Origin: Actinomyces procaprae
GTDB taxonomy: Bacteria; Actinomycetota; Actinomycetes; Actinomycetales; Actinomycetaceae
Length of the DNA stretch: 64,000 nucleotides
Assembly (NCBI RefSeq): GCF_004798665.1
Contig: NZ_CP039292.1
Coordinates: 1,550,001 to 1,614,000, forward strand
Reading direction: 5' to 3'
Shown here piece after piece: positions 1-64,000 of the stretch. Both the position numbers and the translations under genes were made by a program. Numbering within the stretch: the stretch's first letter is position 1; every line of letters starts with the position of its first letter. The notes beneath the pieces are model-generated. The model did no database searches and was not told the origin of the DNA. It saw only the letters and a program-made list of their open reading frames with translations.

Positions 1-21
1 GGAGGAGATTGAGCGGCTGTC

Positions 22-771
22 CTAGCCCAGCGGCGTTCCGGTCGCCTGCTCCAGTTCGGCCAGCAGCCGATCCTGGAAGTCGACGTCGGTGGCACGCCGG
101 TCGGGTTGCTGAGTGCGCTGGTGGTGCCAGTAGGCGCTTACGTGGGTGCGTGGGTCCTCACCGAGGGCCAGCCAGGCCTGGGTGCGGTGCCCGGCCTCCA
201 GGTCGTCCGGGGCGCCGGCGCCGCCCATGCGGGTGGGCACCCAGCCCGGGTCGACGGCGTTGGCCCACGTGCCCGGACGGAGCCGACCCACCGCGGCGGC
301 CAGCGCCGTCACCAGCAGTTTGGAGTCCGAGTACGACACCGTCGGCCGCGTGCCCGTCCAGTCGACTCCTGCCAGGCGGGTGGTGTTGAGCCGGGCACCG
401 CGGTGCATGCTGGAGGAGAGGTACACGTGGCGCTGTGCGGGCACTAGGGCGGTGAGCAGGTAGGGGGCGATGACGTTGACGGCCAGCACCAGGGCCTCGT
501 CCATGGTGCCGGCATTGTGGACGACGGCGTCCACACCTCCCAGAGCGGCTACCTGCTCGGCCACCTCCCGCACCTGCGTCTGCTCCGCCAGGTCCCCGAC
601 GACGCCGGGCACGTCCGCACCCACGGCGCGGCCGACGGTGTCGAGCTGCTCGGGGCGGCGCACATGCGCCACCACCTGTGCCCCGGCGTCCAGCAGGTCG
701 CCCAGGGCGCCGAGGCCCAGACCTTGGCTCGTTCCGGTCACCAGTACACGTGTCACTGTGGTGTTCTCCAT
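22..771 (-). CDS. SDR family NAD(P)-dependent oxidoreductase
   Basis: Classical short-chain dehydrogenase/reductase of 249 residues; substrate unknown. Visible motifs are the Rossmann glycine motif TGTSQGLG (residues 12-19), NAG (86-88), the serine cluster near 119-121 and the catalytic YSDSK (Y147, K151). The ATG at 771 has GAGGAG only one base upstream, too close for a good ribosome site; a GTG at 756 has GGAG at better spacing and may be the true start. The gene follows the HXXEE pair on the same strand with a 54-bp gap, so it may be read with them or from its own promoter. Family assignment is firm, function is not. Confidence 0.85.
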   Translation of the reverse strand: MENTTVTRVLVTGTSQGLGLGALGDLLDAGAQVVAHVRRPEQLDTVGRAVGADVPGVVGDLAEQTQVREVAEQVAALGGVDAVVHNAGTMDEALVLAVNVIAPYLLTALVPAQRHVYLSSSMHRGARLNTTRLAGVDWTGTRPTVSYSDSKLLVTALAAAVGRLRPGTWANAVDPGWVPTRMGGAGAPDDLEAGHRTQAWLALGEDPRTHVSAYWHHQRTQQPDRRATDVDFQDRLLAELEQATGTPLG

Positions 772-792
772 TCTCCTCGGTCGGCTTGACGA

Positions 793-800
793 TAACGTTA
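793..800. promoter_or_regulatory. Short palindrome TAACGTTA upstream of the SDR gene
   Basis: TAACGTTA is a perfect 8-bp palindrome 22 bp before the SDR start, in a gap of 54 bp. It could be a half-size operator or part of a promoter. It is short enough to arise by chance, so this is only a candidate. Confidence 0.2.
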
Positions 801-825
801 CCGCCTCACGGTCGAGGAGCGGCGG

Positions 826-1347
826 TCATGAACGATCGTGGCCGGCTGCCGCAAGTAAGAGTTCCGCCCCGGCGTGTGCGGCGACCAGTACGGGCAGGGA
901 GGCAGCCAGCCCGGCCGGCGACACGCGGGAGGGCACGCCCTGGGCCCGAAGTGCGCAGCGCGCCCAGGCGCCGTAGCCGATCACCAGCGGTGCGGTGAGA
1001 GCCCCGGACACGTACCCGCCCCGGACCGCACACGCCGCCAGATGGGCGAAGCCGTGCAGGCCCCAGGCCGCGGCCGCGTTCTGGAACCAGGCGGAGCGAC
1101 CGCCGCTGCGGAATCCCGCCACCGAGGCGCCGACCCAGTGAATCCCGATCAGGGCGATCGCCAGACGCACATGCGCCTGACTCCACCCCTCGCGCCGCGC
1201 CCCTTCCGGAAGCGGCATCCATTCCGGCGCGCGGCGTAGCAGCCAGGTGGAGGAGGCCCGGTAGGTGAATAGTTCCTCTCCGTCGTTGAGCAGATAGCAG
1301 GCGGCCAGCCCCAGCGCCGCCGCCTTGACGCCGGCGGGCCGCGTCAT
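826..1347 (-). CDS. HXXEE-like small membrane protein, motif degenerate
   Basis: A 173-residue hydrophobic protein, paralogous to the gene just upstream. Both share an R-rGRS(a/G) segment followed by a helix with a G(L/M)H-F-HL pattern, a glycine/alanine-rich membrane segment and an A-ALRA-GV loop. In the HXXEE family, named for a His-x-x-Glu-Glu motif, this position reads N21-D-G-E24-E25 here, so the histidine is replaced by asparagine. The start is the ATG at 1347, overlapping the stop of the upstream gene as ATGA, which implies translational coupling. The family is associated with integral membrane proteins of unknown function; no activity can be assigned. Confidence 0.65.
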   Translation of the reverse strand: MTRPAGVKAAALGLAACYLLNDGEELFTYRASSTWLLRRAPEWMPLPEGARREGWSQAHVRLAIALIGIHWVGASVAGFRSGGRSAWFQNAAAAWGLHGFAHLAACAVRGGYVSGALTAPLVIGYGAWARCALRAQGVPSRVSPAGLAASLPVLVAAHAGAELLLAAAGHDRS

Positions 1348-1850
1348 GAGGTGAAGCTCCGCCAGCGCCGCGCGGCCAGGTACCCGGCCCCGTGCAGCGC
1401 GACGCCGACGACGGGGAAGGCCGGAATGGTCCACCGGGCCGCCCTCGGCTCGACGCCGTCGGCCCGCAGAGCCGCCTTGGCGAAGCCCCAGAACGGGAGC
1501 ACGACCGGGAGGGCGGTGGCGCAGCCGGGCGTGTAGCCGCGGGCCAGTGCTGCCGAGCCCAGGTGCAGGAAGGCGTGCATGCCGTAGCCGTAGAGCATCG
1601 CCTGGTAGAAGCCCGAGCGGCCGCGGGTGCGGTAGCCGTCCGCGGAGGCCGCCGCCATCAACACCCCCATCAGGCTCAGTGCCACATACACCTGGTCGCG
1701 CGACATCCCCCGCGTGCGTACGTCCTCGGGCAGCAGTGGCAGGGCGTGGAGGAAGGGGGGACGGCGCCCGGGCATGGTCGCGTACTCCTCCAGGTCGTGG
1801 ACCGGCCAGGAGAGAAACAGTCCTGAAGTCGCCAAGTCAACTCTGTCCAT
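1344..1850 (-). CDS. HXXEE domain-containing membrane protein
   Basis: A 168-residue protein with the intact family motif H18-D-L-E21-E22 near the N-terminus and several hydrophobic segments. The start is the ATG at 1850. It is the first gene of a two-gene operon with its paralogue (4-bp overlap) and is transcribed divergently from a TetR regulator whose start lies 108 bp away. Divergence plus a dyad in the shared gap suggests the TetR represses this pair. The biochemical role of HXXEE proteins is unknown to me; a tandem pair with one intact and one altered motif suggests a heteromeric membrane unit, which is inference. Confidence 0.7.
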   Translation of the reverse strand: MDRVDLATSGLFLSWPVHDLEEYATMPGRRPPFLHALPLLPEDVRTRGMSRDQVYVALSLMGVLMAAASADGYRTRGRSGFYQAMLYGYGMHAFLHLGSAALARGYTPGCATALPVVLPFWGFAKAALRADGVEPRAARWTIPAFPVVGVALHGAGYLAARRWRSFTS

Positions 1851-1870
1851 GGGGCCTCCCAGGATATCGC

Positions 1871-1896
1871 TACCAATAGTTGCGCAACCTACAGTA
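1871..1896. promoter_or_regulatory. Candidate TetR operator, 26-bp dyad
   Basis: TAC-N5-GTTGCGCAAC-N5-GTA is symmetric about 1883/1884: a perfect 10-bp core (1879-1888) plus matched outer TAC/GTA triplets. It lies between the divergent HXXEE operon (start 1850) and tetR (start 1959), the expected place for an autoregulatory TetR site. Confidence 0.5.
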
Positions 1897-1958
1897 GCGG
1901 AAGTGGGTGTCAGATGGAAGAATTGCGTGCGATCCGGTGACAGGATGAGGAGGACGCC

Positions 1959-2636
1959 GTGGCGGGCAGGCCAGACGACACGGGTGAGGCGGGCCGACGG
2001 GCCGGGCTGCGCGCCGGCACTGCTCGGCGCACAGATGCGGGCCGCGGCGGACGGCCGCGCGACACTGCGCTGGACGAACGCATCCTGCGGGAAACCTTCG
2101 CTCTGTTGACCGAGGTGGGGCTGCGCGGTCTGCGCATCGACGCGGTAGCTGCGCGTGCGGGCGTCCCCAAGTCCACGATCTACCGGCGCTGGCACTCCCT
2201 GGCCGAGATTGCCGTCGACGCCGTCGACGCCGCCCTCGGGCCGCGGGAGTTCCCGGCGGGTAAGGACCCTTTGGTCGACCTCGCTCGCATCATCGTCCAC
2301 ACCTGGCGACTGCTCATGCGCCCGCCCCTGACGACGGCGCTGCCCGGCCTGGGTATGGAGCTCGCCGGGCACCCCCGGGCGGCCGCCGCCTACCGGGAAC
2401 GCGTGATCGCGCCCCTGCGGGACGGGGCGATTGCCGCCGTCGCCCGCGCGGTGGACACCGGAGCGTGGAACGGACCGGACCCGGAGACCTCCGTGGACAT
2501 GCTGGTGGGCACTTTCCTGTACCGGCTGACCTACCTTGGTCAGACCCCGGACCTGGAGGAGGTGTTCCGCGTGGCGGAGCTGATTGCCGGACGGGAGCTG
2601 CCGAGGTCTCGCGTGAAGCAGCACTCCGAGATATAG
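1959..2636 (+). CDS. TetR/AcrR family transcriptional regulator
   Basis: A 225-residue regulator. After a basic, disordered 35-residue N-terminus comes the TetR DNA-binding domain, with ILRETFALLTEVGLRGL and a recognition helix region around AGVPKSTIYRRWHS (roughly residues 40-85), then an all-helical ligand-binding domain. The start is GTG at 1959, preceded by GAGGAGG five bases upstream. It is divergent from the HXXEE pair and probably controls both itself and that operon through the dyad at 1871-1896. The ligand is unknown. A GC-rich hairpin follows the stop. Confidence 0.9.
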   Translation: MAGRPDDTGEAGRRAGLRAGTARRTDAGRGGRPRDTALDERILRETFALLTEVGLRGLRIDAVAARAGVPKSTIYRRWHSLAEIAVDAVDAALGPREFPAGKDPLVDLARIIVHTWRLLMRPPLTTALPGLGMELAGHPRAAAAYRERVIAPLRDGAIAAVARAVDTGAWNGPDPETSVDMLVGTFLYRLTYLGQTPDLEEVFRVAELIAGRELPRSRVKQHSEI

Positions 2637-2975
2637 CGGCGCTTCGAGTTCTGGGTGCGGTGGACTTCGGGCTTGCCCACCAGGGGTCTGCCGGAACTGG
2701 GTCTGTGCGTGGGGAGGGGTGAGGCGCTTACGCCTCTCCGACCCTCCGAACCGGCATGGCGAACTCTCAAACGCGAGGAGCCAGATTGATGCCGCGTTTA
2801 CGTCCCGGAAAACCGCAGCCTAATTTCATTGTTTTCCCAGATTGGGTGCTCGCCGTATCGAATTGGTGAATTCTCCCACGGTTGCATGAGTGGCGTACTA
2901 AATTGCCTCCCAGGTGGTCGGCCGACGCCACCCAGTCAATACTTCATCAGTGCTCACACATGAAAAGAGGCTCCC
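2637..2975 (+). other. Intergenic region between tetR and bile salt hydrolase
   Basis: No gene is seen in these 339 bases. The first half is GC-rich and holds a hairpin at 2718-2739. From about 2790 to 2905 the composition turns clearly AT-richer than the surroundings, the likely promoter region of the bile salt hydrolase, but no good -35/-10 pair could be fixed. GAGG lies before the ATG at 2976. Confidence 0.5.
2718..2739 (+). terminator. Hairpin after tetR
   Basis: GAGGCG-CTTA-CGCCTC forms a perfect 6-bp stem with a tetraloop (2721-2736), with two further G-C pairs after a mismatch. No T-run follows, so termination is only likely. Confidence 0.4.
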
Positions 2976-3947
2976 ATGTGCACGGGAATCAGGTTCACGG
3001 ACAATGAAGGCAATATGTACTTCGGGCGAAACCTGGACTGGAGCACCTCCTACGGCGAGCGCGTCGTCGTCGTGCCCCCGGGCTTCATGATCCGCTCGGC
3101 GTTCGGCGAGGACGCTCCGGCAGCACACGCGGTGATCGGCATGGGCATCGTCTACGAGGACTACCCCCTGTACTTCGACTGCGGCAACGACGCCGGCCTG
3201 GCCGTCGCCGGGCTGAACTTCCCCGGCTACGCCTGCTACCAGGACGGGCCGGTGGTCGGCAAGACGAATGTGGCCGCCTATGAGTTCCCGCTGTGGATCG
3301 CCGCCAACTTCACCAGCGTCGACGAGGCGGAGGCGGCGCTGGCGGAGACGGCCATCGTGGCCAAACCGGTCAGTGACAGCCTCGGCGTCTCGCTACTGCA
3401 CTGGATCATCGGCGACGGGCGGCGCAGCATCGTGGTGGAATACATGAAGGACGGCATGCACATTCACCACAACCCGGTGGACGCATTGGCCAACCAGCCC
3501 ACCTTCGACTGGCACATGGAGAATCTGCGCACCTTCATCACCGCCAGCGGCGACCTTCCCGATGCCGCCCATTGGCGCGACGCCGAACTCACGCCCTTCG
3601 GGTCCGGCGCCGGCATGCGGGGAATACCCGGCGACTACTACTCGCCGTCAAGATTCGCCAAGGCCGCATTCCTCAACGCCCATTACCCGGTTAAGGACAA
3701 CGAGGCGGAGAACGTCTCCCGCATGTTCCACACGCTCGGCAACGTCTCCATGGTGGATGGGGCCGCGCTCATGGCCGACGGCGCCTACGAGCGCACGCTG
3801 TACACCGGCTGCTTCTCAACGCGCACCGGCACCTACTACTACTCGACCTACGACGACCCGGCGCTTCGCTGCGTGAGCCTGGCCGACTGCGCGGCTGCCG
3901 ATGCGGCCCGGCTGCTTGAGCCGGAGCCGCGTATCTGGCGCCCATAG
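2976..3947 (+). CDS. bsh: Choloylglycine hydrolase (bile salt hydrolase)
   Basis: Ntn-family amidase of 323 residues (family usually about 315-330). It deconjugates glycine or taurine from bile salts; penicillin V acylases share the fold. Every active-site position of the family can be placed: Cys2, exposed after loss of Met1, R18, D21, N81, N173 and R226. No signal peptide, so cytoplasmic. It stands alone, with an AT-richer upstream region and a HAD phosphatase 112 bp downstream. No bile transporter is adjacent. The intact catalytic set supports hydrolase activity; bile salt versus penicillin V preference cannot be decided by eye. Confidence 0.88.
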   Translation: MCTGIRFTDNEGNMYFGRNLDWSTSYGERVVVVPPGFMIRSAFGEDAPAAHAVIGMGIVYEDYPLYFDCGNDAGLAVAGLNFPGYACYQDGPVVGKTNVAAYEFPLWIAANFTSVDEAEAALAETAIVAKPVSDSLGVSLLHWIIGDGRRSIVVEYMKDGMHIHHNPVDALANQPTFDWHMENLRTFITASGDLPDAAHWRDAELTPFGSGAGMRGIPGDYYSPSRFAKAAFLNAHYPVKDNEAENVSRMFHTLGNVSMVDGAALMADGAYERTLYTGCFSTRTGTYYYSTYDDPALRCVSLADCAAADAARLLEPEPRIWRP

Positions 3948-4059
3948 CGGCGGCGGTCGGGACTGCTGCAGGACCAAGCCGCTCCGGTCGGCGGTGCGCG
4001 CCGTATCCGCGACCTGGCGGAGACGGCGCGCACCGCCGTCGTCTGGAACAATCTTCGCC

Positions 4060-4929
4060 GTGACAAGTTCCGTACCTCCCGCCCCCGGTATCAGTCGCCC
4101 CTTGCTGCCGTCAGCGCCCATAGACCTGCGCCTGGTCGTCTCGGACATGGACGGCACGCTGCTCGACGGAAACGGCCTGCTGCCGGCCGGTTTCGCCGAC
4201 GCCGTCGCCCGCATGCAAGCGCACGGAGTGCTGTTCGCCCCGGCCTCCGGTCGCCAACTCGCCAACCTGCGCGCCGTGCTCGGTGAGGCGGTGTCACGCT
4301 CACCGATCATCGCTGAGAACGGCACCCTGGTGGTTCAGGGCGACCAGGTGATCCACTGCGAGACGATAAGCGTCGATGACACGATCGCCGCCGTCGACAC
4401 CACCCGCGACCTGCGCATCGACGGCTACGACGTCGGCGCCGTCCTGGCCGGAGTCGACTGCGCCTACATCGACCGGCAGGACCCGCCGTTCGTGGAGGAG
4501 GTCTCCCGCTACTACCACGAGCTCGAGGTAGTCGACGACCTGCTGGCCGTGCCACTGGACCGCACCCTGAAGGTGGCCGTCTACGACTTCGGCGACGTCG
4601 AGGCCGGCAGCTCCCAGGCACTGAAGACCGCCGTCCCCGGCGTTCAGGCCGTGGTCTCCGGCGAGCACTGGACCGACCTCATGCCCCGTGCCGCGTCCAA
4701 GGGCCGGGCACTGGCCGCCCTACAGGAGCGCACCGGCATCACCCCGGAGCAGACGGCGGTATTCGGTGACTACCTCAATGACTTGGACATGTACGACCAC
4801 GCCGCACTGTCCTTCGCCATGGCCAACGCCCACCCCGGCATTCAAGCCGTCGCCCACTGGATCGCGCCGGCGAACACTGACAACGGGGTCCTGCGCACCA
4901 TCGACGTCCTGCTGGACCGGCTCGGCTGA
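4060..4929 (+). CDS. Cof-type HAD family hydrolase
   Basis: A 289-residue haloacid dehalogenase-type phosphatase of the Cof/YidA group, expected to act on small phosphorylated metabolites in the cytoplasm. Motif I is D29-M-D31-G-T, motif II serine is S63 (ASGR), motif III lysine is about K214 (SKGR) and motif IV is GDYLND (about 236-241). The start chosen is GTG at 4060, about 20 residues before the first beta strand; the frame stays open upstream but that sequence looks non-coding. The substrate cannot be named. Confidence 0.87.
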   Translation: MTSSVPPAPGISRPLLPSAPIDLRLVVSDMDGTLLDGNGLLPAGFADAVARMQAHGVLFAPASGRQLANLRAVLGEAVSRSPIIAENGTLVVQGDQVIHCETISVDDTIAAVDTTRDLRIDGYDVGAVLAGVDCAYIDRQDPPFVEEVSRYYHELEVVDDLLAVPLDRTLKVAVYDFGDVEAGSSQALKTAVPGVQAVVSGEHWTDLMPRAASKGRALAALQERTGITPEQTAVFGDYLNDLDMYDHAALSFAMANAHPGIQAVAHWIAPANTDNGVLRTIDVLLDRLG

Positions 4930-4999
4930 CGCCGATCCGACCCGGCGCTGCCAGGGCCAGTAGTCCTGCTGTACGCGGCGCCACACCGGGCGCCACTGC

Positions 5000-6070
5000 T
5001 CAACACGGGCTGTTCAAGGCCGCTCCCAATGCGGACACGGCCTCAGCGCGAAAGTCCCGCATGGCGGCCGACCAGGTGCAGTAGTCGGCTCCGTGATACA
5101 TACCCGGCTCCACTCGCAGCTGGACGCGCGCCCCGGCCTGACGCAGGCGCTCGGCATATGCGCGGTCATCATCCAGGAACAGATCCAGCTCCCCGACGCC
5201 GATCCAGGCGTCCGGCAAGGCGGACAGGTCCTTGCGCCGTGCCGGCACCGCCCAACGGCCCAGCGCCGAATCCGGGGCGTCGGACGGGGGCGGGGCGGAC
5301 TGGACCGGGCGACCCAGATAGGCGCCCCAGCTCTCGGCATTGCGGCGGGCGGTCCACACGAACTCTCCGCGCCCGGGAGTCTCCACTCCGCCGGCGCCGG
5401 TACGGTCATCTAGCATCGGGTAGATCAGGAGCTGGAAGGCGAGGGGGATGCCCTCATCCAGAGCGCGTTGCGCCAGGGCTGCGGCCAGCCCGCCGCCGGC
5501 GCTGGCGCCGCCTACGGCGATCCGCGCGGGATCCACGCCCAAGTCGTCGGCCCGGTGCCCCAACCACCGCAGGACCGCGTCGGCGTCGTCCAGGGCGGCG
5601 GGGTAGGGATGGGCCGGAGCGAGCCGATAGTCGACAGAAACCACCAGGATGCTCAGCTCCCGTGCGATGCGGGAGCACAGTAGGTGGTCCTGGGCCGGGC
5701 TGCCCCCGACGTGTCCGCCGCCGTGGAGCCAAATCAGGGCGCCGCTGGGTGAGGCCTGCTGACGGTTCGCAGCCTCATAAACCCAGACAGGAACCTCCCG
5801 TCCCTGCCAGGATGCGGTCTCACGTCTGCCCAGGCGGGCGGGGAACACTCTCGCAGGAAGTCGGTTTGACAGCAGCGTGGAGAAGTCGGCGGGCAGGTCC
5901 TCAGGCTCCCCGGACTGCCCCCGGCCGATCACGAGCAGAGGGGCCCGCAGCTCATGGGCAACGCGTTCCAGCCCGGGTCCCAGCTCGCGGCGGCGAACCG
6001 CCAACGCCCCCACAGCGCTGAGGGCGACGATCGTGGCAGCGCCGAGGGTGGCGCGAGCGGATGGCGGCAT
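5000..6070 (-). CDS. Alpha/beta hydrolase of the HSL / carboxylesterase type
   Basis: A 356-residue esterase with an N-terminal hydrophobic segment (about 8-25) that may anchor it in the membrane. The oxyanion-hole motif HGGG is at 116-119, the nucleophile elbow G188-A-S190-A-G192, the likely acid D296 and the histidine H326. This is the hormone-sensitive lipase arrangement, so small acyl esters are the likely substrates. The ATG at 6070 has GGAGC upstream. It lies 12 bp after the S4 protein gene on the same strand, so they are probably co-transcribed. It converges with the HAD gene; a weak 6-bp hairpin (4977-4994) lies between them. Confidence 0.85.
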   Translation of the reverse strand: MPPSARATLGAATIVALSAVGALAVRRRELGPGLERVAHELRAPLLVIGRGQSGEPEDLPADFSTLLSNRLPARVFPARLGRRETASWQGREVPVWVYEAANRQQASPSGALIWLHGGGHVGGSPAQDHLLCSRIARELSILVVSVDYRLAPAHPYPAALDDADAVLRWLGHRADDLGVDPARIAVGGASAGGGLAAALAQRALDEGIPLAFQLLIYPMLDDRTGAGGVETPGRGEFVWTARRNAESWGAYLGRPVQSAPPPSDAPDSALGRWAVPARRKDLSALPDAWIGVGELDLFLDDDRAYAERLRQAGARVQLRVEPGMYHGADYCTWSAAMRDFRAEAVSALGAALNSPC

Positions 6071-6082
6071 CGGGTGCTCCTG

Positions 6083-6553
6083 CTAGTCCTGGTCGAGAAT
6101 GTGCTCGATGTCCACGGCGGATCCTCGCGTGGCGCGCAATGCGTCGAGCTGGCGGCGTTCCTTCTTAGTGGGACGGCCGGCGCCGCGATCCCGGATGATT
6201 GCCGCCGGCGCGTCCAGTGGCGTCGGCCGCGGCGGGGAGAAGTCGGTGTATGCGGTGCGGGCGATCGGCGCGCCCACCCGTTTAACCAGGATGCGCTCCA
6301 CCCGCAGAAGGCGATCGAAACCCTGCACGCGGTAGCGGATCTCATCGCCTACCTTGACGTGCTGGGACGGCTTGGCGGCTTCTCCGTTGATGCGCACATG
6401 ACCGGCGCGGCAGGCCGCGGTCGCGGCGGAGCGTGACTTGACCTGCCGCACGCTCCACAGCCACACGTCAACCCGCGCCGACGCAGGATCGTTGGCGTCG
6501 GGAGCGCTCCGACTGTCGCTTCCGGTCGTTCGGTCCGACTGGGTATCCGCCAC
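6083..6553 (-). CDS. S4-domain RNA-binding protein (Hsp15/HslR-like)
   Basis: About 156 residues from GTG 6553 (a GTG at 6595 would add 14). A disordered acidic/serine-rich leader is followed by an S4 RNA-binding domain beginning VDVWLWSVRQVKSRSAA and containing RAGHVRINGE and a KVGDEI loop, then a basic tail with GRPTKKERRQ typical of actinobacterial Hsp15-like proteins. Hsp15 rescues stalled 50S subunits in E. coli; the same role here is inferred. A 7-bp hairpin CCGATCC-TAGA-GGATCGG (6558-6575) sits directly before the GTG 6553 start, which is part of why I prefer that start. Confidence 0.8.
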   Translation of the reverse strand: MADTQSDRTTGSDSRSAPDANDPASARVDVWLWSVRQVKSRSAATAACRAGHVRINGEAAKPSQHVKVGDEIRYRVQGFDRLLRVERILVKRVGAPIARTAYTDFSPPRPTPLDAPAAIIRDRGAGRPTKKERRQLDALRATRGSAVDIEHILDQD

Positions 6554-6592
6554 GTGTCCGATCCTAGAGGATCGGGCGTTGGGCCTCAGTGC

Positions 6593-6665
6593 CACTTCTA
6601 CCGACCTCGGTACGTAAGATCTACCGACCTCGGTACGTAAGATCTACCGATCTCGGTGAGAAGTG
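6593..6665. repeat. Palindromic tandem element, three ACCGAYCTCGGT units
   Basis: Three copies of the inverted repeat ACCGA-YC-TCGGT start at 6600, 6623 and 6646, an exact 23-bp period; the two spacers are identical 11-mers ACGTAAGATCT. The block is bounded by CACTTCT (6593-6599) and its complement AGAAGTG (6659-6665), making one large dyad. It covers the end of the nuclease gene, supplying its last codons, and the gap before the S4 gene. A related copy lies after fas at 57486-57529. Confidence 0.85.
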
Positions 6666-7684
6666 CGCTGGCGGGGGAGGGCGGCGCGTCCGCGGGCCAC
6701 CAGTCCCGCACCGATCAGCAACGAGCCCGCGGCACAGGCGAGCAGGTACGAGCGGTTGCCGGCCACAGCCACAGCCACGTCGGCGCCGATCCGGTGTGCG
6801 CGTTCCAGGGCGGAGGGGGCGCCGTCGCCACCGGCAGCGCAGTCGGTCAGAACCTCGCGCAGGGCGGTGACGTCGGCCTCGGGCAGGCCCAGCCCGTAGG
6901 CGGCGGCCACACTGACGAAGCGCTGGGCATACTCGCAGCGGAAGCCGGTATTGGGCGGCCACCAGCCCGGCCCGGTGGCGGTGGTCCAAGTTCCCGTCTC
7001 CGTAGAACCGGCCGGGCAGGTGGCCGGGCCGCAGTTGGACTTTTCCTGATTGGCCGCGCCATCCACCGCCAGCAGATTCAATGGATCATTGGCGACCAGC
7101 AGACGCCGGCGCTGATTCCACTGCCAGGCCCCGTGCGCGTACAGGTAGTTCAGCGGGATCACGTGGTCGATCTGAACGGCGTCGGAGGTGTCCTGTCCCC
7201 GCTCGAAGGCGATCTCGTCGCCGGTGTACGGGTCGTGCAGAGTGCCGAACCAGACCGTGGCGTCGGGGCAGACGGCCGCCCCCTGACCGCGCCCGGCTTC
7301 GATGTCCTGCGTGCCGTCCTCGCGGGAGAAGTCCGCGTCGGTCAGGTCCCGGGCCAGGATCTCATTGCGGGTGTCGCAGCCGTCGCCGTCGACGTCCATC
7401 CACGCCTGGCCGAACCAGCCGGTGCGCGAACCCCCCTCACCCCAGGAGACGGCGGCGGGGGAGTCCTCCGGCAAGGCCTCGAGCGCGTCCAAGGCCTCCG
7501 CCGCGCCCAGCACGAGCCGCTCGCGCTCGTCCCAGGAGACAGCGGCCGCGGTTGGCGCATCCGCCGAACTCGCGGTATCCGCTGCCGCCGGGGGCCAGAC
7601 CGCGCACGGAGTCAGGGCGAGCGCTGCCGCAAGCGCGCAGGCCGCCGGCACCGTCCGGGCGGATCGGTGGAGACGAGGCAGCAT
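6644..7684 (-). CDS. Exported HNH-type nuclease (GmrSD C-terminal / DUF1524-like)
   Basis: A 346-residue protein starting at ATG 7684. It opens with a signal peptide (basic RLHRSAR, then an alanine/leucine core ending near AAADT) and closes with a hydrophobic segment followed by a basic tail, so it is probably exported and membrane-anchored. The centre carries the HNH-like core of the GmrSD C-terminal family: IDHVIPLNYLY (H174), ANDPLNLLAV (about 198-207) and NQEKSNCGPA. A DVDGDGCDTRNE segment matches other exported members. It is probably an extracellular DNase for nutrient or competition use, not a GmrSD restriction enzyme, since the DGQQR-type N-terminal domain is absent. The stop lies inside the repeat element. 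Confidence 0.8.
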   Translation of the reverse strand: MLPRLHRSARTVPAACALAAALALTPCAVWPPAAADTASSADAPTAAAVSWDERERLVLGAAEALDALEALPEDSPAAVSWGEGGSRTGWFGQAWMDVDGDGCDTRNEILARDLTDADFSREDGTQDIEAGRGQGAAVCPDATVWFGTLHDPYTGDEIAFERGQDTSDAVQIDHVIPLNYLYAHGAWQWNQRRRLLVANDPLNLLAVDGAANQEKSNCGPATCPAGSTETGTWTTATGPGWWPPNTGFRCEYAQRFVSVAAAYGLGLPEADVTALREVLTDCAAGGDGAPSALERAHRIGADVAVAVAGNRSYLLACAAGSLLIGAGLVARGRAALPRQRTSHRDR

Positions 7685-7713
7685 GATGGGCGGGTTCCGC
7701 GGCCGGAGGCGGC

Positions 7714-8637
7714 TCAGGGAACGATGTAGCCGGCGGCGCGGAAGACCTCGTACCACTGCTCGCGAGTCAGCTCCAGGTCGGAGCCGGCGGCCGCGGCCTC
7801 GACCCGGTCCGGGCGGGTGGTGCCCAGCACCACCTGAATACGGGCGGGGTGGCGGGTGATCCAGGCGGTGGCAATCGCCTCCGGGGTCACGCCGTACTCG
7901 GCGGCCAGGCGGTCCACGACGTCGTTCAGCTCGCCGTAGCGCTCCCGGTTGCCCAGGAACGGGCCGGAGCCGTCACCGGACTGGAAGGGGGACCAGGCCT
8001 GAACTGTGGTGTTGGTCAGGCGGCAGTAGTCGAGGATGCCGTCGGTGCGCACCACCGACTGGTCGTGGCGCATGTTCAGGGCCACGCCCTCGGCGATCAT
8101 GTCCGCATGCGTCAGGGACAGCTGCAGCTGGTTGACGAGCAGCGGCTGGTCCACGGTGGCGCGCAGCAGCTCCAGCTGGCCGCGCGTGTGGTTGGAGACG
8201 CCGAAGTGGCGCACCTTCCCGGAGGCGGCGAGGGAGTCGAAGGCGGCGGCCACTTCCTCCGGCTCGACCAGCGCGTCGGGACGGTGCAGCAGCAACACGT
8301 CCAGGTAGTCGGTTTGCAGCGCCTTGAGGGAGGCGTCGACGGACTCAAGGATGTGCTGGGCGGAGAAGTCGAACCAGCCCCAGCGAATGCCGCACTTGGT
8401 TTGCAGCACCACCTGCTCGCGCTCGGTGGCCGACCAGTTCAGGGCCGAGCCGAAGCGCTCCTCGCAGGCGTGGTCGCGGCCGTAGATGTCGGCGTGGTCG
8501 AACATGGTGATGCCCGCGCCGCGGGCGGTGGCCACCAGGTCGCGGATCTCGGCGTCGCTGAGCTCCTTAATGCGCATCAGGCCGAGGATGAGGTTGGAGG
8601 CGGTCAGGTCGGATGAGCCAATTGGTTGGATTCTCAT
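7714..8637 (-). CDS. Aldo/keto reductase
   Basis: A 307-residue NADPH-dependent oxidoreductase of the AKR TIM-barrel family, YdhF-like. The catalytic tetrad is complete: D47, Y52 (HADIYG), K81 and H118 (LLLHRP). The start is the ATG at 8637; the open frame further upstream is the shadow of pgl. TACCGT lies six bases before the ATG and no Shine-Dalgarno is seen, so the mRNA is probably leaderless. A structured region lies between it and pgl. Substrate unknown. Confidence 0.88.
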   Translation of the reverse strand: MRIQPIGSSDLTASNLILGLMRIKELSDAEIRDLVATARGAGITMFDHADIYGRDHACEERFGSALNWSATEREQVVLQTKCGIRWGWFDFSAQHILESVDASLKALQTDYLDVLLLHRPDALVEPEEVAAAFDSLAASGKVRHFGVSNHTRGQLELLRATVDQPLLVNQLQLSLTHADMIAEGVALNMRHDQSVVRTDGILDYCRLTNTTVQAWSPFQSGDGSGPFLGNRERYGELNDVVDRLAAEYGVTPEAIATAWITRHPARIQVVLGTTRPDRVEAAAAGSDLELTREQWYEVFRAAGYIVP

Positions 8638-8643
8638 ACAAAT

Positions 8644-8649
8644 ACGGTA
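8644..8649 (-). promoter_or_regulatory. Leaderless -10 box of the aldo/keto reductase
   Basis: On the minus strand TACCGT is followed by six bases and then the ATG at 8637, the spacing expected when transcription starts at the start codon. No clear -35. Confidence 0.45.
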
Positions 8650-8687
8650 TCCGAGTCGCGTTCGTCTGTATAGGCGCAACCCGCGGG

Positions 8688-8735
8688 TGTCCACAGGCCC
8701 GCCCGAGGGCCCGCCGCAGGCGGTGCCTGTGGACA
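8688..8735. other. Structured intergenic element, possible three-way junction
   Basis: An 11-bp perfect stem (TGTCCACAGGC 8688-8698 with 8725-8735) encloses two small hairpins: GCC-CGAG-GGC (about 8702-8709) and CCGCC-GCA-GGCGG (8711-8723). It lies after the pgl stop and before the next gene on the same strand. It may serve as the terminator of zwf-opcA-pgl or as a structured RNA. Confidence 0.45.
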
Positions 8736-8788
8736 TCGGCGAGTGCCTCGGGCCGGCTCGGGCGCGGGGCGGACGGAATCGGTCCGGA

Positions 8789-9571
8789 TCAGGCGGGCAC
8801 GCCGGCGGCGGCCGCCCGGTCCAAGTACCAGACGGTCTGCTCGCCCCGGGCACCCGAGGCCGGGGCGAGGACGATATCGGGCGCTCCCAGGCCCTTCGTC
8901 GCCGCCTCGACCTTGCCTGCGCCCCCGGCGACCACCAGCACGTGGCGTGCGCGGTGCAGCACGTCGAAGGTGAAGGAAACGCGCTCGGGCGGCGGCTTGG
9001 GGGAGTCGTGCACGGCGACGACATCCGCTCCAGTGGTGGGCGCGGCCGGGTGCCCCGGGAACAGTGAGCACACGTGCGCGTCCGGGCCGAGCCCCAGGTG
9101 CACGACGTCGAAGCGGCCGTCCGCGGGGCCGTGCCGGTGGAAGTCGTCCGCGAGCGCTCGGGCCGCGGCATCCACGGAGTCGACCTGCTCGGGTCCCAGG
9201 AGCCGATGCACGTTGCCCTCAGGCAGGCCGGCGGCCAGCAGGCCCGCTACCAGCAGGTCATTGCGGTCGGCGTCGCCCGCAGGGACGAAGCGCTCGTCGC
9301 CCTCCCACAGGTGGATCAGGTCCAGCCCTGCAGCAGGCGTTATGCCCGCGTCGGACAGGGCCGCCGGGAGCGCGGCGGCGAGCGCCTCGCCGCCGGAGCC
9401 ACCGGTCAGCGCCAGATGGGCGCAGCCGCGCTCAGCGCAAGCGGCGGCCAGCAGCCGGGCGGTGAGTCGGGCTGCGGCCATGGCCGCCTCGGCGAGTGTC
9501 TCGTGCACCATCACGGCCGCAGCGGGCAGGGCGGCGGCAGCGGCGTTGATGGCGGCGGCGTTCGTGTTCAA
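8789..9571 (-). CDS. pgl: 6-phosphogluconolactonase
   Basis: A 260-residue enzyme that hydrolyses 6-phosphoglucono-delta-lactone in the oxidative pentose phosphate pathway. Family motifs are LALTGGSGG near residue 54, LWEGDERFVP near 90 and the HLGLGPDAHVCSLFPGH block near 155-171, normally carrying catalytic His and Gly residues. The start is TTG at 9571, overlapping the opcA stop by 4 bp, with GAAGGGA upstream; a later GTG/ATG (residues 20-21) is possible. It is the third gene of zwf-opcA-pgl, so it is made together with the preceding enzyme. Confidence 0.92.
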   Translation of the reverse strand: MNTNAAAINAAAAALPAAAVMVHETLAEAAMAAARLTARLLAAACAERGCAHLALTGGSGGEALAAALPAALSDAGITPAAGLDLIHLWEGDERFVPAGDADRNDLLVAGLLAAGLPEGNVHRLLGPEQVDSVDAAARALADDFHRHGPADGRFDVVHLGLGPDAHVCSLFPGHPAAPTTGADVVAVHDSPKPPPERVSFTFDVLHRARHVLVVAGGAGKVEAATKGLGAPDIVLAPASGARGEQTVWYLDRAAAAGVPA

Positions 9572-10563
9572 AGATCGGTCCCTTCTTCGGCGTCGGCGGT
9601 TAGCGCGGAGTCCTTCAGGAAGGTGGCCAGAACCTCCTCATAGACGAGGTCGGGGCTCAGTCTGCGCAACTCCTCATTCATGGTGGCCACGGGCTCACGG
9701 CGGGCCATGGTCACGACCTGTGGGCGCTCGATGCCGGGACGGGTGATCATCACCCGTTCGTGATCCTTGCGGGTGATCACCAGGTCGCCGGAGTCCGTGC
9801 GCACGGTGATGGTGGCGATCCCGGGGATGTCGGGGGCGTCCACTCGCTCCACAGCTACGCCCAGGCGCAGTCGCAGCCAGCGGATCATCAGGGACACCGA
9901 GGCGTTGTGCGGCTCGCCGGCGACGACCACTCCCCGAATCTCCCCGGCGCACAGCAGCGAGTCCAGCGTGGACGCGACCATGGCGCGCCACAGGGTGATG
10001 CGGGTCCAGGCCAGGTCGATGTCGCCGCGCGTGTACTCGGGGGCCAGGGCCGCCAGGGCGGAGGACGGGTCCGGCTGAGAGGGCGTGTTGGTGATGCGGG
10101 TAGTGGCCAGCGCTCCGAGCGGACTGGTGGCGGGCCGCGTCGGCGGCGCATACGGCCACCAGGTGACCACGGGCACGTCAGGGAGGAGGAAGGGCACCAC
10201 CAGGGTGTCGGCGTGGCGTGCCGCCTCGCCCTCCGGGAACAGCACCAGCGTCTCGCCGGCCCCGGCGTCGTGCCCGATCCGGATCTCGGCGTCAAGATGG
10301 CCGACGGTCGCATCCGGGCGGTGCCCGTTGTGCCGCCGGTCGTCGTCGTCGGCGTCGCCGTCGGCGCTGGTCGGCGACACGACCGCGACGATGCGGCAGG
10401 GGTGGTCGAGGCTGGCCCCATGGGCCGCCACCAGGGCGTCCTCAAGACCGGCGCGGTCGGTGTCGATCACCAGTGTGAGCACGCGTGAGCCGCTGCTGAC
10501 TCCCTCGGACAGGAGCGTGGAGACGATCTCGTCGGTGGTGGTCTCGGTGAGCCTGATGATCAT
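9568..10563 (-). CDS. opcA: Glucose-6-phosphate dehydrogenase assembly protein OpcA
   Basis: A 331-residue OpcA, known from cyanobacteria and actinobacteria to be needed for assembly or activation of G6PDH. The sequence shows family features such as MIIRLTETTTDEIVSTL at the N-terminus, the RIVAVVSP strand, VPFLLPDVPVVTWWP in the middle and a C-terminal DLVYEEVL segment. The ATG at 10563 overlaps the zwf stop as ATGA, so zwf and opcA are translationally coupled, which fits a stoichiometric complex. An upstream TTG at 10575 is less likely. Confidence 0.93.
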   Translation of the reverse strand: MIIRLTETTTDEIVSTLLSEGVSSGSRVLTLVIDTDRAGLEDALVAAHGASLDHPCRIVAVVSPTSADGDADDDDRRHNGHRPDATVGHLDAEIRIGHDAGAGETLVLFPEGEAARHADTLVVPFLLPDVPVVTWWPYAPPTRPATSPLGALATTRITNTPSQPDPSSALAALAPEYTRGDIDLAWTRITLWRAMVASTLDSLLCAGEIRGVVVAGEPHNASVSLMIRWLRLRLGVAVERVDAPDIPGIATITVRTDSGDLVITRKDHERVMITRPGIERPQVVTMARREPVATMNEELRRLSPDLVYEEVLATFLKDSALTADAEEGTDL

Positions 10564-12161
10564 GAACGCCTCCAAATGCGGCCGTCGCGGGCAAGCAGGT
10601 CGTGGGCGGTCGGCGGGCCCCAGGAGCCGGGCCGGTAGCCCTCCGGCGCCCCATTGGCGGCCCAGTGCTCGATCACCGGGTCGAGGATCCGCCAGGACAG
10701 GTCCACCTCGCGCTGCTGGGGGAACAGCGGTGCGTCACCGAGCAGCGCGTCCAGGATGAGCCGCTCGTAGGCCTCCGGAGACTCCTCGTTGAAGGATGCG
10801 CCGTAGCCGAAGTTCATGGTCACGTCGCGCAGCTCCATCTGCGTACCGGGGACCTTCGAGGCCATGCGCATGGTGATGCCCTCATCCGGCTGGATGCGCA
10901 GCACGATGGTGTTCGCGCCCAGGCCGGCCGTGGCCGCGTCGTTGAAGGGCAGGAAGGGGGGCCGCTTGAACACCACGGCCACCTCCGTCACCCGCCGTGC
11001 CAGCCGCTTGCCGGTGCGCAGGTAGAACGGGACGCCCGCCCAGCGGCGGTTGGCGATCTCCAGGCGCACGGCGGCGAAGGTCTCCGTGCGGGAGTCATCC
11101 GCCACGCCGTCCTCCTCGAGGTACCCGCGCACGGGGACACCGCCCTGGAAGCCGGCCTCGTAGCGGCCGCGGGCGGTGGTCGCGTCCAGGTCGAGCTCGC
11201 CCGCCCGCTCCAGCTTCACCGCGGCCAGCACCTTCTCCTTCTCGGAGCGGATGGCGGAGGCGCGCATGCTGATCGGCTCCTCCATGGCGGTCAGGGCCAG
11301 CAGCTGCAGCAGGTGGTTCTGGATGACGTCCCGCGCAGAGCCGATCGTGTCGTAGTAGCCGGCCCGGGTGCCGATGCCGATGTCCTCCGCCATGGTGATC
11401 TGGACGTGGTCCACGTACCGCTGGTTCCACAGGGGCTCGAACATCGTGTTGGCGAAGCGCAGCGCCAGAATGTTCTGCACCGTCTCCTTGCCCAGGTAGT
11501 GGTCCACGCGGAAGACGTCGTCCGGGCGCACGATCCGGGAGACGACGGCGTCCAGCTCCTGCGCGCTGGCGCGGTTGTGGCCGAAGGGCTTCTCAATGAT
11601 CACCCGCCGCCAGGAGCCCGGTACCTCGTCGACCAGGCCGGAGGCGGCCACGTGCTCGGTGACGGCGGAGAACCAGGCCGGGGGCACCGACAGGTAGAAG
11701 GCGCGGTTGCCGCCGGTGCCGCGGGTGGCGTCCAGGCCGGTGACGGTGCGCGTCAGCCGCCCATAAGCGGCGTCGTCGTCGAAGGAGGCCAGCTCGACGA
11801 ACCGCATGCCGGCGGCCAGCTGGTCCCAGATCGCCTGCCGCCACGGAGTGCGGGCGCCGCCGCGCACCGCCTCGGCCACGTAGGCGCGCATGTCGTCGTC
11901 GGACCAGTGGCGCCGCCCCACGCCCACCAGCGAGAAGCTGGGGGAGAGCAGGCCGCGGTTGGCCAGGTCGTATATGGCCGGCAGCAGCTTGCGCCTGGCG
12001 AGGTCGCCGGTGATGCCGAACATGACCAGCACGCACGGGTCGGCGATACGGGGCAGACGTAGGTCGCGGGCATCCAGCAACGGATTGCCCCGCAACCCTG
12101 TGGCGCCAGCCGGGGCGCCTCCGGACGGGGTGAGTGCAGTAGAGGTTTGGGGCAGGTCCAC
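10560..12161 (-). CDS. zwf: Glucose-6-phosphate 1-dehydrogenase
   Basis: A 533-residue enzyme oxidising glucose 6-phosphate to 6-phosphogluconolactone with NADP+. The N-terminal dinucleotide motif FGITGDLARRKLLPAIYDL and the substrate/catalytic motif RVDHYLGKE are intact, and the C-terminal G6PDH domain is complete. The start chosen is GTG at 12161, with AGAAGG five bases upstream; the longer open frame upstream is non-coding. It is the first gene of zwf-opcA-pgl and diverges from gnd across a 319-bp gap, so the whole oxidative branch is gathered here. Confidence 0.95.
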   Translation of the reverse strand: MDLPQTSTALTPSGGAPAGATGLRGNPLLDARDLRLPRIADPCVLVMFGITGDLARRKLLPAIYDLANRGLLSPSFSLVGVGRRHWSDDDMRAYVAEAVRGGARTPWRQAIWDQLAAGMRFVELASFDDDAAYGRLTRTVTGLDATRGTGGNRAFYLSVPPAWFSAVTEHVAASGLVDEVPGSWRRVIIEKPFGHNRASAQELDAVVSRIVRPDDVFRVDHYLGKETVQNILALRFANTMFEPLWNQRYVDHVQITMAEDIGIGTRAGYYDTIGSARDVIQNHLLQLLALTAMEEPISMRASAIRSEKEKVLAAVKLERAGELDLDATTARGRYEAGFQGGVPVRGYLEEDGVADDSRTETFAAVRLEIANRRWAGVPFYLRTGKRLARRVTEVAVVFKRPPFLPFNDAATAGLGANTIVLRIQPDEGITMRMASKVPGTQMELRDVTMNFGYGASFNEESPEAYERLILDALLGDAPLFPQQREVDLSWRILDPVIEHWAANGAPEGYRPGSWGPPTAHDLLARDGRIWRRS

Positions 12162-12480
12162 GGGTGCCTTCTGCGCCTTCCTGATTCTTCTTCCCTGGCA
12201 GTGACTTCGACCCGGCTCCGCTCCCGCGCGGATGCGCAACAGGCGGCGGGGCCGCGACGCGGAGCCGGTAGCCCCCACTCTAAAACGCGGGGCGGCCGGG
12301 GCGCCGCGCGCGTCGGCCGGCAGGGGGTGCCTGACAGGGCCGGTCACGACGCGCGGCCGCCGTGCGCCGAGGCGGGCGCAACGGTAGGCTCTACGGGCCT
12401 CGGGTGCGCGGCCCGCGCCGCGCCCAGCCACTACCCGATCCCACAACCACGGCCCGGCTGACGGGCAGAAGGGGATATCG
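12162..12480. other. Divergent zwf / gnd intergenic region
   Basis: 319 bases without a gene, very GC-rich. It must hold both divergent promoters, but no convincing -35/-10 pair could be fixed. The zwf side has AGAAGG before the GTG and the gnd side AGAAGGGG before the ATG. Confidence 0.5.
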
Positions 12481-13968
12481 ATGAGTTCAGCGAGCGACTT
12501 CGTCCCGCAGCCGGCATCGGCGGACATCGGTGTTTACGGCTTGGGGGTGATGGGCGCGAACCTCGCCCGCAACCTGGCCCGCCACGGTCACTCCGTCGCG
12601 GTCTTCAACCGCACTCCCGCCCGCACCGAGCGGCTCATCGACACCCACGGCGGCGAGGGCGAGTTCGTTCCGGCGGCCGACCCGGCCGCCTTCGTGGCCT
12701 CGCTGCGTCGGCCGCGCGCGGTCATCATCATGGTGCAGGCGGGTGCGGGCACGGAGGCCGTGATCGAGCAGCTGCGTGAGCTGCTCGAGCCGGGCGACAT
12801 CATCGTCGATGCCGGCAACACCTACTACCAGGACACCGAGCGCCGTGAGGAGTCGCTGCGGGAGCAGGGCATTCACTTCGTCGGCATGGGGGGTCTCCGG
12901 CGGCGAGGAGGGGGCGCTGCTGGGACCGTCGATCATGCCGGGCGGAACCGCTGCCTCCTACGAGCGCCTCGGGCCGCTGCTGGAGTCCATCTCCGCCCAC
13001 GTCGACGGCGTACCGTGCTGCACGCACGTCGGCCCCGGCGGCGCCGGCCACTTCGTGAAGATGGTGCACAACGGCATCGAGTACGCCGACATGCAGCTTA
13101 TCGCCGAGGCCTACGACCTGCTCTGCGGCGAGTGGCCGGGATGAGCGTCCCCGAGATCGCCGGCGTCTTCCGCGACTGGAAGCGCTCCGAGCTGGACTCA
13201 TACCTGATCGACGTCACCGCCGAGGTCCTCGACCGGGTGGATCCTGCCACCGGCGCCCCGTTCGTCGACGTGATCGTGGACGCCGCCGGGCAGAAGGGCA
13301 CGGGCGCCTGGACCACTCGCACCGCACTGGAGCTCGGGGTGGCCGTCCCCGCCATCGCCGAGGCCACCTTCGCGCGCGCCGCATCCTCCTCGACGGCGCA
13401 GCGCGCCGCGGTGCGCCAGGCCGGCCTGGAGGCAGGCACCACGGGTGCCGGGATCTCCTCCGCGGCCGAGCGCGCCGCCTTCGTAGACTCCGTCCGCCAG
13501 GCCCTGTACGGCTCCAAGATCGCCGCCTACGCCCAGGGCTTCGACGAGATCGCCACCGCCTCCGCCGAGCACGGCTGGGACGTGGACCTGGGCGCAATGG
13601 CCAGGATCTGGCGCGGCGGGTGCATCATCCGTGCCCGCTTCCTGGACGACATCACCCGTGCCTACGGTGACGACCCCAAGCTCGCCAGCCTCCTGACCGC
13701 GCCGGTGTTCGCGGACGCGCTGCGCGAGGTCCTGCCCGCATGGCGTGAGGTCGTCGCCATCGCGGCCCGGGCGGGCGTGGCGGCGCCGGCATTCGCCGCA
13801 TCGCTTGCATACATCGACCAGCTGCGCGCCGAGCGGCTGCCCGCCGCGCTGATTCAGGGACAGCGGGACTTCTTCGGCTCACACACCTACCACCGGGTAG
13901 ACGACCCGGAGGGCGTGTACCACGTGCTGTGGGCGGAGCCGGGTCGGGCAGAGCAGCGGTGGAACTGA
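12481..13968 (+). pseudogene. gnd: 6-phosphogluconate dehydrogenase with two compensating frameshifts
   Basis: Decarboxylating 6-phosphogluconate dehydrogenase, homologous along its whole length, but the frame changes twice. Residues 1-136 read as the NADP-binding domain (GVYGLGVMGANLARNLA, NRTPARTE). At the G6 run 12888-12893 one G too many shifts the frame. The conserved block then continues in the +1 frame: [19 protein letters not shown], then [16 protein letters not shown] with the catalytic lysine. Near 13131-13136 one base is missing, which restores the original frame at [12 protein letters not shown] and the normal C-terminal domain. Read without shifting, about 80 residues including the active site become arginine-rich nonsense. 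Either two sequencing errors in G-rich runs or a true pseudogene. RBS AGAAGGGG precedes the ATG. Confidence 0.85.
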
Positions 13969-14027
13969 TGCGGGCCGAACCAGAGTCAGGTCCGGAGCGA
14001 ACAGCTCGTTGATTCGCGGCCCGCACA

Positions 14028-14058
14028 TTGCGGCGGCGCATCACGGCAACGGTATGGT
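14028..14058 (+). promoter_or_regulatory. Candidate promoter of the garA-ftsR operon
   Basis: TTGCGG (14028-14033) and TATGGT (14053-14058) are separated by 19 bp, about 47 bp before the ATG at 14105, in the gap after gnd. Confidence 0.4.
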
Positions 14059-14104
14059 GGAACCACAGCGGTGCGACGGGCACCGCCCGACCGGAGGGGA
14101 ACAG

Positions 14105-14563
14105 ATGTCGAGTACGCCGATGGAACCGGATCCCACCTCGACTCAGGCCTTTGGGGCCGTGGGTGTCCCGGTGGAGCCCGAGCTCCCGTCCGTGGGTATC
14201 TCCCCGCAGGACCGCGCCGCCATCGCGGCGCTCCCGCCGGGGACCGCGCTGCTGCTGGTGCAGCAGGGGCCGACCACGGGTGCGCGCTTCCTGCTCGACT
14301 CGGCCGAGAGCACGGAGACCACTGTGGGCCGCCACCCCCGCGCGGACATCTTCCTCGACGACGTGACGGTTTCACGCAAGCACGCCTTGTTCACCGCGCT
14401 GCCCGACGGCGGTTTCTCCGTGCGCGATCAGGGTTCTCTCAATGGCACCTACGTGAACCGGCAGCGCGTCGAGCAGGCTGCACTGCGTGCGGGAGACGAG
14501 GTCCAGATCGGTAAGTACCGGATGACCTACCACCCCTCGCCGCGGCATCGGGCCGCCCAGTGA
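14105..14563 (+). CDS. garA: FHA-domain protein, GarA/OdhI-like
   Basis: A 152-residue protein with a threonine-containing disordered N-terminus (DPTSTQAF, T11 and T13) and one forkhead-associated domain: TTVGRHPRADIFLDD, VSRKHALF and GSLNGTYVN cover the phosphothreonine-binding loops. GarA/OdhI proteins are phosphorylated by Ser/Thr kinases at an N-terminal threonine, fold back on their own FHA domain, and control 2-oxoglutarate dehydrogenase and glutamate metabolism. The gene order that follows (MerR, bifunctional nuclease, MerR) is that of Rv1827-Rv1830, which supports the assignment. The exact ETTS phosphosite is not conserved. ATG at 14105 with GGAGGGG upstream. Confidence 0.8.
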   Translation: MSSTPMEPDPTSTQAFGAVGVPVEPELPSVGISPQDRAAIAALPPGTALLLVQQGPTTGARFLLDSAESTETTVGRHPRADIFLDDVTVSRKHALFTALPDGGFSVRDQGSLNGTYVNRQRVEQAALRAGDEVQIGKYRMTYHPSPRHRAAQ

Positions 14564-15300
14564 CCAGCGTCGCTGCCAGGCGCGCAGCCGACGGGCCTGC
14601 GCGCGAGGCGAAGCTCGATCCCTGGCCGCGGGGAGTGTCCCGCGAGCCCGCCATGAAGATCGGGGAGGTAGTCGAGCTCCTCAAGGGGGAGTTCCCCGCC
14701 CTGTCGGTCTCCAAGGTCCGGTACCTGGAGTCCGAGGGCCTCATCTCCCCGCACCGGGTAGGCAACGGTTACAGGCGCTACTCGAAGGCCGATGTTGAGC
14801 GGCTGCGCTACGCCCTCACCGCGCAGCGCGACGAGTACCTGCCCCTGTCGGTCATCCGCGAGCGCCTGCAGGAACTGGACGGTGCCGTCAATGCGCCGCC
14901 GCCCGCCCCCGTCGCCCGGGTGGTGGCATCCGGCGGGCACGCGGTCTCCGGTGCCCTTGACGCCGCTGATCTGGTGCACCACTCGGGGGCCACCCTGGAG
15001 CAGATCGAAGAACTGGTGGCCATAGGCGTGATCACGCCGGATGCTCACGGGCACTTCGACTCCCGTGCGCTCACCACCGTCTCGCTCGCGCTGCGGGCGG
15101 GCCGACTGGGTATCCCGCTGCGCAACCTGAGGGCTGTGCGCAGCGCCGCTGAGCGTGAGGCCGATGCGATCGACTTGGCGACCCAGCACAAGCGCAACCG
15201 GTCGAGGAATGCGGGTGAGGACGCTGCCGCGGAACTCGCAGGCGTGCTCGCAGACTTGCATGCCAGCCTGCTGCACCACGCAGTGGAGGCACTGCGCTGA
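14560..15300 (+). CDS. ftsR: MerR family regulator, FtsR type
   Basis: A 246-residue regulator starting at GTG 14560, overlapping the FHA stop by 4 bp (GTGA). A 31-residue leader precedes a MerR winged helix (about 32-100) containing MKIGEVVELLKGEFPALSVSKVRYLES and GYRRYSKADVERL, then an alanine/proline linker and a second helical domain with LEQIEELVAIGVITPD. It matches the Rv1828 / C. glutamicum FtsR group, reported to activate ftsZ expression. Position in the garA block agrees. Confidence 0.85.
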   Translation: MTSVAARRAADGPAREAKLDPWPRGVSREPAMKIGEVVELLKGEFPALSVSKVRYLESEGLISPHRVGNGYRRYSKADVERLRYALTAQRDEYLPLSVIRERLQELDGAVNAPPPAPVARVVASGGHAVSGALDAADLVHHSGATLEQIEELVAIGVITPDAHGHFDSRALTTVSLALRAGRLGIPLRNLRAVRSAAEREADAIDLATQHKRNRSRNAGEDAAAELAGVLADLHASLLHHAVEALR

Positions 15301-15375
15301 ACCGCGGAGCCGGCCGCCCGAGTCGCAAACAGCACACGTAGCGCTGTTCCCGGGACAGCAGCGTCGTCGGCCGCA

Positions 15376-15381
15376 TAGATT
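15376..15381 (+). promoter_or_regulatory. Leaderless -10 box of the bifunctional nuclease gene
   Basis: TAGATT followed by seven bases and then the GTG at 15389. No Shine-Dalgarno is present, consistent with a leaderless transcript starting within the garA block. Confidence 0.5.
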
Positions 15382-15388
15382 ATGTGGC

Positions 15389-15865
15389 GTGCGGACCATG
15401 ACGCTCATGGGAATACGTTCAACGGTCCCAGACTCGGGCCTGGTCGCTGTCCTGATGGAGGACGGTGGCCCGGGCATGCTCGCCGTGCCCGTCGGTGCCC
15501 GGGACGGCCTCCTGCTGAGTGCGCCGGAATGGTCCAGTGGCCCGAGCTGGGCCCCCTTCCTGTCCGCCTGCGTGGATGCCTTCGGATCGACGGTGCTCCA
15601 TGTGGTGCTCGACGTCGATGCGGATGGCGGCATGTGTGCCTCGGCCGCACTCGATACCGATACCCCCGCCCAGTCGACGGCGGTGCCCTGCACGCCCAGT
15701 GATGCCCTGGTGCTCGCTCGCACTCTGGGCGTACCGATACTCGCCACCAGTGCGCTGCTACGGATACGCGGCCTCGACCTGGGTGAGGAGGCGCTGCAGC
15801 GTCGTCTGCGGCAGTGGCGCCGGGTGCTGGACGGAATCGTCGCCGAGGATGCCTCTTCCCTGTAG
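15389..15865 (+). CDS. Bifunctional nuclease family protein (DUF151)
   Basis: About 158 residues from GTG 15389 (ATG at 15398 also possible), close to the 164 of Rv1829. The BFN fold is recognisable from the N-terminal strands of the form VAVLMEDGGPGMLAVPVGARDGL and the diagnostic TPSDALVLARTLGVPILATSALL. Members have been described as nucleases or as redox-linked regulators; the function in actinobacteria is not settled. Third gene of the Rv1827-Rv1830-like block. The N-terminal frame upstream overlaps ftsR and is not coding. Confidence 0.85.
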   Translation: MRTMTLMGIRSTVPDSGLVAVLMEDGGPGMLAVPVGARDGLLLSAPEWSSGPSWAPFLSACVDAFGSTVLHVVLDVDADGGMCASAALDTDTPAQSTAVPCTPSDALVLARTLGVPILATSALLRIRGLDLGEEALQRRLRQWRRVLDGIVAEDASSL

Positions 15866-16139
15866 AGCCGCGACACGCGGTACGCGTGTGACTGGTGTGA
15901 TTACTGTTGTGGACTGTGTCACACGACATGTGTGGGATGTGGTGTGTGTGCCGCGCGATTCTGCGTGTCTTGCGCGGTGCGGAAGCCGACCCTGAACCTC
16001 AACCTGAACTCAAAGCCACTCGATCGGCGTGCCAGTCGTTGAGTGAACACCGCTCGGGTTCTATCGTGGTGCCGTGGCCGGGCGGACCGGCCCGTGCGCG
16101 CGCCCCAGCGCGCGTCCCGATGTCGACAGGAGCCGGCCA

Positions 16140-16712
16140 GTGAGCGCCAACGAAGCGAGTCTTCACGCAACCGCACCCCAGCACACGCAGGGGATGCTCT
16201 TCGGCGACCCGCTCCCGCAGCTGGATGTGAACACCGGCTACCGCGGTCCCGTGGCCTGCCGGGCCGCCGGCATCACCTACCGCCAGCTCGACTACTGGGC
16301 GCGCACCGGCCTGGTAGAGCCCTCCATCCGCTCCGCCAAGGGGTCCGGCTCGCAGCGCCTGTACGCCTTCCGCGACATCCTGCTGCTCAAGATCGTGAAG
16401 CGGCTGCTGGACACCGGGGTCTCGCTTCAGCAGATCCGGGTGGCGGTCCAGGCGCTGCACGAGCGCGGCGTCGAGGACCTGACCTCCATCACACTGATGA
16501 GCGACGGCGCCTCGGTATATGAGTGCACGAGCGCGGACGAGGTCGTCGACCTGGTTCAGGGCGGCCAGGGCGTGTTCGGAATCGCGGTGGGGCGTGTCTG
16601 GCACGAGATCGAGGGGTCCCTCGCCGAGTTGCCGGTCGAGCACGCCGCCGACGGCCCCGTCGTCGAGGACGAGCTGGCCAAGCGGCGCGCAGCGCGGCAG
16701 CAGGCGGTGTAG
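16140..16712 (+). CDS. MerR family transcriptional regulator (Rv1830-like)
   Basis: A 190-residue MerR-type protein from GTG 16140 with AGGAG upstream. The winged helix covers about residues 35-105: YRGPVACRAAGITYRQLDYWARTGLVEPS and GSQRLYAFRDILLLKIVKRLLDTGVSLQQIR. A C-terminal effector-like region follows, with no metal-binding cysteines. The mycobacterial homologue is the fourth gene of the garA block and has been linked to replication and cell-cycle control. The 274-bp upstream gap is unusually rich in GTG/TGTG runs and probably carries its own promoter. Confidence 0.87.
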   Translation: MSANEASLHATAPQHTQGMLFGDPLPQLDVNTGYRGPVACRAAGITYRQLDYWARTGLVEPSIRSAKGSGSQRLYAFRDILLLKIVKRLLDTGVSLQQIRVAVQALHERGVEDLTSITLMSDGASVYECTSADEVVDLVQGGQGVFGIAVGRVWHEIEGSLAELPVEHAADGPVVEDELAKRRAARQQAV

Positions 16713-16737
16713 GCGGCCGGTGACCGGGGGCGGGGCC

Positions 16738-17694
16738 ATGACTACCAGGACTGTGGGGGCGTCCGACCTGAACGTCAGCCCCATCGGACTGGGCGGCAAC
16801 GTATTCGGCTGGACGGCGGATCAGGCCACCTCGCACCGCATCCTGGACGCCTATGTGGACGCGGATGGCAATCTCATCGACACCGCCGACGGCTACTCCC
16901 ACTGGGCCCCGGGCCATCACGGCGGCGAGTCCGAGACGGTCATCGGAAACTGGCTGCGCTCGCGCGGTCGGCGCGATGACGTAGTGATCGCCACCAAGGT
17001 GTCCACGAAGCCCGACCGCACGGGCCTGGCAGTCGAGAACATCTACTTCGCCATCGACGAGTCCCTGGACCGTCTCCAGACCGACTACGTCGATCTCTAC
17101 TACGCCCACTTCGATGACGGCGACACGCCCCTGGAGGAGACCGTCGCGGCATTCGAGGAGGTGCGCCTGGCCGGCAAGACCCGTCACGTGGCACTGTCGA
17201 ACTACACGCCCGATCGGATTGATGAGTGGTGCGCCATCGCCGCCGCCAACGACTTCGCACCGCCGATTGCGCTGCAGCCCCACTACAACCTGGTGCACCG
17301 GCAGGACGTCGAGGGCCCGGGCAATCGCGGCGAGGTGGCGGCGGCGCATCACATGGGCCTGGTCCCGTACTTCTCCCTGGCCTCGGGCTTCCTGACGGGA
17401 AAGTACCGGCCGGGTGCCGAGCCGGAGTCTGCGCGGGGCGCCTGGGTGCGGGACTACCTGCACCCGGAGTTCTTCGCGGTTGTGGACGTGGTTCGCGAAG
17501 TTGCGGCCGCGCACGCGGTTGCCCCCGCCGCGGTCGCGCTGGCGTGGCTGCGCGACCGGCCGGGGGTCGTCTGCCCGCTCGCCTCCGCCCGCACGAGTTC
17601 ACAGCTGGCCCCGATCCTTGAGGCGTTGTCCCTCGCCCTGGAGCCGGAGGAGACCGCGGCGCTGACGCGGGTGTCCGACCTGGCGCACGCCTGA
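16738..17694 (+). CDS. Aldo/keto reductase
   Basis: A 318-residue NADPH-dependent reductase with the full AKR tetrad: D48, Y53 (TADGYS), K87 and H124 (YYAHFDD). A C-terminal cofactor loop with CPLASARTSSQL is present. The ATG at 16738 lies 25 bp after the MerR stop, so it may be read through from it. Different subfamily from the reductase at 7714. Substrate unknown. A bulged hairpin follows the gene. Confidence 0.88.
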   Translation: MTTRTVGASDLNVSPIGLGGNVFGWTADQATSHRILDAYVDADGNLIDTADGYSHWAPGHHGGESETVIGNWLRSRGRRDDVVIATKVSTKPDRTGLAVENIYFAIDESLDRLQTDYVDLYYAHFDDGDTPLEETVAAFEEVRLAGKTRHVALSNYTPDRIDEWCAIAAANDFAPPIALQPHYNLVHRQDVEGPGNRGEVAAAHHMGLVPYFSLASGFLTGKYRPGAEPESARGAWVRDYLHPEFFAVVDVVREVAAAHAVAPAAVALAWLRDRPGVVCPLASARTSSQLAPILEALSLALEPEETAALTRVSDLAHA

Positions 17695-17764
17695 CGGGTG
17701 CGCATCACCCCGCCCGGGGTGGGAACCCGACTCGCCGACTCGCGCCAAATGCACCAGGACGGCC

Positions 17765-17802
17765 CGTTGCCCGGCACGCCGTCCATGGCATGCCGAGCAA
17801 CG
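17765..17802. terminator. Hairpin between convergent genes
   Basis: CGTTGC-c-CGGCA pairs with TGCCG-a-GCAACG around a 14-nt loop (11 bp with one mismatch). It lies between the aldo/keto reductase (+) and the Hsp70-like gene (-) and could serve both directions. Confidence 0.5.
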
Positions 17803-17819
17803 TGGTGAGGCTCAGGCGC

Positions 17820-19436
17820 TCATGCGGTACGGCGGCCGAGCACGTAAGTGCGGGAGTAGCCGTCCGACAGGTCGGTCAGGGTCACGCGGATGAGCCCCGC
17901 CCCGTCGATCTCATAACGCTCCTCGACCATCGGGCCGCCACCAAGGCGGTGGACCGCCACGGTCCGGAGGTCGTCCGTGTCCCTGAGCGAGCGGTCGAAG
18001 GGGAACAGGACGTCCTCGTAGGGGGCCAGCTGACCGCGCGGCTCGCCCGACTCATCGACCCCGGCGCACTCGACGTACCGGAAGCGACCAATGTTGTGCA
18101 CGGCCGGGTACCTGCGCGTGATCACCGTTCCGTGCTCGCCGTCGGCGCGCTCCTGGACGGACTCCTCGGTCAGGAGCGCGTCGAACACGGTGCGGGCACC
18201 GCCGTCGGCCTCCCGGAACACGCCGAAGCCGCGCGAGAGGCGGTCGGTCAGGGCCATTGTGGAGGTGCGGTCGGCGGCGATGGCCAGGCCGATCGCGGTG
18301 GAGGCGCCCGGATAAGGCGAGCGGTGAACCCTGCGCCCGAAGCGCTCGCGCAGCAGCCGCGGGACCAGCGGGAAGGCGGACGCACCGCCAACCAGGTAGA
18401 TGCCGGCGATATCCGCCAGGTCGGGACCGCCGTCGTCCAGGCGGCCGATCAGCGGGGCCATGGTGTCGAGGCTGCGCTGGATCAGGGGAGTCGCGGCCTC
18501 ATAGAAGTCGGTTGCCGGCAGCACCACGTCCTTCCCGCGCAGGATGATGACCAGGCGACGTGTCTGGGGCGCCATGGCCTCCTTGACGTCGCGGCACTGA
18601 TCGAGCAGGTCATCCAGCTCCATGGTGGTCAGCTCCTCCTCGGCCAGGTTGGCGCGCTGGAGCGCGAGCTGTGCCAGCAGCAGGTCCAGGTCGTCGCCCC
18701 CCAGGTCGCCGACGCCGCGCGAGGCCAGTACCTCATGCAGGTGGCCGCGCACGTCGACCAATGAGGTGTCGAAGGTGCCGCCGCCCAGGTCGTACACCAG
18801 CACGCGCGTGCGCCGGGAGGAGACGGTCGCCGACTTGCGGTGGGTGTACTCGAAGCCGGCGGCGCTGGGCTCGTTGAGCATGGCAGTGACGTTGAAGCCG
18901 GCCTCGCGGAAGGCGTCGAGCGTGATCAGGCGCTGGGCGCCGTAGGCGTGCGCGGGTACGGCGACGACGATATTGGCGTCCTCACTGCTGGGGTCCGCGC
19001 CCTCCAGGTCGTCGGAGGCCAGCAGGTGGGAGCGCATGGTGACAAGGAAGTCGGTCAGCAGCTCGGAGACGGTGAAGGTGGACTCGCCGAGCCGAACCGG
19101 CGTCTGCGCGGTCACGGTGGGGGAGGAGAGCAGTCGCTTGAGGCTGCGCAGCAACGGGGCACCGCGACGGGCGGCGGCACGGGCCTCGAAGCCGTGCACG
19201 AGTCCCTCATCGGTCAGTGCGGTCAACGAGGGGAAGAACTCATGAATATCTCCTTCCGTGTCGGCGAAGCCGATCACGGGATAGTTTCCCCGGTCAGCGC
19301 GGACCACGACGGTGCGCGTCGTGCCGAGGTCGATACCGAGGTCCAGGGGCGCGGATGAAGCGCGCCGGCGCTTGTGGGACTGCCGCGTACTCTTGCTACC
19401 ACTTCGGGCTGCCATGGGAGTGACCATATCGCTCAA
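17820..19436 (-). CDS. Hsp70-family ATPase-like protein
   Basis: About 538 residues. The actin/Hsp70 ATPase signatures are clear: LGIDLGTTRTVVVRA (phosphate 1, near residue 33), VVAVPAHAYGAQR, LVYDLGGGTFDTSLVDV (phosphate 2) and IYLVGGASAFPLVPRLL (adenosine). The C-terminal part is short and lacks the canonical DnaK beta-sandwich plus lid, so it is a divergent Hsp70 rather than DnaK. A basic RKRRR leader follows a TTG start at 19436; ATGs at 19427 and 19412 are alternatives. It is monocistronic, divergent from pit, and no grpE or dnaJ is adjacent. Client unknown. Confidence 0.83.
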   Translation of the reverse strand: MSDMVTPMAARSGSKSTRQSHKRRRASSAPLDLGIDLGTTRTVVVRADRGNYPVIGFADTEGDIHEFFPSLTALTDEGLVHGFEARAAARRGAPLLRSLKRLLSSPTVTAQTPVRLGESTFTVSELLTDFLVTMRSHLLASDDLEGADPSSEDANIVVAVPAHAYGAQRLITLDAFREAGFNVTAMLNEPSAAGFEYTHRKSATVSSRRTRVLVYDLGGGTFDTSLVDVRGHLHEVLASRGVGDLGGDDLDLLLAQLALQRANLAEEELTTMELDDLLDQCRDVKEAMAPQTRRLVIILRGKDVVLPATDFYEAATPLIQRSLDTMAPLIGRLDDGGPDLADIAGIYLVGGASAFPLVPRLLRERFGRRVHRSPYPGASTAIGLAIAADRTSTMALTDRLSRGFGVFREADGGARTVFDALLTEESVQERADGEHGTVITRRYPAVHNIGRFRYVECAGVDESGEPRGQLAPYEDVLFPFDRSLRDTDDLRTVAVHRLGGGPMVEERYEIDGAGLIRVTLTDLSDGYSRTYVLGRRTA

Positions 19437-19729
19437 CCAGACTCATCGCCCGGCGGCTCGACGGGGGTGGTGGTGAGGTGTGGACCTCTTTGCGGATCTT
19501 TGCGTGCATGCCCGTATGAGACTGTGAGCCGGTCCACCGGGCGGGCCCCGGAGGTGCCGCTGGAGCCGGCCCCCGAGTGAACAGTTGGTGAATTCCGGCC
19601 GCCCGGGCTGCTGGGGCCCGGCTGCGGGGGTAAGAATGACGGCAGGCCGCGTCACCGCGGCCCGGGCAGGAGCAGTGCGCGGAGTGCCTCCGTCACGACC
19701 GTCCGCCCGCACACCCGACCGGAAATGGC

Positions 19730-20965
19730 ATGAGTACAACCCTTTTCATCGTGGTCGTGGTCATCGTCACGGCGTTGATCTTCGACTTCACCAACGGCTT
19801 CCACGACTCGTCCAACGCGATGGCGACGTCCGTGGCCACGGGCGCCTTCACACCCCGGCGCGCCGTGCTGACGGCCGCGATCCTCAACGTCATCGGCGCC
19901 ACGCTGTCCACCGAGGTGGCCAAGACGATCTCCCACGGCATGTTTGACGACGCGCTGATCCAGGCGGCGCCCGCGATGGTGTTCGCAGGGCTTGCGGGCG
20001 CGATTCTGTGGAACCTGGCCACCTGGCTGCTCGGGCTGCCCTCCTCGTCCTCCCACGCCCTGTTCGGCGGGCTCATCGGCGCCGTCGTCGTAGCCGCGGG
20101 GTTCCAGGGGGTGCACTGGGGCACCGTCATGTCGAAGATCATCCTGCCCGCGCTGATCGCTCCGACCGTTGCCGCATTGGCGTCGGCCATCGCCACCTGG
20201 CTTACCTTCCGGATCGCCGGTCCGATGGACAAGTTCAGCGACAGGATCTTCCGTTACGGGCAGCGGATCTCCGCGTCCATGGTGGCGCTCGCCCACGGAA
20301 CCTCCGACGGGCAGAAGACCATGGGGGTGATCACCCTGGTGCTCATTGCCGGGGGATACCAGGAGGCGGGATCCGGGCCACACTTGTGGGTGGTTCTGGC
20401 CGCCGGAGCGGCGATAGGACTGGGAACCTACTCCGGTGGGTGGCGCATCATGCGCACCATGGGCAAGGGTCTGGTCCACATCGACCCGCCCCAGGGCTTC
20501 GCCGCCGAGACGACGTCGACGGTCGCGATTCTTGCCTCCTCGCACCTCGGCTTCGCCCTGTCCACCACGCATATCTGCACCGGTTCCATCCTGGGCACCG
20601 GCGTGGGCCGCGGCGCCAAGGTCTCCTGGGGCACCTTCGGGAAGATGGGCACCGCCTGGCTCATCACGCTGCCGTGCGCCGGCGTGGTCGGCGCGGTGAC
20701 CTCCTTCATCGCGGTGCGGGGCGGCATCCTCGGCACGGTCGTCGTGATCGCGCTGCTGCTGCTCAGCGCCCTGCTGATCATCCGTCAGGCCAACCACAAC
20801 AAGGTGGACTTCTCCAACGTCAATGACGCGGACAAGGTGGTCGTGGCCAAGCAGACCGACCCGGCGCTGGGACGCGCCCCCAAGACCCTCGAGCAGGTCA
20901 AGCGCGAGCTCGTGGGAGCGGGCTCAACGGGCGCGACGGACCGGGAGACAGGAGCCGTGCTATGA
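19730..20965 (+). CDS. pit: Inorganic phosphate transporter, PiT family
   Basis: A 411-residue, about ten-helix phosphate:cation symporter of the plasma membrane. The duplicated PiT signature is visible: FTNGFHDSSNAMATSVATG near the N-terminus and a second inverted-repeat copy with MVALAHGTSDGQKTMG in the middle. The C-terminal 50 residues are hydrophilic and cytoplasmic. The ATG at 19730 follows a 293-bp divergent gap with the Hsp70-like gene. It is translationally coupled to a two-helix protein. Confidence 0.93.
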   Translation: MSTTLFIVVVVIVTALIFDFTNGFHDSSNAMATSVATGAFTPRRAVLTAAILNVIGATLSTEVAKTISHGMFDDALIQAAPAMVFAGLAGAILWNLATWLLGLPSSSSHALFGGLIGAVVVAAGFQGVHWGTVMSKIILPALIAPTVAALASAIATWLTFRIAGPMDKFSDRIFRYGQRISASMVALAHGTSDGQKTMGVITLVLIAGGYQEAGSGPHLWVVLAAGAAIGLGTYSGGWRIMRTMGKGLVHIDPPQGFAAETTSTVAILASSHLGFALSTTHICTGSILGTGVGRGAKVSWGTFGKMGTAWLITLPCAGVVGAVTSFIAVRGGILGTVVVIALLLLSALLIIRQANHNKVDFSNVNDADKVVVAKQTDPALGRAPKTLEQVKRELVGAGSTGATDRETGAVL

Positions 20966-21198
20966 GCATCGACTGGTACTCGCTCGGGCTGGTCACCCTG
21001 GTGACCGTGGCGGGCGCCGCCTTCATCATGGCCGTCACCTCCGCCGCCGTACGCATGCTCGCCGCAGTCCGGCTGAAGCGGCAGGCGGGTCAGGTAGAAG
21101 GCCTGCACATCGCCGAAGTCGCTGCGGGATTCTTCATCGCCTGCGTCGTGGGGATCGCCCTGTTCGGTCTGTGGCTCCTGATCCCGTACTTCCACTGA
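20962..21198 (+). CDS. Small two-helix membrane protein coupled to pit
   Basis: A 78-residue protein with two hydrophobic helices (about 8-30 and 52-75) joined by a basic loop with VRLKRQAGQ. Its ATG overlaps the pit stop (ATGA). Small partners of this size follow pit genes in other actinobacteria as well; a role in assembly or regulation of the transporter is inferred only from coupling. Confidence 0.75.
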   Translation: MSIDWYSLGLVTLVTVAGAAFIMAVTSAAVRMLAAVRLKRQAGQVEGLHIAEVAAGFFIACVVGIALFGLWLLIPYFH

Positions 21199-21220
21199 CG
21201 GGCGCTTCCGCGGACCTGGT

Positions 21221-21243
21221 TCCGGTCACTTCCGGTGACCGGA
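21221..21243 (+). terminator. Hairpin after the pit operon
   Basis: TCCGGTCAC-TTCCG-GTGACCGGA, a perfect 9-bp stem 23 bp after the pit operon stop and 56 bp before scrB. No T-run follows; it could instead be an operator for scrB. Confidence 0.45.
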
Positions 21244-21286
21244 GGCGTCGTCGGCCATTCTCAACCGGGACGCGGTCGGCGACTGT

Positions 21287-21292
21287 TAGTGT
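21287..21292 (+). promoter_or_regulatory. Leaderless -10 box of the GH32 gene
   Basis: TAGTGT followed by six bases and the ATG at 21299. No Shine-Dalgarno and no clear -35. Confidence 0.4.
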
Positions 21293-21298
21293 CGCCAC

Positions 21299-22828
21299 AT
21301 GACCGAGGATCTGAGGGCAGCCGCCCTGGCGGCAATCAACCGCTCGCACGCAGCAGCCGACCCCGACTACCCGGTGGTGCACCTGGCACCGCCCGTCGGC
21401 CGTCTCAATGACCCCAATGGACTGCTGGTGGACTCCGGCACCTACCACGCCTTCTACCAGTTCAGCCCGTTCCACCCGCACCGAAAGCTGGTGTACTGGG
21501 GGCACGCCTCCTCCCAGGACCTGCTCAACTGGAACCACCACGATCCCACGATCATCCCCGACTCCTACTACGACCTCTCCGGTGCCTACTCGGGCGGCGC
21601 CGTCGTGCTGGAGGACGAGGAGGCGGCGTCCGCCCCGGCCGGCGCTCCGTACCAGTTCTTCTACACGGGGAACCTCAAGGACCCGGTCACCGATGAGCGC
21701 ACCGCCAGCCAGTGCCTGGTGACCAGCGCGGACCTGGACGCCTTCGTGAAGTGGCCCGACAACCCGCTGCTGCCGGACCACCCGGCCGGGTACACCTCCC
21801 ACTACCGCGATCCCCAGGTGTGGCGCGACCCGGACGTGCCGGGCAGCTTCCGCATGATTCTCGGCGTGCAGCGCGAGGACCTCACCGGGGCCGCGCTGCT
21901 GTACCGCTCCGAGGACCTGCTCTCCTGGAGGCTTGAGGGAGAGCTGACGTTCCCGGACGCCGATGGTGCCTTCGACCGTTTCGGCTACATGTGGGAGTGC
22001 CCCGGCCTGGTGCGCCTGACGGACGAGCTCACCGGGCAGGAGCGGGACGTGCTGATCTGGTGCCCGCAGGGCATTAGGCCCGACGCCGAGGGGTACGAGA
22101 ACATCTTCCCCTGCGTGTACACGGTCGGCAGGCTGGAGGGAACCGAGCTGCGCGAGTGCGACGGCACCTTCGCCGAAGTCGACCGCGGCTTCGAGTTCTA
22201 CGCGCCCCAGGCCTTCGCACGGCGGCCCGGAGAGCCCGGACCGGTGCTCCTGGTCGGTTGGGCCGGAAACGCCTCCGAGGACGACCAGCCCTCGATTGAG
22301 ACCGGCGGCTGGGTGCACGCGCTCACCGTTCCCCGCACGCTCGCCCTGCGCGGCGGACGCCTGGTGCAGCGGCCGGCGGAGCCGCTTCCCGGTGACGCCG
22401 CAGCGCTGAGCGCGGTGGGGGAGCGGCTCGAGGGCTCCGCGGCCATCACTGAGCTTGAGGGGCACCGCTCGTGGCGGCTGCAGCTGGAGGCGGACTCCGA
22501 CGCTGAGCGCTGGGGCGTGCGCATCGGTGACGACACCTGCTACGTCACTGTGGAGCTGGTTTCCGACGGCGCCGCCACGCGGCTGGTCGTGGATCGCTCC
22601 CACTCCCGTTACACGCAGCATGGTGACCGCCGCACCGTCACGGTGCCGACCGGCGTGCGCCCGCGGCTGGAGGTCCTGCACGATCGCTCGGTGACGGAGG
22701 TGTTCGTCGGCGACGGCGAGGTCGCCTTCACGCTGCGCAGCTTCGTGGCGCCCGGCGCGACGGGCGCCGAACTCATCACCGGTGGTGCGCTCCGACTGAA
22801 GGAGGGCGGCGTCGTCTTCTATGACTGA
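21299..22828 (+). CDS. scrB: Sucrose-6-phosphate hydrolase, glycoside hydrolase family 32
   Basis: A 509-residue cytoplasmic GH32 enzyme. The three catalytic motifs are intact: NDPNG with nucleophile D38, R170-D171-P172 and the acid/base E233-C234. A C-terminal beta-sandwich domain covers about 370-509. With a PTS permease and a LacI regulator next door, the likely reaction is cleavage of sucrose 6-phosphate to glucose 6-phosphate and fructose; free fructans cannot be excluded. The next gene starts 209 bp downstream behind its own LacI-type operator, so regulation is shared though transcription may be separate. Confidence 0.9.
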   Translation: MTEDLRAAALAAINRSHAAADPDYPVVHLAPPVGRLNDPNGLLVDSGTYHAFYQFSPFHPHRKLVYWGHASSQDLLNWNHHDPTIIPDSYYDLSGAYSGGAVVLEDEEAASAPAGAPYQFFYTGNLKDPVTDERTASQCLVTSADLDAFVKWPDNPLLPDHPAGYTSHYRDPQVWRDPDVPGSFRMILGVQREDLTGAALLYRSEDLLSWRLEGELTFPDADGAFDRFGYMWECPGLVRLTDELTGQERDVLIWCPQGIRPDAEGYENIFPCVYTVGRLEGTELRECDGTFAEVDRGFEFYAPQAFARRPGEPGPVLLVGWAGNASEDDQPSIETGGWVHALTVPRTLALRGGRLVQRPAEPLPGDAAALSAVGERLEGSAAITELEGHRSWRLQLEADSDAERWGVRIGDDTCYVTVELVSDGAATRLVVDRSHSRYTQHGDRRTVTVPTGVRPRLEVLHDRSVTEVFVGDGEVAFTLRSFVAPGATGAELITGGALRLKEGGVVFYD

Positions 22829-22923
22829 ACACGGGCGACGGCCGTCCGGGTACGGAGACCGGCCGCGATCCGGCGACTTGCCGGGCGTAAGGCGGTTGCG
22901 GAACACCGGGCGGCCGGGTAGCC

Positions 22924-22939
22924 TGACCAACGTTTGACA
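22924..22939. promoter_or_regulatory. Candidate LacI-family operator overlapping a -35 box
   Basis: TGACCAACGTTTGACA is 12/16 dyad-symmetric about a central CG, the layout of LacI-family operators, and its right end is a perfect TTGACA (22934-22939). A 7-bp hairpin GGGGTCG-GTGAA-CGACCCC follows at 22954-22972. Position is 99 bp before scrA. Confidence 0.5.
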
Positions 22940-23037
22940 CAGGTCTGCGTGTCGGGGTCGGTGAACGACCCCAACGCACTGGAACCTTCCGTCGAGCTCA
23001 ACGCAGAGTCATCAGTTCCCACAGAAAGGAAGCCCGG

Positions 23038-25065
23038 GTGGCAATGGATCACGCCCGCGTGGCGAAAGACGTCCTGACATACGTCGGTGGCGCCGACAAC
23101 ATCAACGCGGCCGCACACTGTGCGACTCGCTTGCGCCTCGTCCTGAACGACATGGACAAGGTGGACCAGAAGGCGCTGGACAAGGACCCTGACCTCAAGG
23201 GCACCTTCGTTGCCGGCGGCATGTTCCAGATCATCGTCGGACCGGGAGACGTCGACATCGTTTTCGATGAGATGGTCAAGACCGGCGGTGTCAAGGAAGT
23301 GTCCAAGGATGAGGCGAAGCAGGAAGCCGCCAAGAGCGGCAACATCGTCTCCCGCTTCATCAAGATGATCGCGGACATCTTCGTCCCGATCCTGCCCGCC
23401 CTGATCGCCGGCGGTTTGATGATGGCGATCAACAACGTCCTGACCGCGAACGACCTGTTCTTCAAGGGCGACTCGCTGGTCGGGCGTTTCGGCTGGCTGG
23501 CCGACTACGCCGAGCTGATCAACATGATCTCCTCCGCGGCCTTCGCCTTCCTGCCCGTGCTGGTCGGCTACTCGGCCACGAAGCGCTTCGGCGGTAACGT
23601 CTACCTCGGTGCCGCGATGGGTGCGGCGATGGTATCCACCTCGCTGCTGTCCGCCTACAACATGGCCAATGAGGAGGCCGCCCAGGCCTTCTGGGACTAC
23701 ATGGGCGCCTCCGACACCTGGAGCCTGTTCGGGCTCACGGTGGACAAGGTCGGCTACCAGGCGATGGTGATCCCGGTGCTGTGCGTCGCCTGGATCCTGT
23801 CCACCATTGAGAAGTGGCTGCACAAGCGCCTGTCCGGAACCGCGGACTTCCTGCTGACGCCGCTCATCACCATGCTGCTGACCGGCTTCCTGACCTTCGT
23901 GATCGTTGGCCCGATCACCCGTCAGCTGTCCATCTGGATCACCGAGGGCCTGGACTGGACCTACAACACTCTTGGCCCCGTCGGCGGTTTCCTCTTCGGC
24001 CTGGTCTACTCGCCGATCGTTGTGACCGGTCTGCACCAGTCCTTCCCCGCGGTTGAGATCCCGCTGCTGCCCGTCAACGGCGGTGTCGGCGACTTCATCT
24101 TCCCCATCGCCTCCATGGCGAACGTGGCCCAGGGTGCCGTGGCCCTGGCGGTCTTCTTCAACACCCGCGACGCCAAGATGAAGGGTCTTGCCGGCGCCGG
24201 TGGTGTCTCGGCCGTCTTCGGTATCACCGAGCCCGCCATCTTCGGTGTGAACCTGCGCCTGCGCTGGCCGTTCTTCATCGGTATGGGCGCTGCCGCCATC
24301 GGTGGCGCCGGCGTGGCCCTGTTCAACGTCCGTGGTGCCGCCCTGGGAGCCGCTGGATTCGTCGGCTTCGTGTCGATCATTACCGAGAAGATCCCGGTTT
24401 ACGTGATCCTGGAGATCGTCACCTTCGCCATCGCCTTCGCGGCGGCATTCGTGTACGGCCGTACGCCCAAGGGGCAGGCCTCATTCGCTGCGGATGACGA
24501 GGTGGACGAGGCGGCGCTCGAGGCCGAGGCCACCAAGGCCCACTCCGCGACCGTGGAGCTGCCCGCCGAGGCCGCGACCGACTTCACCATCACCTCGCCC
24601 ATCCAGGGGCGGGCGGTGCCGCTCACCGAGGTGCAGGACCAGACCTTCGCCTCGGGGATGCTCGGCCCGGGCATGGCCGTGGTGCCGGCCTCCGGTCCGG
24701 TGGTCTCTCCGGTGGATGGTGAGGTTCTGGTCGCCTTCCCGACCGGCCACGCCTACGGGCTGCGCTCGGCCTCCGGCGTCGAGCTGCTGATCCACGTCGG
24801 TATGGACACCGTCGAGCTGAACGGCAAGCACTTCACTCCCAAGGTCTCCGCCGGGGACAAGGTGCTTCGCGGCCAGCCTCTGGTGGAGGTCGACTGGGCC
24901 GGCGTAACTGCCGCCGGCTACCAGACCGTCACGCCGATCGTGGTGTCCAACGCGGCCTCCTTCGGTGGCGTCACCGACGAGCACACCGGTGCGGTTGCCC
25001 GCGGCGACGCGCTTTACGCCGTCGCTCCCTCCGCTGAGCCCGCACAACAGGGCGCCGGTGCCTGA
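23038..25065 (+). CDS. scrA: PTS sucrose/beta-glucoside transporter EIIBCA
   Basis: A 675-residue fused phosphotransferase permease. Order: EIIB (phospho-Cys C28 in AAHCATRLRL), EIIC membrane domain (about 110-475, with ten or so helices and a GITEPAIFG motif), an acidic alanine-rich linker, and EIIA of the glucose type with phospho-His H586 in LLIHVGMDTVEL. It imports and phosphorylates the sugar, yielding sucrose 6-phosphate for the hydrolase upstream. Sucrose rather than beta-glucoside is inferred from the GH32 neighbour. GTG start at 23038 with AAGGA seven bases upstream. Followed by a strong terminator. Confidence 0.9.
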   Translation: MAMDHARVAKDVLTYVGGADNINAAAHCATRLRLVLNDMDKVDQKALDKDPDLKGTFVAGGMFQIIVGPGDVDIVFDEMVKTGGVKEVSKDEAKQEAAKSGNIVSRFIKMIADIFVPILPALIAGGLMMAINNVLTANDLFFKGDSLVGRFGWLADYAELINMISSAAFAFLPVLVGYSATKRFGGNVYLGAAMGAAMVSTSLLSAYNMANEEAAQAFWDYMGASDTWSLFGLTVDKVGYQAMVIPVLCVAWILSTIEKWLHKRLSGTADFLLTPLITMLLTGFLTFVIVGPITRQLSIWITEGLDWTYNTLGPVGGFLFGLVYSPIVVTGLHQSFPAVEIPLLPVNGGVGDFIFPIASMANVAQGAVALAVFFNTRDAKMKGLAGAGGVSAVFGITEPAIFGVNLRLRWPFFIGMGAAAIGGAGVALFNVRGAALGAAGFVGFVSIITEKIPVYVILEIVTFAIAFAAAFVYGRTPKGQASFAADDEVDEAALEAEATKAHSATVELPAEAATDFTITSPIQGRAVPLTEVQDQTFASGMLGPGMAVVPASGPVVSPVDGEVLVAFPTGHAYGLRSASGVELLIHVGMDTVELNGKHFTPKVSAGDKVLRGQPLVEVDWAGVTAAGYQTVTPIVVSNAASFGGVTDEHTGAVARGDALYAVAPSAEPAQQGAGA

Positions 25066-25103
25066 TCCGGCGCGCAGGTCGTGATGGCCTGACACAGCGA
25101 TAG

Positions 25104-25150
25104 ACGGTTGGTGGCCGACTCGGAGAACCGGGTCGGCCACCAACCGTTTT
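25104..25150 (+). terminator. Strong intrinsic terminator after scrA
   Basis: An 18-bp stem (25104-25121 with 25130-25147, one wobble pair) and an 8-nt loop, followed by TTTT (25147-25150). It is the clearest factor-independent terminator in the window and separates scrA from the convergent repressor gene. Confidence 0.9.
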
Positions 25151-25231
25151 GCTCGTGCGCGCAGGGGGCGCACCGGCGGGGGCGCCGGGTTACGCGCCTG
25201 CTCGCCCGCATCCCCGAACACGAGGAGCCGG

Positions 25232-26239
25232 TTACGTAGTCGTGCCGGTGAGCAGGAGCCCGGGCAGCTCAATGGGGGAGTCCACGGGCGCTGCTTCCTG
25301 CTCACCCTCAGACTGCGCACGGATCTGGGCCAGCAGTACTTCGACGGCGGTTCTGGCCAGCTCTGCGATGGGCTGGCGAACCGTTGCCAGTCCGGGCAGG
25401 GCACGGCGCACGGCGGAAGTGCCGTCGAAGCCGATAACCTTGAAGTCCTGGGGCACGCGCCGGCCATGGCGCTGCGCCCAGTCCAGGACGGCGGCAGCGG
25501 ACAGGTCATCAGTGGCGAAGACGGCGTCGATCACGTCCGCCGCACCATCCAGATGGGCGTCAATCATTCGTGCACGCTCGGCGTCCGGCGTGTGGAAGTC
25601 AACCGTAAAGATCACCGGCTCTATCCCGGCCTGCTCCAGCACGCTCCGGTAGCCCGCCTCGCGCCGGTTATGAGGTCCCGTTCGGGAGGTCAGCAGCGCG
25701 GGCCTACGTGCGCCGCGGTCCAGGAGCAGCCTGGTGGCGTCGCGTGCGGCGGGCTCGTTGGCGCAGCGAATGTTGGGGATGCTGGGGGAGAGGTCGCGGT
25801 CGATCGTCACCAGCGGCATGCGCACCGTCTGGTACTCCCGGAGGTTCTCGTTGTGGGCGCCGGAGATGATGCCGTCGACGCGATGCGAGACGAGCAGGTC
25901 GAGGTACTCGCGCTCCCTGTCGGCACGTCCCATCGAGTTGCATACCAGCATGCGGTACTGGTGGACCGCCAGTGCGTTCTCGATCTCCGCGGCCACCTCC
26001 CCGAAGAAGGGGAGGGCGACTGTGGGCACGATCACCCCGATGATGTTGGTCGACTTGCCGTGCAGCGCACGAGCCACCTGGTTGGGGCGGTAGTTGAGCT
26101 GAGCGATCGCCCTGGCGACTCGGTCCTTGGTCTCCTGGCTGAGGTACCCCCGGTTGTTGAGGACCCGGGAGACGGTCGTCAAGGAGACGCCGGCGACTTC
26201 CGCGACGTCGGCAAGCGTGGGTTCGCGACGGACGACCAA
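25232..26239 (-). CDS. scrR: LacI family transcriptional regulator
   Basis: A 335-residue repressor. The LacI helix-turn-helix TLADVAEVAGVSLTTVSRVLNN is at the very N-terminus with the hinge helix around NQVARALHG, followed by a periplasmic-binding-protein-like sugar domain. The start is TTG at 26239, with AAAGGAG six bases upstream; the frame stays open further but upstream sequence is operator/promoter DNA. Convergent with scrA, so it is the obvious repressor of scrA and scrB. A dyad 29 bp before its start suggests autoregulation. Sucrose, sucrose 6-phosphate or fructose would be the inducer; this is inferred. Confidence 0.88.
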   Translation of the reverse strand: MVVRREPTLADVAEVAGVSLTTVSRVLNNRGYLSQETKDRVARAIAQLNYRPNQVARALHGKSTNIIGVIVPTVALPFFGEVAAEIENALAVHQYRMLVCNSMGRADREREYLDLLVSHRVDGIISGAHNENLREYQTVRMPLVTIDRDLSPSIPNIRCANEPAARDATRLLLDRGARRPALLTSRTGPHNRREAGYRSVLEQAGIEPVIFTVDFHTPDAERARMIDAHLDGAADVIDAVFATDDLSAAAVLDWAQRHGRRVPQDFKVIGFDGTSAVRRALPGLATVRQPIAELARTAVEVLLAQIRAQSEGEQEAAPVDSPIELPGLLLTGTTT

Positions 26240-26553
26240 CGGCGACTCCTTTGTGAGACTACTGCGTAAACCTGTTTCGCCGGGTCGGCCGATTTGCGCG
26301 GCCGTCCGACAAATCCCGCCCAAGCCTAGTCCCTGGCAGGCCGATGTTGTGCATCGGGCGGCCGGGCGGCCATCATGGCCGTGACTATGTCATGACATTC
26401 TACAGCATGTAGCGGGGTGGTGGACCCGGTTTGGAGGGGAGGGGCGGGGTCGGCGCGCCTGCTGTGGCATGCCCGCAGTCCGCGCGGCACCTACCGGCAA
26501 CGGGCAGACCCACGGGACAAGCATATGTCCTGACAGCGGTGATAACGCAACGA
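26240..26553. other. Intergenic region upstream of the LacI gene with several dyads
   Basis: 314 bases without a gene. It contains AAAC-CT-GTTT (26268-26277), a likely LacI operator; a hairpin CCGATG-TTGTG-CATCGG (26341-26357); the perfect 12-bp palindrome ATGTCATGACAT (26387-26398); and directly after it CTACA-GCA-TGTAG (26400-26412). The ABC transporter operon ends at 26554 on the same strand, so one of these hairpins may act as its terminator. Confidence 0.5.
26268..26277. promoter_or_regulatory. Candidate autoregulatory LacI operator
   Basis: AAAC-CT-GTTT inside GCGTAAACCTGTTTCGC, 29 bp upstream of the LacI TTG start. The half-site GTTT/AAAC resembles that of the operator before scrA. 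Confidence 0.4.
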
Positions 26554-27291
26554 TCATGGCCGAAGTGCGGCGGAGGACCGGTGCCGGCCCGGCTGCCGCT
26601 GCTCGCGGAGGACGCCGTCGTGCATGACCATGATCCGGTCGCAGACCTCGAGGATTCGTTCGTCATGGGTGACCATCACGGTCGCCTTGCCCTGCTCGTG
26701 CGTCTGCTGAGCGAGCAGCCGCGCCACGTCGTGGGCCCGGTGGGAGTCCAGGGAGGCCGTGGGCTCGTCCGCGAGAATCACCTTCGGGTCGTGGTAGACG
26801 GCGACGGCGATCGCGGCGCGCTGCTTCTCGCCGCCAGACAGCTGGGAGGGGTAGGCGCGTATGCGCTTACTGATTCCCAGGGTGTCGAGGAGCTCATCTC
26901 TCCTGTCGGCAGCGGGAGGTCGCCGGAGCACGCGATCGTGCAGGGAGAACTGGTCGGCCAGGGTCAGGAAGGGGACCAGGCCGGAGCTCTGGAGCACGAA
27001 GCCCAGCCACCGCCGTCTCAGCTGCGCGCGCTTGCGCTCGGGCAGCGCCGAGAATGGGTTTCCGCCGATCTCGACGGTTCCCGTGGTTGGTGTGCGCAAT
27101 CCGCCCATGACGGTCAGCAGAGTCGACTTACCCGAGCCGGAGGGCCCCAGGATGCCCGTAAGCTCGCCGCTGCGGATCTCCAGGTCGGTGGATCTGAGCG
27201 CATGCACGACCTCCTCGCCCTGGTGGAAGTCCCGTGACACCCCGGACAGCGCCATTGCCACTGCCGCGGTCGGTTTTGCAACGGCGGTCAT
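26554..27291 (-). CDS. ABC transporter ATP-binding protein
   Basis: A 245-residue ATPase with Walker A GPSGSGKST, signature LSGGEKQR, Walker B VILADEPTASLDS and the H-loop MVTHDERILEVCD. It belongs to the MacB/LolD/HrtA-like group that pairs with FtsX-type permeases. The ATG at 27291 overlaps the permease stop (ATGA), so the two are coupled. Substrate could be a peptide, lipid or haem; HrtAB-type haem efflux is one possibility but nothing in the sequence decides it. Confidence 0.9.
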   Translation of the reverse strand: MTAVAKPTAAVAMALSGVSRDFHQGEEVVHALRSTDLEIRSGELTGILGPSGSGKSTLLTVMGGLRTPTTGTVEIGGNPFSALPERKRAQLRRRWLGFVLQSSGLVPFLTLADQFSLHDRVLRRPPAADRRDELLDTLGISKRIRAYPSQLSGGEKQRAAIAVAVYHDPKVILADEPTASLDSHRAHDVARLLAQQTHEQGKATVMVTHDERILEVCDRIMVMHDGVLREQRQPGRHRSSAALRP

Positions 27292-28430
27292 GAGATCGCC
27301 TCCACGGGGTCGATGCCGGCGATGACGCGCACCGATGCGAGCCCGCCCAGTACGGATACGAGTATGAAGGCGAGGGCGATCGCGGCGCCGAGGCCGGGGG
27401 ACAGGAGGAAGGGGACGGTGTCCGGAAGGACTGCCGAGGTCACTACGGTCAGGATCAACCCGGCAAGTACTCCGGCTGTGGCGAGGATCGCGGTCTGCGC
27501 GCCTCCGGAGCGGATGAGGTAGCCGATGGGGACGCCGCGTGCCCGCAGGATGCCCAGCACCGGCCGCTTCTGAAGGGTGAGCACGTAGAGGAAGATTCCG
27601 AGCACCAGCGACGCCACGAGGATCAGCGAACCGATCATGAGGGTGAATGTCAGTATCTGTGCGGAGTAACCGGGCAGCGCCTGGATCAGCTCCTCGGTCG
27701 TGAGGAGAGCCAGCCCGGCCGCGGTGGCGTCCGCGGCGGCATCGGCGTCCTCGGTGATGTCGGCGTCGACCACGAGTGCGGCGGTCGTGGGGGAGGTCGC
27801 GGCCGGCCCATTGGCCCTTAGGGCGTCGCCGTCCGCGGTCAGGACAGGGGCAGACTGAAACGTGCTGTCCCGAGTCAGGCCGACTACGGTCCACTCGTGG
27901 TCGGAGCCCAGGAGACGGATCGTGTCCCCGACGGCGAGGCCCTGTGACCGCAGGCTTTCGTCGGCGAGGAGCTCACGACTCGGATCGGTGATCGCCGATC
28001 CCGACGCGATGGCTGGGGCCAGCCGGCCGTCCAGGTCGATGCCGAAGGCGAAGACGTCGACCTTGGGTCCTCCGGCCTCGCCGCTCTCGCGCGTAGTCTC
28101 ATCCGCCCCCGGGGCGGCGGCCGGGGACAGCTGCGCCACGGCGGGAGCGAAGATGAGCGACGACGCTCCCGTGCCTGCATCCTCGGCTATAGAAGTGGCG
28201 GCCGTCACCTGAGCAGCGGACAAGCGTGAGGCCGAGATGCTCTCATTGGACGCATCGGTGACCATGACGCTGCCGGAGTTCCAGCCGTCGACGACGGCGC
28301 GATACGAGTAGGCCAGGCCGGAGGCGAGCGAGGCGAGGAAGAAGGTCAGATAGGTGATCAGCGTGACCACCGAAACGACCAGCGCGAACCGGCCGGGCTC
28401 ATGCCGGATCTCGCGCAGAGCAAGAAACAC
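27288..28430 (-). CDS. FtsX-like ABC permease
   Basis: A 380-residue permease with an N-terminal transmembrane helix (about 15-40), a large extracellular domain (about 45-255, rich in Asp/Ala) and three C-terminal helices in an FtsX domain, ending in the usual DPVEAIS. The ATG at 28430 has AAGGAG eight bases upstream. First gene of the two-gene operon. A 14-bp perfect palindrome lies 237 bp upstream. Only one permease is present, so a homodimer is expected. Confidence 0.87.
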   Translation of the reverse strand: MFLALREIRHEPGRFALVVSVVTLITYLTFFLASLASGLAYSYRAVVDGWNSGSVMVTDASNESISASRLSAAQVTAATSIAEDAGTGASSLIFAPAVAQLSPAAAPGADETTRESGEAGGPKVDVFAFGIDLDGRLAPAIASGSAITDPSRELLADESLRSQGLAVGDTIRLLGSDHEWTVVGLTRDSTFQSAPVLTADGDALRANGPAATSPTTAALVVDADITEDADAAADATAAGLALLTTEELIQALPGYSAQILTFTLMIGSLILVASLVLGIFLYVLTLQKRPVLGILRARGVPIGYLIRSGGAQTAILATAGVLAGLILTVVTSAVLPDTVPFLLSPGLGAAIALAFILVSVLGGLASVRVIAGIDPVEAIS

Positions 28431-28772
28431 TGAGACTCCTTGGTGTCTCCGGAGGTGATCCTCGCTGGCGGATGGTGCGGCAAGGCGGATCCGCTCAGTT
28501 GGACCGGGTGCGTTCGGCTACCCGCTCTACACGGTGCCCGAAGCGCCCGGGGTTTGCGTGCGAGGGGCGTGCGAGCCCCGTAGGAGAGTGGTCTAAGCCG
28601 CCTGCGAGCCACGGTGTGACTTGGTGGGACGTGTGGACGGGGCGCTCGGCGCAATCGTGAAATGACATAATGTACATTATCGGCGAGCGTTGGGTGGTGT
28701 CGCGTGAGTCTGTTCGGTGCTTGACAGCGACATTACGGTGCAAAGCGAGAATCAGATTGGCGAGGTGATCAC
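28431..28772. other. Intergenic region between ABC permease and ART-like gene
   Basis: 342 bases without a gene, between divergent genes. Contents: a hairpin GGGGC-GTGCGA-GCCCC (28564-28579), the AT-rich palindrome at 28667-28680 and a perfect TTGACA (28721-28726) oriented toward the ART-like gene, without a good -10 at standard spacing. Composition becomes AT-richer toward the right, marking the edge of the accessory patch. Confidence 0.5.
28667..28680. promoter_or_regulatory. Perfect 14-bp palindrome ATAATGTACATTAT
   Basis: ATAATGTACATTAT is fully self-complementary and stands out in high-GC DNA. It lies 93 bp before the ART-like gene and 237 bp before the ABC permease start, so it could be an operator for either. 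No regulator is immediately adjacent. Confidence 0.5.
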
Positions 28773-29909
28773 GTGATGCGAGATGAGACTGGACTGCCCT
28801 ATAGGCGCGTTCGAGTGCATCGTCCATGGGCGTGGTGTTGGTGGCCTGTCCAAGATTTGATCGACCAGGATCCAGACGTCGCCGACAGCCATGAGCCTCG
28901 AATGATCGGCACGGTGGACGTCGACTGGTCGGTGGTGCTACAGGCTGTCCGATACGCCATCGACAAGTGCTGCAAGCTGGGCGCAGAAGCTATTCGCCAG
29001 AAGTCGGTCGAGGTTGAGTTGCCCATGCCGCTGCGGCAGGTCGAGTATGACCTGGTTGACAGTTGGGTCGGTGCCGATATGCCGGTTACCTACTGCTATG
29101 AGGACGATGAGATCGTAGACGGCCGTCACCGTCTTTGGCTCACTCGACCATATGCTGCTGGCGATGGGCTGGTGCCGCTGATTGCAGAGAACCTGTGGTA
29201 TCTGGATGATGTGTTTACGGGTAGGGCTGATGCAGCTGTCTGTCTTGAATCGCTCGACAGTGCTCGCTTATGGTGGGATAGTGCCGACGGAACACTGCGT
29301 CGTAGCAATAGCTACCACTGCCGCCAACTTGCCGACGCCTACGCCGAACTCACCGTCCCGGAGCCGGTGCCAGCGTACTGGTTTCAGTACCTTCACGACT
29401 GGGACGACGCATTACCGCGACTTGCTGAATTGCATCTTGCTCACCGAACGGACCAGAACCTCCTCGGGTACGCCCTGCCTTCCGCATGGCGGTTCCGCCA
29501 AGACCGCTACGGGCTGGATCCTCAACTCGTCATCGACATGTTCCGCACTATGGCCGGCCTCAACGGCTTCACGATGTGGGGCGAGCCGGCCCCGCGCCCG
29601 CGAGGTCGGTTGACGCTATTCCGTGGTGCAACCTCAGCGAACCGGTGCGGCCCGTCTTGGACCGTTGACCCCAGCGTCGCCCGTTACTTCGCCAACTCCA
29701 GGCAATCGCCTGGGGCCATGGCCACAGTCTGGGTCGCTCAGATTCCCGCTGATCGCCTACTCGCCTACTTCCCAGATGAGCGCGAATTCATCGTCGACCT
29801 CACTGGCGCTGATCACCTCGTACACCCCGCTCCCCCATCTGCCCGCTCTCATTGGCTCACTCGTTGGCGCAGTCAGCGACTTCGACGCTTCGAGGGTCGT
29901 GGCGCCTGA
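28773..29909 (+). CDS. Putative ADP-ribosyltransferase-fold protein with ParB-like motif
   Basis: A 378-residue protein I do not recognise as a named family. The C-terminal part carries an ordered set of ADP-ribosyltransferase signatures: R284 in LTLFRGA, S295-W-T297 followed by VDPSVARYFA, and E336-R-E338 in the ExE position, spaced as in R-S-E type transferases. Around 110-122 the segment EIVDGRHRLWL resembles the DGxHR motif of ParB/Srx-like domains. No signal peptide or membrane helix, so it acts in the cytoplasm or is delivered another way. GTG 28773 or ATG 28776 with GAGG upstream. Base composition is lower in GC than flanking genes, suggesting acquisition. A toxin or nucleic-acid modifier is possible; no immunity gene is evident. 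Confidence 0.55.
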   Translation: MMRDETGLPYRRVRVHRPWAWCWWPVQDLIDQDPDVADSHEPRMIGTVDVDWSVVLQAVRYAIDKCCKLGAEAIRQKSVEVELPMPLRQVEYDLVDSWVGADMPVTYCYEDDEIVDGRHRLWLTRPYAAGDGLVPLIAENLWYLDDVFTGRADAAVCLESLDSARLWWDSADGTLRRSNSYHCRQLADAYAELTVPEPVPAYWFQYLHDWDDALPRLAELHLAHRTDQNLLGYALPSAWRFRQDRYGLDPQLVIDMFRTMAGLNGFTMWGEPAPRPRGRLTLFRGATSANRCGPSWTVDPSVARYFANSRQSPGAMATVWVAQIPADRLLAYFPDEREFIVDLTGADHLVHPAPPSARSHWLTRWRSQRLRRFEGRGA

Positions 29910-30090
29910 TCGTATTAGGCGGTCGTAGGCGGTTTCTTAGACGGCCAGGCGAATTCCACTAAAGAATGTGCTTCTTGTCGTGGCGCCGGACCGTGCGGCA
30001 GCCCCATCGGAGACGAGATGTCAATGTCTCTGACAAGCGCCGTCACCCAAATCTGGAAGGATGGGGTTGGTACGGGCGGCCGGCGAGCGC

Positions 30091-30285
30091 CTACTTCCCG
30101 TAGCGGCGATGGACGGCCTGCTTGCTGATGCCCAGCGCGGCGCCGATGGCCGTCCAGCTGTGGCCGGCGTTGCGCGCCCGGCGCACGGCGACCTCCTCGG
30201 CGGCGTCGAGCTCTCTGCGCGCACGCACGATGCGTCCAAGCTCCTTCAGCGGTGCGTCGTCGTCGGCGCCAATCAAGGTCTTCAT
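30091..30285 (-). CDS. Small helix-turn-helix regulator
   Basis: A 64-residue protein that is little more than one DNA-binding domain: a helical N-terminus with LKELGRIVRARRELDAAEEVAVRRAR and a C-terminal HTH with HSWTAIGAALGISKQAVHRRYG. An upstream ATG (30309) would add eight residues, but the ATG at 30285 sits exactly seven bases after a TAAAAT -10 box, so I take it as the start of a leaderless mRNA. An inverted repeat over that -10 box suggests autorepression. It lies between the ART-like gene and the broken hydrolase, facing away from the latter. Confidence 0.75.
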   Translation of the reverse strand: MKTLIGADDDAPLKELGRIVRARRELDAAEEVAVRRARNAGHSWTAIGAALGISKQAVHRRYGK

Positions 30286-30322
30286 GGCGTCAATTTTAGT
30301 TGACTTCATGGTGGTGTGGCAA
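30286..30322 (-). promoter_or_regulatory. Promoter and operator of the small HTH gene
   Basis: On the minus strand TTGCCA (30317-30322), 18 bp, TAAAAT (30293-30298), then seven bases to the ATG. The inverted repeat GTCAA-N6-TTGAC (30289-30304) covers the -10 box. Confidence 0.65.
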
Positions 30323-30346
30323 GCTCAACGAACTAGCATTCTCCCT

Positions 30347-30947
30347 ATGACGAGGGCCACAGTGCGTGAATGGATGGGCAATGTCTCCAATGCGGATGAC
30401 GAGCGGTGTCTGTTGGTCCTGCCGGGCCTGAACTACCCGGCGCAACTTCCCGGGCTGTACCTGCCGATGCGTGCGCTGTCGCTCGAAGGGTGGAAAGTGT
30501 TTCATGGGCAGTGGGAGCTGGCTGATCTCAGTGCACCCGAGCGTCGCGCCGCCGTAAGCGAAGCCGCTGCGGAGTTCGTCTGCCGTACCGCTGGAGCAGG
30601 TCGGCGTCTGATCATGGCGAAGTCGCTGGGTAGGTACCTTGGCTGCTGGTTGTGCGGCCGACCATGCGATCCCGGCAGTCTGGGTTACTCCGTTGCTCCG
30701 CGACGACAGGTGTGTCCGTGATATCGCGCGTTCCAGCGCGCCGGCGCTGCTGGTTGCCGGAAGTCGCGACTGGGCCTGGGATGACGCGGTCGCCAGGCGG
30801 ACCGGCAAGCGGCGGCTGCAGCTGGGTACTTGCGATCATGCACTGCTGACCGGCGATTGGCGGGAGGAGGTTGAGATGCTGGAGGTGTTGACGAGTGCGG
30901 TTGCTGACTTCGCGCGCGACTTTACATGTGTAAACTCGGGGGTGTGA
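30347..30947 (+). pseudogene. Alpha/beta hydrolase broken by a 4-bp duplication
   Basis: Begins at ATG 30347 (ATVREWMGNV...) and runs in one frame to LIMAKSLG, then homology continues one frame later: TLAAGCAADHAIPAVWVTPLL, ALLVAGSRDWAWDD and a terminal CDHALLTGDW histidine motif. At the junction the DNA reads CTGGGTAGGTACC, where GGTA is tandemly duplicated (about 30628-30635); removing one copy rejoins the frames exactly. The second frame ends at 30947, overlapping the TetR start as GTGA. Intact homologues are about 200-residue cytosolic hydrolases. A two-copy repeat is probably a fixed mutation, though slippage could restore it. Confidence 0.75.
30921..30936 (+). promoter_or_regulatory. 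Operator and leaderless -10 of the TetR-SDR-lactonase operon
   Basis: TTTACA-TG-TGTAAA (30921-30934) is an inverted repeat overlapping the -10 box TAAACT (30931-30936), which lies seven bases before the GTG at 30944. Placement implies TetR autorepression. Confidence 0.6.
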
Positions 30948-31603
30948 CATCGAACCTCCAAACGGCGTCGCGCACCGACTCGCCCACCGCCTCCTCACCA
31001 CAGTCGCGGCAACGACTGGTCACCGCCGCGACCGCGCTGCTCGACGAACGCGACCCCGCGGGGATCACGATCACCGACGTCGTCAAGCGCGCCGGACTCA
31101 CCCGCCCCACCTTCTACGCCTCCTTCCCGGATCTGCCTGCGGCCTTCGCCGCGGCCGCCGTGGCCCGGCTCGAGGACGTGTTCGCCGCGGCCCCGCCGGC
31201 AGCCACCGCACGGCAGGCCGACGCCGAGGAACTGGCGGCGACCTTCCGGCAACTGCTCACGCGCATGCAACCCCACGCCGAGTTCTTCCTGCGCGTACTC
31301 AACGGTCCCGGAGGTCCGGCCACCGAAGCGGCGATCATTCAGTACCTCGCCGAGAGGCTGCGCAGCTCCTCCCCCGCCACCGCCGCGCTCGCCGCGGGGC
31401 CCCTGCCCCTGCAGGTAAGTAGTGAGGCGATCGCCGCGGGCGTCACCTGGACCATGCGGCGCTGGCTGGCCGACCCGCACGCCCCGGGCGTCGAGGCGGC
31501 CTCCGGTCTACTGCGCGATCTGGTGCTGCGCATGACCGCACCCGGGCTTGGCGGCTGCGCGGCCGACCGCGGCGTCTTCACGGGCAAAGGCGTTAATTCA
31601 TGA
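30944..31603 (+). CDS. TetR/AcrR family transcriptional regulator
   Basis: A 219-residue regulator from GTG 30944. After a Ser/Thr-rich leader, the DNA-binding domain reads SRQRLVTAATALLDERDPAGITITDVVKRAGLTRPTFYASF (about 20-62). The ligand domain is alanine-rich. It is the first gene of an operon: its stop overlaps the SDR start (ATGA) and the SDR in turn overlaps the lactonase-like gene. The operator over its own promoter suggests that a substrate or product of the two enzymes is the ligand. Confidence 0.88.
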   Translation: MTSNLQTASRTDSPTASSPQSRQRLVTAATALLDERDPAGITITDVVKRAGLTRPTFYASFPDLPAAFAAAAVARLEDVFAAAPPAATARQADAEELAATFRQLLTRMQPHAEFFLRVLNGPGGPATEAAIIQYLAERLRSSSPATAALAAGPLPLQVSSEAIAAGVTWTMRRWLADPHAPGVEAASGLLRDLVLRMTAPGLGGCAADRGVFTGKGVNS

Positions 31604-32457
31604 CCGCGGCCCGCAACCGCGCAGCTGCGCGCAGGGGTCGCGGCCGGCACCTGAACTTGGACGAAGCCGTTGTACTGCTCACCGGCGCGACGGGAGGACT
31701 CGGCACCGACCTGGCTCGCGAGCTTCACCGTCACGGCGCCCGCACCGCGCTCGTGGGCCGCTCACAGGAGCGGCTCACGGCACTTGCCGCGGAGCTCGGC
31801 GGCCCGGATCGCGCCTTGGCCCTGCAAGGGAACGTGGCGGAGCTGGCACAGCTCGAAGGGGTCGCGACGCGGGCGGCGGACCACTTCGGACGCATCGACG
31901 TGGTCATCGCCGGCGCCGGAACCGACACCGCCGACACCCTCGAAGATATAGATCCGCAAGCCTTCGAACGCGACATAGATACGAACCTGACCGCCGTATG
32001 GCGCACCTTCCGAGCGACCCTGCCGTATGTGCGCCGGACCCGTGGGCACCTGGTGGCCGTCTCCTCCTTGGCGGCATTCGTCCACTCCCCCATGCAGTCC
32101 TCCTACGCCGCCTCGAAGGCCGGCGTCGTCGCCCTGTGCGACAGCCTGCGCCTGGAACTGGCCGGAAGCGGCGTCACCGTCGGCAGTGTGCACCCGACCT
32201 TCTTCGACACCCCGATGCAAGCGACACTGCGGGAGAATGCCGCACTCACCGCCGCCTGGGGCGGATACCGCGGCGTGTTCACCCCGGTCGAGCGCGGCCA
32301 AGTGGTGAAGGAGATCGTACGCAGCATCAATCGGCGCGCCCGTACCACCGTCGTGCCCCGCCGCTACGGCTTCGCCGCCCTGGCCCCCGGACTGCTCCAG
32401 CGACTGCTGGAGGCAGGGCCACTACGCCCCCACGTGAAAGGAAACCCGCATGCCTGA
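31600..32457 (+). CDS. SDR family oxidoreductase
   Basis: A 285-residue short-chain dehydrogenase/reductase. TGATGGLG (28-35) binds the cofactor; S155, Y169 and K173 (YAASK) form the catalytic set; the AGAG motif is at 104-107. The C-terminal extension with RARTTVVPRRYGFAALAPGLLQRLL resembles SDRs acting on lipophilic substrates. Coupled to the TetR upstream (ATGA) and overlapping the next gene by 8 bp, so the three are one operon. Confidence 0.88.
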   Translation: MTAARNRAAARRGRGRHLNLDEAVVLLTGATGGLGTDLARELHRHGARTALVGRSQERLTALAAELGGPDRALALQGNVAELAQLEGVATRAADHFGRIDVVIAGAGTDTADTLEDIDPQAFERDIDTNLTAVWRTFRATLPYVRRTRGHLVAVSSLAAFVHSPMQSSYAASKAGVVALCDSLRLELAGSGVTVGSVHPTFFDTPMQATLRENAALTAAWGGYRGVFTPVERGQVVKEIVRSINRRARTTVVPRRYGFAALAPGLLQRLLEAGPLRPHVKGNPHA

Positions 32458-33349
32458 AATCTCTGACGCCACCGCAACGCTGACGGTGCTGCACACCGGC
32501 ACCGTCATTATCGATGAGGCCCTCCCCTACCACCGGGACTCCGACCGTCCGCTGGCCTGGACGCACCTCGGCCGGAGCCGCCGCCACCTGATCGAGGCGC
32601 CCGTGTCCTGCTACCTGCTGGAGGGGCCTCACGGACTCGTTCTCATCGACACCGGCTGGAACGCCCGCAACCGGACTCGAGCCGGACAGATCGCCAACCT
32701 GCGAACCCAGTACTCCGTCAACAAGGCGGTGCTGCCTAACGGAGCGGCCATCCATGAACAGCTTGAAGAGCGGGGCATCCGGCCACGCGACCTCGACCTG
32801 GTGCTGCTCAGCCACCTGCACTGCGACCACGCCGACGGCCTGTCCCACCTCAAGGAGGCTCCCCGCATTCTGGTCTCCGCTCCCGAGTGGGAGGCGGGCA
32901 ATACCGACCGGGTGCGCTACCTGCGCCACGAGTGGGACGGCGTGGACGTGGGCACCTTCCCCTGGAATACGCAGGTGGGGCCGTTCGGCGCCGGCTTTGA
33001 CGTCTTCGGGGACGGCAGCCTGGTCATGGTGGCCGTGCCGGGGCACGCCCGTGGCCTGTGCGCCGCCATCGTGCGGAGCACCAGTACCGATGCCACGGAT
33101 CCCTCCCTCTGGGTCGTCGGCGTGGATGCGCCGCAGGCCCCCGATCCGCGCCACTTCCTGCTGCTCACCTTCGACGCCGGCTACGGCCGCCCCTCCTTTG
33201 AGGAGGGACTGCGGCCCAGCGTCGTCGTCGATGCCGCACAGGCGAAGCGGTCACTGGACTGGGTACGCGCGGTCGGCAATGACCCGCGCTGCCTGGGCCT
33301 ACTGGCGAACCACGACCCGGAGGTGGCCCCGGGGGCGCGGGCGCTCTGA
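32450..33349 (+). CDS. Metallo-beta-lactamase fold hydrolase, lactonase-like
   Basis: A 299-residue MBL-fold enzyme with the two-metal motif H122-x-H124-x-D126-H127 in SHLHCDHADG, a later VPGHARG histidine and a C-terminal ANHDPEV histidine. The arrangement is that of N-acyl-homoserine lactonases (AiiA/AttM) and related esterases. GAAAGGA lies before the ATG. In an operon with a TetR and an SDR it is more likely to act on a hydrophobic lactone or ester than on antibiotics; quorum quenching is only a possibility. The gene ends in a hairpin shared with pfkA. Confidence 0.83.
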   Translation: MPEISDATATLTVLHTGTVIIDEALPYHRDSDRPLAWTHLGRSRRHLIEAPVSCYLLEGPHGLVLIDTGWNARNRTRAGQIANLRTQYSVNKAVLPNGAAIHEQLEERGIRPRDLDLVLLSHLHCDHADGLSHLKEAPRILVSAPEWEAGNTDRVRYLRHEWDGVDVGTFPWNTQVGPFGAGFDVFGDGSLVMVAVPGHARGLCAAIVRSTSTDATDPSLWVVGVDAPQAPDPRHFLLLTFDAGYGRPSFEEGLRPSVVVDAAQAKRSLDWVRAVGNDPRCLGLLANHDPEVAPGARAL

Positions 33350-33365
33350 GCCCCGCGCCCCCGGG
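33328..33365. terminator. 14-bp GC hairpin over the lactonase stop codon
   Basis: CCCGGGGGCGCGGG (33328-33341) pairs perfectly with 33352-33365 across a 10-nt loop that contains the TGA stop. It sits between convergent genes and probably ends both transcripts. Confidence 0.6.
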
Positions 33366-33374
33366 TGAGCGGGC

Positions 33375-34499
33375 TCAGTCCCCCAGCGCGGTGCCGACGG
33401 CGCGGGCCGCCTTGATCCACTCGTGGTCGCGCGGCACGTACTTGACCTTGCCGGCGACCTCCTTCAGCGGCACCAACGCGGTGTCATGACCGCGATCGGC
33501 GACCATGACGCCGTACTTGCCGGCCGCGATCGCGTTCGCCCCGGCCACTCCCAGACGAGTGCCGAGCAGGCGATCGGCCGCGTTCGGGGTGCCGCCGCGC
33601 TGAACGTACCCCAGGATCGATACGCGCGCCTCCAGGCCGGTGGCGGCCTCCAGCTGCTCGGCAAGCGTGAAGGTGTTGGCGCGGTGGGAGGCCTCCAGGG
33701 CCTTCACGCCCTTCTTGGCCATCGCCTTCAGCTCCGGGCTGGAGGCGTCCTTGACCAGCGCCTGGGCATGAGCCAGTTCCTCGGCGTCCTTGACGCTGCG
33801 GGCGCCCTCCGCGACGGCGACCACCGAGAAGCTGGAGCCGTGCTTGCGGCGCCGCTCGATCTTCTCCGCGATCGCCTCCACCGAGTAGGGCACCTCGGGC
33901 AGCAGAATGACGTCCGCGCCGCCGGCCACGCCCGCCCCGAGGGCCAGCCAGCCGGCCCGGTGGCCCATGATCTCGGTCAGGATGATGCGGTGGTGCGAGT
34001 GCGCCGTCGAGTGCAGGCGGTCCACCGCCTCGGTGGCGATCTCCAGGGCGGTGGCGAAACCGAATGAGGTGTCCGTCTGCACAATGTCGTTGTCGATCGT
34101 CTTGGGCAGGTGCAGCACGTTGATGCCTGCGTCCATGAGCCGGCGGGCGTTCTTCGCGGTGCCGCCCCCGCCCAGGCACACCAGGGCGTCGAGCCTGTCC
34201 TTCTCCACGTTCTCCACGATTGTCGGGATCATGTCCCGCACCTCGCCGTCGACCACCATGCGATGCACCTTGTCCCTGCTGGTGCCCAGCATGGTGCCGC
34301 CGGTGGTCAGGATCCCGGACAGGGTGGCGGCGTCGAGCTCCGTGTACCGGTTCTCCGCCAGGCCGCGCATGCCGTCGCGGAAGCCGATCAGCTTCCAGCC
34401 GTGCTCGGCGATAGCCGCCTTGCCGAAGCCGCGGATCGCGGCGTTGAGTCCGGGGGCGTCGCCGCCGGCAGTGAGGATTCCGATACGCTTGGTTGCCAT
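33375..34499 (-). CDS. pfkA: 6-phosphofructokinase
   Basis: A 374-residue phosphofructokinase phosphorylating fructose 6-phosphate in glycolysis. Visible motifs are [18 protein letters not shown] at the N-terminus, [12 protein letters not shown] (phosphoryl-donor site), [16 protein letters not shown] (catalytic TIDND) and a GYVQRGG segment. The residue pattern at the donor site is glycine-rich, as in ATP-using enzymes, though actinobacterial PFKs include PPi users. The ATG at 34499 is chosen because the upstream extension does not match the family. Divergent from rbpA. Confidence 0.9.
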
Positions 34500-34578
34500 G
34501 GCGCCAAGTATGCCGCAGCGCACCGCGCGGCAGGCGCGTTCCGACGGCACGCATTGTCCGGTGACGGCTTGCCCGGCG

Positions 34579-34604
34579 GGAATGCGCCCGGGCGCTGACA
34601 CGTT
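34579..34604 (+). promoter_or_regulatory. Sigma-R/SigH-type promoter of rbpA
   Basis: GGAAT (34579-34583), exactly 18 bases, then GTT (34602-34604). This equals the Streptomyces sigma-R consensus GGAAT-N18-GTT, and rbpA is a known sigma-R target there. The -10 lies about 54 bp before the ATG at 34658. Confidence 0.75.
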
Positions 34605-34657
34605 ATCCTCTCGGCGGCAGCACAACGCTGAGCACATCGAACAGGAAGGGCATGAGC

Positions 34658-35011
34658 ATGGCGGACCGCGCACTGCGAGGCATGACGATCGGCGCGAAGT
34701 CGATGGAGTCCGAGGAGGGCGTGGAGTTCGCCGAGCGGCAGAACATCACCTATGAGTGCCCACTCGGCCACGTGACTACCGTTCCCATGTCAATGGAGGC
34801 CGAGATCCCCCAGACCTGGGAATGCCCCGAGTGCGGTCAGGCCGCGGCGCTGCGCGGTGAGGACGAGCCGGAGTCCGAGGAGCCGAAGAAGGCTCCCCGC
34901 ACCCACTGGGACATGCTGCTTGAGCGCCGCGACGTCGACGACCTGAAGGTACTGCTCGATGAGCGCCTGGAGATGCTGCGTTCCGGCGAGATCTACCGCG
35001 AACGCTTCTGA
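34658..35011 (+). CDS. rbpA: RNA polymerase-binding protein RbpA
   Basis: A 117-residue actinobacterial transcription factor that binds RNA polymerase and principal sigma factors and stabilises open complexes. It starts [15 protein letters not shown], has the zinc-binding-like core with CPLGH and WECPECG (three cysteines visible), and a C-terminal sigma-interaction domain with [10 protein letters not shown] and [13 protein letters not shown] 34658 has AGGAAG nine bases upstream; an ATG six bases earlier has poor spacing. Its promoter is of disulfide-stress type. The last 19 bp overlap ppm1 tail to tail. Confidence 0.95.
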
Positions 35012-35805
35012 GCGCGCTGCTTGGGCGTACGCGCCCTTAGAAGGGCGTCGCGAGCCGACCTTCCCGCCGATGCGGCCAGGTCGGCCAGCTGTGATCCGCG
35101 CTTGGCGAGCCCCCACTTGGTGACCAGCGCCAGCTCCTCGGAGAAGATCCCGCCGGAGAGCTTGGACTGTCCGGCCTCACGCTCGTGGAAGGTGATGGGC
35201 ATCTCCACGATGCGGCCGCCGGCGTCCGCGACCAGCTTGGTCATATTGACCTGGAAGCCGTAGCCGAGCGCCTCGACCTCCCCCAGGCTCAGCCGCCGCA
35301 GGGAGTCCGCCCGGTACACGCGGAAGCCCGCCGTCGCATCCTTCACCCGCAGGCCCAGCATGGCGTTGATGTACAGGTTGCCGCCGCGCGACAGCGCCAC
35401 CCGGCGAGCGTCCCAGCCGGAGGTCGCCCCTCCCGACACCCAGCGGGAGCCGATCACCAGATCCGGTGCGTCCGCCATCTCGGCGCGCTGGATCAGCAGC
35501 GCCAGGTCCTCCGGACGGTGGGAGCCATCGGCGTCCATCTCGCAGATCAGCTCATACCCGGAGGCCAGCCCCCAGGAGAAGCCCGCCAGGTACGCCGGTC
35601 CGAGCCCGTTCTTCTCGGTGCGGTGCAGCACGTGGATGTGGTCATCCGCCTGTGCGCGGGCGTCGGCGAGGCGCCCGGTGCCATCGGGCGAGTTATCGTC
35701 CACGACCAGGACGTGCGCGGCCGGAACCGCGCGGCGTACCCCGTCCAAGGCTCCGGCGAGAGTCTCGATCTCGTTGTAGGTGGGGATGACCACCAGTGCC
35801 TTCAC
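34993..35805 (-). CDS. ppm1: Polyprenol monophosphomannose synthase
   Basis: A 270-residue GT2 glycosyltransferase making polyprenyl-phosphate mannose from GDP-mannose for protein mannosylation or lipoglycan synthesis. Motifs are VVIPTYNEIETL, VVDDNSPDGTG, EMDADGSHRPED (the metal-binding DxD-like site) and SRWVSGG. No membrane helices, as in the soluble catalytic domain of mycobacterial Ppm1. It follows lnt by 48 bp; in M. tuberculosis these two activities are fused in one protein, so the neighbours make the same unit here. RBS GGAGAAG. Confidence 0.92.
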   Translation of the reverse strand: MKALVVIPTYNEIETLAGALDGVRRAVPAAHVLVVDDNSPDGTGRLADARAQADDHIHVLHRTEKNGLGPAYLAGFSWGLASGYELICEMDADGSHRPEDLALLIQRAEMADAPDLVIGSRWVSGGATSGWDARRVALSRGGNLYINAMLGLRVKDATAGFRVYRADSLRRLSLGEVEALGYGFQVNMTKLVADAGGRIVEMPITFHEREAGQSKLSGGIFSEELALVTKWGLAKRGSQLADLAASAGRSARDALLRARTPKQRAQKRSR

Positions 35806-35853
35806 GATTCTTCTCCTGTCCGATGTACGGGAATATGCGAGTCGCGGAACCGG

Positions 35854-37425
35854 TCACGGCCGACGGCGTCGACGGCGCCCGATTCGTGACATACCGGAAA
35901 CCATACCGGCAGCGGTGAGCAGGAGGGCGGCCACCTGTGCGGTGAGTCCGGGCAGGGAGCCCAGGCGGTCTGCGACGGTGATCGAGGTGCGCAGCGGCAC
36001 ATCGGCGACCAAGGACGCCTGCGTATACGCCTGCGTGCGCTGCTCGACGCCACCCCGGGGGTTGATGATTGCGGTCACCCCCACGGTGGATACCTGCACC
36101 AGGGCGCGCCCGTGAATCACGGCCTGGACCCGGCTCTGAGCCAGCTGTTGCTCCGCCTCGGAGGAGTGCAGGAAGCTGGCGTTGTTCGTGGGGATGATGA
36201 TCGCCTCGCCGCCCTGCTCGACCCCTGCGCGCAGGGTGTCCTCGTAGGCGACTTCGAAGCAGATGCCCATGGCGAGCCTGACGTCGCGGTCCTGCACGGC
36301 GGCGTGAACGGTCAGTACCTGCGGGCCGGTGCCCGGGGCCATATCCGTGCCGATGCGGTCGACCTGATCAGTCAGGTGTCGCAGCTGCTCACGCAGGGGA
36401 ATGTACTCGGCGAAGGGCACCGGGCGGTGCTTGCGGTAGTACTCCCCCGCGCCGACGCCGGGCGTCCACACCACCGTGTCGTTGTAGCGCACGCCGTCCG
36501 CATAGGGAACGACCCCGACGAGTAGCGGAGCCCCAACCGCCTGGGCGGCGGAGTCCACCAGCGCCGCAGAGGCAGGGTAGTCCCGCGGATCCAGGTCTGC
36601 GGCGTTCTCGGGCCAGACGACGACGTCGAGTGTCCCCCGCCCAACGTCCTGCGCGAGCGTGCGGGTTGCCTCGGCGTGGTTCCCGGTGACCTCCAGGGCC
36701 CGGCTGAAGGCGTCCTCGAACTCCTCGGCGACGTTACCCTGTACCGCGCCCACGCGCAGTGTGCCGTTCTGGGCGACGCCGTCCACCGGCGCCAGGACGG
36801 GTGCGAAGACGACGAGGCCTGCGAGCGCCGCCGCCAGGAGCCCGTTGAGCGCGCGGCGTCGGCGCAGCGCGGCGACGGTCTCCGCCAGGCCCGCGCCCGC
36901 CAGCGCCACCAGGGCGCTGAGCCCGACGGTGCCGCCGTAGGCGGCGAAGGGCAGCAGGGGTGCGTCGGCCATGGCGAAGGCAAGCCGTCCGAAGGGGAAG
37001 CCGCCCCACGGCCAGGCCGAGCGCAGCTCCTCCACCCCGCACCAGAGCACGGTGAAGGCAGATATGCGCGCCAGCAGGGCAAGGGCGCCGGGCTCCTCGA
37101 GACGTCCGATTCGACTGATGAGCGCCCAGGCAGCGCCGAGGGCCGCCAGGTAGAGCGCCTCCACGACGGTCAGGGCGGCCCAGCCGATCGGATTGCCCAT
37201 GGCCACCGCCGCGAAGTGCAGCAGCGGGGTGAACAGGGCCAGGCCGAACACCAGGCCGAGTCCGGCTCCCGCCCAGGTGCCGCGGCCGCGCAGCGCCAAG
37301 ACCAGCAGGGCGAGCCCGAGCGGGGCGGCCCACCAGGCACCGACGGGCGGGAAGGCGGCCCACACGGCCAGGCCGGCGCATCCGGAGGCGAGCAGCGGTG
37401 TCAGGAGGCGTAGGCCGTGCCTCAT
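35854..37425 (-). CDS. lnt: Apolipoprotein N-acyltransferase
   Basis: A 523-residue membrane enzyme that N-acylates lipoproteins. Six or so N-terminal helices (to about 210) precede a nitrilase domain with the catalytic triad E273 (VVWPENAAD), K332 (YYRKHRPVPFAEY) and C389 (MGICFEVAYED), then a final helix. Its presence implies triacylated lipoproteins. The ATG at 37425 overlaps the helicase stop (ATGA). Operon helY-lnt-ppm1. Confidence 0.93.
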   Translation of the reverse strand: MRHGLRLLTPLLASGCAGLAVWAAFPPVGAWWAAPLGLALLVLALRGRGTWAGAGLGLVFGLALFTPLLHFAAVAMGNPIGWAALTVVEALYLAALGAAWALISRIGRLEEPGALALLARISAFTVLWCGVEELRSAWPWGGFPFGRLAFAMADAPLLPFAAYGGTVGLSALVALAGAGLAETVAALRRRRALNGLLAAALAGLVVFAPVLAPVDGVAQNGTLRVGAVQGNVAEEFEDAFSRALEVTGNHAEATRTLAQDVGRGTLDVVVWPENAADLDPRDYPASAALVDSAAQAVGAPLLVGVVPYADGVRYNDTVVWTPGVGAGEYYRKHRPVPFAEYIPLREQLRHLTDQVDRIGTDMAPGTGPQVLTVHAAVQDRDVRLAMGICFEVAYEDTLRAGVEQGGEAIIIPTNNASFLHSSEAEQQLAQSRVQAVIHGRALVQVSTVGVTAIINPRGGVEQRTQAYTQASLVADVPLRTSITVADRLGSLPGLTAQVAALLLTAAGMVSGMSRIGRRRRRRP

Positions 37426-40340
37426 ACGGAGGACCAACTGACCACTCCCCTGTTCACGTCCAGGCAGGCCTCGGCGGCGGTCACGGCCAGTGCGGCCAGG
37501 CCGGTCCGCTTCCCCGTGCCCGCACCGGAGGTGATGGTCGCCAGCTGGCCGAGCACATCCAGTAGCTGCTTGCACCAGCGCACGAAATCACCGGCGGTCA
37601 GGTCAGTGTCCTCAAGCATTGCAGCCAGGTCCGCGCCTTCGGCCCAGTCCCGCACTGCGGCCGCGAGGGCGGGCTCGGCACCGGTGGAGGGCTCCACCCG
37701 CTCCAGGGCCTCCAGGTCGCTGATGCGCCGGGAGACCGTCAGCTCGCGCCGCAGCACCTCCCCCAGTCGGGACCCGGGAGCGGCGGGCAGGCCGAGCGAG
37801 GACGCCGTCAGACGGGGCTCGTACACGCATGCCGACACCGCCCCCGCCAGGTCTGCCGAACCCAGGCCCTCCCACAGTCCGTGCTGCAGGCACTCGGCGA
37901 CCAGCAGGTCGCGTTCGGCGTAGACCCGGGCCAGCACCCTGCCGGCGGCAGTAACCCGCAGCTCGCCGTCCTGGGGGCCGCGATCGGCGGGCTCCAGGTA
38001 TCCGAGTTCCAGCAGCACCCGGCACACCGCGTCGAACTGACGGGCGATGGTGCCGGTCCGCTTGTCCACGCGGGCCTGAATGCGGTCAAGCTCCTCCCGG
38101 GTACGCACCCAGCGGCGGCCGACGCGGGCATGCTCCTCCCGGTGCGGGCAGGCGTGGCACGGGTGGGCGCGCATCTCGTGGCGCAGCCGCTCCAGACGCC
38201 TCCCCGCGTCCTCCTCCGGGCGGCGTCCGCGGCGGGAGCCGCGCCCGGTATCCGCATCGAGGTCCCCGGCGCGCAGCGCCTCCAGGAGGCTGTCCGCCAG
38301 CCGGTCCCGCTCGCGCGGGCGGCGTACGTCGAGGTGCTCGGACACCGGCAGTGAGCCGACCCGCATAACCCCGTCAGGGGCATTGTCCGGGGTGAGCGTG
38401 TGCACCCGCCGGTCCTCGCCCACCACCGTCAGCCGCGGTTCCCCGGTGTGGTCGCCGCCTTGGGATACGACGACGCCGTGCCGGTGCCGTCGTCCGATCC
38501 GGAACAGGACCACGTCGCCGCGGTCGAGCGCCTCGATGGAGCGGCTCGCCTCGCTGCGCCGGGCCGCTCGGTTCCCGCGGGACTGGTCCGCCTCGGCGTC
38601 GCTGATGCGTCTGCGCAACAGGGCGTACTCACTGAAGTCTCCCAGGTGGCATGCCATCTGCTGCTCCAGCGAGTCCAGCCGACGGCGCTTGCGGCGTACC
38701 TCAGCGGCCAGCTCAACCACGCCGCGGTCGGCCTGGAACTGCGCGAAGGAGGACTCCAGCACCTCCCGGGCGCGGGCGCGCGGCATCCGCCCCAGCAGGT
38801 TGACGGCCATGTTGTAGCTGGGGCGGAACGCGGACACCAGCGGGTAGGTGCGGCGGGAGGCGAGTGAGGAGACGAATGCGGGTTCGGCATCGTCGGTGGC
38901 CAGGACGACGGCGTGCCCCTCGACGTCGATGCCGCGTCTGCCGGCGCGCCCGGTCAGCTGCGTGTACTCGCCCGGTGTCAGGCTCACATGCGCCGAGCCG
39001 TTCCACTTGCGCAGCGACTCCAGTACCACCGTGCGGGCGGGCATGTTGATGCCCAGAGACAGCGTCTCGGTGGCGTAGACGACCTTGACCAGGTTCGCGG
39101 CGAAGAGCTCCTCCACGGTCTCCTTGAAGACCGGCAGCAGGCCCGCGTGGTGGGCGGCCACACCGCGGGTGAGCGCATTCGCCCAGGCATGGAATCCCAG
39201 CACCCCCAGATCCCCGGCGGGAATCTCCGCGGTGCGGCGTTCAATGATCTCCCGGATTCGGCGCGCCTCCTCCCGGCTGGTCAGGTCCACGCCGCGGCTG
39301 ATCGCCTCACGGACTGCGTTCTCGCAGCCGGCACGGGAGAAGACGAACACGATCGCCGGCAGCAGGTCTGCGCGTTGCAGCGCGCCGATAACCGTACTGC
39401 GTGAGGGCGGACGCAGGCGGGCGTTGCGGGCACCGCCGTCGCCGCTCCGTTGGGGCCGCGGGCGCCCGCCGCCGCCACGCGACCAGCGGCCGCCCTGCCG
39501 GGACGGCGGGCGTCGTCGTCCCCCGGAAGCGCCAGGTCCGGGATACTCCCCCGCGGCAGCACGACGCGCATCCCTCACCGCGTTCAGAAGGTCGGGGTTC
39601 AGCGGTGGCCGGCCGGTCGGCGTTAGCGCGTCCCCCGGGCCCGCTGAGGCGGGGGCCGCCGGAGCCGAGTACAGCGGCAGCAGGCGCCGCCCAACCATCA
39701 TGTGCTGAGTCAGCGGTACCGGACGGTGCTCGGAGACGACGACGGCGGTGCGCCCGCGCACCTGCCCAAGCCAGTCGCCGAACTCCTCCGCGTTGGACAC
39801 CGTTGCAGACAGGGAGACCACCTGCACCTCCGGCGCGAGGTGGATGATGACCTCCTCCCACACCGGGCCCCGGAATCGGTCCGCCAGGTAGTGGACCTCA
39901 TCCATGACCACGTAGCCGAGCCGGTCCAGGTCGCGGGCCCCGGAGTAGAGCATGTTGCGCAGCACCTCGGTGGTCATGACGATCACGTCGGCATGCGGGT
40001 TGATGGAGGTGTCTCCGGTGAGCAGCCCTACCCGGTCGGCGCCGTGCCTGGTGACCAGATCCAGGTACTTCTGGTTGGACAGCGCCTTGATGGGAGTGGT
40101 GTAGAAGGCCTTGAGCCCCTTCACCAGGGCCAGGTGGACGGCGAACTCCCCCACCACGGTCTTGCCGGCACCGGTGGGCGCGGCCACCAGTACGCCGTCT
40201 CCCGCCTCCAGAGCGCGGCAGGCGTCATTCTGGAAGTCGTCGAGGGGAAAGGCGTAGGTGGCGGCGAAGCGGGCGAGCTCGGTGCGCGATTCCGCCTGAC
40301 GACGGCGTGCGGCGGCGTAGCGTTCTGCGGGTGAGCTCAT
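37422..40340 (-). CDS. helY: DEAD/DEAH-box RNA helicase, HelY/Ski2-like
   Basis: A 972-residue superfamily 2 helicase. Motifs are APTGAGKTVVGEFAVH (I), TPIKALSNQKY (Ia), MDEVHYLADR (II, DEVH), SLSATVSNAEE (III) and QLTGRAGRRGID (VI). An Arg/Gly-rich insertion (about 245-310) lies before the second RecA domain, and a C-terminal DSHCT domain ends the protein. It corresponds to mycobacterial HelY in the pafBC-tatAC-helY block and probably takes part in RNA turnover. Start ATG 40340 lies six bases after TAGGGT, so the mRNA is probably leaderless. Coupled to lnt. Confidence 0.92.
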   Translation of the reverse strand: MSSPAERYAAARRRQAESRTELARFAATYAFPLDDFQNDACRALEAGDGVLVAAPTGAGKTVVGEFAVHLALVKGLKAFYTTPIKALSNQKYLDLVTRHGADRVGLLTGDTSINPHADVIVMTTEVLRNMLYSGARDLDRLGYVVMDEVHYLADRFRGPVWEEVIIHLAPEVQVVSLSATVSNAEEFGDWLGQVRGRTAVVVSEHRPVPLTQHMMVGRRLLPLYSAPAAPASAGPGDALTPTGRPPLNPDLLNAVRDARRAAAGEYPGPGASGGRRRPPSRQGGRWSRGGGGRPRPQRSGDGGARNARLRPPSRSTVIGALQRADLLPAIVFVFSRAGCENAVREAISRGVDLTSREEARRIREIIERRTAEIPAGDLGVLGFHAWANALTRGVAAHHAGLLPVFKETVEELFAANLVKVVYATETLSLGINMPARTVVLESLRKWNGSAHVSLTPGEYTQLTGRAGRRGIDVEGHAVVLATDDAEPAFVSSLASRRTYPLVSAFRPSYNMAVNLLGRMPRARAREVLESSFAQFQADRGVVELAAEVRRKRRRLDSLEQQMACHLGDFSEYALLRRRISDAEADQSRGNRAARRSEASRSIEALDRGDVVLFRIGRRHRHGVVVSQGGDHTGEPRLTVVGEDRRVHTLTPDNAPDGVMRVGSLPVSEHLDVRRPRERDRLADSLLEALRAGDLDADTGRGSRRGRRPEEDAGRRLERLRHEMRAHPCHACPHREEHARVGRRWVRTREELDRIQARVDKRTGTIARQFDAVCRVLLELGYLEPADRGPQDGELRVTAAGRVLARVYAERDLLVAECLQHGLWEGLGSADLAGAVSACVYEPRLTASSLGLPAAPGSRLGEVLRRELTVSRRISDLEALERVEPSTGAEPALAAAVRDWAEGADLAAMLEDTDLTAGDFVRWCKQLLDVLGQLATITSGAGTGKRTGLAALAVTAAEACLDVNRGVVSWSSV

Positions 40341-40346
40341 GGGGTA

Positions 40347-40352
40347 ACCCTA
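40347..40352 (-). promoter_or_regulatory. Leaderless -10 box of helY
   Basis: On the minus strand TAGGGT, six bases, then ATG at 40340. No Shine-Dalgarno. Confidence 0.45.
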
Positions 40353-40407
40353 TGCGCGGCCCCCGACTTATTCGCGCAATGGCAAGTGCGGCGGTCGGCG
40401 GCGGGAT

Positions 40408-41253
40408 TCAGGCGTTGGCGCCGGGGGCGGGCTCGGCCAGGGCGGCGTCCAGGGCCGCATCCTCCTCGGCGCGGCGCCTGGCCACGTGCTTGTCGTGCCG
40501 GATGGAGATGTAGCAGGCCAGGAAGTAAAGGCCGGTGATCGGGATGGCCATGAAGATCATCGACCAGGGATCCGGCAGCGGGTTGGCGAAGGCCATGAAG
40601 GTGAAGATGCCGACCACCGCCCAGCGCCAGCCCTTGAGCATGGTGCGCCCCTTCATCACTCCCAGCCGGTTCAGGGCCACCATGATCTCCGGCAGCAGGA
40701 AGGCGGCGCCGAAGGCGAGCACCAGCCGCAGCACGAAGGACAGGTAGGTCGAGGCGTCCATGATGCCGGTGGAGGATGCCGTATTGGGGATGAAACCGGT
40801 GAGGATGACCACCGCGTGCGGCATGATCCACATGCCCAGGGCACAGCCGGCGGCGAACAGCAGTAGTCCGACCACGCCGAAGACCCAGGTGTAGGCCTTC
40901 TCCTTGCGGGTCATACCGGGTCCGACGTAGGCGAAGAACTCGTAGATCCACAGCGGGGAGGACAGCAGCACCCCGATCCAGATGGAGATGCGCAGCCGCA
41001 TGTCGAAGGAGGACAGGATGGTGGAGAAGTTGATGTTGAGGTTGGCCCCGCGGGCATTGGCCACCTCAACCGGGTGAGTGATGAACTGGTAGGCGGCGTC
41101 GTAGAGGAAGTAGCCGACGATCGCCATCACGGTGACGCCGATCGCCGAGACGAACAGCCGGTTGCGCAGCTCGCGCAGGTGCTCCCCGATGGACATTACC
41201 GCCTCGGGATTCTCCCTGCGCTTGCTGCCCGGCAGCTTCGGCATGTGCGGCAA
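40408..41253 (-). CDS. tatC: Sec-independent translocase subunit TatC
   Basis: A 281-residue six-helix membrane protein, the signal-peptide receptor of the twin-arginine pathway. The N-terminal SIGEHLRELRNRLFVS is the TatC signature containing the receptor-site Glu; FAYVGPGMTRKEK and the later helices match the family. TTG at 41253 has GAGGAG six bases upstream; ATG 41244 is the alternative. It follows tatA across a gap with two hairpins. The ribY lipoprotein at 46417 has a twin-arginine-like leader and may be a client. Confidence 0.93.
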   Translation of the reverse strand: MPHMPKLPGSKRRENPEAVMSIGEHLRELRNRLFVSAIGVTVMAIVGYFLYDAAYQFITHPVEVANARGANLNINFSTILSSFDMRLRISIWIGVLLSSPLWIYEFFAYVGPGMTRKEKAYTWVFGVVGLLLFAAGCALGMWIMPHAVVILTGFIPNTASSTGIMDASTYLSFVLRLVLAFGAAFLLPEIMVALNRLGVMKGRTMLKGWRWAVVGIFTFMAFANPLPDPWSMIFMAIPITGLYFLACYISIRHDKHVARRRAEEDAALDAALAEPAPGANA

Positions 41254-41291
41254 GTTCTACTCCTCTCGGGTCATTGCGCTCGACGAGCACC

Positions 41292-41380
41292 CGGGACCGG
41301 AGGGACGCCGGTCCCGAGGTCTTGCCGACGGCGAATCAACCTACGCAGGCCCGCGGTACCGTCCCTCCCGGACCGCGGGC
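41292..41380. other. Two strong hairpins between tatA and tatC
   Basis: GCCCGCGGT / ACCGCGGGC (41349-41357 with 41372-41380) and CGGGACCGG / CCGGTCCCG (41292-41300 with 41308-41316), each a perfect 9-bp stem. They lie in the 135-bp gap within the tat operon and may reduce tatC expression relative to tatA. Confidence 0.5.
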
Positions 41381-41388
41381 TCCTGGTC

Positions 41389-41709
41389 TCACTGCTGGAC
41401 GGTGCCGTCCGTGTACTGCTGCGGCTGCTGCGGGGCCTGCACCGGCTGCTGCGGGACGGCCTGCGGAGCGACCTGCCCCGGCTGCGTGGGCTGGGTGTAG
41501 TAGGTGCCCTGCTGCGGCTGCTGCGGAATCTGGGCCTGCGGCTGCTGCTGGGCGGCGGGGGCGTCATCATCCTCGCGCAGCTCCTTGACCTCCTTCTTGA
41601 ACACCTTCATCGACTTGCCAATGCTTCCGGCGATCTCGGGAAGCCTGTTGGCACCGAAGATGAGAAGGACGAGGACAAGCAGAACGACGATATGCGTGGG
41701 CTTGATCAC
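41389..41709 (-). CDS. tatA: Sec-independent translocase subunit TatA
   Basis: A 106-residue TatA: one membrane helix (about 5-21), the hinge GANRLPEIAGSIGKSMK, an amphipathic helix and a long Gln/Pro-rich tail (about 55-106) that is low-complexity. TatA forms the protein-conducting assembly with TatC. AAAGGAG precedes the ATG. The tail is longer and more Gln-rich than in E. coli. No tatB is seen here; many actinobacteria encode it elsewhere. Confidence 0.92.
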   Translation of the reverse strand: MIKPTHIVVLLVLVLLIFGANRLPEIAGSIGKSMKVFKKEVKELREDDDAPAAQQQPQAQIPQQPQQGTYYTQPTQPGQVAPQAVPQQPVQAPQQPQQYTDGTVQQ

Positions 41710-41826
41710 GACGCTGCTCCTTTCGTGGGGCTCGCAACTGAGATGAGCCCGCGTGGTACTGCATGAGTCTAGCGTTTCGCCGGTGGGGGCCCGAACACCT
41801 GACGGCGGTGTTCCACCCTAGGCGTA

Positions 41827-42873
41827 TCAGCTCGGCTGGGCGTGGACCTCGGCGTCGAGGGCCAGGGCGCGCCGCGCTGCCGCACCGGCCTGAGCCATCA
41901 GGTCCGCGGGCTCCGCGGCCAGCAGGTGTCTTCCGGCGGAGAGCAGCAGGCCGGCCAGCCAGGCGCGGTCGCGGCCCCGCACCCGTACGTGCAGGGAGCC
42001 GTCCGGGGCGGTACGCACCTGCTCGCAGGGGATCTGCTCGGTGAGCCAGCGTCCCGTAGGCCTCAGGGTGAGCACCGCCTCGGGGGCGGCGGTGGCGGCC
42101 CGCGCCCCGCGCGGCGTGCGGTGTGTGCTCGCCGGGATCGGCAGTACCGTCGCCGTCAGTATCCGATCCAGGCGGAAGGACCGCTCGGCGCGGGCGGAGA
42201 GGCACCACGCCCGCAGCGTCAGGTGCGTGCCGTCGCTGACCAGCCGCACCGGATCGACGTCGCGCTCGGAGCGCTCATCGGTCGCGGAGACGTAGACCAG
42301 GTGCAGACGGCGTTGCTCGGCCAGTGCGCGGTGAACGGCCCGGAGCGTGGCGGACGGCGTACCAGGCTCGGCGGCGTCGACCGCGGCCGGCAGGTCCGTG
42401 TTGCGTATGTCACCTGGGTCGGATGCACGGGAGACGCTGTCAGAGCTCTCCGAGTCGCCCGCATCCTCTGCCGGGTCAGCGGCGCCCAGCGCCCGGCGCA
42501 GCACGCGGCGGGTGCTGGTCAGCGTCCTGACCGCCTCCGGATCGTCGGCCAGCACCTCGGCCAGCACCCCCAGCGACAGCTCCAGGGACACCGCCTCACG
42601 GCGGGACAGGCGCACGGGCCGGTCTAGGCCCAGCGGCTGGGTAAGGCTCAGCCGCCCCGCCTCGAAGTCGGTGGCGGAGAAGTCCACCAGGTCATCCGGC
42701 ATGCCACCGGGTAGTCCAGAGACCCACAGCGTGTCCACGTCTGCGCGAATGGTCTGGGGGGTGACGCCGAAGTGCGCGGCCGCCTGCGCGAAGGTGGCGC
42801 CGTCGTGCTCGGCCACCCAGGCCGGCAGGGCGAGCAGGCGCACGAGCCGGTCGGTGGAACTGGGTCGGGCCAC
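41827..42873 (-). CDS. pafC: WYL-domain transcriptional regulator PafC
   Basis: A 348-residue protein with an N-terminal winged HTH (ATFAQAAAHFGVTPQTIRADVDTLW), a WYL domain with the LRAWCLSARAERSFRLDRI strand pattern and a WCX C-terminal extension. PafB and PafC form the heterodimeric activator of the SOS-independent mycobacterial DNA-damage response. GTG at 42873 follows the pafB stop by one base, with GAGGAGG six bases upstream. A Ser/Asp-rich insertion (about 135-170) is unusual. Confidence 0.88.
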   Translation of the reverse strand: MARPSSTDRLVRLLALPAWVAEHDGATFAQAAAHFGVTPQTIRADVDTLWVSGLPGGMPDDLVDFSATDFEAGRLSLTQPLGLDRPVRLSRREAVSLELSLGVLAEVLADDPEAVRTLTSTRRVLRRALGAADPAEDAGDSESSDSVSRASDPGDIRNTDLPAAVDAAEPGTPSATLRAVHRALAEQRRLHLVYVSATDERSERDVDPVRLVSDGTHLTLRAWCLSARAERSFRLDRILTATVLPIPASTHRTPRGARAATAAPEAVLTLRPTGRWLTEQIPCEQVRTAPDGSLHVRVRGRDRAWLAGLLLSAGRHLLAAEPADLMAQAGAAARRALALDAEVHAQPS

Positions 42874-42874
42874 T

Positions 42875-43933
42875 TCACGCCTCCTCGGGGTGCGGGGATG
42901 CATCCAGTAGTGCAATCGCGTTCAGATGTGCAAGGACATCGCTGCGCAGCTGATCGGGGGCCAGCACGACGACGGCGTCCGCCAGTGCGGCCAGCGTCCC
43001 CGCGAAGGCGAAGCGGTCGGCGAAGGTGACCTGCAGAATGTCCCAGTGCGCGGGCAGCCGCCCCGCCAGGCTGGTGAGTGCCCCGTCGCCAAGCTCCTCC
43101 AGGCCCTGCGGCGTGCTGCCCGCAGCCAGCTCGGCGGCGCTAAGAGTCGCTAGGGCGCGGGAGCGCAGCTGGAGCGCGCGCCCGGGTGCGGCCGCTATCA
43201 GGGCCCGCGCCGGCGCTGGAGCGGGAGACTCGGGGATCACGTAGGCGCCGGCGTCGGAGGCCAGGGACACGGGTCCGAGCACACGTGCCAGCCGGAAGGT
43301 CCGCTTCTGGCCGGATGCCAGGTCCAGGCCGTCCAGGTACCAGGCGCCTTCGCTCATGCGCACGCGATGCGGCTCGACCACGCGAGCGCTGACTCGTCCG
43401 GAACTGGCCGATGCGTACTCGAAGCTCACGCGGCGCCGCTCCTGTACCGCAGTGAGCAGCTCGGCGGGAACCTGCCCGCCCGACACGTCGCTGCCCAGGT
43501 CGATGCTCAGGCTTCGCAGGGGGGCGACGGCGTCCGTAGCGGCGGCGACGGCGCGGATCTTGGTCAGGGCATGCCGTGCGGCGGGGGTCAGTGCCCCCGA
43601 GCGCCAGGCGGCCGCCGCCAGCTCGACGGCGGCCGCCTGCTCGGCGTCGAGGACGAGGTCGGGCAGCGCGTAGTCCGCGTCGGTGATGCGGTACCTGGCC
43701 TGATCGCCCTGACCGGTAGCGGTGACATCAATACCCAGGTCCCGCAGTACGCCCTTGTCGCGTTCGAACATACGGTCGGCGGCAGCGCCGCCGCCGGGGT
43801 CATATCCGACAACCGTCGTGATGATCTGCGCCTTGGTCATACCGCTCACGGTGTTGCGCAGGGCCAGCAGCAGGTTGACCTGCCGCTCCTCGGCGGGTAC
43901 GGCCGGGTCGGTGCGGGGCGCGGGCTGGGACAC
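42875..43933 (-). CDS. pafB: WYL-domain transcriptional regulator PafB
   Basis: A 352-residue partner of PafC. HTH region with ERQVNLLLALRNTVSGMTKAQI, WYL domain with VVEPHRVRMSEGAWYLDGLDLASGQKRTFRLARV, and WCX domain. In mycobacteria pafBC lies beside the pupylation genes; pafA is not seen here, and the DNA-damage role does not need it. The start is GTG 43933, six bases after TACGCT, so leaderless. Upstream gene is divergent. Confidence 0.88.
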   Translation of the reverse strand: MSQPAPRTDPAVPAEERQVNLLLALRNTVSGMTKAQIITTVVGYDPGGGAAADRMFERDKGVLRDLGIDVTATGQGDQARYRITDADYALPDLVLDAEQAAAVELAAAAWRSGALTPAARHALTKIRAVAAATDAVAPLRSLSIDLGSDVSGGQVPAELLTAVQERRRVSFEYASASSGRVSARVVEPHRVRMSEGAWYLDGLDLASGQKRTFRLARVLGPVSLASDAGAYVIPESPAPAPARALIAAAPGRALQLRSRALATLSAAELAAGSTPQGLEELGDGALTSLAGRLPAHWDILQVTFADRFAFAGTLAALADAVVVLAPDQLRSDVLAHLNAIALLDASPHPEEA

Positions 43934-43939
43934 GACGCC

Positions 43940-43994
43940 AGCGTATGCGCTGCGACCGGGGTGCAGCCGGTCAGACACCCCAGTGGCCTAGGCT
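43940..43994. promoter_or_regulatory. Divergent leaderless promoters of pafB and the DUF3866 gene
   Basis: Minus strand: TACGCT (43940-43945), six bases, GTG 43933. Plus strand: TAGGCT (43989-43994), seven bases, ATG 44002. The two -10 boxes are 43 bp apart, so the -35 regions nearly share DNA. Confidence 0.5.
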
Positions 43995-44001
43995 GGAGTC
44001 C

Positions 44002-45195
44002 ATGATGTGGCGTGACGGGAACGTGCTTGAAGTACTGCGGACCTGGGGGCGACCCGGTCGGCGCTGCGCAGAGGTCAGGGCACGTATTGTCTCGGCCCCA
44101 CCGGGAGCAACGGTGATCGGCGACGGCGAACCGTGCCGGGCCATCGCCTACGAGTCGGTGACCGGCCTGCCGGAGCCCGGGGAGTGGGTGAGGCTGGAGG
44201 TGTCCGCGCTCGCCCGGGGACTGGGCACCGGCGGCCATGCGATGGTCACCGCGCGCCCAAGCCTGCTGCCGGAGGATCCCGTGTCGGGAGGGCACCTGGT
44301 CAAGGTCCGCTACATGCCCGATCAGGTCATGGTGACCGGGGTGGACGAGCAGGACACGGCGGACCATGCGCTGCTCGGCGCCCCGATCAACACCCTGACG
44401 CTCGGCGGCACGCCGGTGGTTGTCGCCGACCTGCACTCCGCCCTGCCCGCGGTGCTGGCGGGCCTGCGTGCCCAGGAGCCCGCGGCGGCGCCCGGGGTGC
44501 ACGAGCCGCGGCGGCTGCGGGTGGCCTACGTGATGACCGATGGCGGCGCCCTGCCGCTGCCGTACTCGCGAACCGTTGCCGCGTTGCAGGAGTCCGGGGC
44601 GCTGGTGGGCACCGTGAGCGTCGGGCAGGCCTGGGGCGGAGACCTTGAGGCCGTGAGTATCCACAACGGGTTGCTCGCCGCCCGCCTGGTGCTGGGCGCA
44701 GAGGTGATCGTCGTCACCCAGGGGCCCGGCAATCTCGGTACCGACACGCCCTGGGGCTTCTCCGGGGTCGCCTGCGGGGACGCCGTCAATGCCGTCTCAG
44801 TGCTGGGCGGGCACCCGGTCGCCTGCCTGAGGGTTTCCGAGGCGGATGGTCGTCCCCGGCACCGGGGTGTCTCGCATCACTCAATGACCGCCTACGGGCG
44901 AGTCGCCCTGGCCGCCGCCGACGTCGTCGTCCCTGAGCTGGAGGGGCCCCTAGGGAGGCAGGTCGCAGAGCAGGCCGCGGCCCTGTGCGGTACTCGCCCG
45001 CAGGCTGCGGCGCACCGCCTGGTGGAGGAGCCGATCGCGGGGCTGTACGAAGCACTTGAGCGCATGCAGCGGGACACCGGGGTGCGGCTGAGCACCATGG
45101 GCCGCACGCTGGAGCAGGACGCCGCGGCCTTCCTGGCCGCGGCGGCGGCGGGCCGCCACGCCGCCCGCCTGGCCGCCGCCCGCACGCCCGCCTGA
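44002..45195 (+). CDS. DUF3866 family protein
   Basis: A 397-residue protein of an actinobacterial family with no established function, which I place as DUF3866 from its overall pattern and neighbourhood. It starts [16 protein letters not shown], has a [18 protein letters not shown] segment and several glycine-rich turns such as [18 protein letters not shown] that suggest nucleotide or phosphate binding, and ends in an alanine-rich helix. No signal peptide. Divergent from pafB, followed by hisE 50 bp on. The family name is held with moderate confidence. Confidence 0.65.
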
Positions 45196-45233
45196 GCCCT
45201 GAGCGCGGTGCGTGCGCCCGGCCGCGGCTGCAC

Positions 45234-45239
45234 TACGCT
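45234..45239 (+). promoter_or_regulatory. Leaderless -10 box of hisE
   Basis: TACGCT followed by six bases and the ATG at 45246, with no Shine-Dalgarno. Confidence 0.5.
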
Positions 45240-45245
45240 GAGCCC

Positions 45246-45509
45246 ATGAAGACTTTCGAGGACCTTTTCGCAGAGCTCAAGGAGAAGGCCGCTACCCGCC
45301 CCGCCGGGTCCGGCACGGTTGAGGAGCTCGACCGCGGTGTGCACTTCATCGGCAAGAAGCTGGTGGAGGAGGCTGCCGAGTCCTGGATGGCCTGCGAGCA
45401 CGAGTCCGACGAGGCCGCCTGTGAGGAGCTCAGCCAGCTGCTGTACCACACCCAGGTGATGATGCTCGCCAAGGGGTACACGCTCGAGGACATCTACCGT
45501 TACCTGTGA
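45246..45509 (+). CDS. hisE: Phosphoribosyl-ATP pyrophosphatase
   Basis: An 87-residue all-alpha MazG-like enzyme that catalyses the second step of histidine synthesis, hydrolysing phosphoribosyl-ATP. The acidic metal-binding motif is [13 protein letters not shown] (about 36-48) with further acids in [15 protein letters not shown]. Full length for the single-domain form. It pairs with hisG 55 bp downstream, the usual actinobacterial hisE-hisG arrangement. Confidence 0.93.
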
Positions 45510-45564
45510 CGGGCCCCGGCCCCACATAGACCCCCATTTCACCACTTATACAGTCAGGACCACA

Positions 45565-46410
45565 TTGCTGCGCATCGCCGTGCCCAACAAGGGCTCCCTG
45601 TCCGAGCCCGCCACCACCATGCTCGCCGAGGCGGGCTACCGCACCCGCCGTTCCGGGCGGGAACTCGTCCTGGTCGACGACGCCAACCAGGTTGAGCTGT
45701 TCTTCCTGCGTCCGCGCGACATCGCCGTCTACGTCGGCCAGGGCACCGTGCACGCCGGCGTCACCGGCCGCGACCTGCTGCTGGACTCGGGCGTGGAGGC
45801 GATCGAGCACCTGCCGCTCGGCTTCGCCCGCTCCACCTTCCGCTTCGCTGCGCCCGCCGGCACCATGAGTACGCTCGCCGACATCGAGGGCAAGCGGGTG
45901 GCCACCTCCTACGACGTGCTCGTGCGCAACTTCCTGGCCGAACAGGGAATCAATGCTCAGACCGTGCACCTGGACGGCGCCGTGGAGTCCTCCGTGCAGC
46001 TGGGGGTGGCGGACCTGATCGCCGACGTCGTCGAGACCGGGTCCACGCTGCGTGCCGCCGGCCTGGAGACCTTCGGCGAACCGATCCTGGCCAGTGAGGC
46101 GGTGCTGATCACCACCGAGCAGTACCGCGACGAGCCCGGCCTGGCCACGCTCGTGCGCCGTCTGGAGGGGGTGCTGCGGGCCCGCTCCTACGTGCTCGTG
46201 GACTACGACATCCCCATGAACCGGCTGCACCTGGCCAGCGAGATCACCCCCGGCATCGAGTCCCCCACCGTCTCCCCGCTGCAGAACCCCGACTGGGTGG
46301 CGGTGCGGGCGATGGTCCCCCGCAAGGACGCCAACCGCGTCATGGACGAGCTCTACGCCATCGGCGCGCGCGCCATCCTGGTGTCCTCCCTGGTGGCCTG
46401 CCGGCTATAG
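45565..46410 (+). CDS. hisG: ATP phosphoribosyltransferase, long form
   Basis: A 281-residue HisG catalysing the first, committed step of histidine synthesis from ATP and [16 protein letters not shown] begins the protein; [21 protein letters not shown] is the PRPP-binding loop; the C-terminal 75 residues form the regulatory domain that binds histidine in long-form enzymes. TTG start at 45565. It converges with ribY six bases after its stop, with a small CCGTGT-TC-ACACGG hairpin in the junction. Confidence 0.95.
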
Positions 46411-46416
46411 CCGTGT

Positions 46417-47448
46417 TCACACGGTGAGCAGCGGCTCGCAGACGTCGTCGGAGGTCACGGTGGTCTGTCCGAGCAGGCCGCGGCCGGCCAGGAAGTCGAT
46501 GGTCTGACCGACCTGCTCCGGCACCAGCGCGCCCACCACGGTGTCCTTACTGGGCCGCACCAGCTCACCCGTGGCCACGGCCACCTCGCGGGCGTTCTCG
46601 GCCTGTGCGGAGTCGACCAGGTCGGGCACGTACTCCTTGGTGGCCTCCACGGCCGCATCGGGGTCATCCACGAACCTGGTCATTCCAACGGCGGAGGCCG
46701 TCACCGCCGCCTCCAGCTCGGCGCGGCGGTCGGTCAGCACCTGCGGGGTGGTGATCAGGGAGGCGCCCAGCAGGGGCACTTCCTCACCGATTTCGATGAT
46801 GCGCACCGGTGTGCCGTTGCGCGCAATCTGGACGGCGTCATTGTTGGAGAAGCCGGCGATCGCGTCCACCTTGCCGCTGGACAGGGCCGCCTGCTGGGTG
46901 TAGCCGATCTCCTGCACGTCGACGTCGTCCTCGGTCAGCCCGGCCGAGGACAGTGCCACCAGCACCGAGTACCAGGTCTCCCCCGTCTTGCCGGGGGTGC
47001 CGATCGTCTTGCCGGCCAGGTCCACGAGCTGGGTGATCTCGGAGTCCTCGGGGACGATGATGCAGCCCGGGTAGCGCTGGTAGTAGCCGCCGATGATCAC
47101 CAGCTCATTGCCGTTGGACGCGGCCACGATGGCCTCGTCGCCGCCGGCCACCACCACGTGCTCGGTTCCGGCCAGTAGGGCGTCGAACTGCCCCTCCTGC
47201 TCCCCGTGGTGGCGCAGGGAGACACCCGGGGCATACTCGTCGTCGGCCAGAGCCAGGTAGAAGGGGGCGAACTGTACGTTCGGGGTGTAGGTCATGCCGA
47301 TCACCAGTCCGGATGCGTCGGCGGAGGCTAACGCGGTGGCGGTCCGGGAGCCGGTGCCCGAGGCGCAGGCGGCCAGCAGCCCGGCGGTGCCCGCTCCCAT
47401 GGCGGTCAGTAGCGTGCGGCGGGTCAAGCGGGGGGTCAGGGCGGTCAT
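46417..47448 (-). CDS. ribY: ABC substrate-binding lipoprotein, THI5/NMT1-like (RibY type)
   Basis: A 343-residue extracellular lipoprotein. The leader has TRRTLL (twin-arginine-like) and a lipobox with LLAAC, so it is lipidated at that cysteine. The mature part is an NMT1/THI5-like periplasmic-binding fold (GMTYTPNVQFAPFYLA, GKTIGTPGKTGETWYS, ALSSGKVDAIAGFSN). THI5-like proteins usually bind thiamine precursors, but here the operon is under an FMN riboswitch, which matches the RibXY flavin importer. GAAAGGA precedes the ATG at 47448. The operon holds no ATPase, as described for RibXY loci. Confidence 0.8.
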   Translation of the reverse strand: MTALTPRLTRRTLLTAMGAGTAGLLAACASGTGSRTATALASADASGLVIGMTYTPNVQFAPFYLALADDEYAPGVSLRHHGEQEGQFDALLAGTEHVVVAGGDEAIVAASNGNELVIIGGYYQRYPGCIIVPEDSEITQLVDLAGKTIGTPGKTGETWYSVLVALSSAGLTEDDVDVQEIGYTQQAALSSGKVDAIAGFSNNDAVQIARNGTPVRIIEIGEEVPLLGASLITTPQVLTDRRAELEAAVTASAVGMTRFVDDPDAAVEATKEYVPDLVDSAQAENAREVAVATGELVRPSKDTVVGALVPEQVGQTIDFLAGRGLLGQTTVTSDDVCEPLLTV

Positions 47449-47543
47449 GGGGATTCCTTTCGGTGCCGTGTGGCGGTTCGGGTAGGCGGGCGGAGACAAG
47501 ATTCGGTGCGGGTGGCGCTGGCACGGGGTGGGGCGGGAGCCTC

Positions 47544-48407
47544 TCAGGTGGCCCGGCGCCCCCGCATGGAGGCGACCACGCGGCTGCGGCGCTCCAGCTC
47601 GTGCAGCACCCAGTGGATGGTGGTGGCGATGACGCACAGCACCACGATGGTGGAGAACAGGCCGGTGGTGTCGACGGTTTGCCGCTGGGAGGCGAGCACC
47701 ATGCCCAGGCCCTCCCCGCCCATGGTCATCTCGCCGATCACGGCTCCGGTGACGGACAGGGTGAATCCCGTGCGCAAGCCGGACAGGATCGCGGGCAGGG
47801 TCATCGGCAGCTCCATGTAGAGCAGCATGGACAGCCCGTGGGCGCCGTCGAGCCGGGCGGCATCGATGACATCGGTATCCAGGCCCCGCAGGCCCAGCAG
47901 GACGGTGACCGTGATCGGGAAGAAGACCATGAGCACGCACAGCACCACCGTCGGCACCGTCCCATAGCCGATCCACACCACCAGCAGTGGTGCAATGGCG
48001 ATGGCCGGGACCGCTTGGGATGCGGCCACGTACGGCAGGACGGCCCGGGAGAAGCGGCGGGAGTGGTACAGGGTCCAGGCCAGGGGCAGGGACAGGACGG
48101 CTGCGGCCAGGCAGCCCAGCAGCGCCTCGCGCAGCGTCACCCAGGTGTATCCGGCGAGGCCGCCCTGGGTGAAGGCGAGCACCAGCCGACGGGCGACGTC
48201 GACGGGGCTGGGCAGGAAGACGGGCGGGATCAGGCCGGAGCGGGTGATCGCCCACCAGGCCGCCAGCAGCACGACCCCGAGTGCCGCCGCCGGGTTCAGC
48301 GACGGTCGCAGCAGGCGGGGTGATCCGGTACGCGGGCCCAGCGGCGCGCGGGCGGTCTCACGGTCGGCCACGCCGAGGGCGGTGCTGGCGACGGTGGCGC
48401 TGGTCAT
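47544..48407 (-). CDS. ribX: ABC transporter permease (RibX type)
   Basis: A 287-residue membrane protein of the SsuC/TauC/ThiX class with six helices and the EAA loop DAARLDGAHGLSMLLYMELPMTLPAILSGLRTG region that contacts an ATPase (about 180-205). The start is ATG 48407 with GAGGAC upstream; the frame remains open upstream but that DNA is riboswitch leader. First gene after the FMN riboswitch, followed by the binding protein 95 bp on. Riboflavin or a flavin precursor is therefore the predicted substrate. Confidence 0.8.
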   Translation of the reverse strand: MTSATVASTALGVADRETARAPLGPRTGSPRLLRPSLNPAAALGVVLLAAWWAITRSGLIPPVFLPSPVDVARRLVLAFTQGGLAGYTWVTLREALLGCLAAAVLSLPLAWTLYHSRRFSRAVLPYVAASQAVPAIAIAPLLVVWIGYGTVPTVVLCVLMVFFPITVTVLLGLRGLDTDVIDAARLDGAHGLSMLLYMELPMTLPAILSGLRTGFTLSVTGAVIGEMTMGGEGLGMVLASQRQTVDTTGLFSTIVVLCVIATTIHWVLHELERRSRVVASMRGRRAT

Positions 48408-48428
48408 GCGCGGTGTCCTCTCCGGCTC

Positions 48429-48460
48429 CCCCGGAGCACCCGCCCCGGGGCACTCCGGGG
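48429..48460 (-). promoter_or_regulatory. Expression-platform hairpin before ribX
   Basis: CCCCGGAG (48429-48436) pairs with CTCCGGGG (48453-48460), enclosing an inner CCCC/GGGG. It ends a few bases before the ribX Shine-Dalgarno (48415-48422), a good position for riboswitch-controlled initiation or termination. Confidence 0.5.
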
Positions 48461-48567
48461 TGACGGGCGGCATACGCGTAGCGCCGCACAGCGCGGGGCC
48501 GCTGCCTACGGCCGGGATGCGCCCGCATGGGAGCGCACCACGATCCGCTGACGCCGGACGCGCGCCA

Positions 48568-48706
48568 CGTGTCTCCTCCCATCCGGACTTTCACCGTCGG
48601 TGCCGGAATTCCACCGGCTCAGCCGACCGCACCCACCCTGCGGGCGGACGCAACCGGGTCGCGGACTGTTACCGCCGGTTCGGACTTTCACCGACCCCGG
48701 AGCACG
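48568..48706 (-). promoter_or_regulatory. FMN riboswitch (RFN element)
   Basis: Read on the minus strand the element shows the conserved RFN blocks in order: GTCGGTGAAAGTCCG, AACCGGCGGTAACAGTCCGCGACCC, a variable arm, GAGCCGGTGGAATTCCGGCACC, then GACGGTGAAAGTCCGGATGGG and AGGAGAC closing helix P1 with CTCC at the 5' end. It lies 161 bp before ribX on the same strand. FMN binding normally shuts off downstream flavin synthesis or uptake genes, so the ribX-ribY pair is predicted to be repressed when FMN is plentiful. Confidence 0.93.
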
Positions 48707-48841
48707 CTTGATGCACTGCCGACACTAGCGGGTGGTGGCAGCAGTGGCAACCCTGTTCGCCTGAAACGGTTGGGAGTGTGGTCCGTCTCAGTGGCGGCGT
48801 ATGCCGAAGGATTTCGGGGTTGTGGGCGTGCGCGCCGCCGC

Positions 48842-49969
48842 TCACCAGCCCATCGGGGCCAGGCGCCATGGGAATGCTGCCGCGCCGTCGCCGGGATCGT
48901 CGGCGTCGAAAAGGCCGGGCAGCCGCCGCCCGCAGTGCCGGCAGCAGCCCACCGCATCCAGCTCGTAGGTCTCCACGGTATAGCCGAGGCGGACGATAAC
49001 CGGGGCGCCGCAGCCGGGGCAGAACGTGGTCGCACCCTCCGCGTCGCGCACATTGCCCAGGTACACGAAGTGCAGCCCCGCCTCCAGCGCTGCGCGGCGG
49101 GCCCGCCGCAGCGTCACCACCGGCGTCCGCGGCCGGTCCAGCATGCGGTGGGCCGGGTGGAAGGCCGTCAGGTGCAGCGGCGTGTCCGCGCCCAGCGCGC
49201 CGACCACCCAGGCGGCGAGCCGACCGACCTCCGCGGGCGAGTCGTTCAGACCCGGGATGAGCAGCGTGGTCAGCTCCAGCCAGGTCGAGGTGTGCTCGCG
49301 CACGCGCACCAGCGTGTCCTGCACGTCGCGCAGCCTGGCCCCGGTGATCCTCCGGTAGAAGTCCTCGGTGAAGCCCTTGAGGTCAATGTTGGCGGCGTCC
49401 ACGGCGCCGAACAGCTCCAGCCCCGGTTCGGCACAGATCCATCCGGCACTGACCGCGTAGGCCTCCAGCCCGCGCTCGTGGCAGGCGTGGGCGGTGTCGA
49501 TGGCGTACTCGGCGAAGACCACCGGGTCGTTGTAGGTGAAGGCGACGGCGCGGGCGCCCAACCGGGCGGCCTGAGCGACGATGCTGCCCGGCGGGGCGTC
49601 CACGCTGAGCCCCTCGGTGGAGCGGGCGGTGGAGATCTCCCAGTTCTGGCAGAACTTGCATGACAGGTTGCAGCCGGCGGTGCCGAATGACAGTACCGAA
49701 CTGCCGGGGTGGACATGGTTCAGCGGCTTCTTCTCCACCGGGTCCAGGCACACACCCGTGGACCGGCCGTAGGCGGTCAGCACGATCCGCTCCCCGCTGC
49801 GCCGACGCACGAAGCAGAAGCCCCGCTGCCCCTCCCGCAGGCGGCAGTGCCGCGGGCACAGGTCGCATTCCAGCCGGCCGTCCGGCAGCGGGTGCCACCA
49901 GTGGGCCGTGTAGCCGGCGTCCCCGCCCGCCGCGCCGGGCCCGAAGACGGGCGGGGCGGAGGCGGTCAC
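48842..49969 (-). CDS. amrS: AmmeMemoRadiSam system radical SAM enzyme
   Basis: A 375-residue radical SAM protein. The [4Fe-4S] motif C100-NLS-C104-KF-C107 is intact. An N-terminal cysteine cluster (C35, C38, C42, C52) and two C-terminal CxxC pairs (CPGCG and CRHCG) suggest additional metal sites. AmrS proteins resemble pyruvate formate-lyase activators and occur with AmrA and AmrB; the chemistry is not established to my knowledge. GTG 49969 overlaps the upstream stop (GTGA), coupling it to the AmrB-AmrA fusion. Confidence 0.9.
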   Translation of the reverse strand: MTASAPPVFGPGAAGGDAGYTAHWWHPLPDGRLECDLCPRHCRLREGQRGFCFVRRRSGERIVLTAYGRSTGVCLDPVEKKPLNHVHPGSSVLSFGTAGCNLSCKFCQNWEISTARSTEGLSVDAPPGSIVAQAARLGARAVAFTYNDPVVFAEYAIDTAHACHERGLEAYAVSAGWICAEPGLELFGAVDAANIDLKGFTEDFYRRITGARLRDVQDTLVRVREHTSTWLELTTLLIPGLNDSPAEVGRLAAWVVGALGADTPLHLTAFHPAHRMLDRPRTPVVTLRRARRAALEAGLHFVYLGNVRDAEGATTFCPGCGAPVIVRLGYTVETYELDAVGCCRHCGRRLPGLFDADDPGDGAAAFPWRLAPMGW

Positions 49970-51384
49970 GACTCCTCCCAGGCGCGAACCCGGTAGGTCT
50001 CCACCACCAGGTCCGCATCCCAGAAGGCGGCGGGCCAACCCGCCTTGAGCTTGAGATGGCGCAGGAAGTCGGCCGGGTCGGGCAGCTCATCCCACACCTG
50101 CGGCAGGAAGGTGGCGCGCCGCGCGCCCAGTCGCAGCACCACGCCGTCTACCCCCGGGCGCAGGCGACGGCGCACCTCCTGCTCGTCACGCGCGTCCATC
50201 CGCTGGGGAGTCGTCAGCACTGACACCTCCAGGCTCAGACCGGGCAGCTCCTGCGCCGTCACCGCCGGAAAGCGCGGGTCGCGCACGGCCGCGGCGACGG
50301 CGTTGGCGACGACGTCGTCGCCAAGCGGCCGGTGCGCCTCCACCGAGCCGATGCAGCCGCGCAGGGAGCCATCCGCGCCGCGCAGGGTGACGAAGGCGGC
50401 GCCGGGGCGATCCAGCCAGGCGGGCCGCTCCCCCGTCGGCAACCCGGCGGGCGCGCCGGCCTCGGCGCCCACCGCGCGGGCGATCGCCCGGCGGGCCAGC
50501 GGCAGCAGCGTGTCTCCGGCGTCGACGGGAGGCTCGGTCGGCTGTGGAACCGCCGCGGCGGCGGCAGGCTCGGCCTCAGCGGTGGCCGCCTCATGGAGGG
50601 CGACGGCGCAGTAGCCGACCACCCGATCCGGGTCGCCGGCGGTGTCCGCCGACGTGCACCGGCCCAACAGCTCCGCGCGCATGCCGTGCTCCCGCGCCGC
50701 CAACAGCATCCCGTCCAGTGGGGTGGCCCCGCAGGCGCGATCGTGGGGGATGGTGGCGTCCAGGGCGAGGATGCGCGCGACGGTCTCCTCGTCGACCGTA
50801 ACGGCCAAGTCCTGCGGCAGGTAGTGGGACAGGTCGGAGGAGATGATGATGACGGTCTCCGGCCCGCCCCACAGCGCGTTGATCACGTCGGCGACCGCAC
50901 GTGCACAGGCCTGTCCGACCGCCAGCGGCACCACCGTAACGTCGGCTCCCAGGACGGTCTGGATGAAGGGCAGCTGCACCTCCAGGGAGTGCTCCCAGGC
51001 GTGCGCCTCCGGTGCGGTGCTCACGCCGGGCAGGGCGGCCGCCTGCGCGCACCCGGCGGCATCGACCTTCAGCACGCCTAGAGGCGTGGCCAACTGGTCG
51101 GCGCCGGGCAGCGCCAGTCCCCGCACCGGCACCCGGTGCGTGGGTCCCAGCAGGATCACGCGGCTGATCCGCCCGCGGCCCCGGGACAGCCGCGCATAGG
51201 CGCGGGCCGCCATCGCTCCGGAGTAGATGTAGCCAGCGTGCGGGACCACGACTGCCTTGGGCACGGGGGCATTGCTCCGGTTGGCGCCGGCCCGGGCGAG
51301 CAGGTCTTCCAGCATGCGCCTGAGGGCCTTGGCCTCCCCCGGGTAGAAGCTTCCGGCGACGGCTGGGCGGCGGACGGTGTTCAT
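49966..51384 (-). CDS. amrB: AmmeMemoRadiSam AmrB-AmrA fusion protein
   Basis: A 472-residue two-domain protein. Residues 1-260 are a Memo-like dioxygenase fold with the metal ligands H49 (VPHAGYIYSG), H83 (GPTHRV) and C218 (ACGATPLDGM). A Pro/Ala-rich linker leads to an AMMECR1 domain (about 290-465) with the family motif LRGCIGS. All three AMMECR1, Memo and radical SAM parts are thus present in two coupled genes. The function of the system is unknown; fusion implies a permanent complex. GGGAGAG precedes the ATG. Confidence 0.9.
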   Translation of the reverse strand: MNTVRRPAVAGSFYPGEAKALRRMLEDLLARAGANRSNAPVPKAVVVPHAGYIYSGAMAARAYARLSRGRGRISRVILLGPTHRVPVRGLALPGADQLATPLGVLKVDAAGCAQAAALPGVSTAPEAHAWEHSLEVQLPFIQTVLGADVTVVPLAVGQACARAVADVINALWGGPETVIIISSDLSHYLPQDLAVTVDEETVARILALDATIPHDRACGATPLDGMLLAAREHGMRAELLGRCTSADTAGDPDRVVGYCAVALHEAATAEAEPAAAAAVPQPTEPPVDAGDTLLPLARRAIARAVGAEAGAPAGLPTGERPAWLDRPGAAFVTLRGADGSLRGCIGSVEAHRPLGDDVVANAVAAAVRDPRFPAVTAQELPGLSLEVSVLTTPQRMDARDEQEVRRRLRPGVDGVVLRLGARRATFLPQVWDELPDPADFLRHLKLKAGWPAAFWDADLVVETYRVRAWEES

Positions 51385-51464
51385 GGTGCTCTCTCCCTTG
51401 AGTGCCTCAAGGATACGCCCAGACCTCCCCCGCGAGCCGGCCCCCGGATTCGTCGTCGACGCCG

Positions 51465-52946
51465 TCAGCGGGATGCGGCCACGGCGGCCTCGAACTCGGC
51501 GCCGACCGCCTCATCGGGGCGCCCCGCACGCGAAACGGACCACGCGGCCAGAAGGTTGGCGGCGAATCCGGGGGCGAGTTCGTACAGGTTGAAGATGCCG
51601 CCGGGCCCGCCCGAGGCATTGGCCCAGAGCATCACGACGACCGCGCCGGCGATGATTCCGGCGAAGGCGCCCGTAGCGGTCAGCCGCCGCCAGTACAGGC
51701 ACAGCAGGATCGTGGGGCCGAAGGAGGCGCCGAAGCCCGCCCAGGCGAAGGCGACCAGCGCCAGGATCGTGTCATTGGGTGTCCACGCCATGGCGGCGGC
51801 GACCACGGCGACGACGAGCACGGCGAAGCGGGAGTACATGACCAGCCGCCGCTGTGAGACCTCGCGACGGAAGACGTGCCGGTAGATGTCCTCGATCAGC
51901 GCCGAGGAGGTCACCAGCAGCTGGCTGGAAATGGTGGACATGATGGCGGCGAGGATGGCGGCCAGCATGAATCCGGCCACGAAGGGGTGGAAGAGCAGCT
52001 GCCCGAGGGCGATGAAGACGGTCTCCGGATTGGCCAGCTCGGTATAGTCACGCTGGAAGACGGCGACTCCGACGATCGCGGTGGCGGCGGCCCCGGCTAC
52101 GGCGAACAGCATCCAGCCGATGCCGATGCGGCGCCCTGAGACCGCCTCCTGGGGACTGCGCAGCGCCATGAACCGCACAATGATGTGCGGCTGCCCGAAG
52201 TACCCCAGGCCCCACGCCAGGGAGGAGAGGATGCCGATCACGGAGGTGGTCGGGCCCAGCACCGCCCAGTAGTGCGGGTCCACCTCACTGACGGCACGCA
52301 GAGCCTGCAGCGGCCCGCCCAGGCGCACCACGCCCACTACGGGCACGGCGACCAGCGCGGCCACCATCATGATGCCCTGGACCAGGTCCGTGTAGGAAAC
52401 CGCCAGGAAACCGCCGACGAGCGTGTACATGACGGTGATGCCGGCCACCAGCGTCAGCCCCAGGCGATAGTCCATCCCGAAGGAGGACTCGAAGAAGGTG
52501 CCGCCTGAGACCATGCCGGCGGACACGTAGAACGTGAAGAAGACGACGATCACGCCGCCGCTGGCCCAGCGCAGCAGGTGGCGGTCGTCATGGAGCCGGT
52601 TGTCCAGGAAGCTGGGGATGGTGATGGAATCCTGGGCGACCTCCGTGTAGGAGCGCAGCCGGGGCGCCACGTAGCGCCAGTTGAGCCAGGCGCCCACGGT
52701 CAGTCCGACGGCGATCCACGCCTCCACCAACCCGCTGGCGTACAGGGCCCCGGGCAGGCCCATGAGCAACCAGCCGGACATGTCTGAGGCGCCGGCAGAA
52801 AGCGCGCTGACCGCGGGTCCGAGCCCGCGGTCAGCCAGCATGTAGTCGTCCAAGGAGTCGTTGTGACCGTACGCCCACCAGCCGATCGCCACCATTCCGA
52901 TGAAGTAGATGATCATGGAGATGGCTTGGAAGGTCGTCTCGGTCAT
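51465..52946 (-). CDS. putP: Sodium/proline symporter, SSS family
   Basis: A 493-residue sodium:solute symporter with about 13 helices. PutP features: GWWAYGHNDSLDDYMLADRGLG at the N-terminus, SAGASDMSGWLLMGLPG in helix 2 (Na+/proline site) and GYFGQPHIIVRFMAL. ATG 52946 with GGAG upstream. It lies eight bases after dhaM, so it is probably the last gene of the dha transcript, although the functions are unrelated. Confidence 0.9.
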   Translation of the reverse strand: MTETTFQAISMIIYFIGMVAIGWWAYGHNDSLDDYMLADRGLGPAVSALSAGASDMSGWLLMGLPGALYASGLVEAWIAVGLTVGAWLNWRYVAPRLRSYTEVAQDSITIPSFLDNRLHDDRHLLRWASGGVIVVFFTFYVSAGMVSGGTFFESSFGMDYRLGLTLVAGITVMYTLVGGFLAVSYTDLVQGIMMVAALVAVPVVGVVRLGGPLQALRAVSEVDPHYWAVLGPTTSVIGILSSLAWGLGYFGQPHIIVRFMALRSPQEAVSGRRIGIGWMLFAVAGAAATAIVGVAVFQRDYTELANPETVFIALGQLLFHPFVAGFMLAAILAAIMSTISSQLLVTSSALIEDIYRHVFRREVSQRRLVMYSRFAVLVVAVVAAAMAWTPNDTILALVAFAWAGFGASFGPTILLCLYWRRLTATGAFAGIIAGAVVVMLWANASGGPGGIFNLYELAPGFAANLLAAWSVSRAGRPDEAVGAEFEAAVAASR

Positions 52947-52953
52947 GGTTCTC

Positions 52954-53373
52954 CTATGGGGACGGTGGGCCTGCAACCTGCCGCAGTTTAAGGGACACGG
53001 CGGCGTCGGCGTCGGCGTGTACCGTCTCCAGGTCCTTGCCGGTGCCCGCTGCCGCGTATGCGGCGACGAGACCCTCCACGAGAGCGCCACCGGACAGGCG
53101 TACGCGTGCGACCAGCTCCGGGTCGAGGAGCTCCAGAGCCATCTGGGCGGACAGCACGCCGCTGCCCAGGTCTGCCAGGACCAGCACGCCGTCGCCGTCG
53201 TCGGCACGTTCAACGGCGGCCATGATCTCGGTGGCGTCGGTTCCCAGGGTGCCGTCGGGCATTCCAGCGGCCACCTCCGTGTGCACCTCCAGACCGGGGA
53301 TCAGCCCCTTGGCCAGGTCCACGACTGCCTCTGCGAGGGCGCGCGAGTGAGAGACGACGACGATGCCGGTCAT
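52954..53373 (-). CDS. dhaM: Dihydroxyacetone kinase phosphotransfer subunit DhaM
   Basis: A 139-residue EIIA-mannose-like domain with phospho-accepting H9 (VVVSHSRALA) and the DGDGVLVLADLGSG turn. It takes phosphate from HPr and passes it to ADP bound in DhaL. Only the EIIA domain is present, without the HPr and EI-like domains fused in E. coli, as in other Gram-positives. Start overlaps the dhaL stop (4 bp). Confidence 0.92.
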   Translation of the reverse strand: MTGIVVVSHSRALAEAVVDLAKGLIPGLEVHTEVAAGMPDGTLGTDATEIMAAVERADDGDGVLVLADLGSGVLSAQMALELLDPELVARVRLSGGALVEGLVAAYAAAGTGKDLETVHADADAAVSLKLRQVAGPPSP

Positions 53374-54044
53374 GCCTCACCCGCCGCGCTACCGGAGACG
53401 ACGTCTGCCAGCGCCTGCACGATCAGTGCCGTGGAGGCGGCGCCGGGGTCGATATGGCCGATGGACCGCTCCCCCAGGTAGGACGCCCGCCCCTTCTTCG
53501 CCGGCATCGGCTCGGTGGCCGCGCGGCCGGAATCCGCTGCGGCTGCGGCTGCGGCAACGGCCTGCGCCAGGGAGGAGGTGTCTGCAGCGGCGGCGTTGAG
53601 CGCCTCCAGTGCGGGATTCCAGGCGTCGATCATGGTTTTGTCACCCGCCTCGGCGCTGCCGCGCTGGACAATGCCACCGACGCCGGCAGCCACGGCCGCA
53701 GCCAGGGAGTCGACGTCCAGGGCGTCCTTGCCGGCGCAGGCGGTCGACATGCGCAGGAAGAAGGTGCCATACAGCGGGCCGGCGGCGCCGCCGACCTTCG
53801 AGATCAGAGCCATGGCGGTCTGCTTCAGCACGGCCGCGGGTGCCTGCGGCTGCGACGCCAGTGCGTCGACCGCGGCGGCGAGGCCCCGCTTCATGTTGGC
53901 GCCGTGGTCGGCGTCGCCGATCGCGGCGTCAAGCGCGGTGAGCTCGTCGGCGTGCGCGGAGATGAGCTGGCTGGTGCGGCGGATCCAGTCGGCTACGGCG
54001 GCCCCGTCGAGGACTGTCAGAGGTGTAGGTGTGGTCGAGGTCAT
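53370..54044 (-). CDS. dhaL: Dihydroxyacetone kinase ADP-binding subunit DhaL
   Basis: A 224-residue all-helical subunit holding a tightly bound ADP as cofactor. The nucleotide/Mg motif LDAAIGDADHGANMKRG (three aspartates) and the KVGGAAGPLYGTFF and KTMIDAWNPALEAL segments are intact. Slightly longer at the C-terminus than the E. coli protein because of an alanine-rich stretch. It works with DhaK and DhaM to phosphorylate dihydroxyacetone using PEP. Confidence 0.93.
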   Translation of the reverse strand: MTSTTPTPLTVLDGAAVADWIRRTSQLISAHADELTALDAAIGDADHGANMKRGLAAAVDALASQPQAPAAVLKQTAMALISKVGGAAGPLYGTFFLRMSTACAGKDALDVDSLAAAVAAGVGGIVQRGSAEAGDKTMIDAWNPALEALNAAAADTSSLAQAVAAAAAAADSGRAATEPMPAKKGRASYLGERSIGHIDPGAASTALIVQALADVVSGSAAGEA

Positions 54045-54048
54045 GTGC

Positions 54049-55053
54049 TCATACCCCCCACCGCAGTCCGGGCGTGTTCACCGGGGCGTCCCACAGGCGC
54101 AGCATCTCCTCATCCGCGCGCACCAGGGTGAGCGAGCAGCCGGCCATATCGAGGCTGGTGATGTAGTTGCCGACCAGCGAGCGCTCCACCTTGATCCCGG
54201 CGTCCTTGAGGATCCTGGCGACCTCGCCGTACATGAGGTACAGCTCCAGCAGGGGGCTGGCACCCATGCCGTTGAGGAAGGCGATTACGCCGTGGCCGTC
54301 ACCGGCGGGCAGCTCCTCCAGGATGGGCGCGGTCAGGCGGGCGGCGATCTCGGACGCGGAAGCGATCTTCTCGCGGCGGCGACCTGGCTCGCCGTGGATG
54401 CCGATACCGATCTCGATCTCATCGTCGGGCAGGTCGAATGAGGGCTTGCCGTTGGCGGGCACGGTGCAGGAGGTCAGTGCCACGCCCATGGAGCGGCCCG
54501 CCTCGGAGGTGCGCTTGGCGACGGCGGCGACCTCGGCGAGCGTGCGGCCCTCCTCTGCGGCGGCGCCGGCGATCTTCTCCACGATCACGGTCACGCCCAC
54601 ACCCCGGCGGCCGGCGGTGTAGAGGGAGTCCTCCACGGCGACGTCGTCGGCGGTCACCACGGTGGCGACTTCGATGCCGGACTCGGCGGCGACCAGCTCG
54701 GCGGCCATGTCGAAGTTCATGACGTCGCCGGTGTAGTTCTTCACGATGTGCAGCACGCCCGCGCCGCGGTCGACGGCCGCCGTGGCCGCAGATACCTGGT
54801 CGGGAACAGGCGAGGTGAAGATCTCCCCGGCGCAGGCTGCGTCAAGCATGCCGGTTCCGACGAAGCCCCCGTGCAACGGCTCGTGGCCACTGCCGCCGCC
54901 GGAGACGATGGCGACCTTGCCCATGTCCTTGGGAGTGGCCCGGTAGATGATGTGCTGCGCCTCATCGACTCTGAGGCTGTCGGGGTGTGCCGCGGCCATT
55001 CCGGCCAGTGCGTCGGTGACTACCCCATCGACGGAGTTGATTAACTTTTTCAT
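54049..55053 (-). CDS. dhaK: Dihydroxyacetone kinase substrate-binding subunit DhaK
   Basis: A 334-residue subunit that binds dihydroxyacetone covalently as a hemiaminal to H220 (GIGIHGEPG). Other active-site parts visible are SGGGSGHEPLHGG (H57) and NYTGDVMNF (D110). First gene of dhaK-dhaL-dhaM. The ATG at 55053 is preceded by TACAGT six bases upstream, so the mRNA is probably leaderless. No glycerol dehydrogenase or DhaR/DhaQ regulator is adjacent. Confidence 0.94.
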   Translation of the reverse strand: MKKLINSVDGVVTDALAGMAAAHPDSLRVDEAQHIIYRATPKDMGKVAIVSGGGSGHEPLHGGFVGTGMLDAACAGEIFTSPVPDQVSAATAAVDRGAGVLHIVKNYTGDVMNFDMAAELVAAESGIEVATVVTADDVAVEDSLYTAGRRGVGVTVIVEKIAGAAAEEGRTLAEVAAVAKRTSEAGRSMGVALTSCTVPANGKPSFDLPDDEIEIGIGIHGEPGRRREKIASASEIAARLTAPILEELPAGDGHGVIAFLNGMGASPLLELYLMYGEVARILKDAGIKVERSLVGNYITSLDMAGCSLTLVRADEEMLRLWDAPVNTPGLRWGV

Positions 55054-55059
55054 GGCAGA

Positions 55060-55065
55060 ACTGTA
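55060..55065 (-). promoter_or_regulatory. Leaderless -10 box of dhaK
   Basis: On the minus strand TACAGT, six bases, then ATG at 55053. No Shine-Dalgarno. Confidence 0.45.
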
Positions 55066-55191
55066 CCGCGACTGAGGCGCCGATCACTGCCGCGGCATGC
55101 GTAGGCGGCCGGTTCGATATATGCAGGGGGCTGTGCAGGACCGGTACGACGCTTCGTTCACGTCGGCCCGCTGGGCGCCGTGCAGGGCGGG

Positions 55192-55692
55192 TCAGGGCGC
55201 CGTGCACAGCACGATGGCCACCGCCCAGTCGCCGTCATGGCTCAGGGATACAGGCCAGCGCTCAGGTGCGGCGGCATCCTCCCCCAGGCTTGCGCCAACC
55301 GCCGCGGCAACGGTTCCGGTCAGGCGCAGGGACGGGCGTCCCCAGCGGTCACCGACCAGCTCGATCTCACGCCAGTCGACCGCCTCAGGCGACAGCTGCG
55401 GAGGGACCGATCGCCCGGCCACGGTGTTGGCGGCGGCGGACCAGGCCTTGACGAAGGCCTCCTTCGCGGCCCAGCGTCCCGCCAGGTGCTCGACCTGCGG
55501 TGAGCTGCCGGCGTCGGCCCGGCGAGCGGCGTCGCGCCGCTCGCGGGCGGTGAAGGCCCGCCCGGCGAAGACGGTGCCGGGCTGGTCCAGCTGCTCGGCC
55601 AGGCCGGGGATGTGGACCAGGTCCACGCCGACGCCGAGGATCCCACCGTTTTGACGTTCAGGGACGTCGGGCAACCGCGGTTCAACGCCCAT
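55192..55692 (-). CDS. acpS: Holo-[acyl-carrier-protein] synthase
   Basis: A 166-residue 4'-phosphopantetheinyl transferase of the AcpS type. The family motifs GVGVDLVHI (metal-binding Asp) and GRWAAKEAFVKAW (WxxKEA) are intact, with a C-terminal SLSHDGDWAVAIVL. It loads the ACP domain of the fatty acid synthase encoded 1.8 kb upstream; in mycobacteria fas and acpS are adjacent. ATG 55692 overlaps the toxin stop by 11 bp, suggesting that an insertion has been placed right against it. Longer than E. coli AcpS by an insertion around 90-120. Confidence 0.9.
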   Translation of the reverse strand: MGVEPRLPDVPERQNGGILGVGVDLVHIPGLAEQLDQPGTVFAGRAFTARERRDAARRADAGSSPQVEHLAGRWAAKEAFVKAWSAAANTVAGRSVPPQLSPEAVDWREIELVGDRWGRPSLRLTGTVAAAVGASLGEDAAAPERWPVSLSHDGDWAVAIVLCTAP

Positions 55693-55942
55693 AGTGGAGC
55701 CTGCACGCAACGACGAGAATGTCATCCCCACCGACCCGGTAAACGAGCCTGTGCTCGGCGGTGATGCGACGCGACCAGTAGCCGCTGAGATTGCCGCGGA
55801 GGGCCACAGGCTTGCCGGGTCCCTCGCTGCCGTGCCGTTGGATGTCCTGGAGGAGGAGATTGACGCGTTCGAGCACTCGACGATCCTCAGCCTGCCACCA
55901 CAGGTAGTCCTCCCAGGCGTGGGTAGACCAGATGAGTCGCAT
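55682..55942 (-). CDS. yoeB: Txe/YoeB family toxin
   Basis: An 86-residue ribosome-dependent mRNA interferase. It begins MRLIWSTHAWEDYLWWQ, has LSGYWSRRITAEHRLVYRV and ends with RLHYGR, matching YoeB with its catalytic Glu/Arg/His-Tyr region. The antitoxin gene lies 11 bp upstream. Catalytic residues appear intact, so the toxin is probably active. Confidence 0.9.
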   Translation of the reverse strand: MRLIWSTHAWEDYLWWQAEDRRVLERVNLLLQDIQRHGSEGPGKPVALRGNLSGYWSRRITAEHRLVYRVGGDDILVVACRLHYGR

Positions 55943-55953
55943 GACGGGCCCGG

Positions 55954-56217
55954 TCAGTCCTCACCGGTGTTCACCAGCTCGTGGGCCTTGCCGCGCCCTT
56001 CCTCGAGCTCGGTGATCGACTCCAGGAGCCGTCTGGCGTTGGCGGGGTTGCGCAGGAGATAAGCGGTCTCCTTGAGCGCCTCATACTCAGCTAGGGAGAC
56101 GATGACGGCGGGATCGTGCCCGGCTCGAGTGATGACGACCTCCTCGCGGTCGTCCACCACGTCATTGAGCACTTGGGCGTAGCGTGCGCGGGACTCCGTG
56201 TAGGTCATGGTCCTCAT
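55954..56217 (-). CDS. yefM: YefM family antitoxin (Phd/YefM)
   Basis: An 87-residue antitoxin: the N-terminal Phd/YefM fold MTYTESRARYAQVLNDVVDDREEVVITRAGHDPAVIVSLAEYEAL binds DNA and dimerises; the acidic C-terminus wraps the toxin. GGAGG lies six bases before the ATG at 56217; an ATG three codons later is possible. The first four bases overlap the acetyltransferase stop, so the three genes GNAT-yefM-yoeB are probably one transcript, and the pair autoregulates. Confidence 0.9.
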   Translation of the reverse strand: MRTMTYTESRARYAQVLNDVVDDREEVVITRAGHDPAVIVSLAEYEALKETAYLLRNPANARRLLESITELEEGRGKAHELVNTGED

Positions 56218-56867
56218 GACTCACCTCCTGTGCAGAAAACTGTACGTCGCGTTGATTCTTCACTGCAATGGAGCGTCGCCGAGCAGTTCTGTCTCGCGCC
56301 AGTCGTCCGCTGCTGGCGCCAGCCGGCGGGCCGGCGCATGGTGACCACCGGGAGCACGCCCCGCCACAGCGCCTCCGAGCCCGGAATTGCTTGGAATCCG
56401 AGTCGCCTGTAGAAGCGTTGCGCCCCACGGTTGAAGCGGGCCACATCCAGGTCGACGGGCCGGTCCGGATCCAAGCCCGCCATGGCCGCCCGGGCCAGCG
56501 CGCTGCCGACCCCGCGGTATCTGAACGCGGCATCTATGTAGAGGGCCTGGAGGTACTGGTCGCCTGCATCCCCGACCTGCGTGATCGCGACGCCGATGAT
56601 CTCGCCGTCGCCGCCGTCGGCGACTATGTAAGAGCCTCGTTCCCCGGAGGCCGCGTCCTGTGCCAGCCGGGCGATGCCTTCGTCGCTGAGCCGAGGCTTC
56701 CAGATCTCGTCGACCCACTGCCGGGTGGCCCCTTCGGGGTGGACGTAGGTGTCGCACCAGGCGCGGTACCACACTCCCGTAGCCGCACGAGCGTCTGAGG
56801 CGCGCATGGGGCGCACCGTGAACAAGCAGTCTTCGTTGTGGTAGGCGGCCCGTCTGGCGTTGCTCAT
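56214..56867 (-). CDS. GNAT family N-acetyltransferase
   Basis: A 217-residue acetyltransferase. The acetyl-CoA loop is RYRGVGSALARAAM (Q/RxxGxG/A form), followed by RFNRGAQRFYRRLGF. The N-terminal FTVRPMRASDARAA is typical. A 30-residue C-terminal tail with several cysteines runs into the yefM start and looks added by fusion to the toxin-antitoxin leader. ATG 56867 is six bases after TAAGAT. Substrate unknown. Because it is coupled to yefM-yoeB it could belong to the module, but similar free-standing GNATs are common. Confidence 0.8.
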   Translation of the reverse strand: MSNARRAAYHNEDCLFTVRPMRASDARAATGVWYRAWCDTYVHPEGATRQWVDEIWKPRLSDEGIARLAQDAASGERGSYIVADGGDGEIIGVAITQVGDAGDQYLQALYIDAAFRYRGVGSALARAAMAGLDPDRPVDLDVARFNRGAQRFYRRLGFQAIPGSEALWRGVLPVVTMRRPAGWRQQRTTGARQNCSATLHCSEESTRRTVFCTGGES

Positions 56868-56873
56868 CACTCA

Positions 56874-56879
56874 ATCTTA
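56874..56879 (-). promoter_or_regulatory. Leaderless -10 box of the GNAT-yefM-yoeB transcript
   Basis: On the minus strand TAAGAT, six bases, ATG 56867. Confidence 0.4.
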
Positions 56880-57102
56880 AGTCTCCGTCTGACAGCTATT
56901 CGTGTCAGCGTGTGTGGCGGGCCGACGGGTGGCCTGCGTGTGCGGAATGCCGGGCGTGCCAGGCGGACGCTCAACCACGCGCCCTCGATCTTTTGCCGAG
57001 TAGGGACACGATTCCGTCAATGATAGGTGCCCCGGCATCCTAGAAGCCATTGTCTCAAGGCTCCCAAAGCTGTGGAAACAACGCAGCACCTTCGTGTGGG
57101 GG

Positions 57103-57230
57103 TTCGTACCTTCTGGTCGGCGATTCGTACCTTCTGACGACGGTACGTACATCTAGGTGCCGAACCGTCGCATAAAAGTCCGAATCGTCGGCGCAAAAGT
57201 ACGAACCGTCAACCAAAGGTACGAACTGTC
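57103..57230. repeat. Iteron-like array of GTACGAA motifs, 20-21 bp period
   Basis: Seven related copies. On the plus strand CGAAYYGTC starts at 57161, 57181, 57202 and 57222, preceded by GT(A/C); consecutive distances are 20, 21 and 20. On the minus strand the same GTACGAA core appears as TTCGTAC at 57103 and 57124 and as TACGTAC at 57144; distances 21 and 20. The two half-arrays point away from each other around about 57152. Two helical turns per unit put all sites on one face of the DNA, as in operator or iteron arrays. Confidence 0.8.
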
Positions 57231-57451
57231 GATACACAGACCACCACGAGCACGAACCCCGCGGGAAACACCACCGCACGGTGAGGCCCCACTCCCGGCA
57301 CCAAGGAAGGGGCCCGGGGTCCGCAAAGACTCGATGCCCAGAAGAATCCCTGCCCTCGTAAACACTGGGCAGGTCGAAGTAGCTGACAGGCCGCGGTGTG
57401 TCCGAACCACGGACACATCCGCGCCGACAACCCCAAGATGCGCCCCACGGC

Positions 57452-57489
57452 GTGGTGGCCCCGGGAGTCGAAGCTCCCGGGGCCACCAC
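57452..57489 (-). terminator. Strong hairpin downstream of fas
   Basis: A perfect 16-bp GC-rich stem (57452-57467 with 57474-57489) and a 6-nt loop TCGAAG, 42 bp after the fas stop. No T-run in the fas direction, as is common for actinobacterial terminators. Confidence 0.75.
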
Positions 57490-57529
57490 TTCTACCGATC
57501 TCGGCGGTTATATCAACCGATCTCGCGGT
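57486..57529. repeat. Second copy of the ACCGAYCTCGG palindromic element
   Basis: CCACTTCTACCGATCTCGG (57486-57504) equals the left end of the 6592-6610 element with one C/T change; a second unit ACCGATCTCG-CGGT follows at 57516-57529, 22 bp on. It lies directly after the fas stop codon, the same relation to a minus-strand gene as the copy at 6.6 kb. Confidence 0.8.
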
Positions 57530-57530
57530 G

Positions 57531-60500
57531 TTAGGCGAGTTCGCCGGTGTGGTAGACGCCGTCGGCGCCGAGGCGGGCCTCCGGGTCCAGCAGCATGGCG
57601 GCCTCAACCTCGTGCGGGTCGCGGCCCTTGCGCTCCTCGCCCAGGCGCCGCCCGTCGATCTGCTCGAACAGCGGGGCACGGCCGATCATGCCGGCGCGGC
57701 GGCGACGCGTGCCGGCGGCCAGGCGCCGGTTGGCGGAGGCCACCCACGCGTCGACGGCCTCCTGACCACCCTGTGCGCGCAGGGCCGCCTCGAAGGCGCC
57801 GGGGTGCACCAGGGCGATCAGGCCGGATACGTGACCGAAGCCGAGGCTGGTCAGCAGGCCCGCACGCACCGGGCCGGCGCCCGGGACGCGGCCGTCGGCT
57901 CCGCCGCGGCCCGCCAGGCGGATCGCAGTGCGCGGCCACACCCAGAAGGCGTCCTTCTCAAGCGGGGCGTCGACCACGTCGAGGCTGGCGTTACCCGGCG
58001 CGATGCCGGTGGCCAGGATCTCGGTCAGGCCGGCCACCTGGAACAGCGCGGCACCGCCCTTGGCGTGGCCGGTGATCGTCTTCTGGGAGACGGCCACCAG
58101 CGGGTTGCCCTCGCTGCGTCCCAGGGCACGCGCCAGACGGGTGTGCAGCTCGGACTCGTTGGGGTCGTTCGCGCCGGTGGAGGTGTCGTGCTTGGACACC
58201 ACGGCGATGTCGTCGGCCTCAACACCCAGAGCGGCCAGGGCCTTGGCCAGGCGGGAGTCCTTGCCGCCGCGGCCCGCGCCGAGGGCACCCAGCCCGGGGG
58301 CGGGGATGGAGGTGTGGGCGCCGTCGGCGTAGGAGGAGACGAATCCGATCACGCCGGCCACCGGCAGCCCCAGTCGGGCCGCCACGGAGCCCCGGGCCAG
58401 GATCACCGTGCCGCCGCCCTCGGCCTCGACGAAGCCGCCGCGGCGGCGGTCGTTGGCGCGGGAGAAGTGGCGGGCGGAGATGCCCTTGGCGTACATGGCC
58501 TCGGCCTCCGCCGTGGCATTCATGTTGCCGAAGCCGACCACCGACTCGATGGAGATGTCGTCGATGGCGCCGGCCACGACCACGTCGGCCTTGCCGAGCG
58601 CGATCTTGTCCCAGCCCTCCTCGATGGACACCGCCGCGGTGGCGCAGGCCGAGACCGGCTGCACCATGGAGCCGTAGCCGCCGACGTAGGACTGCATGAC
58701 GTGGGCGGCCACCACGTTGGGCAGCGCCTCCTGCAGGATGTCGCTGGGACGCTCCTCACCGAGGAACCGGCCGACGAACATCTTGCGCATGGACTCCATG
58801 CCACCGAATCCGGTGCCCTGCGTGGAGGCCACGTCGGAGGGGTGCACCGCCGCCAGCAGCTCGGCCGGGGAGAATCCGGCGGACAGGAAGGCGTCCACCG
58901 CGGTGACCAGGTTCCAGGAGGCGATGGTGTCCATGCCCTGCACCATTGAGGCGGGGATGCCCCAGCGCTCCGGGTCGAAGTCGACCGGGAACTGTCCGCC
59001 CACGGTGCGCGAGAGCGTCGCGCGGCGCGGCACGCGGGCCAGGGACCCGGCCAGGCGGGTGACGGTCCACTCCCCCGTGGGAGCGCCGTCGGACAGCTCC
59101 GGTGCCACCAGCGTGTGCTCGGGGTCGGTGACCTCGATGGTGCGGGCGGTGGCCTCGTCCGCCACGGTGAGGGTGATGTCGTGGTCGAGGTAGACCGCGA
59201 CCTCCTCCGGGCCCTCGGTGGCGATGACGCCGTCGTCGACGAACTCGCGGATACCGCAGCGGGCCACGACCTCGTCCCGGTAGCGGGCGTAGATGTCGGA
59301 CTCCTCGACGAACTCGCCGTCGGTGTCGTACCAGCCGGCCTTCGGGCTGTCCTGCCAGGTCAGCAGGCCCATGCCCCAGGCGAGCTCGAGCACGCCGGCC
59401 GCGGTCAGCTCGACGTCGTCACCGGCGCTCATGCCCAGCTCCGCCTCACGGCGGGTACGGCCCGAGCCCCAGGTGGAGACCTCGCCGGTGGAGACCACGA
59501 CGACCAGGTCGTCCAGGTCCGCGTCCACCTCGCCCCAGTCGGGGGCAGTGGGCTGCGTGGGCACCTGCGGGGTGGGCAGCGCCTTAATGGTTGCCTGCGG
59601 CTCCGCCTCCGGCTGCGCCGTGGGCGCGGCGGCCAGGGCGCTTTCACGCAGTGCCACCAGGTCCACGTCGTCGCCCAGCCCACCGGTCAGGTCCGCCTGC
59701 ACGGGAGCCTGGGCGGCACGCCCGCGCACCTCGGTGGTGCACAGCGCGACGAGCTCGGAGGCGATCTCCTGGGTGGACCAGGTGCGCACGCCCGCGGCCT
59801 CAACGGCGGCGACCAGCGGGTCGTTGCCGCCCATCAGCCCGGTGCCGCGCACCCAGCCGATGCGCGGGTGGGCAAGGGTGACCCGCCCAGACCAGTTCTT
59901 CTCCGCGCGCCACCGGTTCACGACGGCGTCGAGCGCGGACTTTACCTCGCCGTAGGCGCCGTCGCCGCCGAAGGTGCCCCGGTTGGGCGAGCCCGGCAGC
60001 ACCACGTGCAGCCGGTGGTCGACGTGCGTGTCGGTGCCGATGGCGGACAGCGCGGCGATGGTCCGCTCCACGCTCCACAGCAGCAGCCGGGTCTGGGACT
60101 CGGCGGCCGGGCCGGCATCCGCGAGGGTGCCGACCACCCGCGGCGCCGCGAAGGGGAACAGCAGGGTCGGAACCAGCGCCTCCTTGACGAGCTTGGTGGA
60201 GCCGCCGGAGGTGACCACCTGGTCGTTGCCGATCCAGTCGGCCAGCGCATCCACGTCCCGGTAGGAGGCCAGGTTCGCGGGCACCATCCACAGGCGGGCA
60301 CCGGCGGAGGCGTGCTCCCGGTACAGGCGGGTGGCGAAGGCGAGCCGGTTGTGGGTCAGGCGGGAGCTGGTGGCCACAACGGTCGCCCCGCCCGCGAGTA
60401 GCTCGCCGACGACGGCCGCGGCGATCGAGCCGGGAGCCACACCCGTGACCACGGCCACGTCGTCCGCCCAGCGGACCGAGTCCGCGCCGGCGACCGGGTT

Positions 60501-63500
60501 CTGGGCGGCCGCAGCGGAGATCGCCTCGGCGAGCTCCGCGCGAGCGGCCAGGTCGGCCGCGGGCAGGCCGGCGGCGTCGGCGGCGCGCAGCTGCCGGCCC
60601 CACCAGGCGGCCTGGTCGGCCACGGCGGATCCCAGGCCGGTGAAGCGCTGCGGGATCAGCAGGGCATTGGCCTCCTCCAGGTCCATGTCCCCGTTGCCCA
60701 GGCGCGCCAGGTCGTCGCGGGCCGAGGCCCAGCGGTCGTCGATCAGCACAGCACGGTCGGCGGAGAAGGCAGGAGTTACGGACTTGACCCAGCCGCTGCC
60801 CAGCTCGGCGTCAATCGCCTCAATGGCTTTGCGCGTGGCCGCAGCCTCGTCCCCGGCGTCCGCCGGGACGCCGGCCTTGTCGGCCAGGCCCAGCGCGTCA
60901 AGCAGCGCGCGGGCCGTGGTCGCCAGCACCCCGTCGGCGCCGGTGACCTGGGCGGCGAATGCGTCCAGGGCGGCGGAGTCGACCACCGCACCGCCGGCAC
61001 CGCCGGCGCTCGGCATGGCCACGCTCACCCCGTGGGCGGAGGCGACGGCCTGCACGGCCGCGTCGATGAGGGCGTCGACGGCGCCCGCGTTCGTCAGCGG
61101 TGCCGAGGAGCCCAGCGTGGCGAGGTCCTCACCGCGCATCGAGGCCCCCTCACGGGTGCCCAGGAAGATCTCCGCGGTCACGTGTGAGGCCCAGCCGTCA
61201 CCCAGGCCCCAGGTCCCGGTCACGCGGTCGGCGATGCGGCCGGCACGCACCCCGGAGGGGCCGAGGATACGGCCCAGGCCGGTACGGGTGGCATCGGCGA
61301 GGACGGGCCCGAAGGCCTTGTAGCCGGGGGCGCCCTTTGCGACGATGCCGGCCAGAGTGCTCATGTCCGCGTCCGCGGCGCCGTCAATGCTGGCCAGCTG
61401 CAGCTCGGTGCCCAGATCCATCAGCAGCTGGTTACGCCGCGAGGACACGCCGTTGGTCAGCGACTCGGTGGTGTCCGTCGGCGCGATCTGCTCGGGGCGG
61501 ATGCGGGCGGCGTAAGCCAGCAGCACCGTCAAGGCGTCGGTGGCGCCGAAGGACAGGTCCGCGACCGGACCGGACGCGGCCGGGGCGCCGGCGGCAGGAG
61601 CCGCCGGCGCAGCCTCCGCAGGGGCCGGAGCGGAAGCGGGCGGGGCAGCGGGAGTCGGGGCGGACGGCGCAGAGTCGGCCTCCGCGGGCGCGTCGGGCAG
61701 CTCGAAGGCCTCCTCCTCCAGGCCCGCGGCCGGGTCGGTGTCGGTGGCCAGCACGCGCGCCTCGTCGCGGCGGGCGTTGTGCACCACCACGTGGCGGCCG
61801 GCGTGCTGCGGCAGCGCGAGCGTGCGGGAGGCGAGGTTCGCCAGCGTCGGGGACGCCGCCAGGCCGACCTCCACGATGTGCTCGACGCCCAGTCCGCCCT
61901 CCGCGGGGGAGCCCAGCAGGACGTCCTGCGTCTCGATCCAGCGCACCGGGGACGCGAACTGCCAGGCAAGCAGCTCCACCAGCAGCTGACGGCCGAGCTC
62001 GGTGGGCCGGTTAGCCCACCGCTCGAAGTCGTCCACGATCTCGCGCACCGGCTCGGAGGGGACCACGTCAAGCATGGCGGCGGCGAAGTCGCGGGTCAGC
62101 TCGAAGGGGCGCGCGACCAGGTTCGGCACGTACCGGCCGACCAGCCGGTCCACATCCAGGTCCGTCGGGATCAGCGTCAGCAGGCGCTCACGGAACTCGG
62201 GCACACCGGGACGCAGCACCTCCGAGTGGAAGGGGACGTCGATGCCGGGGACGTACATGAAGGGGTTCTTCCCGCCCCGGGCGGCCGCCTTGGCGCGGGC
62301 GTCGGCGGCAAGCGCCTCCAGGCCCTTGATGGTGCCCGCGACGGCGTACTGCACGCCGGCGAGGTTGTAGTTGACGATCTGCAGGAACTCCCCGCTCGCC
62401 TCAGACACCTCGCGAATGTAGTCCTCCACGCCTGCGGCGGAGATACCCGCCTGGTTCGGGCGCAGTGCACCCATCCGGTAGTTGGAGGCGCCGGTCTCGT
62501 CGCGCGGTACGAGCGAGTGCATCGTGGAGCCGCGCTGGAAGACGATCGAGATCGTCGTCTCCACGGACATGACCCGCCCGTAGGCGCTCAGAGCGGTGTA
62601 CTCGCCCAGGGAGTGACCGGCGAAGGCGGCCGACTCCACCAGGGCGCCGGCCTCGGCCAGGCGCGCGGTGGTCGCCATGGCCACGGTCGCCAGCGCCACC
62701 TGGGTGAACTGGGTGAGGTTCAGCAGGCCGTCGGGGTGCCGGTAGGTGACGCCCCGGGCGGTCATCTCCGTGGGGTTGTCGCGTACGAGCGCGATGACGG
62801 AGAAGCCCAGCTCCGCACGGGTGTGTGCGTCCGCGCGCTCCCACACCTCGCGGGCCGCCTTGGAGGTGCGCATCTCGTCCAGTCCCATGCCGCGGGCCTG
62901 GATGCCCTGGCCGGGGTAGACGTAGGCGGTGGGCTCGGGCTCGGTCACCGCGGTGCCGCGGGAGACGACCTCGTCGCCGATGCGGCAGGTCACCTCCAGC
63001 ACCAGGCCGCCGCCGACCACCAGGCCGGTGCGCTCAACGCTGATCTGGACGCGGTCGCCCAGGTCGACCGGGCCGAGCATGGTGTAGGTCCAGCCGGCGA
63101 GCACGTGGCGGGTGCCGTCGGTGGCCGTCGCGGCGGCCGCCTGCTGGGCGGTGGCCGACAGCCACATGCCGTGCACCAGGGGGGCATCCATGCCGGCGAC
63201 CTTCGCGGCGTGGTAGCTGGTGTGGATCGGGTTGAAGTCACCCGTGACCCGGGCGAAGGCGGTCATGTCGCTCGGGGCGGTGACGGTTACGCGCCGCAGC
63301 AGGCGGCGGGCGGCCGGCGCCGTCTCGCGCCCGGTGCCGCCGGCCTGCTCGGGTGAGCTGGGCACCGCGTTGCCGGAGGCGCGGCCACGAATGGCGAAGC
63401 GCTCCCGCATCAGGGCCACCAGGCTGCCGTCGGCGGCGTCGGTCAGCTGCAGGCGCACGTCGACCACGCGGCCGGCACTGGACTCCTCCAGGGCGGCGAC

Positions 63501-64000
63501 CCAGCCGTCGGCCTGGATGACGCAGTCGGGGCCGGCCTCACGGGCCAGTTCCGCCAGCGGACGGCGCAGGTCGATGGTGTGATCCAGGTGGACGGCGCCC
63601 AGTAGTCCCTCGATCAGCGGCATGCCGTCCTCGACGACGCTGCCCAGGGCGGCGTAGACCACCGGCCAGCAGGGGCCGAGCAGGGCGTCGGGCACGAGCT
63701 GGGCCGCCGCCAGGCTGGTGGGCAGGGCGTCGGCGGTGACCGCAGCGTGGTCCGCACCCAGGGTGTCGGCCAGGGTGAAGCGCGCGTGAACGGTGCCGAA
63801 GGGCTGGTGGGCCGGGCGGCCCAGGGCGTCGACGGCGTCGGCCTGCGGGGCGATGACCTCGGGCAGCTGCTCGACCAGGTCGCCGGTGATGGATACGGCG
63901 CCCACCCCGGCCGTGTTGCGCAGCAGGTCGTTCATGGTGTCGCTGATGCGACCCGGGTCCACGAACGGGGCCGCCCCGTCCCAGGCGCGGGCCAGTCGCA
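57531..64000 (-). CDS. fas: Type I fatty acid synthase, multidomain (partial, 5' end outside)
   Basis: At least 2,150 residues of a bacterial FAS-I; the frame is still open at the window edge and the N-terminal acetyltransferase and most of the enoyl reductase are missing. Domains seen in order: end of the ER region, MaoC-like dehydratase (RVTGDFNPIHTSYHAAKVAG, LVHGMW), malonyl/palmitoyl transferase (AGHSLGEYTALSA), acyl carrier domain with phosphopantetheine Ser in NGVSSRRNQLLMDLG, ketoreductase (VVTGVAPGSIAAAVVGELL, TSSRL), ketosynthase with Cys in VSACATAAVSIEEGW and His in VSKHDTSTGAND. A Pro/Ala-rich linker precedes the ACP. No C-terminal transferase domain, so acpS is needed. Makes C16-C18 acyl-CoA. 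Confidence 0.95.
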   Translation of the reverse strand, partial: RLARAWDGAAPFVDPGRISDTMNDLLRNTAGVGAVSITGDLVEQLPEVIAPQADAVDALGRPAHQPFGTVHARFTLADTLGADHAAVTADALPTSLAAAQLVPDALLGPCWPVVYAALGSVVEDGMPLIEGLLGAVHLDHTIDLRRPLAELAREAGPDCVIQADGWVAALEESSAGRVVDVRLQLTDAADGSLVALMRERFAIRGRASGNAVPSSPEQAGGTGRETAPAARRLLRRVTVTAPSDMTAFARVTGDFNPIHTSYHAAKVAGMDAPLVHGMWLSATAQQAAAATATDGTRHVLAGWTYTMLGPVDLGDRVQISVERTGLVVGGGLVLEVTCRIGDEVVSRGTAVTEPEPTAYVYPGQGIQARGMGLDEMRTSKAAREVWERADAHTRAELGFSVIALVRDNPTEMTARGVTYRHPDGLLNLTQFTQVALATVAMATTARLAEAGALVESAAFAGHSLGEYTALSAYGRVMSVETTISIVFQRGSTMHSLVPRDETGASNYRMGALRPNQAGISAAGVEDYIREVSEASGEFLQIVNYNLAGVQYAVAGTIKGLEALAADARAKAAARGGKNPFMYVPGIDVPFHSEVLRPGVPEFRERLLTLIPTDLDVDRLVGRYVPNLVARPFELTRDFAAAMLDVVPSEPVREIVDDFERWANRPTELGRQLLVELLAWQFASPVRWIETQDVLLGSPAEGGLGVEHIVEVGLAASPTLANLASRTLALPQHAGRHVVVHNARRDEARVLATDTDPAAGLEEEAFELPDAPAEADSAPSAPTPAAPPASAPAPAEAAPAAPAAGAPAASGPVADLSFGATDALTVLLAYAARIRPEQIAPTDTTESLTNGVSSRRNQLLMDLGTELQLASIDGAADADMSTLAGIVAKGAPGYKAFGPVLADATRTGLGRILGPSGVRAGRIADRVTGTWGLGDGWASHVTAEIFLGTREGASMRGEDLATLGSSAPLTNAGAVDALIDAAVQAVASAHGVSVAMPSAGGAGGAVVDSAALDAFAAQVTGADGVLATTARALLDALGLADKAGVPADAGDEAAATRKAIEAIDAELGSGWVKSVTPAFSADRAVLIDDRWASARDDLARLGNGDMDLEEANALLIPQRFTGLGSAVADQAAWWGRQLRAADAAGLPAADLAARAELAEAISAAAAQNPVAGADSVRWADDVAVVTGVAPGSIAAAVVGELLAGGATVVATSSRLTHNRLAFATRLYREHASAGARLWMVPANLASYRDVDALADWIGNDQVVTSGGSTKLVKEALVPTLLFPFAAPRVVGTLADAGPAAESQTRLLLWSVERTIAALSAIGTDTHVDHRLHVVLPGSPNRGTFGGDGAYGEVKSALDAVVNRWRAEKNWSGRVTLAHPRIGWVRGTGLMGGNDPLVAAVEAAGVRTWSTQEIASELVALCTTEVRGRAAQAPVQADLTGGLGDDVDLVALRESALAAAPTAQPEAEPQATIKALPTPQVPTQPTAPDWGEVDADLDDLVVVVSTGEVSTWGSGRTRREAELGMSAGDDVELTAAGVLELAWGMGLLTWQDSPKAGWYDTDGEFVEESDIYARYRDEVVARCGIREFVDDGVIATEGPEEVAVYLDHDITLTVADEATARTIEVTDPEHTLVAPELSDGAPTGEWTVTRLAGSLARVPRRATLSRTVGGQFPVDFDPERWGIPASMVQGMDTIASWNLVTAVDAFLSAGFSPAELLAAVHPSDVASTQGTGFGGMESMRKMFVGRFLGEERPSDILQEALPNVVAAHVMQSYVGGYGSMVQPVSACATAAVSIEEGWDKIALGKADVVVAGAIDDISIESVVGFGNMNATAEAEAMYAKGISARHFSRANDRRRGGFVEAEGGGTVILARGSVAARLGLPVAGVIGFVSSYADGAHTSIPAPGLGALGAGRGGKDSRLAKALAALGVEADDIAVVSKHDTSTGANDPNESELHTRLARALGRSEGNPLVAVSQKTITGHAKGGAALFQVAGLTEILATGIAPGNASLDVVDAPLEKDAFWVWPRTAIRLAGRGGADGRVPGAGPVRAGLLTSLGFGHVSGLIALVHPGAFEAALRAQGGQEAVDAWVASANRRLAAGTRRRRAGMIGRAPLFEQIDGRRLGEERKGRDPHEVEAAMLLDPEARLGADGVYHTGELA

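Follow-up and report, generated by a model that had tools for sequence, protein, structure and literature searches.

The window analysed here is a 64,000-nucleotide stretch of the Actinomyces procaprae genome, and the gene under study lies on its + strand at positions 28773..29909. It codes for a two-domain protein of 378 aa (378 codons) and is defined by its open reading frame and by its homologues, which include a full-length one on a plasmid. Translation may start at GTG 28773 or ATG 28776, and GAGGTGATC, a putative ribosome-binding-site-like stretch read from the sequence, is located just upstream (28762..28770, +). Since the VHRPWAWCWWP segment at residues 15-25 is conserved in homologues and requires the upstream start, the existing gene call from Met44 (P0002) is too short. 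A promoter scan of the + strand from 28400 to the gene start has found no sigma-70-like match. The genome holds no second copy of the gene. The preliminary description had claimed a GC content lower than that of the neighbours, and this was borne out: GC is 0.609 in the open reading frame vs 0.700 in the window, while GC3 is 0.652 vs 0.811-0.901 in seven adjacent genes.

The gene is flanked by an ABC-transporter (FtsX-type) gene on one side and a small HTH-like gene on the other. The flanking genes were used to search 49 congeneric genomes, four of which were examined (G457, G409, G454, and G407). In all four the site is empty, with the FtsX-type gene adjoining the small HTH-like gene; in G457 and G409 the TetR-to-lactonase stretch farther right is kept as well. 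The junction spans 9 to 92 bases in these relatives (87 in G457) vs about 1400 in the window. The alignment to the relatives breaks at 28685-28686 on the left and resumes at 30087-30091 on the right, and the insertion junction carries the 9-bp direct repeat CGGCGAGCG, with the left copy at 28681..28689 and the right copy at 30081..30089 (both +). According to a rough simulation, the chance of such a repeat length at such a junction is about 8 in 10,000. The insert contains the two-domain gene alone; neither a transposase nor terminal inverted repeats were seen at it. The full-length gene was found once among the 49 congeneric genomes and once among 396 genomes of a phylum sample (the same result with the full alignment and with the ADP-ribosyltransferase (ART) alignment), in each case the window's own. 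The empty sites, the junction repeat and the low GC3 indicate that the gene probably came in recently from a foreign source as a single-gene insert.

Two further features were observed around the insertion. A palindromic operator-like stretch around ATAATGTACATTAT (28659..28685, no strand assigned) lies to its left, upstream of the FtsX-type gene, and is nearly unchanged in four congeneric genomes that lack the two-domain gene. The gene to its right, 30122-30947 (+), looks broken, as frames 30122-30721 and 30639-30947 overlap; neither frame has a Pfam match, and both are alpha/beta-hydrolase-like by eye.

A protein database search with the 378-aa protein gave 14 matches at E ≤ 1e-3, including P0002, the window gene's own shorter call. 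With this call set aside, eleven homologues share 39-70% identity with the query and cover 87-99% of it. One homologue, P0005, starts at residue 50, while P0012 and P0015 are pieces on one 3310-base contig and probably constitute one split gene. An alignment-based search added two more fragments, P0016 and P0017. The open reading frame is a member of a protein family, and a chance pattern is excluded. Scanning for the full-length family gave 94 pattern matches in GTDB genome contigs and 36 in viral contigs, none of them confirmed. Neither Pfam nor NCBIfam provided a model for the window protein at E ≤ 1, the Pfam FRG domain (which we take to be PF08867) included, and a Pfam scan of 22 family members returned only three other weak matches, each in a single member (E 0.025-0.61). 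No PDB chain was found by sequence at E ≤ 1 with the window protein or at E ≤ 10 with the ART profile; four PDB matches from one profile search (E 0.26-0.56) were taken as chance. The PADLOC defence-candidate model PDC-S15 matched only about 35 residues, with E 0.031 for the window protein and 5.1e-4 for P0018. Five out of six further proteins had no PDC-S15 match, and the sixth matched a different weak model.

The C-terminal part of the protein is an ART-like beta domain (residues 278-352, 29604..29828, +). The R-S-ExE signature claimed in the preliminary description was found in the translation at the residues named there: R284 inside LFRG (29622..29624, +), S295-W296-T297 (29655..29663, +) followed by A303..F306-A307, and E336-R337-E338 (29778..29786, +). 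The three motifs fall on the predicted strands expected for R-S-E enzymes, namely on strand 1, on strand 2 and at the start of strand 5. The ADP-ribosyltransferase reading had been tied to conservation of R284, S295, and E338 in homologues, and this conservation was confirmed. An alignment of 61 rows selected by hand has R284, G285, and W296 throughout, S295 in 58 (Ala in the other 3), E336 and E338 in 60 each and D342 in 58; position 297 is T in 42 rows and S in 18. In R-S-E protein ARTs such as ExoS/ExoT, C3, and Vis the second motif is usually STS, whereas the window protein has SWT.

A larger alignment of 96 rows was made of all 95 database proteins found plus the window protein, so that its own gene is counted twice. 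R284 is present in 93 of these rows, the others having gaps, and all four residues (R, S, E, E) are present in 84. The 12 remaining rows comprise three N-terminal fragments without the ART part, three frame-broken or cut sequences, three with Ala for Ser, two with one Glu changed (both belonging to the 61-row set) and P0098. The latter is a 349-aa protein that joins the ART domain to a NUDIX hydrolase; in it, Ser replaces the first Glu of ExE. A search with the ART-part profile yielded 84 proteins, 72 of them of 150-225 aa, from Streptomyces, Kitasatospora, Amycolatopsis, and others; where named, they are called 'hypothetical protein'. Precomputed Pfam domains occur in only one of the 84, the NUDIX domain.

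Structure prediction strongly indicates an ART-like fold for this C-terminal part. The model of the ART domain has a pLDDT of 94.0, and 45 of the 50 VIA rows listed for it are ART-superfamily structures, with Tse6 (rmsd 6.4-7.2) and ParT-ParS among the rows listed. The whole model had no Foldseek match at E ≤ 0.001, and its VIA list consists mostly of helical matches to residues 138-224.

The chemistry of such a domain could take several forms. Tse6 is an NADase toxin, and together with the NUDIX fusion and altered ExE of P0098 its presence among the listed structures would suit an NAD+ glycohydrolase or a small-molecule ADP-ribosyltransferase which uses up NAD+ or yields a derivative of ADP-ribose. 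We consider this unlikely, given the high rmsd of the Tse6 rows, the single NUDIX protein among the 84 and the ExE motif, which is typical of transferases. ExE also usually accompanies arginine acceptors, which argues against modification of a nucleic acid (tRNA or DNA) instead of a protein, a possibility that we regard as rather unlikely. In the available portion of PMC9503650, the clade that includes RNA repair and the KptA/Tpt1 tRNA 2'-phosphotransferase has the catalytic set H-H-h, in contrast to R-S-ExE here; nearness to KptA may merely mirror the small size of KptA. Membership in KptA/Tpt1 was rejected, as the window protein has R284/S295/E338 in place of the H-H-h set.

The N-terminal half contains an alpha/beta core (residues 78-138, 29004..29186, +), for which the AlphaFold2 model of the window protein gives the order strand-helix-strand-strand-helix-strand. 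It is followed by a mostly helical inter-domain region in the AlphaFold2 secondary structure (residues 139-274, 29187..29594, +). The DGRHR motif (residues 116-120, 29118..29132, +) was located in the translation and in the N-domain alignment. Among the 15 rows of this alignment, P34, W52, L87, W98, G117, H119, W122, and P135 are invariant, R118 and R120 are kept in 14 and D116 in 12 (otherwise N in two and S in one). The near full-length homologue P0008 has SGQHQ at this place, so the motif is not strictly needed for persistence of the gene.

The accessible sections of PMC3482391 and PMC5512222 describe a DG-x-HR active-site motif and a four-strand, two-helix order in the ParB/sulfiredoxin superfamily (Osa, DdrB-like ParB, Tox-ParB), and the N-domain has this motif (P0008 being the exception) and, in the model of the whole protein, the same predicted order. 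It departs from this superfamily in having no Pfam match and no significant similarity to the profile of chromosomal ParB. The hhalign score against chromosomal ParB of the genus and its relatives, the single ParB family compared, was 10.8, and at least 10 out of 40 column shuffles exceeded it (best 15.3); the short local match is in register at the DGRHR motif. PF08857 was found in none of 100 genomes, which left no DGHHR-type ParB as a comparator. As the score was beaten by shuffles, we call the N-domain ParB/Srx-like and not a ParB member. On the whole, the interpretation put forward in the preliminary description was partly supported.

The two halves also occur apart. In a tblastn search of 72,556 plasmid records, eight had a match: one full-length (Yimella sp. 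cx-51, 47%), six ART-only and one N-part-only (Dietzia). With the Dietzia N-domain protein as query, six plasmid records were matched, and N-domain-only proteins of 196-241 aa were found in Clavibacter sepedonicus (two records, one opened), Cellulosimicrobium, and Glutamicibacter. A stand-alone N-domain is also present in 1 of the 49 congeneric genomes. The Yimella full-length gene has a 602-aa plasmid gene on one side and a MobA/VirD2-type relaxase gene on the other.

Several side observations concern these plasmids. The Yimella gene (L005 19989-21125) is annotated from 20157, with the loss of 56 N-terminal codons which cover the conserved VRTPWAWCWFP region. In C. sepedonicus pCSL1, the N-domain-only gene (L025 4793-5383) follows a small gene annotated as a VbhA-family antitoxin (4398-4586); the N-domain genes of Dietzia, Cellulosimicrobium, and Glutamicibacter have no neighbour annotated in this way. 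An EcoRI-family adenine methyltransferase gene adjoins a DUF262 gene in both Dietzia (L010 8004-10405) and Yimella (L005 29477-31790), about 1.4 kb from the N-domain gene in the former and about 8.4 kb from the full-length gene in the latter.

The relaxase gene next to the Yimella homologue and the plasmid location of N-domain-only proteins would be in line with fertility control or inter-plasmid competition, in which DNA in transfer would be the target of the ParB/Srx-like half and the transfer machinery that of the ART half. Osa acts as a plasmid fertility inhibitor. Its ParB-like domain has ATPase and DNase activity according to the available text of PMC5512222. Such a role nevertheless seems very unlikely: no transfer genes occur among the scanned neighbours in the window and a few Streptomyces loci, and the hhalign comparison with chromosomal ParB leaves the homology of the N-domain unproven.

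When a Streptomyces-type ART alignment was used to scan GTDB genome contigs, 11 loci were confirmed. In a neighbour comparison of 18 ART loci, most of them with about 6 kb of flanking sequence, no gene family apart from ART and overlapping frames was found in more than two. This stands against one half of a toxin-antitoxin pair, for which the ART toxin-antitoxin pair ParT-ParS among the listed structures could speak. A secreted toxin would fit the accessible part of PMC3482391, according to which secreted polymorphic systems often contain ART toxins, but the N-terminus is not signal-peptide-like by eye and the window protein has no Pfam secretion leader domain. Either variant is highly improbable.

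Relatives of the ART part are present in phages. Among 38880 PHROGs, phrog_4776 (function unknown) weakly matches residues 280-341 of the window protein (E 3e-4), and the plasmid-borne Curtobacterium ART P0026 matches it at 4e-20. With P0026 as the tblastn query, 57 of 50,697 phage records were matched at E ≤ 0.01, 55 from Mycobacterium and two from Gordonia; P0001, P0024, and P0023 gave no match in phage records, and a P0026 scan of viral contigs gave one pattern match, which was not confirmed. Three of the relatives were opened (JoeDirt, LeBron, and Archie). All are phrog_4776 members annotated only as hypothetical (L072 2051-2788, L071 2027-2755, L073 2087-2803), with 26-643 bases to the nearest tRNA gene. 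Their proteins score 36-47 bits against the bacterial ART profile (best of 900 shuffles 11.2) and share R, SWT, and ExE with the window protein. In a nine-row alignment that includes them, R, W-T, and ExE do not vary, and S is present in eight rows, including all phage rows. In contrast to the window protein, they lack the DGRHR domain and have a different helical N-terminal part, and LeBron gp117 has only about 24% identity to the window ART part. LeBron gp117 (245 aa, 'NKF') had a cytotoxicity score of 1, with reduced colony size, upon overexpression in M. smegmatis, as given in the available text of PMC13148394. Its main text contains no word beginning with 'ribosyl', so ADP-ribosylation was seemingly not proposed there.

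With moderate confidence, we consider a mobile R-S-E mono-ADP-ribosyltransferase with a nucleotide- or DNA-binding N-domain to be the best overall explanation. The protein would be an intracellular enzyme of an unnamed, mainly actinobacterial family, in which NAD+ would be bound and activated by R284, S295, and E338, and the acceptor positioned by E336. ADP-ribose would be transferred to a macromolecule of the cell or of an invader, altering growth or the establishment of an element. Like ParB/Srx-type domains, the DGRHR domain may bind nucleotide or DNA, and it may thereby position the enzyme or act as its switch. The gene would move as cargo, here as a single-gene insertion, and we infer that its product probably serves as a weapon or switch in the conflict between mobile DNA and host. 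It is also conceivable, if quite unlikely, that the enzyme is gated by nucleic acid: the ParB/Srx-like half would sense DNA or nucleotide of an entering or replicating element before the R-S-E half modifies its target, while phages would reuse the ART unit alone against hosts, and plasmids or chromosomes would direct it at invaders or competitors.

Polyvalent proteins of phages and conjugative elements are likewise multi-domain mobile-element proteins with ART and ParB-type domains, as described in the available sections of PMC5512222. In that source, their ARTs belong to the H-Y-D type, whereas the window protein is R-S-E, short and two-domain, and its membership among them was rejected; section 9 of the same source reports Alt/VIP2-family R-S-E ARTs to be absent from genuine polyvalent proteins. 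No description of the R-S-E ART plus ParB/Srx-like architecture was found in the accessible text of the openly licensed literature searched.

Overall, the gene points to an unnamed ART family that actinobacterial chromosomes have in common with plasmids and phages and for which no model came out of the Pfam and NCBIfam scans. Its combination of an R-S-E ART with a ParB/Srx-like domain is a pairing that the available part of PMC5512222 does not describe for R-S-E ARTs. The family also offers a testable enzymatic hypothesis for LeBron gp117, a mycobacteriophage protein of no known function that already has a cytotoxicity score and that may act as an ADP-ribosyltransferase.
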